In this document: positions 1 to 33,599 of the stretch, one piece after another
How positions within the stretch are numbered: the first letter of the stretch is position 1
How the letters are laid out: each line of letters opens with the position of its first letter
Assembly: GCA_947629745.1 (NCBI GenBank)
Contig: CANREZ010000010.1
Span: 1-33,599, forward strand
DNA from: an uncultured Clostridia bacterium
GTDB taxonomy: Bacteria; Bacillota; Clostridia; Christensenellales; UBA1242
Length of the DNA stretch: 33,599 nucleotides
Direction: 5' to 3'
The notes under the pieces: generated by a model
Told to the model about the DNA's origin: nothing
The model's input: the letters and a program-made list of their open reading frames with translations, nothing else
Database searches by the model: none
Position numbers and translations under genes: made by a program

Positions 1-868
1 AAAAGTTTCGGCAAAATTTGACCATATCAAAATTGTTGAGGGCAGGCACCCTGTAGTTGAGGCCCTGCTAAAAGACGAAATATTCGTGCCAAATGACACG
101 CTGCTAGATAGCGACGATAATCGCACCATGATCATAACTGGCCCTAATATGGCTGGAAAGAGCACCTATATGAGGCAAGTGGCAGTAATCACACTTCTTG
201 CCCATATCGGCAGTTTCGTCCCTGCTAAGTCTGCAGAAATTTGCTTGGTTGACAAGATATTCACAAGGGTCGGCGCATCCGATGATCTTGCGTTCGGCCA
301 GAGTACATTTATGGTCGAGATGTCTGAGGTCAGCAATATTATAAAAGGCGCTACAAATCATAGCCTGATACTACTAGACGAAGTGGGCCGTGGTACCAGC
401 ACATTTGATGGTCTAAGCATCGCTTGGAGTGTCATGGAATATCTATCATCACACTTGCACGCAAAGACACTTTTTGCCACACATTATCATGAGTTAACCG
501 ACCTTGAGGGCAAACTAGACGGTGTGAAAAATTATAGAGTGAGTGTGAAGGAATATAACAATTCAGTCATATTCCTAAGGAAGATTGTCCGAGGTGGGAC
601 AAACAAGAGTTTTGGAATAGAAGTGGCTGGACTTGCAGGACTGCCAAAGGAACTACTTGACCGCGCAAGGCAGATATTGCATGAACTGGAAAATCGCAGT
701 CTGTCAGGCAATATGGGTGTAGTGGATAGCACACAAGTCGAGGCAAACAAGGTGAATAAATCGGCACTTGAGATATACAATTATCTACGCGATGTCGATC
801 TAAATACGCTGACGCCACTTAGTGCGTTTGATATCCTAGTGGATCTAAAAGGGAGGACGAAGAAATAA
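1..868 (+). CDS. mutS: DNA mismatch repair ATPase MutS, C-terminal part
   Basis: MutS binds base mismatches and, in an ATP-driven step, recruits MutL. The window opens inside the gene; reading frame 2 is open from the first base, so the ATG at 86 is internal and not a start. The visible part is the ATPase domain: Walker [10 protein letters not shown], the STFMVEMSE switch region, Walker [17 protein letters not shown] and the ATHYHEL motif, followed by a short C-terminal dimerisation region. Roughly the last 288 residues are present, about one third of a normal MutS. The stop codon TAA shares its last A with the ATG of mutL, so translation is probably coupled. Identification is secure from the motifs and the mutL neighbour. 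Confidence 0.97.
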
Positions 869-2814
869 TGTCAAAAATTAATATATTAGACCCATCAATT
901 TTTAATAAAATTGCAGCCGGAGAAGTGGTCGAGCGTCCAAGCAGTGTGATAAAGGAAACTGTGGAGAATAGCATTGACGCTGGGGCAAAGCATATAACGA
1001 TCGAGATAACCAGTGGCGGGATCAAACGAATTCGTGTGGTGGACGATGGTTGTGGCATAGAATATGACGACCTTCGTGCAGCCTTCATGCCTCATGCTAC
1101 TAGCAAGATTGCTACAGTGGAGGACTTATCAAAAATTGGCACACTGGGTTTCCGCGGAGAGGCACTTAGTTCCATTGCAAGTGTAGCTAAGGTGACCTTA
1201 GTCTCCAAGCCAAAAGATAGCCCAGTAGGAGGGCAGATTACTATCGAAGGCGGCCAGATACTTGATGTGTCCGAAGTAGGATGTCCGGACGGTACTTATA
1301 TCACAATTGACGATATATTCTACTGCGTGCCAGCAAGACTAAAGTTCCTAAAGAAGCCAAAACTGGAGGAATCTGACTGCACAAATATTGTGACAAGGCT
1401 AATACTAGCACATCCAGAGATTGCATTTAAATACGTAGTAGATGGCAAGATTATCTACAATACCACTGGTGGTAGCCTAAAGGATAGTATCTACACCATT
1501 TATGGCAAGGAAATGGTCGACAACTTAGTCGAGGTCAATTACAAGAATGAGGAGCTATCAATACATATCACAGGCTACATAGTGCGACCTACTTTTACTA
1601 GGGCAAATAGGACATATCAGAGCCTATTTATCAATCATAGATATGTGATAAATCAGGTGATATCTACTGCAGTATCCAAGGCATATGAGCCGTTCCTGAT
1701 GAAGAGTGGATTCCCAGTATTTATCCTAAATCTAGAATTCCCACTGGACAAGGTGGATGTCAATGTCCATCCAAATAAGTTGGATGTGAAATTCGAAGAT
1801 AGCAACAAAATCTATGCGCTAATCAATGGCGTGATATCCGAGACTTTATACAATATCAATCACACTAAGACCATATCGACGTATGAAAAAGTAAAGGAAG
1901 TGCTTCATCCAAATCCTGTTGATACTACCAAGCTTCAAACTCTAAATCCTAGTGAGGGTAGCAATTATCACCCAAGTAGGGATCTATCTAGTGACAAAGA
2001 ACCCGAGCCTAAAATAAAGGATGTCACTCTATCAGATGACAACAAAAAGGACTATGACAAGTCACTAAAAGACGCTGTGTCGCATTTTACCAATAACAAG
2101 ACATCGATATTTGAGCTAAGGAATGATGAGGCAAAAATTGACATTGCAAATAAGATCCTTGATAGCAACTATGCAAAGACGAATTCGTCCCAAAATGTAG
2201 GGCAAAATTCATTATCCCAAGGTACTATGCGAGAGCTTGCTATGGAGTACAAAATAATTGGCACGCTATTTGATACCTACATTCTCCTAGAACAAGGAGA
2301 AGACATGTTAGTTATCGACCAACATGCAGGTCACGAACGCATACTTTATGACAAGTTTAAAGCCGAATTTGAGGCATCGACTATCCTATCATATGATTTA
2401 CTCGTACCATATATCCTAAACGTAAATTCTAGTGAATTTGCATATCTTATGGATATGTCTGATAATCTATCCCGTCTTGGCTTCCGTGTGGAGGAATTTG
2501 GCTATAATTGCGTGAAAATTTCCGCTGTGCCAAATTTACTTAAGGATATAGATTATGTGGCGTTCTTCAAGACAATTCTCGCTGATATTGAGAATGGTTC
2601 GATAAAAAAAGTAGATATGATGAATGATTATCTTGCTCGCTCTGCGTGCCGTGCAGCTGTCAAGGCTCATGATAAACTAAGTGATATGGAGATAAATTCT
2701 CTACTTAGTTCATTAAGCAAATCAAATCAAGTATTGCTGTGTCCACATGGCAGACCGGTTGTGATCAAAGTGTCAAAGAAGGAAATTGAAAAATGGTTCA
2801 AACGAATAGTATAG
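868..2814 (+). CDS. mutL: DNA mismatch repair protein MutL (endonuclease type)
   Basis: MutL couples mismatch recognition by MutS to strand removal. The N-terminal GHKL ATPase shows the N box (KETVENSIDAGA), the DDGCGI and TLGFRGEAL motifs. A poorly conserved linker covers roughly residues 335-450. The C-terminal domain carries the metal-binding nuclease motif DQHA at residue 484, the ACR element (SACRAAVKAHD) and CPHGRP, so this is the nicking type of MutL found in organisms without MutH. The last position of the DQHA-x2-E-x4-E motif is Asp instead of Glu. The start is supported by GGGAGG at 851-856. It overlaps mutS by one base and the start of miaA by 22 bases, which points to one operon. 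Confidence 0.97.
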   Translation: MSKINILDPSIFNKIAAGEVVERPSSVIKETVENSIDAGAKHITIEITSGGIKRIRVVDDGCGIEYDDLRAAFMPHATSKIATVEDLSKIGTLGFRGEALSSIASVAKVTLVSKPKDSPVGGQITIEGGQILDVSEVGCPDGTYITIDDIFYCVPARLKFLKKPKLEESDCTNIVTRLILAHPEIAFKYVVDGKIIYNTTGGSLKDSIYTIYGKEMVDNLVEVNYKNEELSIHITGYIVRPTFTRANRTYQSLFINHRYVINQVISTAVSKAYEPFLMKSGFPVFILNLEFPLDKVDVNVHPNKLDVKFEDSNKIYALINGVISETLYNINHTKTISTYEKVKEVLHPNPVDTTKLQTLNPSEGSNYHPSRDLSSDKEPEPKIKDVTLSDDNKKDYDKSLKDAVSHFTNNKTSIFELRNDEAKIDIANKILDSNYAKTNSSQNVGQNSLSQGTMRELAMEYKIIGTLFDTYILLEQGEDMLVIDQHAGHERILYDKFKAEFEASTILSYDLLVPYILNVNSSEFAYLMDMSDNLSRLGFRVEEFGYNCVKISAVPNLLKDIDYVAFFKTILADIENGSIKKVDMMNDYLARSACRAAVKAHDKLSDMEINSLLSSLSKSNQVLLCPHGRPVVIKVSKKEIEKWFKRIV

Positions 2815-3737
2815 TGCCATATGACTCCATAGTAATTGCTGGAGCGACAGCTACTGGCAAGACAAAATTATCCCTATATATCGCAAGTTTCCTAAATTGT
2901 GAGATAGTGTGCTGTGATAGTATGCAGATATATCGAGGTCTCGATATTGGCACTGCTAAGCCTACTCCTAGTGAGCAGGCGATAGTACCACATCACATGA
3001 TAGATGTGGCAGACCCAAACGAAGTATTTACAGTAGCCGATTATGTGACAAAGGCTCGAGCAGTCATAGAGGATATTTGGCGACGGGGGAAGATACCAGT
3101 GATCGTGGGCGGCACGGGTTTTTATATCGACGCGATTATCAATGGACAGATCATCAGCACCACGCTAAATCGGGATATTAGGGAAAATCTAAATCACGAT
3201 TGTGACACTTTTGGTCTAGAGAGTTTGTACAATCGACTAAAGACGATTGACCCAGTCAGTGCGGAAAAAATTGGTCCTAATGACCGCAAGCGCATCATCC
3301 GTGCACTTGAAATATATTATGTGACAGGCAAGCCTAGGTCGGAGCAGTCGATGCAACATCCAGGTGAAGATACGTTCCTTCATCCAATCACATTCAATGT
3401 AATCTGCGATAGGGATCAGTTATATTCTAATATCGACAAGCGCGTTGATCAGATGATATCTGATGGTCTAGTGGATGAGATCAAGACACTGCTAAGTAGT
3501 GGAGTTCCATCCGATTGTGATGGATTTTATGGGATAGGTTATAGACAACTGATACCATATATTATGGGGCAAAAACCACTAGATGAGTGCATAGAGGATA
3601 TCAAGATATCCACCCATCATTACGCAAAACGCCAGATTACATGGTTTAGACATCACTTGCATCATGCGATAAATATAGACCTAACCGGTGGCCTAGATGA
3701 CCATATTCGAAAATTAGTGCGCGATATATTAAAGTAG
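2793..3737 (+). CDS. miaA: tRNA dimethylallyltransferase MiaA
   Basis: MiaA transfers a dimethylallyl group to N6 of A37 in tRNAs that read codons starting with U. The P-loop GATATGKT lies at about residues 17-24, followed by the DSMQIYRGLDIGTAKP substrate motif, the VGGTGFYIDAI motif, the NDRKRIIRALE motif and the ITWFRHH tRNA-binding segment. At 314 residues it has the normal family length. Its ATG lies inside the mutL 3' end, with AAGAAGG about 10 bases upstream. The mutS-mutL-miaA order is common in Bacillota, although hfq, which often follows, is absent. A hairpin terminator follows at 3926-3948. Confidence 0.97.
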   Translation: MVQTNSIVPYDSIVIAGATATGKTKLSLYIASFLNCEIVCCDSMQIYRGLDIGTAKPTPSEQAIVPHHMIDVADPNEVFTVADYVTKARAVIEDIWRRGKIPVIVGGTGFYIDAIINGQIISTTLNRDIRENLNHDCDTFGLESLYNRLKTIDPVSAEKIGPNDRKRIIRALEIYYVTGKPRSEQSMQHPGEDTFLHPITFNVICDRDQLYSNIDKRVDQMISDGLVDEIKTLLSSGVPSDCDGFYGIGYRQLIPYIMGQKPLDECIEDIKISTHHYAKRQITWFRHHLHHAINIDLTGGLDDHIRKLVRDILK

Positions 3738-3925
3738 TGTTTACTTGTATAATATTATTGTCATAAAGGATATTATCTATATAAGATAATAACTATATAT
3801 AATTATATAAAATAATCTATAATATCTATATAAATGCTATTAATGATTAAACTGATATTAAATAATAATATTAAATTACACTCAAAACTAATTAATAAAA
3901 ATAATTAAATTAATATTAAATAGAA
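3738..3925. other. Very AT-rich intergenic stretch
   Basis: About 190 bases, almost entirely A and T, with no open frame of note. It contains an inverted repeat TATTATCT / AGATAATA with a five-base loop (3771-3791), but nothing that I can tie to a function. It separates the mutL-miaA operon from the convergent lexA. Confidence 0.6.
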
Positions 3926-3953
3926 AAGTCCACCTTATTGGTGGACTTCTTTA
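3926..3953. terminator. Bidirectional terminator between miaA and lexA
   Basis: A perfect 9-bp stem AAGTCCACC / GGTGGACTT with loop TTATT. It is followed by a T-rich stretch on the + strand, and by TTTTC on the - strand. It therefore fits the ends of both convergent units. Confidence 0.85.
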
Positions 3954-3985
3954 ATTTTTACACAAAATAGGGTAGATCTAAATTT

Positions 3986-4594
3986 TTAGAACTTTCTCAC
4001 AAGTCCTATTACTTTGCCAAGGATTGTGCAGTTATCTACAATTATAGGTGAATAAGCGTCATTTTCAGGCTGCAGGCGGAATTTGCCATTCTCTCTAAAG
4101 AATCTCTTGACTGTAGCCTCGCCGTCAAGAAGGACTGCGGCAATTTCTCCGTCTTCACACGTTGGAGTCTGCTCAATAACTAATTTGTCACCACTGTATA
4201 TGCCCGCTCCTATCATGCTATCGCCCTTTGCTGTTAGGATAAACAAGTTATCTCCATGGAACATATTTGGGGTGAATTTGAAGTAATCTTCAATATTCTC
4301 GACCGCAAGAATTGGCTCGCCGCATGTGACTGTGCCAAGCACTGGCACTCTGAGGAATCCGGCACTGTCTTCCTCAATAGTATTATCATTATTCAATATC
4401 TCAAGGGCACGATTTTTGTACGGACTCTTCCTAATCTGGCCACTTTTCTCTAGTTTATTTAGGTAATATGCAATAGTGCTCGTGCTATTGACCTTGATCG
4501 CATGGCACATTTCACGAACTGTTGGAGGGTAGCCATTTGTATTTTGGAATTCTTTGATGAATTCTAATAATTGATTTTCTTTGTTATAACGCAT
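3986..4594 (-). CDS. lexA: SOS repressor LexA
   Basis: LexA represses the SOS regulon and cuts itself when RecA is activated. The 202-residue protein has the N-terminal winged helix (PPTVREMCHAIKVNSTSTI, about residues 23-42) and a C-terminal S24 peptidase domain. The catalytic serine is S126 (GDSM) and the lysine K163 (ATVKRF). The self-cleavage site, normally Ala-Gly, is Cys91-Gly92 here (GTVTCGEPI). Cys-Gly is known from UmuD and some phage repressors, so it should still be cleavable. The ATG start at 4594 is the only sensible one; a strong promoter and an SOS box lie just upstream. A terminator shared with miaA lies downstream. Confidence 0.96.
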   Translation of the reverse strand: MRYNKENQLLEFIKEFQNTNGYPPTVREMCHAIKVNSTSTIAYYLNKLEKSGQIRKSPYKNRALEILNNDNTIEEDSAGFLRVPVLGTVTCGEPILAVENIEDYFKFTPNMFHGDNLFILTAKGDSMIGAGIYSGDKLVIEQTPTCEDGEIAAVLLDGEATVKRFFRENGKFRLQPENDAYSPIIVDNCTILGKVIGLVRKF

Positions 4595-4617
4595 AAAATT
4601 TTTCCTTTTGTTGACCT

Positions 4618-4646
4618 ATTCTAACATAAAAATAGAACAAAGTCAA
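4618..4646 (-). promoter_or_regulatory. lexA promoter (sigma-A type)
   Basis: On the - strand a -35 box TTGACT (4646-4641), a 17-base spacer and a -10 box TAGAAT (4623-4618). It lies just upstream of the lexA start and directly after the recombinase gene, so lexA has its own promoter. Confidence 0.8.
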
Positions 4647-4658
4647 ACATTTGTTCTA
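4633..4658. promoter_or_regulatory. LexA operator (SOS box) overlapping the lexA -35 box
   Basis: The - strand reads AGAACAAATGTTTG at 4657-4644. It matches the Bacillus SOS box consensus CGAACRNRYGTTYC at 12 of 14 positions. It touches the -35 box, as expected for autoregulation. The same segment also forms a longer inverted repeat, TAGAACAAA / TTTGTTCTA with an 8-base spacer (4633-4658). Confidence 0.7.
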
Positions 4659-4680
4659 CTTTTATTCGAATATTTTACAG

Positions 4681-5805
4681 TTATAGGGTAGAATCCGCTT
4701 CTTTCTCTTCATCCGGACGTAGGCGAATAACCGTTGCAGCTCGTTTCCTGATATCGTCACTCATTGCAGCATAGTGCTTCCTTGTAGTATTGACGTCCTT
4801 GTGGCCAAGCACATCAGCTACGACGTAAATATCGTTAGTTTGCTTGTAGAGGTTAGTGCCAAAAGTACTACGCAATTTGTGTGGGGTGATATGCTTTAGA
4901 GGGGTGACAATGCTTGCGTATTTCTTGATCAATTTCTCAACTGCACGCACCGACATACGCTTATTTTGCATACTTAGGAAGAATGCGTCTTCGCTGCCGG
5001 GCTCGGCCTTTATCTCCATCCTTTGTGGCAAGTATTGTAGCAAGGCTTCCTTTACGTCGTCATTGAAGTAGAGGATCACTTTGTTGCCACCTTTCCTCGT
5101 GATGGAGAATGCGTTGTTATCAAAGTCTATATCCTTGATATTTAGCCCCACGCACTCCGAGATACGAATGCCTGTGCCAAGGAATAGTGACACCATAGCA
5201 TAGTCGCGAGCTTTCGTGTGATTGTGAAAATTTCGCTGCTGCTGAGAGAGTCCCTCACCAGTCTCAGATAGGTCCAACATATCTCGCACTTCGTCCTCTT
5301 CGAGCCTAATTATAGGCTTTTCGTGAATCTTTGGAGTATCGATCTTTGAGGCTACATTGCTATCCAATTTTTCGTGTTTGAATAGATACTTAAATAGTGC
5401 ACGGATGGCCGACAATTTCCTAGCCTTGGCGCGTTCGCCATTTCGCATCACAGTGCCATCCTCTTGCTGATAAACTGAGCAGTATGATAGGAACATCTCT
5501 ATATGCGTGCTGGTTACTTTCTTTAGATCCTCAGTCTTGATACTCTTAATATCTCGTCCATAAAATTCCTCGGTATCGGTGGTGAGGAAATCAAAGAAAA
5601 GCTTGAGATCTCTAGCGTATCCCAGCCTGGTTAGCGGGGTAGTATTTTGCTCGATTCCAAGCAAAAATTCTGAGCAACAAAAGGGCAATTCCATCTTTAA
5701 ATTGCGAATTTTTAGGATATTTTTCTCATCGCGCTTGCTAAAATAATCTTGATTTTGTTTTTCCATACTATCATTATAATTATTTTGCGAATAGTTGTAA
5801 AACAA
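4681..5805 (-). CDS. Tyrosine recombinase, XerS/XerD-like
   Basis: A site-specific tyrosine recombinase. All six catalytic positions are visible: R214 (TGIRISE), K238 (TRKGGN), H309 and R312 (HKLR), H335 (LGHKD) and Y345 (KHY). A SAM-like N-terminal core-binding domain covers about residues 40-150. The length and the insert after the first domain resemble XerS, the single-protein chromosome-dimer resolvase of streptococci, more than XerC or XerD; a phage-type integrase is less likely next to lexA. The start is uncertain: the full frame begins with TTG at 5805, ATGs follow at 5766 and 5694, and none has a clear ribosome binding site. The first codons contain a 14-bp sequence that recurs in a palindrome at 7201-7234. 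Confidence 0.85.
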   Translation of the reverse strand: MFYNYSQNNYNDSMEKQNQDYFSKRDEKNILKIRNLKMELPFCCSEFLLGIEQNTTPLTRLGYARDLKLFFDFLTTDTEEFYGRDIKSIKTEDLKKVTSTHIEMFLSYCSVYQQEDGTVMRNGERAKARKLSAIRALFKYLFKHEKLDSNVASKIDTPKIHEKPIIRLEEDEVRDMLDLSETGEGLSQQQRNFHNHTKARDYAMVSLFLGTGIRISECVGLNIKDIDFDNNAFSITRKGGNKVILYFNDDVKEALLQYLPQRMEIKAEPGSEDAFFLSMQNKRMSVRAVEKLIKKYASIVTPLKHITPHKLRSTFGTNLYKQTNDIYVVADVLGHKDVNTTRKHYAAMSDDIRKRAATVIRLRPDEEKEADSTL

Positions 5806-5857
5806 ATTGATGATAATTATTTAATAATTTTAGTTAATAATGAATAGGAGAAAAACT

Positions 5858-5885
5858 TTGAAAAGTGGTAGTACTATGCTAAAAT
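5858..5885 (+). promoter_or_regulatory. Promoter of the 303-aa unknown gene
   Basis: TTGAAA (5858-5863), a 16-base spacer and TAAAAT (5880-5885), with an extended TG motif before the -10 box. The predicted transcript would start only about 15 bases before the TTG start codon. Confidence 0.6.
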
Positions 5886-5906
5886 ATATTAAAAGTGGAG
5901 GGTATT

Positions 5907-6818
5907 TTGGATAAACTTGTAGATAGACTTCAGACAAACCTAGAATATGATGAGTTTGACCTAATTAGGAATAACTTCATTGAGGTTGTGCGTGGCATGA
6001 TTGCTGATATCATAGCGGACAAGCCTATGTTTGATATTAGTGACTTTGACCTATATTACTGCGATGATTATAGCACTCACACCAATTGTAACAAAGTGGG
6101 CGACAACATCCTATACATTGAGATTAGCCAACCTAGGAATATAAAGGCTGACCAGCCACGTTCGTCGCGCCTATTTAGACAAAAGAAAGTGAGGATGCCA
6201 AAGTTGCACTACGAACTATTTGACTTTAGGCGAGACTTATTCGATAAGTGTGTAGCATCATTCGATAGCAACACCAAGATGTGGATGACAAAGTTTGGCA
6301 TCACGCTTGCCCACGCTGAAGATATCCACGGCAATGGCACATATCAGTCTTTCAAGTTCCAATTAATCCCATGCCTGTCTTATTCAGATATGGATAACGA
6401 CAATCTAGGAGTTATTTACTCAAACGAATATGGCAATAATGTGCAGATAGAATATCCGAAGCTAGCCCTAAAGAATTTTGAGAAGAAAAACCGCGCCACA
6501 AAAGGTTGGTACACCAAAAGTTGTTGTATACTAAAAAATCTACTTCTAAGCGACCCAAAATATGACGTTGTGACGAGCAAAGTGGTAGAAAATATCATGT
6601 ACAACGTGCCAAACGAGGTGTTACTAGATGATAAAAGCGGGCAGTTATTCAAACTACTAAATTATATCAGGAATTGCTCGATCGACAATTGCAAGTCAAT
6701 GGATGAGCAAGCATATATCTTCAAAGACGACAATAGATCAATATCCTATATATATGCCAAGAAGATTCTAAAAGCCATGGAAGACCAGTTAAAGAAAATA
6801 ATTGCAACTACTAAATGA
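5907..6818 (+). CDS. Unrecognised protein, possibly a degenerate nucleotidyltransferase
   Basis: A 303-residue soluble protein that I do not recognise with certainty. The TTG at 5907 is preferred over the GTG at 5895 because GGAGGG (5897-5902) sits five bases before it. Two segments recall the OAS/CD-NTase nucleotidyltransferase fold. Residues 52-72 (start DDYSTHTN, end LYIEI) could correspond to the GS...D-x-D strand-turn. The PKLALKNFEKKNRATKGWY stretch (184-202) followed by LKN resembles the P-h-x-x-N...T...Y...K-N region after the catalytic core. The third catalytic Asp would be Gln here (FQLIP, about 151-155), and the GS pair is missing, so it would be inactive. The gene stands alone, followed by its own terminator. 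Fold assignment is a guess; that it is a real gene is well supported by promoter, RBS and codon use. Confidence 0.75.
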   Translation: MDKLVDRLQTNLEYDEFDLIRNNFIEVVRGMIADIIADKPMFDISDFDLYYCDDYSTHTNCNKVGDNILYIEISQPRNIKADQPRSSRLFRQKKVRMPKLHYELFDFRRDLFDKCVASFDSNTKMWMTKFGITLAHAEDIHGNGTYQSFKFQLIPCLSYSDMDNDNLGVIYSNEYGNNVQIEYPKLALKNFEKKNRATKGWYTKSCCILKNLLLSDPKYDVVTSKVVENIMYNVPNEVLLDDKSGQLFKLLNYIRNCSIDNCKSMDEQAYIFKDDNRSISYIYAKKILKAMEDQLKKIIATTK

Positions 6819-6847
6819 TATTTCTCAATAAAATAAATTTAAGAAAT

Positions 6848-6876
6848 AGGTTCACCAAATCGGTGGACTTATTTTT
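6848..6876 (+). terminator. Terminator after the 303-aa gene
   Basis: A 9-bp stem AGGTTCACC / GGTGGACTT with two G-U pairs and loop AAATC, then ATTTTTC. The stem resembles the terminator at 3926. Confidence 0.75.
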
Positions 6877-7013
6877 CGTATGGGATGGATCAAGAATATA
6901 TCATTGTGATTGGATAGAGACGGACGATTAAGACTTGATAACTATAAGAACATTCATCACCAATCAAAATCATTGATAATGAAAGAGATAGGTATAAATA
7001 AATAATAACAATC

Positions 7014-7132
7014 AATGCTATGCAAATGTCAAAACTGATTATCAAAGTATGCTATGCAAAGTGTAAAAATTAGATAACTGTATAGGACCTATGCAAAATG
7101 CAAATTTGATTGCAAAGTGCGAGGCTGATAAA
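7014..7132. repeat. Degenerate short direct repeats
   Basis: Four imperfect units with the core (C)TATGCAAA or TGCAAAGTG, each followed after 8-14 bases by GATTATC, GATAAC, GATT or GATAAA: at about 7014, 7048, 7088 and 7110. They lie in the gene-free stretch 6819-7307. No open frame covers them. Function unknown; they could be protein-binding iterons or decayed sequence. Confidence 0.4.
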
Positions 7133-7200
7133 TTTTAATAAAAATTGATAAATAAGTTATCAAAAGTTGAAATATCGAATTTTAGGCGTTTTTTAGCCCC

Positions 7201-7234
7201 AACTATTCGCAAAAGCTGTCTTTTGCGAATAGTT
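7201..7234. repeat. 34-bp perfect palindrome (15-bp arms, CTGT centre)
   Basis: AACTATTCGCAAAAG, CTGT, CTTTTGCGAATAGTT. There is no T run on either side, so it is not a typical terminator. Fourteen bases of an arm (TTTTGCGAATAGTT) recur at 5783-5796, inside the first codons of the tyrosine recombinase gene. The dimensions match a loxP- or dif-like site, but it could also be an operator. Confidence 0.6.
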
Positions 7235-7307
7235 CTATATATAAATTTGTACACCCTACACTGTAGGTTTGTGTAAGGTGTTGCACTTCTTCCTATTCAA
7301 TTTTTGC

Positions 7308-7976
7308 TTAAAACATATTAAGTAAGTACCCCTGCCCTCTCACCGATTTGATACTCTTCTTATAATTTGGCATAAGCACAGCTATTAGTGAGTAAAACTT
7401 CTTGCTGTGGTTGAACTCTATTATATGGCACAGTTCATGTATGATGATATAGTCTATATCAGTAGGGGACAGCATGGACAGTCTAGTGTTAAATCTAAGG
7501 TCTCCATCCTTGGTACAACTCCCCCATTTAGTCCTAGCATTCGTGAGTTTCACTGAATTGTACTCTATCTGCATGATATTTGCGAAATACTCTACCCTGC
7601 TATCTATTATTATATGCGTCTGGCTCTTGATATACTCTGCTAGATATTTTGCCCTATCTTTGGGGCTATTTTGATAGGGAATCACTATATCTTTCTCCCC
7701 TAGCATCACTTCTTTTATCCCCTGAATTGGGATTACTCTATATTTCTTGCCAAGTAATTGGATCTCGTCATATGAGAGCAACTTCTGATTATCATTATTG
7801 ATATTCCTAATGCTATTTTGCTTCTTTGATATCCAACTACTCTTCTCTTTGATGAATGCATTTATATCGTCTATGCTCATCCTTCGTGGTGCGTGGACTA
7901 TTAGTCTACCCTCTTTGTCTATCACAAGGCTTAGACTGCGTCTTGAGCTGCGGATGATTTTGTCTGGCACTATCAT
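7308..7976 (-). CDS. YgjP/SprT-like zinc metallopeptidase (DUF45)
   Basis: A 222-residue member of the YgjP family of predicted metal-dependent hydrolases (M48-like). It has the zinc motif HELCH followed by a third ligand in FNHSKKF, and the family signature RTKWGSC with the LRFNTRL strand before it. No signal peptide or membrane segment is visible, so it is cytoplasmic. The substrate is unknown; in some genomes such genes sit beside type I restriction systems, but that context is absent here. The ATG at 7976 is preceded by GAGG about nine bases upstream. Confidence 0.9.
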   Translation of the reverse strand: MIVPDKIIRSSRRSLSLVIDKEGRLIVHAPRRMSIDDINAFIKEKSSWISKKQNSIRNINNDNQKLLSYDEIQLLGKKYRVIPIQGIKEVMLGEKDIVIPYQNSPKDRAKYLAEYIKSQTHIIIDSRVEYFANIMQIEYNSVKLTNARTKWGSCTKDGDLRFNTRLSMLSPTDIDYIIIHELCHIIEFNHSKKFYSLIAVLMPNYKKSIKSVRGQGYLLNMF

Positions 7977-8096
7977 TATCTTAACCTCTAAGATATTGTA
8001 TCACACGACCCGCTTATACTACAAATATTATAAGCTTACGACACTTTGGATAGCATATATTTTCTGTCCTAATTTGTCGATCAATTTTGCCTCATG

Positions 8097-8160
8097 TTTA
8101 TCCTATTGCCTAGTAGTACGCAATACCCCAATACTTGTGAAAGATAGGATAAATTTTTAG
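8097..8160. other. Structured intergenic segment (possible small RNA or leader)
   Basis: A 10-bp inverted repeat TTTATCCTAT (8097-8106) / ATAGGATAAA (8144-8153) encloses 37 bases. On the + strand it is followed by TTTTT, as in a terminator or the end of a small RNA. It lies between the divergent ygjP-like gene and the PadR promoter. I see no match to a riboswitch that I know. Confidence 0.35.
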
Positions 8161-8177
8161 TTATGCATAGTATTTGT

Positions 8178-8217
8178 TTGACATTATTTTTAAATAACAT
8201 TATATTAGTAATATAAT
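8178..8217 (+). promoter_or_regulatory. PadR gene promoter with overlapping 19-bp palindrome
   Basis: TTGACA (8178-8183), 17 bases, TATATT (8201-8206). The palindrome ATTATATTAGTAATATAAT (8199-8217, 9-bp perfect arms around one G) covers the -10 box and the start site. That is a good position for an autorepressor operator, probably bound by the PadR protein itself. Confidence 0.7.
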
Positions 8218-8255
8218 ACTTATTCGTATCACTTCTTTTTTGGAGGTAAACGCGT

Positions 8256-10025
8256 ATGATAAAGAGAGGCAAGAAGCCGGCCTCACGTGGATTCGTCAAC
8301 AACATCATCCTCGAGAGTTTGATGGAGGGTGACAAATATGGCTATGAGATTATACAGGAAGTTAGCCGTAGGTCGGACGGCAAGATTGTGCTAAAACAAC
8401 CAAGTCTATATAGTTCGCTAAAACGTTTTGAGCAAAAAGGTTACATATCCTCCTACTGGGGAGATAGCGACATTGGTGGTCGCAGACACTACTACACCAT
8501 TACTGAGCCTGGTCGAGCATATATCCTATCAAAGTCAAAGAGCCCACTTGATGAAGATGATGTAAAGGATGAGGATGAGGAAGAAGAGACATTCGACGAA
8601 GTTTCTCTAGACGATCTATCCTACACACCTAGTTCGTCATATAGTGTGGATGAAGACAATGGTGATGATTTTAGTGATGATTATATCAAGAATCTAACTA
8701 GTAGCGAAGATACTGATACTAGTGAAGTCACTACTGATGAAGCGGCAGATGAGAGTAATTCTACGGAAGACGACTTTGACACCCACAACCTAGATATACA
8801 AGATGAAGTGCTAGATGTGGATACTGATGAGTCCTCCCCTGACATGGCAGATATCAAGACAATTACTGCAGGATATGAGAAGCAGAATATCTTAAAGGAA
8901 GATGACAAAGCTTATCTCCAACCAGACCTATTCGAGCCAAGCAATCCGAATACTATAATGCAAGAGGAAAGCGATATTGACCACGACTCTATCAATAATT
9001 CTAGAGAAGAAGTGGTGGAGGAATCCCCTACTCAGTCCGAGATCCCACTAGTTGTGGAGAAGTCAGATGACACATTCTTTAACTGGGATGAGAAGAAGCG
9101 TGAGGCAATTAATAGCAACAAGTCTTATATAGACAGTGACACAACCACTACTACCCCACACAATCCTGCACTTCACGCATTAGACGAAGAATCTATGGAT
9201 CTAAATATTGTGGACGAAGAGGACACAACTAGTGAGAAGAATGATGCGATACTACTGGAGCACGAACCAAGGAATATAGATAACGTCAATATCACCTTGC
9301 AACCAAAGTCCACCCAAGGATACTCCTCTAGTCGCGCAGTAGATTACAAGAATATTCTAGGAGAACTCTACACTAGCGAAGAGGCACCTATTGAGGAAGA
9401 AAAATCAGCCGAGCAAATAGTTGCTGAGGAATTATCTAATACTCCTACTGAAGCCACCTCGTATACAGAATACACTGAATATGATGCCGATATACACAAT
9501 TCGTCAGAGGACAAACTAAATGCCCTAATTGAGGATGGATTCAAGTTCAAACCATATCAGGCACATACATCAGAGAACTCCCCTGCTACATTCATTAGGT
9601 CAAACAAATTGATACTAATAGTGAGCATGATACTAGGATTATTCCAGATGATACAGGTGCCTGTAGTATATGCAATACTTCGTGCTACGCACAATTACAA
9701 TTCTAGCGTTGTGTCCGCTCTATACATTTGCGGCTCGATTGGACTACTAATCGTGATATATGGATTAGTTAGATACTTCTCAGCCCCTGATCTAAAGAAG
9801 CCTATCAGTAATTCACCAGTGCGGTCGTGGCTTGCAATTTCATCAATTAGCGTAGTGATACTCACAATACTCATATTTGGCATCAACATGATGGCCGGAA
9901 TGCAATTTAGCAATATCTCCATATTCTATGGTAGCATAATAGTACCTATCATCACTACCCTACTGCTACCTATGAGTGTGATACTGTATTACACCTTTGC
10001 ATCCAGCAAAATTTGTAGAAAATAA
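8256..10025 (+). CDS. PadR-family regulator with acidic linker and four membrane segments
   Basis: Residues 1 to about 92 form a PadR winged helix (ILESLMEGDKYGYEIIQEV, PSLYSSLKRFEQKGYI, GRRHYYTITEPGRAYI). Then come about 350 residues rich in Asp, Glu, Ser and Thr, without predicted structure. Four hydrophobic segments follow at about 451-475, 484-507, 526-548 and 556-580. PadR proteins are normally about 100-200 residues and soluble. This one seems to be tethered to the membrane by its C-terminus, with the DNA-binding head on a long acidic leash. It has a strong RBS (GGAGG before ATG) and a consensus promoter with a palindrome over the -10 box. PadR regulators often control ABC exporters, and one is encoded about 1.1 kb downstream. 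Family call for the N-terminus is firm; the rest is unassigned. Confidence 0.85.
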   Translation: MIKRGKKPASRGFVNNIILESLMEGDKYGYEIIQEVSRRSDGKIVLKQPSLYSSLKRFEQKGYISSYWGDSDIGGRRHYYTITEPGRAYILSKSKSPLDEDDVKDEDEEEETFDEVSLDDLSYTPSSSYSVDEDNGDDFSDDYIKNLTSSEDTDTSEVTTDEAADESNSTEDDFDTHNLDIQDEVLDVDTDESSPDMADIKTITAGYEKQNILKEDDKAYLQPDLFEPSNPNTIMQEESDIDHDSINNSREEVVEESPTQSEIPLVVEKSDDTFFNWDEKKREAINSNKSYIDSDTTTTTPHNPALHALDEESMDLNIVDEEDTTSEKNDAILLEHEPRNIDNVNITLQPKSTQGYSSSRAVDYKNILGELYTSEEAPIEEEKSAEQIVAEELSNTPTEATSYTEYTEYDADIHNSSEDKLNALIEDGFKFKPYQAHTSENSPATFIRSNKLILIVSMILGLFQMIQVPVVYAILRATHNYNSSVVSALYICGSIGLLIVIYGLVRYFSAPDLKKPISNSPVRSWLAISSISVVILTILIFGINMMAGMQFSNISIFYGSIIVPIITTLLLPMSVILYYTFASSKICRK

Positions 10026-10053
10026 GTAGATAGCCCCGCTATCTACTTTTCTT
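10024..10053. terminator. Bidirectional terminator between the PadR and VTT genes
   Basis: An 11-bp stem AAGTAGATAGC / GCTATCTACTT with loop CCC, followed by TTTCTTTTTC on the + strand. It overlaps the stop codon of the convergent VTT gene. Confidence 0.85.
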
Positions 10054-10920
10054 TTTCTTTGGGATAATATGGTCTAGGAAGTATCTTTCTATTCTATCCT
10101 GATAAGTCGTGAGCAGTACCACCATGATAGCGCTGATAATCACAATGAATATCCATATCACTATTCCCCAGCCGCTAAATGGTATCACACTGCCACTGCC
10201 AAAGTATGACATGAACATCACTCCTATTGGTCGAGTGATGGTGGATATAGCAAAGAAGCTGCCAAACTTCATACTAGTCATTCCCGCAATGAGGCATAGT
10301 ATATCATCTGGGAAGAACGGGAGCAAAAACGCATATGCTAGGAAGAACTTTCCCCTATCATTGATGACTTTGGCATACTTCTCTGCTTGGTCTTTCCCCA
10401 CTATATAGGCTACTACCCTTGCCCCAAATATTTTGCCAATAGCAAATGATATGTATGAGCCAAGTAACACCCCTATGCTATCTAGTATTCCACCAAGAAG
10501 TGGTCCCCAAATTGCTGCCCCAGCAAGCGTGATAATAGCGGCCGGAATAGGCATGAAAATCACTTGGGCAATCTGAATTAGTATGTAGACTATCATTCCA
10601 CGCTCTTTGGTGTATAGGATGAATGCTTTTAGGTTCGCAATGGACGAGAAGATATATCCTAGATTATTCATATCAAGGATGATGAGCAAAACGAGCGCTA
10701 CAGTATAGATGATATTTGTGACAAACAATGCCCGATATATGCTCATTTTGTCGCGTAATCTGAATGCTATAGTGAATATGGACAGAAGACAGCTAGCAAG
10801 CACTATCACACATTTCAGAGCAAAACTACTAATGTATGTTGGATCAAGGATATTCATGGTGATAATAACTAGCGGCAAAATAGCGTTTGTTATATAGAAA
10901 AATATCAATTTTTTGTTCAT
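10039..10920 (-). CDS. TVP38/TMEM64 (VTT domain) membrane protein
   Basis: A polytopic inner-membrane protein of the DedA/VTT superfamily, whose members are linked to lipid scrambling and undecaprenyl phosphate or phospholipid transport. The VTT signature is clear: PIPAAIITLAGAAIWGPLLGG, then LLGSYISFAIGKIFG, and the re-entrant FLLPFFPDDILCLIAGMTSM segment. Extra N-terminal membrane helices precede it. I choose ATG 10920 (293 residues), preceded by AGGTGA, over an in-frame TTG at 10932. The exact substrate cannot be read from sequence. It is divergent from the ABC transporter. Confidence 0.88.
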   Translation of the reverse strand: MNKKLIFFYITNAILPLVIITMNILDPTYISSFALKCVIVLASCLLSIFTIAFRLRDKMSIYRALFVTNIIYTVALVLLIILDMNNLGYIFSSIANLKAFILYTKERGMIVYILIQIAQVIFMPIPAAIITLAGAAIWGPLLGGILDSIGVLLGSYISFAIGKIFGARVVAYIVGKDQAEKYAKVINDRGKFFLAYAFLLPFFPDDILCLIAGMTSMKFGSFFAISTITRPIGVMFMSYFGSGSVIPFSGWGIVIWIFIVIISAIMVVLLTTYQDRIERYFLDHIIPKKKKSR

Positions 10921-10952
10921 ACTCACCTGCAATTATCAAAAAACTCTTTATC

Positions 10953-10981
10953 TTGTCGCGTATTTGTGATATATTTATACT
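10953..10981 (+). promoter_or_regulatory. ABC transporter promoter
   Basis: TTGTCG (10953-10958), 17 bases, TATACT (10976-10981). The leader would be about 107 bases long. Confidence 0.6.
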
Positions 10982-10996
10982 AGGTATACTATATTA

Positions 10997-11015
10997 TCTA
11001 AGTTACGTACTTAGA
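10997..11015. promoter_or_regulatory. Inverted repeat in the ABC transporter leader, possible operator
   Basis: TCTAAGTTACGTACTTAGA: 7-bp arms around five bases. It starts about nine bases after the predicted transcription start, where a bound repressor would block elongation. The protein that binds it is unknown. Confidence 0.5.
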
Positions 11016-11095
11016 TCTTAGGAATTGATTTTAAAGATTTAATTTAAAATATTATATTATTATTCAAATTGTATTATTACAATGGGGGTTAGGTT

Positions 11096-12034
11096 GTGGC
11101 AAAAGTTGTCTTAAAAGTTTCCAATCTGACAAAGCGATTTAAGGATCGTATTGCTGTAAACAATGTCTCGTTCGAAATTCACGAAGGAGAAATTTTTGGC
11201 TTCCTCGGACCAAATGGTGCAGGAAAATCCACTACGATGAAGATGATAAGTGGTATCTCTACTCCGACCAAAGGTTCAATTACTGTATGCGGTTATGACA
11301 TGAGGACTGAGAAGGAAAAGTGTCTAAGATGCCTTGGCGCTATGATCGAGAATCCTCTGATGTATAGTTATATGTCGGCATATGATAATCTGAAGTATTT
11401 TGCCTCCCTGTACGGTGATGTAGACAAGAATAAGATACTCTACTATGCAAAGGTTGTTGGGCTAGAAAATAGGCTAAAGGACCCTATTAGCAAGTATAGT
11501 CTAGGTATGCGCCAGAGACTAGGCATTGCGCAGACTCTGCTCCATTCGCCAAAGCTTCTAATACTGGACGAGCCACTATCCGGACTAGACCCTGCAGGTG
11601 TCAAGGAGATGCGTGAATTTATCATCAGCCTTGCAAGGAAATATCACATCGCTGTCATGGTGTCCAGCCATATGTTAGCCGAGATGGAACACTTCTGCGA
11701 CACAATTGCAATTATCAACAACGGCGAGTTACTAGAAGTCAATGAGATAGAAAAATTGCAACAAGGAATAGAGGGTGCTAAGAAGATTAGATTCAAAGTG
11801 GACTACCCTAACTATGCAGGAATTATTGTGAAGAATTCGCTGAAACTTCCTGTCGAAATAGTAGGAAATTCCATATTAGTGCAATGTAGTGAGAAGAAAA
11901 TTAGCAAGATTACCTCTCTACTTGTAGGCCGCAAGATATCCATTCTTGGAATAGAAGTGGTGACTGCAAGCCTAGAGGAAATATTCATGGATATAGTGAC
12001 CCGCAAAACACATGGCAAGTTAGAAATAAAATAG
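11096..12034 (+). CDS. ABC transporter ATP-binding protein (ABC-2 exporter type)
   Basis: A 312-residue ATPase subunit of the bacitracin/CcmA-like exporter class. It shows Walker A GPNGAGKST (38-46), the signature YSLGMRQRLG, Walker B LLILDEPLSGLDP, and the H-loop SSHM, with a C-terminal extension typical of this group. It works with the following permease, which starts eight bases after its stop. It starts with GTG at 11096 behind GGGGGTTAGG. The export substrate (lipid, peptide or antibiotic) is not evident. A promoter and an inverted repeat precede it. Confidence 0.93.
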   Translation: MAKVVLKVSNLTKRFKDRIAVNNVSFEIHEGEIFGFLGPNGAGKSTTMKMISGISTPTKGSITVCGYDMRTEKEKCLRCLGAMIENPLMYSYMSAYDNLKYFASLYGDVDKNKILYYAKVVGLENRLKDPISKYSLGMRQRLGIAQTLLHSPKLLILDEPLSGLDPAGVKEMREFIISLARKYHIAVMVSSHMLAEMEHFCDTIAIINNGELLEVNEIEKLQQGIEGAKKIRFKVDYPNYAGIIVKNSLKLPVEIVGNSILVQCSEKKISKITSLLVGRKISILGIEVVTASLEEIFMDIVTRKTHGKLEIK

Positions 12035-12042
12035 GAGAAATT

Positions 12043-14148
12043 ATGGGTATATTTCGTTTTACACGAGCCGAATTTACAAAGATTTTTAAGAAACCAAGTG
12101 CTTACATTATGGCTGGTTTTTTGGTGGTCGTAGCACTATTTGGATACTTCATATACAAGCCACAGGTATCACCTACGTATCTTGCAAATATCGAGTACAA
12201 GGATACTGATACTGTAGGAGGACTGTACGAAAGGTATCTTGATGGGACGCTCTCCCAAAGTGATTCGAATGTGAGATATGAACAAAATTTTACACAAGCC
12301 AATCAGATACTGCTAAATTATAGCCACGATACTGAGCGAGTGAAGACTCTAACCGCTGACGCAGCGGTCGTAAATTCAAAGTTTTTGACACTCCTTGGAG
12401 TATCTGGTCTTGAGACTACTCCAACTGATGCGATGAATGCAGCGATTCGCGAGATGTCGGATGTACTAAATACGCTAGAAGATGATATAGCAAGAATGCA
12501 ATCATCCTATGGCACTACCCTATACGGTGTGTCAGAGTATGTGAATTCTACGACATATAGTGATGGCATGAAGAATATCAATGACCTAAAGCAAGTGTTG
12601 CAATCGGGCGGAAATGTGGCAAGTACTATCAATCTCAATTCCTATATGGAGAAATTGAACGAATTTGTTTCTCAATCTATTTACTATTTGAATTCAACAA
12701 TAGAATATTATCAGAAGAATATAACTAGTGCTGCGAATGATTATACTAGCACCTATAGCACTGTTCCTATCGATCAACACCAAAGTTATAGGAAGACGCT
12801 GATATCCCAATTAATCGCATACAACAACTATGTAACGAATTTGCTAGACAATCAGAGCAAAGGTTATGCAATAGTTGTGATAACTGCTGATGCGAAGAAG
12901 AAATACAGCGATCAATATGAGTATCTAAGTACTCAACTACAAATGTCAAGGGCTGACGATGTAATAACTGGCTCATCATATGATAATATCAATAACATAC
13001 TAAAAGACTCATCTAATCTAGAAAATCTATTTGATTCCACAAAGAATATCCGCACACTTAGTCTCTCCCCTGATATAGTGGATGAACTAAATAAATTCTA
13101 TACCGAGGTAGTCCTCCCACAAAAAGATGCTATCAATACTGAAATAGATGAATATGCTAGCACCAATAGCACTAGTAATACAACTGAGGACAAGGATGGT
13201 TTCATCCGAGTAATATCTAAGCAAAAGAGCCTTAGTGAGAATACACAGACTCTATTTGCAAGTATAGTCAATGATAATATCCTAAAAGATATGTCAACTG
13301 ATGAGATTCACGCGCTTTATGGATTCAATTTCAACACTTACAATACTTACTCCGCAAATGAAAATATTGCAAAGTATAGATACATGATAGAAAACGAGCT
13401 GTACAACTTCGAAGTAGGCGAGCCATTTGACCTAACACATACTAGCACGGGCAAAATCAGTGCATACGACTTCACATACTTCATAGTGTCAGTCAGCATG
13501 ATAGCAATCACCCTATTTGCTATATTCATGATAACTAACCTTATCTCAACAGAGAATGACAATGGCACTATCAAGATGCTCCTCACACGTCCATATCAGC
13601 GCTACAAGATAATTACTGGCAAGATGTTTGCAACTCTACTATTCGCAGTCATATTCCTGTTATTTGTGGCAATAGTGAGCTTATGCGCAGGCTGGGGACT
13701 ATATGGTATCAATATGACAAGCGTGGTCACAGTATTTAATGGCACAACTGCAATGTCAATCAATCCTATATTATTACTCCTCATATTCCTACTATGCTGT
13801 GTGCTAAAGATATCCTTCTATATAATACTCGCTGCTATGATATCCATATTATTTAAGACCTTCCCTGCTAGTATTATAGTCAATCTAATAGTGTATATCG
13901 GAATAATAGTCATGGATATATTCCTAGGCGGATTCGGTTGGTATGCATACTTGCCATTTGCTGACCTCATGCTATTTAGTTACTTTGGCTCACACTCGAT
14001 TGGCAGTACAAACGGAATGTTATCTAGCCTCCTATCCTCGCCTTTCCAAGGACAAGTGCCGATGATTGCATCAATCCTCATCACTTGTGCATTTGCAGTA
14101 TTTATGCTCGCTATAACCTACCATACATTTAATAAAAGAGATTATTAA
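12043..14148 (+). CDS. ABC-2 type permease with a large extracytoplasmic domain
   Basis: The 701-residue membrane partner of the preceding ATPase. One membrane segment lies near the N-terminus (about 18-36). A long soluble region of about 430 residues, rich in Ser, Thr, Asn and Tyr, follows and should lie outside the membrane. Five or six segments are grouped at the C-terminus (from about residue 478), including the ENDNGTIKMLLTRPYQRYKIITGK stretch in short form (TIKMLLTRP) that is typical of ABC-2 permeases at the coupling helix. The RBS GGAGA overlaps the stop of the ATPase gene. The large outer domain recalls YhgE-like or type VII-associated exporters, but the function is not established. 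Confidence 0.88.
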   Translation: MGIFRFTRAEFTKIFKKPSAYIMAGFLVVVALFGYFIYKPQVSPTYLANIEYKDTDTVGGLYERYLDGTLSQSDSNVRYEQNFTQANQILLNYSHDTERVKTLTADAAVVNSKFLTLLGVSGLETTPTDAMNAAIREMSDVLNTLEDDIARMQSSYGTTLYGVSEYVNSTTYSDGMKNINDLKQVLQSGGNVASTINLNSYMEKLNEFVSQSIYYLNSTIEYYQKNITSAANDYTSTYSTVPIDQHQSYRKTLISQLIAYNNYVTNLLDNQSKGYAIVVITADAKKKYSDQYEYLSTQLQMSRADDVITGSSYDNINNILKDSSNLENLFDSTKNIRTLSLSPDIVDELNKFYTEVVLPQKDAINTEIDEYASTNSTSNTTEDKDGFIRVISKQKSLSENTQTLFASIVNDNILKDMSTDEIHALYGFNFNTYNTYSANENIAKYRYMIENELYNFEVGEPFDLTHTSTGKISAYDFTYFIVSVSMIAITLFAIFMITNLISTENDNGTIKMLLTRPYQRYKIITGKMFATLLFAVIFLLFVAIVSLCAGWGLYGINMTSVVTVFNGTTAMSINPILLLLIFLLCCVLKISFYIILAAMISILFKTFPASIIVNLIVYIGIIVMDIFLGGFGWYAYLPFADLMLFSYFGSHSIGSTNGMLSSLLSSPFQGQVPMIASILITCAFAVFMLAITYHTFNKRDY

Positions 14149-14165
14149 AATATTAATAGAAATAG

Positions 14166-14197
14166 AAAAATTCCACCAGGAATGGTGGAATTTTTTA
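14166..14197 (+). terminator. Terminator of the ABC transporter operon
   Basis: A 12-bp stem AAAAATTCCACC / GGTGGAATTTTT with loop AGGAAT, ending in a T run. Confidence 0.9.
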
Positions 14198-14299
14198 TGC
14201 ACAAATCACTAATACAACTAGTAATATAAAATAGTAGAATATCCGCTTTGCTAACACCTTTGCTGCCACTGAATATTTATATAACAAGTTCTAGGAGTA

Positions 14300-14779
14300 T
14301 TACTCCTCACTGCCCTCTACTACTTGCTCTACTTTCTTATTCTTTGAGATCTGCCCTGTTGCTAATTTGTCACAGCGATTGTTGTAGGCGTTGTCAGCAT
14401 GACCCTTTACCTTCACAAAATCCACTTCATGACAAGCAACGAGATCTAGTAGTTCCTGCCATAGGTCCATGTTCTCGACTGGTTTCTTCTTCGAATTTTT
14501 CCAACCATTTAGTTGCCAGGCGGTTATCCAGTCATCGCTAAAGGCATTGTAGACGTAAGCACTATCGGTGTATACTGTCACATTCACTCTCTCCTTTAGC
14601 GCCCTTAGTCCAGATATCACTGCAAATATCTCCATGCGATTATTTGTGGTGTTTTCCTGATACCCGGACAATTCCTTTTCCTTACCCTTGTAGATGAGCA
14701 CTACTCCCCATCCGCCTGGACCGGGATTGCCACTACAAGCGCCATCAGTGTATAGATCTACGTGCTTTAATTTCTTCAT
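14300..14779 (-). CDS. rnhA: Ribonuclease HI
   Basis: RNase HI degrades the RNA strand of RNA-DNA hybrids. The catalytic residues are in place: YTDGACSGNPGPGGW (Asp), TTNNRMEIFAV (Glu), YTDSAYV (Asp) and the late Asp in NNRCDKLA, with the HADN loop histidine. I choose ATG 14779 (159 residues) over the ATG at 14785. A promoter with TTGACT-17-TATACT ends six bases before it, which makes the transcript begin at or very near the A of this ATG. There is no ribosome binding site, so the mRNA is probably leaderless. The gene is divergent from tRNA-Trp. Confidence 0.95.
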   Translation of the reverse strand: MKKLKHVDLYTDGACSGNPGPGGWGVVLIYKGKEKELSGYQENTTNNRMEIFAVISGLRALKERVNVTVYTDSAYVYNAFSDDWITAWQLNGWKNSKKKPVENMDLWQELLDLVACHEVDFVKVKGHADNAYNNRCDKLATGQISKNKKVEQVVEGSEE

Positions 14780-14785
14780 ACGCAT

Positions 14786-14814
14786 AGTATATACTATATA
14801 AGTTTTTAAGTCAA
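14786..14814 (-). promoter_or_regulatory. rnhA promoter, giving a leaderless mRNA
   Basis: On the - strand TTGACT (14814-14809), 17 bases, TATACT (14791-14786). The -35 box is separated by only five bases from the -35 box of the divergent tRNA-Trp promoter. Confidence 0.75.
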
Positions 14815-14819
14815 AATTA

Positions 14820-14848
14820 TTGACTAAGATTGGGCAATATGTTATATT
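14820..14848 (+). promoter_or_regulatory. tRNA-Trp promoter
   Basis: TTGACT (14820-14825), 17 bases, TATATT (14843-14848), ending ten bases before the tRNA. Confidence 0.8.
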
Positions 14849-14858
14849 GATAATGCGA

Positions 14859-14934
14859 AGGCGAATAGCTCAGCTGGTAGAGTCGCGGTCTCCAAAACCG
14901 TTGGTCGTGGGTTCGAGTCCTACTTCGCCTGCCA
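14859..14934 (+). tRNA. tRNA-Trp (CCA)
   Basis: A full cloverleaf with acceptor stem AGGCGAA / TTCGCCT, anticodon loop CTCCAAA (anticodon CCA), T arm GGGTTCGAGTCC, discriminator G and encoded CCA. The last bases, CGCCTGCCAA, recur at 17055-17064, which suggests integration of an element at this tRNA. Confidence 0.97.
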
Positions 14935-14939
14935 AGAGT

Positions 14940-14977
14940 AACCTAAATCGAACACTCGGTTTAGGTTTGTTTTTTTT
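14940..14977 (+). terminator. Terminator after tRNA-Trp
   Basis: An 11-bp stem AACCTAAATCG / CGGTTTAGGTT (one G-U pair), loop AACACT, followed by TGTTTTTTTT. Read-through would serve the 72-aa ORF. Confidence 0.9.
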
Positions 14978-14992
14978 ATAAAAGGAGAAACT

Positions 14993-15211
14993 ATGCAAAA
15001 TAATAAATTACAAATCTTAAGAGAAACTTTAATAGCATATGCTAAAGAGCTTGACGAATGTAGCGGTAAAATTTTGGAAGCTATTAATCATATAGATGAG
15101 GCATCTAACATTCTTGCAAGTTTGCCACAAGATGTTCAAAACGATATTGAAAAAATCATTGCTCCCGTTTTACTTGCTGGTGGAATATCACTTTTCAATA
15201 ATCATGGCTAA
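14993..15211 (+). CDS. Small helical protein of unknown function
   Basis: A 72-residue ORF with a good RBS (AAGGAG, seven bases before ATG). The sequence is almost wholly helix-forming, with an acidic amphipathic middle (ELDECSGKILEAINHIDEASN) and a more hydrophobic end (IIAPVLLAGGISLF). I recognise no family. It lies just behind the tRNA-Trp terminator and converges on the Mrr-like gene, so it may be part of the island cargo and live on read-through from the tRNA promoter. AT-rich codon choice sets it apart from the core genes. Confidence 0.65.
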   Translation: MQNNKLQILRETLIAYAKELDECSGKILEAINHIDEASNILASLPQDVQNDIEKIIAPVLLAGGISLFNNHG

Positions 15212-15323
15212 CTTTACGCTGTGAAAAGTATTTGTCAAGAGTTTGAATGGTTTAATATATCAAATGGCAAAGATTAAATATCATCTAATGCTCTTTATCT
15301 GCCTATATTATTTTATAATAAAA

Positions 15324-16904
15324 TTAATTGTTTTGCTGAAGGTATTCTTTAGAAAGAGCTTTTATTTGACTATTATTCAAAGAATCAAATTTGTTAATTA
15401 ATGAATCTAATTCATTTACCTCTTGCTGAATTTCTTGTGTTTTTGCCTGAAATTCTTGTGTTTTTGCATATAATTCACCACTAAGTTTATCAATTTGCTT
15501 TCTTAATTTACAATTTTCAATATTTAATTGCTTAATTTTCTTATCAGTGTCTGATATGTATGTGGAAGGGTCGTTAATAAAAGCATCTTTTATAAGTGCT
15601 TTTAACTCATCTCTATCTATCAATCTTACATTAGCATCCTTTGCATATTCTTTTGCTTGCTTAGTAAATGTGCTATTCGTAATAACCCAAGCATCCTTTG
15701 TTTTGTATCTCGCCATTGAACTATAGACTTCTTGAACAGCGTGAAATCCGACTACACCATTATATAGTTTGCACTGCACGCTGATAGATTTGTTCAATAT
15801 TAAGTCCGCCCCAAAGTCTCCACTGCTTTTTGTCTTGAGTGCAGAATAACCTAGCGCAGAAAACAATTTTACACAGTATTCTTCAAAATCCAAACCAGTT
15901 AAATTATCAACATAACTAATCTCTGATAAAACTATGTTGCTATTATATTTCTTTATATCCCGTTTATATCGCTTTATCTTGTTTTGATTACTTCTAATTT
16001 TTGATGAGAGTTCACTGATGTTCGTGTCAAATGGCTTTTTAATAATCTGAAGTTCTTTGTTTAGCTCAATAGCGCGGTTAGTTAACCATACTAAAAGTTT
16101 TTTCTTTCGTTTTAACCTTATGCATATTAGCGAAATGAGCGTGATTAAACCTATGATTATTAAACTTGAAATAGTAACTATTACAGAGTATGCAGCGACA
16201 CTATAGTGATTATCATTAAACGCAATGCCGCCAATAATTATAAAAGTAATTGGAATTGTAAGTAAAATTATTAAAATGAATATTTTTTGACTCACTGAAA
16301 TATTTTTAATTATGTCTTTAAAATTAAACTTACTTTGATTTTTCCATTGGATGATAAATGTAGATACTAAAGCAATCAAAGTGATTAAAAAAGGGACTGT
16401 TAAACAAAAACCTAGAGGCATAAAATAAGATCCTGTTTCGCTTATAGTTTTTAGCGCGAAGATTTCTCCTGAAATTTTTTGGTATTCAATTTTTTCAATA
16501 AAATAATTGTTACATATTTGCTTAACTTGATTTTCACCATTTATAATATTTGTTCCATCATAAATAAGAATTTCTATTTTAACTTTTTTCTCAGGAGTTA
16601 AGGTATAAGCAATAACATTTTTAAAAACATAGACTGAATCATCACGTTTATCACGACAATATAAAAGTATATCATTTGATTTTATTTCTAAATCACTATT
16701 ACTGCAATTTATAATTTCACCATTTGCAGTTACATTCTTATAATTGTCATGTAAAGCAAACGATCCTTCTATACGTAAAACCTCTGAAGTTTTAGCTTCG
16801 TTTGACCATACATAATATCCAGTTAGTTTATAAAATTCCTTGAAACCATAAAATATGGCTCCAATTATAAAAATTATTAAGAATATGTAAAATGTCCTTT
16901 TCAT
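15324..16904 (-). CDS. Membrane-anchored Mrr-like restriction endonuclease
   Basis: A 526-residue protein with hydrophobic segments at about 4-25, 162-185, 207-229 and 237-262, and a hydrophilic region (30-150) that may lie outside the cell. The cytoplasmic half starts with a helical stretch (270-325) and holds an Mrr-type nuclease domain at about 335-437. The motif residues are E341/E342, D367 (GDFGAD) and Q377-x-K379 (VQCKLY), as in the Mrr/DUF2034 branch of the PD-(D/E)xK fold, where Gln replaces Glu. A coiled coil ends the protein (455-525) and contains a short repeat AKTQEFQAKTQEIQ. The start is supported by AAGGGA and a promoter. Function is probably cleavage of foreign DNA; specificity is unknown. 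No modification methylase is nearby. Confidence 0.85.
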   Translation of the reverse strand: MKRTFYIFLIIFIIGAIFYGFKEFYKLTGYYVWSNEAKTSEVLRIEGSFALHDNYKNVTANGEIINCSNSDLEIKSNDILLYCRDKRDDSVYVFKNVIAYTLTPEKKVKIEILIYDGTNIINGENQVKQICNNYFIEKIEYQKISGEIFALKTISETGSYFMPLGFCLTVPFLITLIALVSTFIIQWKNQSKFNFKDIIKNISVSQKIFILIILLTIPITFIIIGGIAFNDNHYSVAAYSVIVTISSLIIIGLITLISLICIRLKRKKKLLVWLTNRAIELNKELQIIKKPFDTNISELSSKIRSNQNKIKRYKRDIKKYNSNIVLSEISYVDNLTGLDFEEYCVKLFSALGYSALKTKSSGDFGADLILNKSISVQCKLYNGVVGFHAVQEVYSSMARYKTKDAWVITNSTFTKQAKEYAKDANVRLIDRDELKALIKDAFINDPSTYISDTDKKIKQLNIENCKLRKQIDKLSGELYAKTQEFQAKTQEIQQEVNELDSLINKFDSLNNSQIKALSKEYLQQNN

Positions 16905-16924
16905 AAAATCCCTTAACTGTATTT

Positions 16925-16953
16925 AGTTTAACATAGTTGAAAAAATTTTACAA
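16925..16953 (-). promoter_or_regulatory. Promoter of the Mrr-like gene
   Basis: On the - strand TTGTAA (16953-16948), 17 bases, TAAACT (16930-16925), with TG ahead of the -10 box. Confidence 0.6.
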
Positions 16954-17054
16954 ATTGTTTAATTTCTATGGCCCAGATTCTTTTTTGATCATAAAAAATT
17001 ACATATGATATTCTATCTATTTAATTTATATCTGATATAAGTTTATATCGATAC

Positions 17055-17064
17055 CGCCTGCCAA
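17055..17064. repeat. Copy of the tRNA-Trp 3' end (possible attR)
   Basis: CGCCTGCCAA is identical to 14926-14935. The next bases on the right can form AAGATATCTT followed by CTTATTTTTG, which looks like what would be left behind a tRNA gene. Confidence 0.5.
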
Positions 17065-17101
17065 AGATATCTTCTTATTTTTGCACCTACTATGCAGATA
17101 G

Positions 17102-17135
17102 AAAAATGACCCTAAATATAGGGTCATTTTTTAGT
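17102..17135 (-). terminator. Terminator of rny
   Basis: A 13-bp stem AAAAATGACCCTA / TAGGGTCATTTTT with loop AATA. It ends in a T run on the - strand (and also on the + strand). Confidence 0.88.
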
Positions 17136-17159
17136 TTGCATAACTATTTGTAAAAGGTG

Positions 17160-18758
17160 TTATTTAGCTACCTCTACGCTCCTTGTCTCACGGATCACAT
17201 TGACCTTGATTTGACCTGGATATTCCATTTCCTTCTCAATCCTATTTGCGATATCCTTTGCTAGGAACAATGCTTGTTCGTCACTAATCTCCTCTGGTTT
17301 TACCATGATACGGATTTCGCGTCCTGCCTGTATTGCATAAGATTTTTCAACACCCTTGAATGAATTTGCGATCTCCTCTAGTTTTTCTAGACGCTTGATG
17401 TAATTCTCTATAGACTCACGGCGAGCGCCTGGCCTGGATGAAGATATAGCGTCTGCAGTCTGCACAAGTATTGCCTCGATGGACTCGAATGGCACTGCTC
17501 CATGGTGAGCCTCGATGCAGTGGATGACTTCCTTGCTCTCCTTGTATTTCCTACATAGGTCGACTCCGATTGACACGTGTGTGCCCTCTACTTCGTGGTC
17601 AAGTGCTTTACCTATATCATGGAGCAAACCTCCACGCTTTGCCACTGCCACATTGGCACCAACTTCGGCTGCAAGTAGCCCTGCAAGATAACTAACCTCT
17701 AGGCTGTGCTTTAACACATTTTGACCATAACTTGTTCTATATTTTAACCTGCCTAATGTCTTTACTATCTCAGGATGCATTCCGTGGATGCCGGCTTCAA
17801 ATACTGCCTGCTCTCCTGCTTCCTTCATAGTCTGCTCGATATCTTTTGTGACTTTGTCGACCATCTCCTCTATCCTTGCTGGATGGATACGGCCATCTAG
17901 TATCAGCTTCTCCAGTGAAACACGAGCAATCTCACGTCTCACTGGGTCAAAGCATGATAGCACGACCGAGTCTGGTGTATCGTCGATGATAAGGTCACAT
18001 CCGGTAGCCTGCTCGATTGCGCGGATATTCCTACCCTCACGACCAATCAGTCTTCCCTTCATCTCATCGTTTGGAAGTGCAACTGACGTTACAGTTATCT
18101 CACTTGCCTGGTCACAAGCCACCTTCTGTATTGCGAGAGTCACTATATTTCGAGCCTTTTTGTCGGCCTCTTCCTTTGCCTGCTCTTCAATATTCTTCAC
18201 TAAGACTGCGGCGTCTTTCTTTGCCTCATCCTCGTATGCTGCGATCAGTTCTTTCTTCGCTTGATCCTTGGTTAGTCCTGAGATGCTTTCCAGTTTCTTT
18301 AACATCTCAGCCTTGATACCCTCTTGCTCCTCACGCAATTTATCTAAAGTTTGCTCTCTCTTTTGAAGATTTTCCTTTTCCTCATCAAGTTGGGATTGCT
18401 TCTTGTCTAGCATCTCCTCTTTCTTATTGATGAAATCTTCTCTTTGGAGAATTCTATTCTCCGTTTTTTGCATTTCTGCGCGTCGTTCTTTCAGTTCAGC
18501 GTCACATTCGCTGCGTAATTTCTGAGTCTCCTCTTTTGCTTCGAGGATAGCCTCTTTCTTTGCTAGTTTTGCATCATTAAGTGCTTCCTGGACAATATTG
18601 TTTGCGGTTGCACGACTCTTGTCCAATTTCTTCTTAGATATTAGATAGTAAACAAGGATTCCAACCCCTGCACCTGCCAATAATCCAATTACTACAAATG
18701 CAATTGTGAGCCCAACTGAGACACTCGACAGCATATTACAAAATTGTAAATTTGTCAT
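17160..18758 (-). CDS. rny: Ribonuclease Y
   Basis: RNase Y is the membrane-bound endonuclease that starts mRNA decay in many Bacillota. The 532-residue protein has an N-terminal membrane helix (about 15-40), a long charged coiled coil (45-200), a KH RNA-binding domain ([18 protein letters not shown]), and an HD domain ([26 protein letters not shown]) with the metal-binding His-Asp pair. The ATG at 18758 is behind AAGGAGATAG. It has its own consensus promoter, an AT hairpin in the leader and a terminator, so it is monocistronic. Confidence 0.97.
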
Positions 18759-18780
18759 GTCTATCTCCTTTGGATTATTT

Positions 18781-18838
18781 TATATAATAAATAATTATTA
18801 TATAGTTATATTCTATCCAAAATAATTTCCAGTGTCAA
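18781..18838 (-). promoter_or_regulatory. rny promoter and leader hairpin
   Basis: On the - strand TTGACA (18838-18833), 17 bases, TAGAAT (18815-18810). The leader then holds a perfect 10-bp all-AT hairpin, TATATAATAA / TTATTATATA with loop TTAT (18804-18781). Confidence 0.8.
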
Positions 18839-18879
18839 ACCATTATAAAAGCAATTTTTATATATTACAAAATTTAATA

Positions 18880-18907
18880 AAAAATGACACCCCATTTAGT
18901 GTCATTT
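18880..18907 (-). terminator. Terminator after thiI
   Basis: A 9-bp stem AAATGACAC / GTGTCATTT with an 8-base loop. On the - strand it runs into TTTTTTATT. Confidence 0.8.
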
Positions 18908-18938
18908 CAACAACAATATCTTGTCCAACTACAAGCTA

Positions 18939-20108
18939 CTAGTCTATATCCCTAGTATTCACTATCTCGATATTTGCTAGTGCCTCATCAATTAGTGCCT
19001 CATAGTCAAACTTTGACTCCTCGATGTGGACTTTTTCTAGGTCAGGCTTGATTAGTGGATGCTTTGGCAAAAACACTGTGCAGCAATCCTCATACGGAAG
19101 AATTGACGTATCGAACGTGCCAATATTCCTTGCGATTGTCACTATATCTTCCTTGTCCCTGCCAATGAGAGGTCTAAATACTGGAAGGAGGTCTATCACT
19201 TCATTGCTCGAAGTGATACTCTCGACCGTCTGGCTCGCCACTTGGGCTAGACTTTCCCCTGTGATAATAGCCTGGATATGATGTTTACGCGCGAGTCTCT
19301 CGGCTATCCTAAACATTATCCTGCGCATGATAGTTATCATATACTCACTCTTGCAATACTTGTGGATAGCCTCTTGGATCTTAGTAAAACTCACGATATA
19401 TACGTCAAAATCCCCTGCATACACGGATAATTCCTTAGCAAGGGTTAATACCTTTTCCTTCGCACTAGCACTCGTGTATGGAAAACTGTGGAAGTGCAAA
19501 GCAGATAACCTCATTCCCCTGCGAGCTAATTCATATCCTGCTACTGGACTATCTATGCCACCGGATAGTAGTAGTAATCCTGCACCTCCAGTGCCAACAG
19601 GCATTCCACCTACTGCAGGCATTATGTCAAAATATATGTAAGTTAGACCATTCTCACGAATCTCGACAAACACTGTGTGGTCAGGATTATTCAATTTTAC
19701 TTTTAGATTATCATTATTGTTTAGGATAATTTCGCCAAAGTGACCAGCAAGCTCGATGGACTTTCCTATAAAATTCTTGTCCGCACGATTGACATCCACT
19801 TTGAACGTGCCAGATAGTCTAATCGATGCAATCTCTGACTCTATCATATCTATTGTAGATGGTATCTCAACTGCTGCACTTAGCGAGTGGAGACCAAAGA
19901 CCTTTGACACCCTCTGCATGATAGATATCTTGTCCTCTGGGTCAAATCCACGGATTATGTATCTGCCCGAGGTCTTGTATAGTTCAGCACCCGTATATTC
20001 ACTAATTGCAGCCAAGATATTCTTGCACAATACTTTTTCGAAATATCCCCTATTCTTGCCTTTTAGATACAATTCGCCATATCTTAGTATGATTACTTCA
20101 TTCCTCAT
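18939..20108 (-). CDS. thiI: tRNA 4-thiouridine synthetase ThiI
   Basis: ThiI activates U8 of tRNA with ATP and inserts sulfur, and can also serve thiamine synthesis. The 389-residue protein has the N-terminal ferredoxin-like and THUMP domains (about 1-165) and a PP-loop ATPase domain with LLLLSGGIDSPVAGY. It lacks the C-terminal rhodanese domain seen in enterobacteria, so sulfur must come straight from the partner desulfurase. Its ATG overlaps the TGA of the desulfurase gene in the sequence ATGA, indicating coupled translation. The nifS-thiI pair is the known Bacillus arrangement. Confidence 0.96.
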   Translation of the reverse strand: MRNEVIILRYGELYLKGKNRGYFEKVLCKNILAAISEYTGAELYKTSGRYIIRGFDPEDKISIMQRVSKVFGLHSLSAAVEIPSTIDMIESEIASIRLSGTFKVDVNRADKNFIGKSIELAGHFGEIILNNNDNLKVKLNNPDHTVFVEIRENGLTYIYFDIMPAVGGMPVGTGGAGLLLLSGGIDSPVAGYELARRGMRLSALHFHSFPYTSASAKEKVLTLAKELSVYAGDFDVYIVSFTKIQEAIHKYCKSEYMITIMRRIMFRIAERLARKHHIQAIITGESLAQVASQTVESITSSNEVIDLLPVFRPLIGRDKEDIVTIARNIGTFDTSILPYEDCCTVFLPKHPLIKPDLEKVHIEESKFDYEALIDEALANIEIVNTRDID

Positions 20109-21232
20109 TCGCTAACTCCTGCACGATATGCATTAATGCACACACCCAATTTTTCTATCAAATAATCTACATCATCCAGTGTATTTTCGCTACTAAAACT
20201 AATTCTAAGTGCCCCATCACACAATATTGGCTCAAATCCCATAGCTTCTAGCACACGATTGCCACGCTTCCTCGAACTACAAGCCGAACCATTGCCAATA
20301 TATATATCATATTTCTCTAGCATATGGAGTATGGTCTCCGCCCTTGTACCGCGGACTATCACACTCAAGATATATGGTGAATATGGGCTCACTTCATTTA
20401 TGATCACTCCATCAATTTTGCTTAGTCCACTGACCAATCTCTCACGCAATTTTCCTACATGTGCTAGATTAGAAGCAAGATTTTTTGTGCCAATCTCCAC
20501 GGCCTTTGCCATAGCAAGGATTGCTGGAGTATTCTCCGTACCACTTCGCTTGCCGTCTTCCTGTCCACCACCTATTAATAGTGGTCTAAAATTCACGCCT
20601 GATCTTACATATAGTGCCCCAACACCTCTAGGTCCGTGTATCTTGTGACCCGATATAGTATAGGCATCAACGCCAAGATTTGGCAGATTCACTTTTACCT
20701 TACAAAATGCTTGCACGCCATCGCTGTGGAATAATATGTCTTTGCTGTAGGACTTCACTATCTCCACCAAATGTTTGATATCATTGATTGCTCCAGTCTC
20801 GTTGGATACATGGATGATGGAGACCAAGCACACATCAGGCGATAACTTTTTCTTTAGATCTTCTTCGTCCACTAGCCCATTAGGTAGGATATTCACTATC
20901 TCATAGCGCCCGTCAAAATTTGCCTTGACATACTCATATACTGCTGGATGTTCAGCTGCGGATATTAGTATTTTGCCCGTGCGCTTTAGAAAGGCATTGA
21001 ATATCATATTATCTGCCTCGGTCGCACCGCTTGTAAAAATTAATGTACCACTGGTACATCCCATAGATTTTAGAATGGTGCGTCTTGCTCTCTCAATCTC
21101 GCGTTTTGCGTCCACTCCGCCCTGATATAGTGCACTAGGATTGTAATACATATCATTACTTGCCCTGTCATATACCTCCAGTGCCTCAGGATATATCTTA
21201 GTTGTGCTAGCATTATCAAAGAATCTCATCAT
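20105..21232 (-). CDS. Cysteine desulfurase (NifS/IscS family), partner of ThiI
   Basis: A PLP enzyme that takes sulfur from cysteine and hands it on as a persulfide. The PLP lysine is in SGHKIHGPRG, and the active-site cysteine in GSACSSRKRG. Further family motifs are FDNASTT, FTSGATEADN and HVSNETGAIND. At 375 residues it is of normal length. Being fused by ATGA overlap to thiI it resembles Bacillus NifZ, the dedicated sulfur donor for tRNA thiolation. Two ATG codons open the frame; the second (21229) has the better spacing to GAGG. The promoter is at 21247-21275. Confidence 0.95.
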   Translation of the reverse strand: MMRFFDNASTTKIYPEALEVYDRASNDMYYNPSALYQGGVDAKREIERARRTILKSMGCTSGTLIFTSGATEADNMIFNAFLKRTGKILISAAEHPAVYEYVKANFDGRYEIVNILPNGLVDEEDLKKKLSPDVCLVSIIHVSNETGAINDIKHLVEIVKSYSKDILFHSDGVQAFCKVKVNLPNLGVDAYTISGHKIHGPRGVGALYVRSGVNFRPLLIGGGQEDGKRSGTENTPAILAMAKAVEIGTKNLASNLAHVGKLRERLVSGLSKIDGVIINEVSPYSPYILSVIVRGTRAETILHMLEKYDIYIGNGSACSSRKRGNRVLEAMGFEPILCDGALRISFSSENTLDDVDYLIEKLGVCINAYRAGVSE

Positions 21233-21246
21233 ATAACCTCACGGCT

Positions 21247-21275
21247 ATGATAACACAATTTTGTCAATTTTACAA
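21247..21275 (-). promoter_or_regulatory. Promoter of the desulfurase-thiI operon
   Basis: On the - strand TTGTAA (21275-21270), 17 bases, TATCAT (21252-21247). It lies between yunB and the desulfurase gene. Confidence 0.6.
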
Positions 21276-21284
21276 TGAAATAGA

Positions 21285-21956
21285 TTAGTATGGCACGAAG
21301 TTTAATAGAGTATCGAGTTGGTCGGAATATAGATAGACTTCCGGCACTTGTCCAACGATAATACTTTCGGCAATTAGCACTTGTTGGTCGGCCGTGAATT
21401 TCTGGCTAATCACTGGCATAACCACACTGACATCCGCGCTGATAGTGAGATAAATTTTGTGATTAGTCTGGTTGATGCCTGCATACTCGAATTTACTAGA
21501 AAATGAGCAGTGTACCGCCCCAACCGGACTAGCCCGCACAGTGATGAGTGGCCCTCGACCTACAAGAATTGGAATGCCACTAAATGAGCCTAGCGGGACT
21601 TTCATCCCCACTTTGCCAAACTCCTCCAGCCTTAACTCAGTAGTCTGGGCTAGATCCTTGGACAAATTGTTAATCTCAAGTGCATTTGCCTGTATCATGC
21701 TGATATTCCCAAATTCGTCAGTTACGATGTTTATTAGATCATCATAGATGATGCTATTCATCACCACATCGGATATAGCACTATTCATCGCGCGCGTTGC
21801 AAGCGCCTTGCTCTTTGCCTCAACTGTGTCCTTTAGTATTGGATTGAAAGCCACCACGAGGTACAACCCAATTATAGTGCCAAGAACGACTGTTACTACA
21901 AGAATTTTTGCTAAAAAATTACCGCGTCTACGATGTTTAGTACAAGCTCTTTTCAT
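21285..21956 (-). CDS. yunB: Sporulation protein YunB
   Basis: YunB is a conserved sporulation protein, made in the mother cell under SigE in Bacillus. The 223-residue protein has a basic N-terminus (KHRRRG), one membrane helix (about 15-36), and the family core that includes MIQANALEINNLSKDLA, VPLGSFSGIPILVGRGP and YAGINQTNHKIYLTI. The bulk should lie outside the membrane. No ribosome binding site is visible before the ATG at 21956. CATATACATT (21975-21966) before the start is close to a SigE -10 box, but I see no convincing -35 box. Its place beside the spoVA genes supports a spore role. Confidence 0.9.
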   Translation of the reverse strand: MKRACTKHRRRGNFLAKILVVTVVLGTIIGLYLVVAFNPILKDTVEAKSKALATRAMNSAISDVVMNSIIYDDLINIVTDEFGNISMIQANALEINNLSKDLAQTTELRLEEFGKVGMKVPLGSFSGIPILVGRGPLITVRASPVGAVHCSFSSKFEYAGINQTNHKIYLTISADVSVVMPVISQKFTADQQVLIAESIIVGQVPEVYLYSDQLDTLLNFVPY

Positions 21957-21992
21957 ACAAAATGTATATGAAAGATTTCATGCGATTATTAA

Positions 21993-22020
21993 AAAATGAC
22001 ACAATGATGTGCCATTTTAA
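21993..22020 (-). terminator. Terminator of the spoVA operon
   Basis: A 10-bp stem AAAATGACAC / GTGCCATTTT with one mismatch, loop AATGAT. On the - strand it ends in TTTTTTAATAA. It overlaps the spoVAE stop codon. Confidence 0.75.
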
Positions 22021-22382
22021 TATTTCTTTGTCCTAGAATTGAATATTAGAGCAAATAGATAGGCAAATATCACGGCGGCGGCTATACCTCCCGCTGTGGC
22101 GGTGAGACCCCCTGTGAATACCCCGAGGAAGCCTTGAGTCTTGATAGCATCGACTGCGCCTTTTGCTAGACTTCTACCAAAACCTGTAATTGGGACAAGT
22201 GCGCCCGCACCCGCGAAATTGACTATTGGCTCATATAGGCCCAGTGCCTCAAGTATAGCCCCAATTACCACGAATAAGACAAGTATCCTACTGCTAGTGA
22301 TATTAGTCTTGATGAGCAGTATTTGCCCGATCATACATATCAGCCCGCCTACTAGGAAAACATTTAGATACATCAACCACAT
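22017..22382 (-). CDS. spoVAE: Stage V sporulation protein AE
   Basis: A 121-residue membrane protein and part of the SpoVA channel that takes up dipicolinic acid into the developing spore and releases it on germination. It is related to SpoVAC and shares the motif GLICMIGQ and GAGALVPITGFG. Four to five membrane segments are seen. ATG 22382 is preceded by AAGGAGGGAG and lies one base after the spoVAD stop. Confidence 0.95.
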   Translation of the reverse strand: MWLMYLNVFLVGGLICMIGQILLIKTNITSSRILVLFVVIGAILEALGLYEPIVNFAGAGALVPITGFGRSLAKGAVDAIKTQGFLGVFTGGLTATAGGIAAAVIFAYLFALIFNSRTKKY

Positions 22383-22383
22383 A

Positions 22384-23400
22384 TCACTCCCTCCTTATCT
22401 CTACTGCGTGACAAATTCCTGGAATGCTATCCCCTTGTTGTGCTGATGTGGAACTAAGCAGTGCACCGGTTGCTAGGAATAATACACGCTTGATACTACC
22501 CTCACTTAGTTTCCTCATCACATAGCTATTTAGCACACTTGCGCTACACCCTGCACCAGACCCTCCTTGGAAGGTCTTCTGATTGTCATTGTACATCATC
22601 TGTCCGCAGTCACTATAGTTCCTGCCAAGTTTGTAGCCATTGTGCTCCATAAGGTCGATAAGGAGCTCACTACCTAATTTCCCTAGGTCTCCTGTGAGTA
22701 TCAAGTCATAGTCCTCGGGCTTAGTGTGCATATCCTCAAAATGTGCGATGAGTGTGGAGCACGCAGCAGGTGCCATAGCCGCACCCATGTTATTTACGTC
22801 AGTTACGCCATAGTCCACCACTTTTCCAAAAGTCGCACTGTAAATTTTGTTACAATCATTAGGACCGTCTGCTGATAGTATCGCACATCCAGCACCTGTC
22901 ACCGTCCACTGAGATGTAGGAGGACGCTGATTGCCTAGCTCCAGTGGGAACCTATATTGCCTCTCAGCGCTGGAGAAGTGACTACCTGTGGCACAAACTA
23001 CGTTTTTGAAGAATCCGCCGTCTACCATGCACGCCCCAACTGCAAGGCTCTCGGCCATAGTGCTACACGCACCATATAGGCCAACGAATGTTGCATTTAG
23101 TTTCCTTGCAGTGAAACTGGATGAGGTTATTTGATTGAGCAAGTCCCCTGCTAGCATCAGGTCTATATCTTGGATATTGAGATGAGCCCGCTCGATGCCA
23201 TGGATTATGGCGTGTTCTATTAGTTTGCGCTCAGCGTGTTCGAATGTGTCTTCGCCAAATTTATCGTCCTTTAGGATGTAGTCAAAGTAATCTTTGAAGT
23301 TGCCATTGCCTTCCTTTTGACCCACTATGCTATATGTGGAGATTATCTTCACCGGAGTAGAAAATTTTACTGATTGCTTGCCGCATTTTTTTGCTATCAT
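22384..23400 (-). CDS. spoVAD: Stage V sporulation protein AD
   Basis: The soluble SpoVA component that binds dipicolinic acid, with a thiolase-like (ketoacyl synthase) fold. Typical segments are FVGLYGACSTMAESLAVG, ATGSHFSSAERQYRFP and GGSGAGCSASVLNSY. Length 338 is normal. It starts seven bases after the spoVAC stop, with AGGTGA as RBS, and is followed directly by spoVAE. Confidence 0.96.
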   Translation of the reverse strand: MIAKKCGKQSVKFSTPVKIISTYSIVGQKEGNGNFKDYFDYILKDDKFGEDTFEHAERKLIEHAIIHGIERAHLNIQDIDLMLAGDLLNQITSSSFTARKLNATFVGLYGACSTMAESLAVGACMVDGGFFKNVVCATGSHFSSAERQYRFPLELGNQRPPTSQWTVTGAGCAILSADGPNDCNKIYSATFGKVVDYGVTDVNNMGAAMAPAACSTLIAHFEDMHTKPEDYDLILTGDLGKLGSELLIDLMEHNGYKLGRNYSDCGQMMYNDNQKTFQGGSGAGCSASVLNSYVMRKLSEGSIKRVLFLATGALLSSTSAQQGDSIPGICHAVEIRRE

Positions 23401-23407
23401 ACTTCAC

Positions 23408-23854
23408 CTACAGGAACATATATATTATGCCCACAATTATTGACACTGCCAATCCATTGACTATGACTGGGCCCGCTACGCTAAACATCTTGACACAAAG
23501 TCCGAAGATAATGCCCTCTTTCTTGTACTCAATGGCAGGAGAGGCGATGCTATTAGAAAAACCCGTGATAGGCACGATCGACCCTGCCCCCGCGAATACT
23601 CCTATTCTATCATATACTCCAAGGCCGGTTAGGAAGCTTGCCAAGAATATTAGCCCAATTAGCATCCATGCACTAGCCGCATCCTTTGTCATAGACGGGA
23701 ATATTGCAAGTAATGTGTCAGATATGCCTTGGCCTAGCATACATATTAGTCCACCCACAAGGTAGGAGTAAAATAGACTAGGAAAATTCTTAGTCTTAGG
23801 AATCTTGGCCTGTACATAGGCGTTATATTTCTCATGAAGTTCTTTGTCGTCCAT
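23408..23854 (-). CDS. spoVAC: Stage V sporulation protein AC
   Basis: A membrane component of the SpoVA dipicolinate channel; in Bacillus it behaves as a mechanosensitive channel. Motifs: FYSYLVGGLICMLGQG, GVYDRIGVFAGAGSIVPITGFSNSIASP. The frame is open further upstream, but the start I prefer is ATG 23854 (148 residues, the family length; ATG 23857 lies in tandem). The SD-like GAGG sits seven bases before it. The gene heads the spoVAC-spoVAD-spoVAE operon. Confidence 0.94.
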   Translation of the reverse strand: MDDKELHEKYNAYVQAKIPKTKNFPSLFYSYLVGGLICMLGQGISDTLLAIFPSMTKDAASAWMLIGLIFLASFLTGLGVYDRIGVFAGAGSIVPITGFSNSIASPAIEYKKEGIIFGLCVKMFSVAGPVIVNGLAVSIIVGIIYMFL

Positions 23855-23869
23855 CATATACCTCATGAT

Positions 23870-23898
23870 AATATTTGCCAAATTGCGGATAGTTAAAC
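23870..23898 (-). promoter_or_regulatory. Possible forespore (SigF/SigG) promoter of spoVA
   Basis: On the - strand GTTTA (23898-23894), 14 bases, GGCAAATATT (23879-23870), resembling the SigF pattern GYWTA / GGnnAnAnT with one mismatch. spoVA is SigG-dependent in Bacillus, whose consensus is similar. The same 10-mer lies before spoIIAA (27283-27274). Confidence 0.35.
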
Positions 23899-23992
23899 AA
23901 TCCCTCTCATTTATCCTGCGGATTTTAAAGATTTTACATAATTTTGAAAAAGTATCACACACTAATACTACTTTTATATATTTGGAGGAAAA

Positions 23993-25723
23993 ATGAAAAA
24001 ATCAAAGTTAATTGGCACACTGATTGCAGGTATGAGTATAGCGTGTGCTCTTAGTGGCTGCTCTATGGGAGGCACCGAGGCCACAATCAGGGATAATTTA
24101 TCGCGAAATTTGAATAATCTAACTAGCGTAGTAAAGAGGATGGATACACTAGATTCTCATTATTTGCCAAGCGAGGACGAGGCGATAATCACAAGTATCG
24201 CAACCCCTCCACAGAAATATTCTGTACAGTATCTAAATGAAGACGAGGATGTAGAAAATGGAGAGAATAGTGATGAGAGTAACATTCGCCGCACACCATA
24301 TACCCATATCAGGACGACCTACAACCCAAGATTCACTACACGCTTTGTCGCATATGGACTAAACCCTATGGATGCAAGGATGAGCGAGCTGCACCTCGTA
24401 TCTAATGATGTAAATAGCGCAGATAATACCTATAGACAGACAAAAGATGAGTTACTAGGAACAATTGATGAATTGAAGTCCATGATAGATGAGATAGATT
24501 CATCGGGCTGGAATCCTACTACGGATCAAAAGAATGCCTTAAAGAATTACATTGACGAACTAAGGAATAGCATCACAAGACTGGATAGCACAATAGGTCA
24601 GATGAATAACACTATATCAGATATATCAAGGACAGGCTCAGATAGAATTACTTCTTCCTACGAGGAGCTAAATAGCAACTTCATGCGAATACTAAATCAT
24701 CTGGATATTAGGATTGCCTATCTTGAGTCCACCCTCTCCACACTCTCTAGTCTTAGGAATATCATCCTAGATAGTATGACATCCGAACAATTGCCAGATT
24801 CTAGCGATAACGAAACTATACAGCAAATGCCTGGAGACACCATCTTAGACGGCACTGACCAAGATAGGATAATGGTAGATAGTAATAGAGAAGATCCTAG
24901 TACGGATGACGTGGATAATACTACTAGGGATAATACAGTAGATAACTCTACACCTAGCACGACTGACACTATGGATGATAATGCAAATAGTTCAAATAAT
25001 GCAAATAATGCACAAAATAGTGTAAATCAAAATAGCAATGATACTGTAATAAATAGAGATGATACTGTCACAAATAATAATACTACTGACAATAACTCCA
25101 ATAATAATGACACAAATACTAGAAATGATGCAAATAATGATACCAATAATATAAATGATAATTTAGTAGATAATTCCACTCAAAATGATAATAATTTAGC
25201 AAATAATGATAACAATGATTACAACAACAATGTGGATAACAACGCTAATGATAATGTAAATGATCGTAACAATGAATCTATAAAAAATATCGATACTTAT
25301 ATAGACAACAATCTAAATAATATCGACACAATGGACCCATACTACAACCGCACTGTGGATAGCTATGATGGCGCTAACCGAAGTGAACATCTAGACGGAT
25401 ACAATAATAATCTAAATAATAACTATAATAACGGCACAAACATGGGTTACAACAATAGTAGTAATATGTACGACAACAATGTGAATGTTAGGGATAATGT
25501 AACTAATAACAATCTAAGTACACCAGATCAGATTGACCCAATGTTTGGATACAATGGGGACAATAACACAAACGCAAATAATACTACAGATATTACCGAT
25601 AACACAGATTATAATAACGGTGGGAATACAGGAATAAAGAATATTGACACATACGGCGATAACTCTCTAGATAACATGATGGGAGATAGGAACAATGCTA
25701 ATAATACTTTGGTCGTTAATTAA
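23993..25723 (+). CDS. Asn/Asp-rich lipoprotein of unknown function
   Basis: A 576-residue protein with a lipoprotein signal peptide: KK at the N-terminus, a hydrophobic stretch and the lipobox LSGC with Cys23. A middle region (about 130-260) is helical and probably a coiled coil (SMIDEIDSSGWN, RIAYLESTLSTLSSL). From about residue 300 to the end the sequence is low-complexity and dominated by Asn and Asp, encoded mostly by AAT and GAT. A motif of the form KNIDTYxDNxLxN occurs twice, near residues 425 and 552. RBS GGAGG before ATG is strong. It lies between spoVAC (divergent) and sigF (convergent), so a role in the spore envelope is conceivable, but nothing in the sequence proves it. I recognise no family. 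Confidence 0.85.
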   Translation: MKKSKLIGTLIAGMSIACALSGCSMGGTEATIRDNLSRNLNNLTSVVKRMDTLDSHYLPSEDEAIITSIATPPQKYSVQYLNEDEDVENGENSDESNIRRTPYTHIRTTYNPRFTTRFVAYGLNPMDARMSELHLVSNDVNSADNTYRQTKDELLGTIDELKSMIDEIDSSGWNPTTDQKNALKNYIDELRNSITRLDSTIGQMNNTISDISRTGSDRITSSYEELNSNFMRILNHLDIRIAYLESTLSTLSSLRNIILDSMTSEQLPDSSDNETIQQMPGDTILDGTDQDRIMVDSNREDPSTDDVDNTTRDNTVDNSTPSTTDTMDDNANSSNNANNAQNSVNQNSNDTVINRDDTVTNNNTTDNNSNNNDTNTRNDANNDTNNINDNLVDNSTQNDNNLANNDNNDYNNNVDNNANDNVNDRNNESIKNIDTYIDNNLNNIDTMDPYYNRTVDSYDGANRSEHLDGYNNNLNNNYNNGTNMGYNNSSNMYDNNVNVRDNVTNNNLSTPDQIDPMFGYNGDNNTNANNTTDITDNTDYNNGGNTGIKNIDTYGDNSLDNMMGDRNNANNTLVVN

Positions 25724-25740
25724 GAAATGGTTTGGAGTAT

Positions 25741-25770
25741 AAAAAATGAGCAAAAATTGCTCATTTTTTA
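25741..25770. terminator. Bidirectional terminator between the lipoprotein gene and sigF
   Basis: A nearly perfect palindrome: AAAAAATGAGCAA / TTGCTCATTTTTT with loop AAA. It overlaps the sigF stop codon. Confidence 0.9.
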
Positions 25771-26493
25771 TTGCATTCTCTCTTTTATCTTTGATAATAT
25801 CTTGTTTTCCAGTCTAGATATCTGCACTTGGGAGACACCTATTTCCTTTGCAATCTCACTCTGCGTCTTATCTCTAAAGTATCTAAGCAGTATAATCTTT
25901 TTGTCCCGAGGCTCCAAACTATTCAATATTTTTAGCAATGCGATGCGTGTATTGGTGCGCTCTATGTCGTTGCCACTAGATAGTTTGTCGATTAGCATCA
26001 ATTTTCGTCCGCCGTCGTCATCCCCTACTTCCTGATATATGGATATTGGAGATCTGCTCGATTCCATGGCAAACACTACATCTGGCTCGGATATGCCAAA
26101 GTGTTCGGCAATTGTCGCTATATCAGGCTCTTTGTTAAAATTCCTAATATGCTCCTCGATAAATTTTGTTATCTGGATATTTTGGGATTTTACACTGCGA
26201 CTCACTTTAATTATCCCAGAGTCTCTAAGGAATCTCTTTACTTCTCCTGCTATCATAGGCACGGCATAGGTCGAGAATTTCACATTAAATGCTGGGTCAA
26301 AGTTGCTAATTGCCTTGATAAATCCGAGACATCCTAATTGATACAGATCGTCATACTCGATACCTTTGTTCTTATAGGACTTTATCACACTCTTTATCAG
26401 TGGGGAATTTTCTATCACGAGGGTGTTCTTTGCGTCGTTATCTCCTTGCTTTGCTTGTTTTATCAAGTCGAGAGTTGATTCATAATCTCGCAT
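25768..26493 (-). CDS. sigF: Forespore RNA polymerase sigma factor SigF
   Basis: SigF drives the first forespore genes. The 241-residue protein has region 2 (DDLYQLGCLGFIKAISNFDP, FSTYAVPMIAGEVKRFLRD), region 3 and region 4 with the helix-turn-helix TQSEIAKEIGVSQVQISRLE. SigF and SigG are similar; position as the third gene of a spoIIAA-spoIIAB operon makes it SigF. It starts 12 bases after spoIIAB, behind a GGGGGG tract. Confidence 0.96.
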   Translation of the reverse strand: MRDYESTLDLIKQAKQGDNDAKNTLVIENSPLIKSVIKSYKNKGIEYDDLYQLGCLGFIKAISNFDPAFNVKFSTYAVPMIAGEVKRFLRDSGIIKVSRSVKSQNIQITKFIEEHIRNFNKEPDIATIAEHFGISEPDVVFAMESSRSPISIYQEVGDDDGGRKLMLIDKLSSGNDIERTNTRIALLKILNSLEPRDKKIILLRYFRDKTQSEIAKEIGVSQVQISRLENKILSKIKERMQ

Positions 26494-26504
26494 TTCTCGC
26501 CCCC

Positions 26505-26936
26505 CTATTCTTTTACCCTTTTTATCTCCTTTGTCATGGTGACAAGTGTGCCACTACCCGGCTTTGATGACACCTCCACGCTATCCATGAATCCTTCCAT
26601 TACGGTGAATCCCATGCCACTGCGCTCTCCAAATGGTTTTGAGGTATAGAATGGCTGCATTGCTTGCTTCACATCCTCAATCCCTACACCAAAGTCCTCC
26701 ACTGTGATGGTGACAAGATATCCTGTGATCTTCACACCAATTTCTATATTCCCCACGCTTTTTGGGTACGCATGGACTACACAATTGGTCACAGCCTCGC
26801 TCACTGCAGTTTTTATATCGCCAATTTCCTCAATACTTGGCTCCAAAGTTAAGCAAAAACTTGCTACTACACTTCGGGCAAATACCTCATTCTCACTAAG
26901 TGATTTTATAGATAGTTTCATTTCGTTATCTATCAT
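26505..26936 (-). CDS. spoIIAB: Anti-sigma F factor / serine kinase SpoIIAB
   Basis: SpoIIAB holds SigF inactive and phosphorylates SpoIIAA. This 143-residue GHKL kinase has the N box EAVTNCVVHAY, the G1 box DFGVGIED and the glycine-rich SGMGFTVM lid. It lies between spoIIAA (11 bases upstream) and sigF. RBS AGGAGG. Confidence 0.97.
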   Translation of the reverse strand: MIDNEMKLSIKSLSENEVFARSVVASFCLTLEPSIEEIGDIKTAVSEAVTNCVVHAYPKSVGNIEIGVKITGYLVTITVEDFGVGIEDVKQAMQPFYTSKPFGERSGMGFTVMEGFMDSVEVSSKPGSGTLVTMTKEIKRVKE

Positions 26937-26947
26937 GATGTCTCCTC

Positions 26948-27256
26948 CTACACTAATTTTGGCATGATTTCATACAAGCCACTCATCTTAAATATTTTTT
27001 CTACTGTCCTATTTGGATTGTAAATGTATATTGGCACTCCTCTATCTTTCAACTTTTTGTATCTACCAATGAGCACTCCAATGCCCGTGCTATCCATGAA
27101 TTGCAGTTCGCTAAAATCTATCACAAGTTGTCTAAAAGGCCCAGTCTCGCACAATTTGTCCAGCGTTTGACGAGTATATTTTGAGGAACACTCGTCGAGT
27201 TCCCCACATAACATTACATATAGAATGTTATTGTCCAATCGGTGTTTTATGACCAT
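26948..27256 (-). CDS. spoIIAA: Anti-anti-sigma factor SpoIIAA
   Basis: A 102-residue STAS-domain protein. When unphosphorylated it pulls SpoIIAB off SigF. The phosphorylated serine is in FMDSTGIGVLIGRYK. RBS AGGAGG lies nine bases before ATG 27256. First gene of the spoIIA operon; in Bacillus this operon is SigH-dependent, but I find no convincing SigH site. GGCAAATATT (27283-27274) lies before the RBS and is shared with spoVAC. Confidence 0.97.
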   Translation of the reverse strand: MVIKHRLDNNILYVMLCGELDECSSKYTRQTLDKLCETGPFRQLVIDFSELQFMDSTGIGVLIGRYKKLKDRGVPIYIYNPNRTVEKIFKMSGLYEIMPKLV

Positions 27257-27443
27257 ATCACTTTCCTCCTACAAATATTTGCCGCACTAATTACTATGTC
27301 TACATTATGTAGCTAGACTAGTAATAGTATAACGCATAATAGTTTGCAAAAAATAATTTTAAAAATCGCAAAATGTCTATTTTTAGGGCTTTTGGTAAAA
27401 CTAGAAATACTGATAGTAATCAAGACTTTTTTGATAAAATTTC

Positions 27444-27472
27444 TTGACAATGGCATTTAGATATAATATAAT
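27444..27472 (+). promoter_or_regulatory. Consensus promoter of the tRNA operon
   Basis: TTGACA (27444-27449), 17 bases, TATAAT (27467-27472): a full consensus sigma-A promoter, 20 bases before tRNA-Pro. It is divergent from spoIIA. Confidence 0.92.
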
Positions 27473-27492
27473 CTACTTGTCAGTGTAGCAAT

Positions 27493-27569
27493 CGGGGTGT
27501 AGCGCAGTTTGGTAGCGCACTTGATTTGGGATCAAGGGGTCGTGAGTTCGAGTCTCGCCACCCCGACCA
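27493..27569 (+). tRNA. tRNA-Pro (TGG)
   Basis: Acceptor CGGGGTG / CACCCCG, anticodon loop TTTGGGA (anticodon TGG), T arm GAGTTCGAGTCTC, encoded CCA. First gene of the tRNA operon. Confidence 0.97.
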
Positions 27570-27591
27570 ATATATATGCTGACAACAAGTT

Positions 27592-27668
27592 GGGCCTTTA
27601 GCTCAGTTGGTTAGAGCAACCGGCTCATAACCGGTTTGTCCGGGGTTCAAGTCCCTGAAGGCCCACCA
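27592..27668 (+). tRNA. tRNA-Met (CAT), elongator type
   Basis: Acceptor GGGCCTT / AAGGCCC, anticodon loop CTCATAA (anticodon CAT), encoded CCA. The paired first base excludes an initiator tRNA. A CAT anticodon may also be tRNA-Ile2, with lysidine at C34; the body looks more like clostridial elongator Met, but I cannot exclude Ile2. Confidence 0.9.
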
Positions 27669-27677
27669 ATTTGTTAT

Positions 27678-27754
27678 GGCCTGGTAGTTCAGTTGGTTAG
27701 AACGCTAGCCTGTCACGCTAGAGGTCGTGAGTTCGAGTCTCATCCAGGTCGCCA
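27678..27754 (+). tRNA. tRNA-Asp (GTC)
   Basis: Acceptor GGCCTGG / CCAGGTC with one G-U pair, anticodon loop CTGTCAC (anticodon GTC), discriminator G, encoded CCA. A small GGGC-TTC-GCCC hairpin (27768-27778) follows in the spacer to tRNA-Phe. Confidence 0.97.
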
Positions 27755-27785
27755 AATTTTGTTCATTGGGCTTCGCCCCACTTTT

Positions 27786-27861
27786 GCCTCGGTAGCTCAG
27801 TTGGTAGAGCAAGGGACTGAAAATCCCTGTGTCGGCGGTTCGATCCCGTCCCTAGGCACCA
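27786..27861 (+). tRNA. tRNA-Phe (GAA)
   Basis: Anticodon loop CTGAAAA (anticodon GAA), T arm GGCGGTTCGATCCCGTC, encoded CCA. The acceptor GCCTCGG / CCTAGGC has a C-U mismatch at the fifth pair, unusual in an otherwise normal tRNA. Confidence 0.95.
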
Positions 27862-27868
27862 AATTCAT

Positions 27869-27944
27869 GCTGGTGTGGCTCAATTGGCAGAGCAGCTGAT
27901 TTGTAATCAGCAGGTTGATGGTTCGATTCCATTCACCAGCTCCA
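27869..27944 (+). tRNA. tRNA-Thr (TGT)
   Basis: Acceptor GCTGGTG / CACCAGC, anticodon loop TTTGTAA (anticodon TGT), discriminator T, encoded CCA. Confidence 0.97.
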
Positions 27945-27952
27945 TATATCAT

Positions 27953-28038
27953 GGGAGGGTTGCAGAGCGGTCAAATGCAACGGACTGTAAATCCGTCGGT
28001 TCATGCCTTCGATGGTTCGAATCCATCCCCTCCCACCA
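27953..28038 (+). tRNA. tRNA-Tyr (GTA)
   Basis: Acceptor GGGAGGG / CCCTCCC, anticodon loop CTGTAAA (anticodon GTA), a long variable arm as usual for Tyr, T arm GATGGTTCGAATCCATC, encoded CCA. Last tRNA of the operon. Its 3' end is the left edge of the 132-bp repeat, and a piece of its anticodon arm recurs inverted at 28358-28380. Confidence 0.96.
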
Positions 28039-28162
28039 CAAAGAGTAATGCCTATTACTCTTTTTTTTTGTTCCCGGGGATGGTATGTGAAAAATTTATT
28101 TTCACACGAGTGCTCCTGCACTCATTCGAACTGTATTCATGCTCTTTGCGGAGTGTAAACCC
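28031..28162 (+). repeat. 132-bp direct repeat, copy 1
   Basis: It begins inside the tRNA-Tyr 3' end (TCCCACCA) and contains a terminator (28040-28069: AAAGAGTAAT / ATTACTCTTT plus nine T's counted from the stem end), a hairpin TGTGAAAA / TTTTCACA, and a hairpin GAGTGC-TCCT-GCACTC. It matches copy 2 at 131 of 132 positions (A28139 versus G28325). Confidence 0.95.
28040..28069 (+). terminator. Terminator of the tRNA operon
   Basis: A 10-bp stem AAAGAGTAAT / ATTACTCTTT with loop GCCT, followed by six more T's. Confidence 0.93.
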
Positions 28163-28216
28163 TCCTTGCAGCACGAAATATATGTATCATAGATACACAT
28201 AGACGCATCCACCCCA

Positions 28217-28348
28217 TCCCACCACAAAGAGTAATGCCTATTACTCTTTTTTTTTGTTCCCGGGGATGGTATGTGAAAAATTTATTTTCACACGAGTGCT
28301 CCTGCACTCATTCGAACTGTATTCGTGCTCTTTGCGGAGTGTAAACCC
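28217..28348 (+). repeat. 132-bp direct repeat, copy 2
   Basis: Same sequence as 28031-28162, 186 bases downstream, with a 54-base unrelated spacer between. The bases just before it (from about 28205) still resemble the tRNA-Tyr T arm (17 of 20 positions), so the duplicated unit once included more of the tRNA. Confidence 0.95.
28226..28255 (+). terminator. Second copy of the tRNA operon terminator
   Basis: Identical to the terminator at 28040-28069, as part of repeat copy 2. Confidence 0.88.
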
Positions 28349-28357
28349 ATACATCCA

Positions 28358-28380
28358 ACGGATTTACAGTCCGTTGCATT
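28358..28380 (-). repeat. Inverted fragment of tRNA-Tyr (anticodon arm)
   Basis: These 23 bases are the exact reverse complement of 27974-27996, the D-arm edge and anticodon arm of tRNA-Tyr. The flanking bases differ. It cannot form a tRNA by itself. With the 132-bp repeat it fills the gene-free stretch 28039-28503. Confidence 0.9.
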
Positions 28381-28407
28381 CGATCAGTCGATACAAAGAT
28401 AATAAAA

Positions 28408-28440
28408 AAGACAGCAGAGCTACCCTGCTGTCTTCTTTTA
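28408..28440. terminator. Terminator before the 128-aa gene, possibly bidirectional
   Basis: A 10-bp stem AAGACAGCAG / CTGCTGTCTT with a 7-base loop, followed by CTTTTAC on the + strand and by TTTTATTAT on the - strand. It could end the 128-aa gene (-). Confidence 0.8.
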
Positions 28441-28503
28441 CTTATTGTCATTGTCGAGAATTGTTATCTTTTAATTCGTTAAATTTTAGTATTAAAAGAA
28501 CAT

Positions 28504-28890
28504 TTAAGCATATTCTTTTTCTTTAGAACTAAAGTACATATTGCGGGCACGCAAATATTTGTCGGCTAGGACTAGGATGTATTTTTCCTTCTCCACGACA
28601 TTTAGGCTATCATATGTATCCTTGTCGGTAAGGATTGCGATTGGGTTTAACACATCTTCGTTATCTTTTAGTATGCTAAACACTTTGTCTATGAATTCGT
28701 AGTCCTCAGTAGTTGATAGATTGATATACTCCACCTGCCCTGACACGCGTTTTAGACTAATAAAATTTTTGTAGAAATAACTATTGCGGTTCACGTCGTT
28801 GACTGTATTGTATTTCTCATGTGATGTGCTGGCATTCCTCAGCCTTTGCTTGGCAAGCATGGCCAGCGCCTTTAAATTTCCACTTGACAT
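28504..28890 (-). CDS. Conserved-looking 128-aa protein, function unknown
   Basis: A small cytoplasmic protein with a strong RBS (AGGAGG) before ATG 28890. The N-terminus NLKALAMLAKQRLRN is basic and helical. The middle has a beta-like stretch, and the C-terminus (VVEKEKYILVLADKYLRAR) is again helical. No signal peptide, metal motif or enzyme motif can be seen, and I do not recognise a family. It lies downstream of spoIVB where many Clostridia have spo0A, but bears no resemblance to Spo0A. Codon use agrees with the neighbours, so it is likely a native gene. Confidence 0.8.
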   Translation of the reverse strand: MSSGNLKALAMLAKQRLRNASTSHEKYNTVNDVNRNSYFYKNFISLKRVSGQVEYINLSTTEDYEFIDKVFSILKDNEDVLNPIAILTDKDTYDSLNVVEKEKYILVLADKYLRARNMYFSSKEKEYA

Positions 28891-28988
28891 AATTTATCCT
28901 CCTATATTTTATAGATATATTACATCAAGTGCATATGTTAGCGATATAGACTGACAAAAGTAGTGAAAACTAGTGCTATTTCGACATT

Positions 28989-30215
28989 TTACAACACGGC
29001 TTCCATAGTCTCGATCATCCAGTCAATGTATATGCCAAAGCCCTTGGTTGGATCAGTGACGAATACGTGCGTGACTGCGCCAATTATCTTGCTATCTTGT
29101 AATATTGGACTTCCACTCATGCCCTGCACGATACCACCGGTGATATTTAATAGTGTAGGGTCAGTAACTTTTAATATCATACTCTTTTCACTGGAATGTG
29201 ACTGGAAATTTGTTTTGATAATCTCTATATCATAGGCCTTAGTGCCATTGCCATCTATGTCGCAAAGTATCTTTGCTGGGCCAGAATGTGCCTCCATACG
29301 GCTAGCCACGCGGATCAATGATTTGTTATTCACTAAATTGGAATCCTCACATAGATTGCCATATAGGCCTGTATTGCCATTGTAGACTATATCTCCTTGG
29401 CTACCCTCACCAAGAGTAAATGTGCCACGTAGCTCACCTGCTTGGCCTGGGACGCCCTTTTTCACACCTAATATATCACAATCATAGAGTGTGCCACCCT
29501 TTACGACAATTGGGCTAGAATCTGCTCCATTGGTGATAGCATGACCAAGACTTGCATATTTGTCCTTTTCCTCATTCACAAATGTGAGTGTGCCAAGGCC
29601 GGTGGTGTCATTTCTCACCCAAAGTCCTAGCCTATAATTGCCAGTTACAATATCTATCATTGGGCTAACTAATGTGTGCAGAGTTTGTCCGCCATGCATA
29701 TATGCTATATCTATTGCCCGACCGTGAGAGAGTGCCAGTGCGCTATCTATATCAGCCAGTGTATTGATCTCAAAATTATCTATCATAAGGATGGTATCAC
29801 CCACAGCAATCCCTGAGTCCTTCATAGGCTCAGCCAGACCATTTATGGTCATAATGTTGTTGAAGCCAATCACAGTCAGTCCCTTGGTCTTGATATCAAA
29901 GCCTACTGCTCTGCCTCCAGCGTAGACATTGGCAGTATCTATTACGTTAATTTTTAGTTGTTTGATAGTAAATAAATTTAGGAATTTGTAAGACGTCTCG
30001 TATTCCTTAATTTTCTCATCAATGGATGTATCCGCGGCATTGATCACAGTGCAATTGGTATAATTTAGGAAATCCTGAAATTCGCTGCGTGTCATGTATA
30101 TCGGCCCAGTCTCAAAAACCGCACTTGGAATAGAAAATATCCCCACTACAAGAAATAGTGAAGATATCAAAAATATTGCAAGTTTTACTAATTTTGAAGC
30201 CGATAATTTTTTCAT
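28989..30215 (-). CDS. spoIVB: SpoIVB serine peptidase
   Basis: SpoIVB is secreted by the forespore into the intermembrane space and starts SigK activation in the mother cell. The protein has an N-terminal membrane anchor (KLAIFLISSLFLVVGIFS), a PDZ domain (about 115-190) with GLAEPMKDSGIAVGDTIL, and an S55 peptidase domain. The catalytic residues are His in YASLGHAI, Asp in VTDPTLL and Ser in GMSGSP. I take ATG 30215 (408 residues); an in-frame TTG lies 18 bases upstream. Neither start has a good RBS. It follows recN, as in Bacillus, but spo0A does not come next. Confidence 0.95.
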   Translation of the reverse strand: MKKLSASKLVKLAIFLISSLFLVVGIFSIPSAVFETGPIYMTRSEFQDFLNYTNCTVINAADTSIDEKIKEYETSYKFLNLFTIKQLKINVIDTANVYAGGRAVGFDIKTKGLTVIGFNNIMTINGLAEPMKDSGIAVGDTILMIDNFEINTLADIDSALALSHGRAIDIAYMHGGQTLHTLVSPMIDIVTGNYRLGLWVRNDTTGLGTLTFVNEEKDKYASLGHAITNGADSSPIVVKGGTLYDCDILGVKKGVPGQAGELRGTFTLGEGSQGDIVYNGNTGLYGNLCEDSNLVNNKSLIRVASRMEAHSGPAKILCDIDGNGTKAYDIEIIKTNFQSHSSEKSMILKVTDPTLLNITGGIVQGMSGSPILQDSKIIGAVTHVFVTDPTKGFGIYIDWMIETMEAVL

Positions 30216-30261
30216 CAAAACTAGTATATGCAAAAATATTAAATATATCGGAAAATATTAG

Positions 30262-31962
30262 TTATTTCAAGTTATTCTTTATATTTGCTGCGCCGGCTAA
30301 GAGTTCCTTCGCATGGAGCGTAGATACCTCCGAATGACTACCCGCTAGCATCCTCTCTAATTCCAATACCTGTCCATCAAAGTCAAGCTTCTCGACTGAT
30401 GTATATGTGTGGTCATCTTTTGTGTACTTTGTGATCTTAAAATGCGTATCAGCCATACACGCGAGTTGTGGCAAGTGAGATATGCATATCACTTGATTTT
30501 TCCTCGATAATACATACAATTTCTTTGCCACTTGGCTGCCCACAACACCGCCAATTCCACTATCCACTTCATCAAATATCATAGTGGTGTCTGAGCCATG
30601 GCAGATGGCCTTGATAGCTAGCATGAATCTACTCATCTCGCCACCGGATATTATCCTAGTCAGTGGTTTGGCCGGCTCACCCATATTAGCGCTAAACATT
30701 ATCTCTATATCGTCCGCTCCGTCACGGGTGACAATGGACTCTATATTTGACCTATCGTAGGTTGACTTATTATCCACCACCACTTGGCTATTTGGGATAC
30801 CCAAGTCCCTTAACTCCAGCATCACGCCTTGGCAAAATACCTTGGATATATCTGCTCTAAGTCTTGTCAAAGCCAAACATATATCATAAATTTTATCTAA
30901 TACCTTTACTTTTTCTGCCTCAAGGCGGGCAATTTCAGCCCCGCAATTGGCAAGTTTGGATAGTTTATCACGGGCAGATGCTAGATACTCCTGCACACAC
31001 TCATACGAGCCGCCATACTTTCGGTATATATCGTGGATGACATCCAGTCTCCTCATAACGTCATCTCGTCTATTTGGGTCAAAATCGAGGCGTGACTTGT
31101 AAGATTCAAGGCTCGAGAGTAGATCCTCAGCATCGTACTTGATATTATCAATTCTCGACTGATACTCGGAAAGCCTAGTATCATACTTTGAGGCCTCAGT
31201 TAAGCTCACACTAGCCGTACGCGACACACTGGCAAGGCCAAATTCCCCGTCAAGCGCACTAATCGTATCACTTAGCCCTTGATAGATATGCTCGTAGTTA
31301 TTTAGGATATTTTTCTCCTCGACTAACTTCTCTTCCTCAGACTCGGATAATCCTGCCTCCTCTATCTCGTGTAATGCATATTCGAGTAACTCTGCTTCCT
31401 TTGTCCTTTCCTCTTCTGTGCCACCAAATGAATGTATATCCTCATCTATCTTAGCAAGGGTGTCGAGCAATTCCCTAAGCTCGTCTTTTAGAGCCCCTGT
31501 GCCTTTCTCGTCTAGACTGTCAAGGATAGCTATATGCCTTGATACATTGAGTAAGTCTTGGTGCTCAAACTGCCCATAAATGCTCACAATTATACGGGTT
31601 AAGCGCCTTATAGTAGATAGACTACAAATATTGCCATTGATGCGACATTCATTCTTGCCCGATGTAGTCATAAGTCTTGATATTGTCACTATATTGTCGC
31701 GCTCTATCCCACATTCATCAAAGAGTGCTCCAATATCTTCTCGATCCGGGTCTATATCAAATGTGGCAATGACACTTGCCTCACTCTCACCGGATTTGAT
31801 AAGAGTCTTGTCCGCACGGTCTCCTAGCACGAAAGTCAGTGCGTCGATAATGATGCTCTTGCCGGCACCAGTCTCACCCGTTAGCACGTTAAAGCCTGCG
31901 CCTAATTCAATCTTCGCATCGGTGATGAGTGCAATATTGTGAATCTTGATACTTAGCAGCAT
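30262..31962 (-). CDS. recN: DNA repair ATPase RecN
   Basis: RecN is an SMC-like protein that gathers broken DNA ends. The frame is open to 32034, but the start is ATG 31962: the protein then begins MLLSIKIHNIALI, like the family, and AGGAGG lies seven bases upstream. This gives 566 residues. Walker A is GETGAGKS, the ABC signature ISGGEMSRFMLAIK, and Walker B TMIFDEVDSGIGG; a long coiled coil lies between. It follows argR after a terminator, the usual argR-recN-spoIVB order of Bacillota. No clear SOS box is seen in front. Confidence 0.96.
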   Translation of the reverse strand: MLLSIKIHNIALITDAKIELGAGFNVLTGETGAGKSIIIDALTFVLGDRADKTLIKSGESEASVIATFDIDPDREDIGALFDECGIERDNIVTISRLMTTSGKNECRINGNICSLSTIRRLTRIIVSIYGQFEHQDLLNVSRHIAILDSLDEKGTGALKDELRELLDTLAKIDEDIHSFGGTEEERTKEAELLEYALHEIEEAGLSESEEEKLVEEKNILNNYEHIYQGLSDTISALDGEFGLASVSRTASVSLTEASKYDTRLSEYQSRIDNIKYDAEDLLSSLESYKSRLDFDPNRRDDVMRRLDVIHDIYRKYGGSYECVQEYLASARDKLSKLANCGAEIARLEAEKVKVLDKIYDICLALTRLRADISKVFCQGVMLELRDLGIPNSQVVVDNKSTYDRSNIESIVTRDGADDIEIMFSANMGEPAKPLTRIISGGEMSRFMLAIKAICHGSDTTMIFDEVDSGIGGVVGSQVAKKLYVLSRKNQVICISHLPQLACMADTHFKITKYTKDDHTYTSVEKLDFDGQVLELERMLAGSHSEVSTLHAKELLAGAANIKNNLK

Positions 31963-31999
31963 ACTGCCTCCTACACTATACCTCATTGTATCAAATATC

Positions 32000-32028
32000 A
32001 AAAAAAATAACAACCTATTGGTTGTTAT
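32000..32028 (-). terminator. Terminator of argR
   Basis: A perfect 9-bp stem ATAACAACC / GGTTGTTAT with loop TATT. On the - strand it runs into eight T's. It lies just before recN, which thus depends on read-through or on a promoter that I cannot place. Confidence 0.88.
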
Positions 32029-32034
32029 CTGCAA

Positions 32035-32487
32035 TTATTTAATCAAATCTAATAATTTATTCTGCACTATGTATGCATCCTCGACATCGGCTGTCACTAG
32101 CATCACAGTGTCATCACCATATGTCGTGCCGATCACTTCAGGATAAGACAATTGATCTAGGAAGCTAGCACACATATTGGCCGTGCCCTTTAGGCTCTTC
32201 ACTATCACGAGGTTCATAGCCTTCTTGATAGATATCACACACTCACGGAATATGGAATTGTATTTATTGGAAGTAGTGGTGACGCCTTGTCCTACAAAAG
32301 CATATTTGTATTTCTTGTTATCAGACTGTATCTTGATAAGACCTAGTTCCTTGATATCACGACTGATGGTTGCTTGGGTGATATCAAAATTCGCATCCTT
32401 TAGCGCCTTGACTAATTCCTCTTGCGTCTCAATCTCTGTGGTCGATATCAATTCCAATATCTTTGCTTGCCTAGAATTTCTTGCCAT
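32035..32487 (-). CDS. argR: Arginine repressor ArgR (AhrC)
   Basis: A hexameric arginine-dependent regulator. The 150-residue protein has the N-terminal winged helix (EELVKALKDANFDITQATISRDIKEL is its core, with the signature TQATISRDI) and the C-terminal arginine-binding domain with GTANMCASFLDQ and the GTTYGDDTVMLV loop. The start is ATG 32487 with AAGGAG upstream. Promoter and a likely own operator lie in front. argR beside recN is typical and does not mean a shared pathway. Confidence 0.96.
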   Translation of the reverse strand: MARNSRQAKILELISTTEIETQEELVKALKDANFDITQATISRDIKELGLIKIQSDNKKYKYAFVGQGVTTTSNKYNSIFRECVISIKKAMNLVIVKSLKGTANMCASFLDQLSYPEVIGTTYGDDTVMLVTADVEDAYIVQNKLLDLIK

Positions 32488-32539
32488 TAGTAATCTCCTT
32501 ATCGCTTAGTGCCCACACCAAGTTTCAGAATTTACTACA

Positions 32540-32568
32540 TTATACAACATGATTTATATTTATGCAAG
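32540..32568 (-). promoter_or_regulatory. argR promoter
   Basis: On the - strand TTGCAT (32568-32563), 17 bases, TATAAT (32545-32540). Confidence 0.8.
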
Positions 32569-32612
32569 TGTTTTTTGAATATTTATGCGAAAGTTTTTTG
32601 TATAAATATACA
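32557..32612. promoter_or_regulatory. Probable ARG boxes upstream of argR
   Basis: TGTATAAATATACA (32599-32612) fits the ARG box pattern TGNATwwwwATNCA. TGAATATTTATGCG (32577-32590) fits in its left half. The stretch also has a direct repeat ATATTTATGC followed by a run of T's (from 32557 and 32580). The sites lie at and upstream of the -35 box. Confidence 0.5.
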
Positions 32613-32676
32613 ATGATTATGCATACTCCCCCTGAATAAGTATACAAAGCCCTAAATATAGGCGTTTTTGACAAGA

Positions 32677-32704
32677 AAAAAGTGAGTATTTTTACTCACT
32701 TTTT
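32677..32704 (-). terminator. Terminator of proS
   Basis: A 12-bp stem AAAAAGTGAGTA / TACTCACTTTTT with loop TTTT. On the - strand it is followed by TTCTTGTC after the T run. Confidence 0.88.
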
Positions 32705-32737
32705 ATAATCTTATATACATTTTATACATTAAGTAGT

Positions 32738-33599
32738 CTATTTCAATATAGCTTTTAGCACGTCTTTTAGGGAGAGCTCAGATCTATCCATGGTAGACCT
32801 TTCGGTTAATTCATATAGACCGGACTGGATACTCTTGCCTGCGACCACTATATATGGCACGCCTATCAGCTCTGCATCCTTTAGTTTTACCCCAATGCTT
32901 TCCTTCCTATCGTCTAGTAACACATCAAGTCCATTTGCCCTGCATTCGTTGTACAGGTCGTTTGCCCAAGCACTCTGGGTGTCATCCTTTACATTAGCTA
33001 TCACTATCACTGCCCTATATGGAGCAATTGACTTTGGCCAGACTATTCCGCGCTCGTCGTGATGTTGCTCCACTATTGCACTGAGCATTCTAGAAATGCC
33101 TAGACCATAGCAGCCCATCTGCATTATTTGTTCCTTGCCATTCTCATCTAGATATTTACAGTCAAATTCCTTGGTGTAACGCGTGCCGAGTTTGAATATA
33201 TGTCCACACTCGATTCCTCGCATGATCTCAACAGCCTTGCCACACACTGGGCATGGGTCGCCTGACTGGACTTTCCTAATATCTACATATTCGTCTACTC
33301 TAAGGTCTGAGATATTAGCTCCCTCATAGTGATAATCCTTCTTATTTGCCCCGATAACGAAGTTGTGCATATGCTCTACTTCTCGGTCAGCAATTATCTT
33401 GACTGAAGCTAATATATCCTTATTTGCCCCGATAAATCCTGGGACTGAGCCCATGGACTTTATCTCCTCATCAGTTGCAAATTGTAGATAGTCTGCGCCT
33501 AGATAATTTAATAGTTTGATCTCCTCAATCTGCCTATCCCCACGAATTAGAGCTATCACCAGGCCTTTGTCCGTCCTATATGCGACGTGTTTGATTAGA
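32738..33599 (-). CDS. proS: Prolyl-tRNA synthetase, C-terminal part
   Basis: ProRS charges tRNA-Pro. The window ends inside the gene: the frame stays open to the last base, and the GTG at 33559 is internal. The visible part covers the end of the editing (INS/YbaK-like) domain (IGANKDILASVKII), a motif with the Cys pair PCPVCGKAVEI, motif 3 (MGCYGLGISRMLSAIVEQHHDERGI in part, GLGISRML), and the anticodon-binding domain (GLDVLLDDRKESIGVKLKDAE in part, DDRKESIG). It is of the bacterial type with an editing insert. Confidence 0.96.
   Translation of the reverse strand, partial: LIKHVAYRTDKGLVIALIRGDRQIEEIKLLNYLGADYLQFATDEEIKSMGSVPGFIGANKDILASVKIIADREVEHMHNFVIGANKKDYHYEGANISDLRVDEYVDIRKVQSGDPCPVCGKAVEIMRGIECGHIFKLGTRYTKEFDCKYLDENGKEQIMQMGCYGLGISRMLSAIVEQHHDERGIVWPKSIAPYRAVIVIANVKDDTQSAWANDLYNECRANGLDVLLDDRKESIGVKLKDAELIGVPYIVVAGKSIQSGLYELTERSTMDRSELSLKDVLKAILK

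Follow-up and report, generated by a model that had tools for sequence, protein, structure and literature searches.

A predicted membrane-anchored Mrr-type nuclease carried by a small tRNA-end cassette of an uncultured Clostridia bacterium

The stretch of DNA analysed here, a sequence of 33,599 nucleotides referred to as the window, contains a 526-aa gene whose product combines an Mrr-type nuclease domain with predicted membrane helices. The features of the locus are as follows:

14859..14934, + strand: tRNA-Trp gene (CCA anticodon), the insertion target (ARAGORN, Rfam)
14926..14935, + strand: left copy of the 10-bp repeat CGCCTGCCAA at the tRNA 3' end, one of only two copies in the window
14936..17054, no strand: AT-rich island of 2.1 kb between the repeats (GC 0.279)
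14940..14967, + strand: element left end AACCTAAATCGAAC with a hairpin, terminator-like, directly behind the tRNA (pattern, hairpin comparison)
14993..15211, + strand: 72-aa ORF, the tRNA-proximal first gene of the element (ORF, relatives; three-helix model, pLDDT 69.5)
15324..16904, - strand: 526-aa predicted membrane-anchored Mrr-type nuclease, cargo gene (ORF, Pfam, hydropathy, residue alignment)
17055..17064, + strand: right copy of CGCCTGCCAA at the element right end, the second of the two window copies

The GC content of the island is 0.279, compared with 0.392 on its left and 0.412 on its right side. The repeat CGCCTGCCAA consists of the final nine bases of tRNA-Trp and one further base, and with the base composition of the window only 1.2e-3 copies would be expected per window and 1.4e-4 in the gap 16905-17159. 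The island is located between tRNA-Trp and a gene at 17160-18758 that is taken as rny, and genome G001 of the same genus has rny followed, after about 36 nt, by tRNA-Trp and then rnhA, with nothing inserted. The 10-bp repeat along with this empty site indicates that the window holds an inserted element of 2.1 kb, the insertion being exact as judged from the compared sequences. The element comprises two convergent genes, the 526-aa nuclease as the main cargo and the 72-aa ORF, and the hairpin of its left end appears in the terminator listing with 12 pairs and a T tail. An Rfam search over the island yielded no match besides the tRNA.

A large serine recombinase was detected neither in the island nor, by a search for PF07508, in the 973-kb assembly (95% complete). 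The present mobility of the window cassette is therefore doubtful, and the cassette is regarded as non-autonomous or decayed. The sole Phage_integrase match in the genome is a tyrosine recombinase at 4681-5805 of the window, which is closest to XerS (below the cut-off) and, scoring 80 bits where 265 are required, is not classified as an integron integrase.

The following features were assigned to the nuclease gene:

16839..16895, - strand: TM1, residues 4-22 (hydropathy)
16407..16838, - strand: predicted outer loop or domain, residues 23-166, 144 residues (charge pattern)
16125..16406, - strand: TM2-TM4 region, residues 167-260 (hydropathy)
15591..15908, - strand: Mrr_cat PD-(D/E)XK domain, residues 333-438, with D367, Q377 and K379 (Pfam, structural alignment, residue alignment)
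15330..15569, - strand: C-terminal long helix, likely a coiled coil, residues 446-525 (AlphaFold model)

The ORF starts with ATG, and Pfam assigned the Mrr_cat domain to residues 333-438 with an E value of 2.3e-28 (99 bits, cut-off 21). This match, together with four hydropathy peaks at residues 4-22, 167-185, 208-226 and 242-260, bears out the first-pass annotation of 15324-16904 as a four-TM protein with an Mrr domain. The catalytic D ... QxK residues D367, Q377 and K379 are intact, and in an alignment with 41 relatives D367 is represented by D in all 41 proteins, Q377 by Q in 30 and K379 by K in 31; nuclease activity is inferred. The PADLOC models yielded the Mrr tail of ZorD as best match (2e-17), followed by the candidate family PDC-S02 (3.3e-16), whereas no NCBIfam model fits the protein (best E 0.1) and a sequence search of the PDB returned no Mrr match.

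The single-sequence AlphaFold model of the protein is weak overall (mean pLDDT 58, pTM 0.32). Its residues 337-409 form the succession helix-strand-strand-strand-helix-strand, with the PD-(D/E)XK core placed at 337-442. Structural alignment of the low-confidence model residues 336-442 with AF1548 (1y88) gave a Z score of 13.3 over 102 residues with an rmsd of 2.5, followed by EndoMS (Z 11.2), EcoT38I (11.1) and MspJI and AspBHI (both 9.9). Since unrelated coiled coils reach Z scores of up to 10.6 in the same list, 1y88 alone stands clear. The top matches of Foldseek, with E values from 2.0e-4 to 8.4e-4, were likewise 1y88 (first, 2.0e-4), MspJI, AspBHI and EndoMS. In this model, residues 335-437 thus appear to adopt the PD-(D/E)XK fold previously assumed for them rather than a different one. 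The C-terminal coiled coil that had also been proposed corresponds to the long helix at 446-525, and a second long helix upstream of the nuclease domain (residues 235-324), absent from the first-pass annotation, is part membrane and part coil. The modelled long helices look like coiled coils.

Membrane helices were counted throughout by a simple hydropathy cut (19 residues, 1.6). The numbers of K+R and D+E residues in the successive segments of the 526-aa protein, from the N-terminus to the C-terminal side, are 2/0, 16/20, 5/1, 0/1 and 10/4. According to the positive-inside rule, this pattern agrees with a predicted topology in which the N-terminus lies inside, the loop 23-166 outside and the C-terminus with the nuclease inside, in line with the cytoplasmic nuclease and the outer domain (30-150) suggested earlier. 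The topology was deduced from hydropathy and charge only, the model being poor outside the nuclease; over the outer loop the block pLDDT is about 29-44, so the model does not resolve the fold of the loop. A search of the 309 family genomes with residues 1-300 of the protein gave a best match with E 4.9e-5 and 24% identity that covers residues 127-265 only, and parts of the outer loop weakly match very large ORFs (residues 40-162 with E 7.6e-4; residues 50-127 with E 0.003 and 0.008). As the 300-residue front has weak partial matches only, any role assigned to its four helices and outer loop is a guess. The very large ORFs themselves (L012, L091 and L096) look repetitive by eye and might encode surface proteins.

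Relatives of the nuclease were searched throughout the order, and matches with E values of 0.001 or lower were obtained in 63 of 396 genomes. Most of them lie in the nuclease domain; a few start at residues 182-217, and others extend from the end of the nuclease into the coil. The set of 41 aligned relatives consists of 35 nuclease matches with loci returned by the genome searches, a subset of all matches from which L012 was excluded for having no match to the nuclease, and six proteins selected by hand, from plasmids and one phage. The relatives range in size from 155 to 649 aa and share 25-50% identity in the nuclease region. At least one membrane helix was predicted for 29 of the 35 same-order proteins and for all six hand-picked ones, which indicates that this part of the Mrr family commonly has membrane helices. 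The view that fixing to the membrane is exceptional for Mrr proteins is not supported by these counts. The 41 relatives have zero to three predicted helices and none has four; in L016 and L081, two helices are separated by about 200 and 100 residues, respectively, leaving space for an outer loop. The unusual feature of the 526-aa protein is therefore its four-helix, outer-loop front, rather than membrane helices as such.

A full-length relative was found neither in the genome contigs nor in the viral contigs, and among plasmids and phages no site covered 80% of the query, the listed matches falling in the nuclease part and the coil that follows. Among the genomes searched, the full-length gene is thus present in that of the window only. 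The nuclease domain is matched by 408 plasmid records; the plasmid Mrr relatives are annotated as 'restriction endonuclease', and all five plasmid proteins examined (L078-L081 and L083) have predicted membrane helices.

The second gene of the island had been interpreted as a partner or control of the nuclease. The 72-aa ORF is probably a real gene, since it is preceded by a Shine-Dalgarno sequence and has relatives elsewhere. Two close relatives were detected among the 309 family genomes, in G354 (57% identity) and G503 (56%), and two remote ones in the order, in G225 (E 6.7e-13) and G155 (E 2.5e-12, with a stop). Partial matches in G071, G073, G176 and G358 (E 0.0017-0.0055) were dropped as chance; three of them lie in ORFs of 438-1204 aa, and that in G071 is interrupted by two stops. 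In G354, G225 and G155 the gene directly follows a tRNA gene (Ser, Glu and Tyr, respectively), whereas upstream of the G503 copy no tRNA was recognised and no Rfam match exceeded the gathering score. All five copies, including that of the window, are associated with CCA, five bases, the sequence AACCTAAA(T/A)CGAAC, a hairpin and a T-run, and the four other accepted copies are located directly behind this same element end but beside other genes. Near the G503 copy, a 102-aa ORF shows a sub-threshold match to Mrr_cat_2 (E 0.0038, 17.5 bits, cut-off 22).

Co-occurrence with the nuclease, which the partner interpretation had called for, was not observed: a tblastn search found the 72-aa gene at none of the 41 other Mrr loci (loci of at most about 1.5-2.5 kb per side), and the copies follow the element end instead. 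In its simple form, the assignment of a dedicated nuclease partner was consequently rejected; a place of the 72-aa ORF as first gene of a mobile element fits the observations better. The protein gave nothing convincing in Pfam (best E 0.033), NCBIfam (0.15), PHROGs or PADLOC, and no structural match to its model was obtained, all E values being above 5; the idea of a recombination directionality factor or excisionase is unproven.

The element end was then used as a search pattern. A search of the family for AACCTAAAWCGAAC yielded 47 sites in 37 of 306 genomes, compared with 23 for the reversed control (summed), and 44 of the 47 sites were read (leaving out G574 C75, G553 C69 and G657 C7). The triplet CCA was found exactly 5 nt before the pattern in 37 of these 44 sites, with a chance expectation of about one in 64 for each. 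Among the seven sites without CCA at this spacing, that of G621 is off by one, and those of G604, G020, G636 (two), G012 and G553 C50 look like chance. ARAGORN recognised a tRNA gene directly upstream at 17 of 34 sites; G248 contains two CCA-spaced sites, neither of them at a tRNA. The 72-aa gene was detected by tblastn at three of the 34 sites.

A stem with nine of nine pairs is present in 29 of 41 ends, whereas 200 shuffles produced 0.21 such ends on average and never more than 2. The looser count of at least seven of nine pairs gave 38 of the 41 ends, but shuffled ends then averaged 19 and reached 26, making this count weak evidence. A T-rich tail occurs in 38 of the 41 ends, and paired changes on both stem sides were observed in seven; the searches constrained the 5' arm of the hairpin completely or almost completely but not the 3' arm, except in L115. 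As judged from these sequences, the left end resembles an intrinsic terminator, which would make sense because the insertion separates the tRNA from its own terminator. On the far side, no shared right half-site was seen by eye at the right ends, and exact repeats of at least 10 bp within 2.2 kb were found at eight of 34 sites, including the window. Shorter repeats at G577, G621 and G654 were set aside, those of G621 and G654 being located inside ORFs. In the viral contigs, the GCCA-containing pattern was found in one contig (L115, found before) and the reversed control in none.

These elements are named here the tRNA-end serine-recombinase element family. By its sequence, the window cassette can be assigned to this family: CCA-5 nt-AACCTAAAWCGAAC and the hairpin are present at the tRNA end, the repeat is found on the far side together with an empty site in a related genome, and the cassette carries no recombinase of its own.

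The name refers to recombinase genes in other members. In G354, a 497-aa large serine recombinase with Resolvase, Recombinase and zinc-ribbon domains is encoded convergent to the left end, and relatives are located at the same place in G508 (two), G589, G568 C27 and G581, and in split form in G225. In the reverse search starting from the recombinase, 89 of 177 genomes contained one at E 1e-60 or better. Thirty recombinases with loci were examined, 17 of them at 57% identity or above and 13 below, this limit having been set after the matches were seen. The pattern CCA-N5-AACCTAAAWCGAAC, with up to three mismatches, was found on the opposite strand at 11 of the 17 recombinases with at least 57% identity, compared with one of the 13 below; 101 control patterns averaged 0.24 of the 17 loci and reached 5 at most, and the same strand gave two of 17. 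When two mismatches were allowed, eight of the 17 recombinases had an end, while the controls averaged 0.02 and did not exceed 2. Within the DNA examined, the end is absent near six of the 17 (L183-L186, L188 and L198). A Rep gene like that of G225, which matches REP_ORF2-G2P (PF23343), was detected by tblastn in ten of the 17 loci. Taken together, these sequence comparisons point to a link between the left end and one clade of large serine recombinases.

Some copies of the family are small and lack a recombinase, as is the case in the window. Seven further repeat-bounded sites were identified, namely G000 C2 (705 bp), G504 (about 155 bp, no gene), G506 (1559 bp), G569 (1278 bp), G587 (755 and 778 bp in tandem, the far repeat of the second cassette lying inside a predicted ORF) and G603 (1829 bp). 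The genes in these sites encode GrpB; an uncharacterised protein and, beside it, a histidine phosphatase; an uncharacterised protein with many hydrophobic stretches; a zinc-ribbon protein; and a GNAT. The G603 cassette carries a TIR-like gene (PADLOC 2.7e-6) and a HEPN-like gene (Pfam 5e-4), both under the Pfam cut-off. Three ends with an undefined far side are accompanied by a GIY-YIG protein matching UzuA with 5.5e-29 (G654), an AIPR/AbiU gene (G503) and two DNA methyltransferase genes (G354). The cargo of the family is accordingly mixed: some of it is defence-like, and much of it is not clearly so (GrpB, histidine phosphatase, GNAT and CYTH).

Additionally, a second case was found in the genome G367 of another family, where the locus L017 has a perfect CCA-N5-AACCTAAATCGAAC end directly behind a tRNA-Glu gene. 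The first gene behind this end is not the 72-aa gene, which is lacking, but one encoding a protein of 443 aa that has an Mrr domain (E 3.1e-28) in addition to two predicted helices. It shares 41% identity with the window protein over 106 nuclease residues and no recognisable likeness elsewhere. The far end of the L017 element was not found up to the contig end, and at the other 40 Mrr loci the end pattern had four or more mismatches at best. Window and L017 together thus give two different membrane-Mrr genes in this kind of element. The element family around the nuclease is more surprising than the protein itself.

The explanation that we favour, at about even chances, is that the 526-aa protein is a membrane-anchored Mrr-type endonuclease directed against entering DNA and carried as cargo by a recombinase-less tRNA-end cassette. 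The Mrr domain at the inner membrane face would cut foreign DNA on arrival, the four-helix, outer-loop front might set the position of the nuclease or what is sensed, and the coiled coils might hold the nuclease as an oligomer. Anchoring could also keep the nuclease away from the chromosome, as in the unrelated SNIPE system. The nuclease would be carried by the 2.1-kb cassette at the 3' end of tRNA-Trp, some members of whose family encode the large serine recombinase. The location in an inserted island gives indirect support to a defence role. From the earlier proposal that the nuclease attacks DNA as it enters the cell, the predicted membrane-fixed nuclease with intact catalytic residues stands; the exceptional nature of its anchoring and a dedicated 72-aa partner are not supported. 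A wider reading, which we put forward only tentatively and regard as rather unlikely, is that many different tRNA genes of small-genome Clostridia carry one- or two-gene cassettes at their 3' ends, together forming a stock comparable to that of an integron. A single clade of large serine recombinases able to use many tRNA ends would move these cassettes in trans, the left end would combine half an attachment site with a substitute tRNA terminator, and membrane-Mrr genes would be a recurring cargo that blocks DNA entry as SNIPE does, though by means of another nuclease.

Other explanations assign the same protein a different target or task. It might be a suicide effector that senses envelope damage or phage proteins at the membrane and cuts the cell's own chromosome, causing death before phage release. 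The combination of a possible sensor, helices, coil and nuclease in a single gene would suit this, as would the behaviour of EcoKMrr, which according to PMC12707154 is tetrameric when uninduced and damages host DNA once activated. However, the sequence gives no sign of self-targeting, no other island gene suggests signalling, and anchoring protects the chromosome in SNIPE (PMC13190303); we consider the suicide mechanism rather doubtful. A nuclease serving the element itself, acting mainly against rival plasmids, rolling-circle elements or related incoming elements and retaining the cassette, would be in keeping with the Rep genes beside the recombinase (ten of the 17 loci at or above 57% identity), with the 408 plasmid records matching the nuclease domain and with the predicted helices in all five plasmid proteins examined. 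This support is not direct, however, and the chemistry is shared with the favoured entry-cutting nuclease, the target alone being different; element exclusion appears unlikely.

It is about equally unlikely that the gene is an ordinary passenger, that is an accessory gene outside defence or one for DNA turnover or uptake at the membrane. The mixed cargo of the family and the restriction of the full-length gene to one of the genomes searched would fit such a passenger, whereas the intact reading frame and catalytic residues and the best PADLOC matches, to ZorD and candidate defence families, speak against it, and Mrr domains are best known from restriction. A single two-gene system of the 72-aa protein and the nuclease, for example an inhibitor with its nuclease, would be suggested by their convergent arrangement as neighbours in one island. 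This arrangement is very improbable in view of the four other 72-aa copies beside other genes, the 41 other Mrr loci without the gene, and the membrane-Mrr gene of L017 that comes first behind the end without it.

If the entry-cutting function holds true, cutting at the point of entry, as represented by SNIPE with its GIY-YIG nuclease, would extend to Mrr nucleases, many of which have predicted membrane helices. A predicted membrane nuclease in a tiny tRNA-end cassette of a small-genome bacterium suggests a portable defence against incoming DNA. The signature of tRNA CCA, 5 nt, AACCTAAAWCGAAC and hairpin would locate portable accessory genes in uncultured Clostridia, and the cassette makes the spread of tiny recombinase-less elements among tRNA genes directly testable.

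The closest known design is that of SNIPE (PD-lambda-1), described in PMC13190303: this anchored GIY-YIG nuclease cleaves phage DNA while it is being injected and turns toxic on release from the membrane, and its N-terminal fronts vary strongly, with one predicted TM in 59% and two in 7% of the homologues. The 526-aa protein, whose anchor and cytoplasmic catalytic domain are predicted by hydropathy and charge, would share with this system the single-gene plan of a membrane-anchored nuclease. In place of DUF4041 and GIY-YIG it carries a PD-(D/E)XK domain of the Mrr type, and its front combines four predicted helices with a large outer loop. Neither DUF4041 nor GIY-YIG is among the best 25 of its 34 Pfam matches (to E 2.1), and the word 'Mrr' is absent from the main text of the SNIPE paper (PMC13190303). 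With EcoKMrr and other Mrr type IV restriction enzymes, the protein has in common the Mrr_cat domain with its D ... QxK site; the N-terminal winged helix of EcoKMrr, reported in PMC12707154, is replaced by the membrane and outer region. Mrr_N (PF14338) is likewise not among the best 25 of the 34 Pfam matches (to E 2.1), and the same library detected it in a neighbour of the G603 cassette (L168:2349-3257).

Other Mrr proteins with membrane helices from Firmicutes genomes and plasmids show the same combination of one or more predicted helices and an Mrr domain. ZorD of the Zorya system shares a C-terminal Mrr-like domain, the PADLOC match spanning model positions 918-1063 of 1071 only; unlike Zorya, the 526-aa protein has no helicase, and no other Zorya gene is present in the two-gene island. 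Among the titles and abstract openings listed, a selection of incomplete coverage, descriptions of membrane Mrr proteins or of tRNA-end serine-recombinase cassettes were not found. The cassettes themselves resemble the SCC elements of staphylococci, in which large serine recombinases move cassettes into the 3' end of a gene and in which direct repeats, tandem arrays and recombinase-less copies also occur; SCC elements differ in that they target rlmH instead of tRNA genes, are much larger and use different recombinases. Tycheposons are likewise cargo elements at tRNA genes, but they are known for tyrosine recombinases, in contrast to the large serine recombinase associated with the elements described here.

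Further small cassettes of the element family were identified both in the genome containing the window (G000) and in the compared genomes. A second element end is located in G000 on contig C2 at position 119243 (position 344 of the extracted locus L146), where a gene of the GrpB family lies inside a cassette of 705 bp. Two element left ends are present on the same strand in locus L166 of genome G587 with a spacing of 755 bp, and this arrangement is a tandem pair of small cassettes. Within region 397-3257 of locus L168 (genome G603), a cassette at tRNA-Ser carries TIR-like and HEPN-like genes, both below the Pfam cut-off, and a Mrr_N-Mrr_cat gene is located just beyond this cassette. In the IMG/VR contig L115, an element left end at position 8307 overlaps the 3' end of a different large serine recombinase gene and is followed by a recombinase gene and a Rep gene belonging to the element family, an arrangement that possibly represents stacked elements.

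The region between rny and the tRNA-Trp gene contains different genes in G009, a genome of the same family (L069, 606-1831), with open reading frames that by eye resemble those of a uracil-DNA glycosylase and a flavodoxin. Therefore, this spot is variable between genera.

The outer loop of the predicted membrane-anchored Mrr-type protein in the window was weakly matched by very large, repetitive open reading frames in the loci L012 (E 7.6e-4), L091 (E 0.003) and L096 (E 0.008). Elsewhere in the window, positions 23993-25723 encode a 576-aa protein without a clear family and with a weak sub-threshold match to Relaxase_C (E 0.00047). The gene at 5895-6818, adjoining a Xer-like recombinase gene (4681-5805), specifies a 307-aa protein that matches the NCBIfam antiphage nucleotidyltransferase DS2_2 below threshold, scoring 44 bits where the cut-off is 350 (E 1.7e-11).
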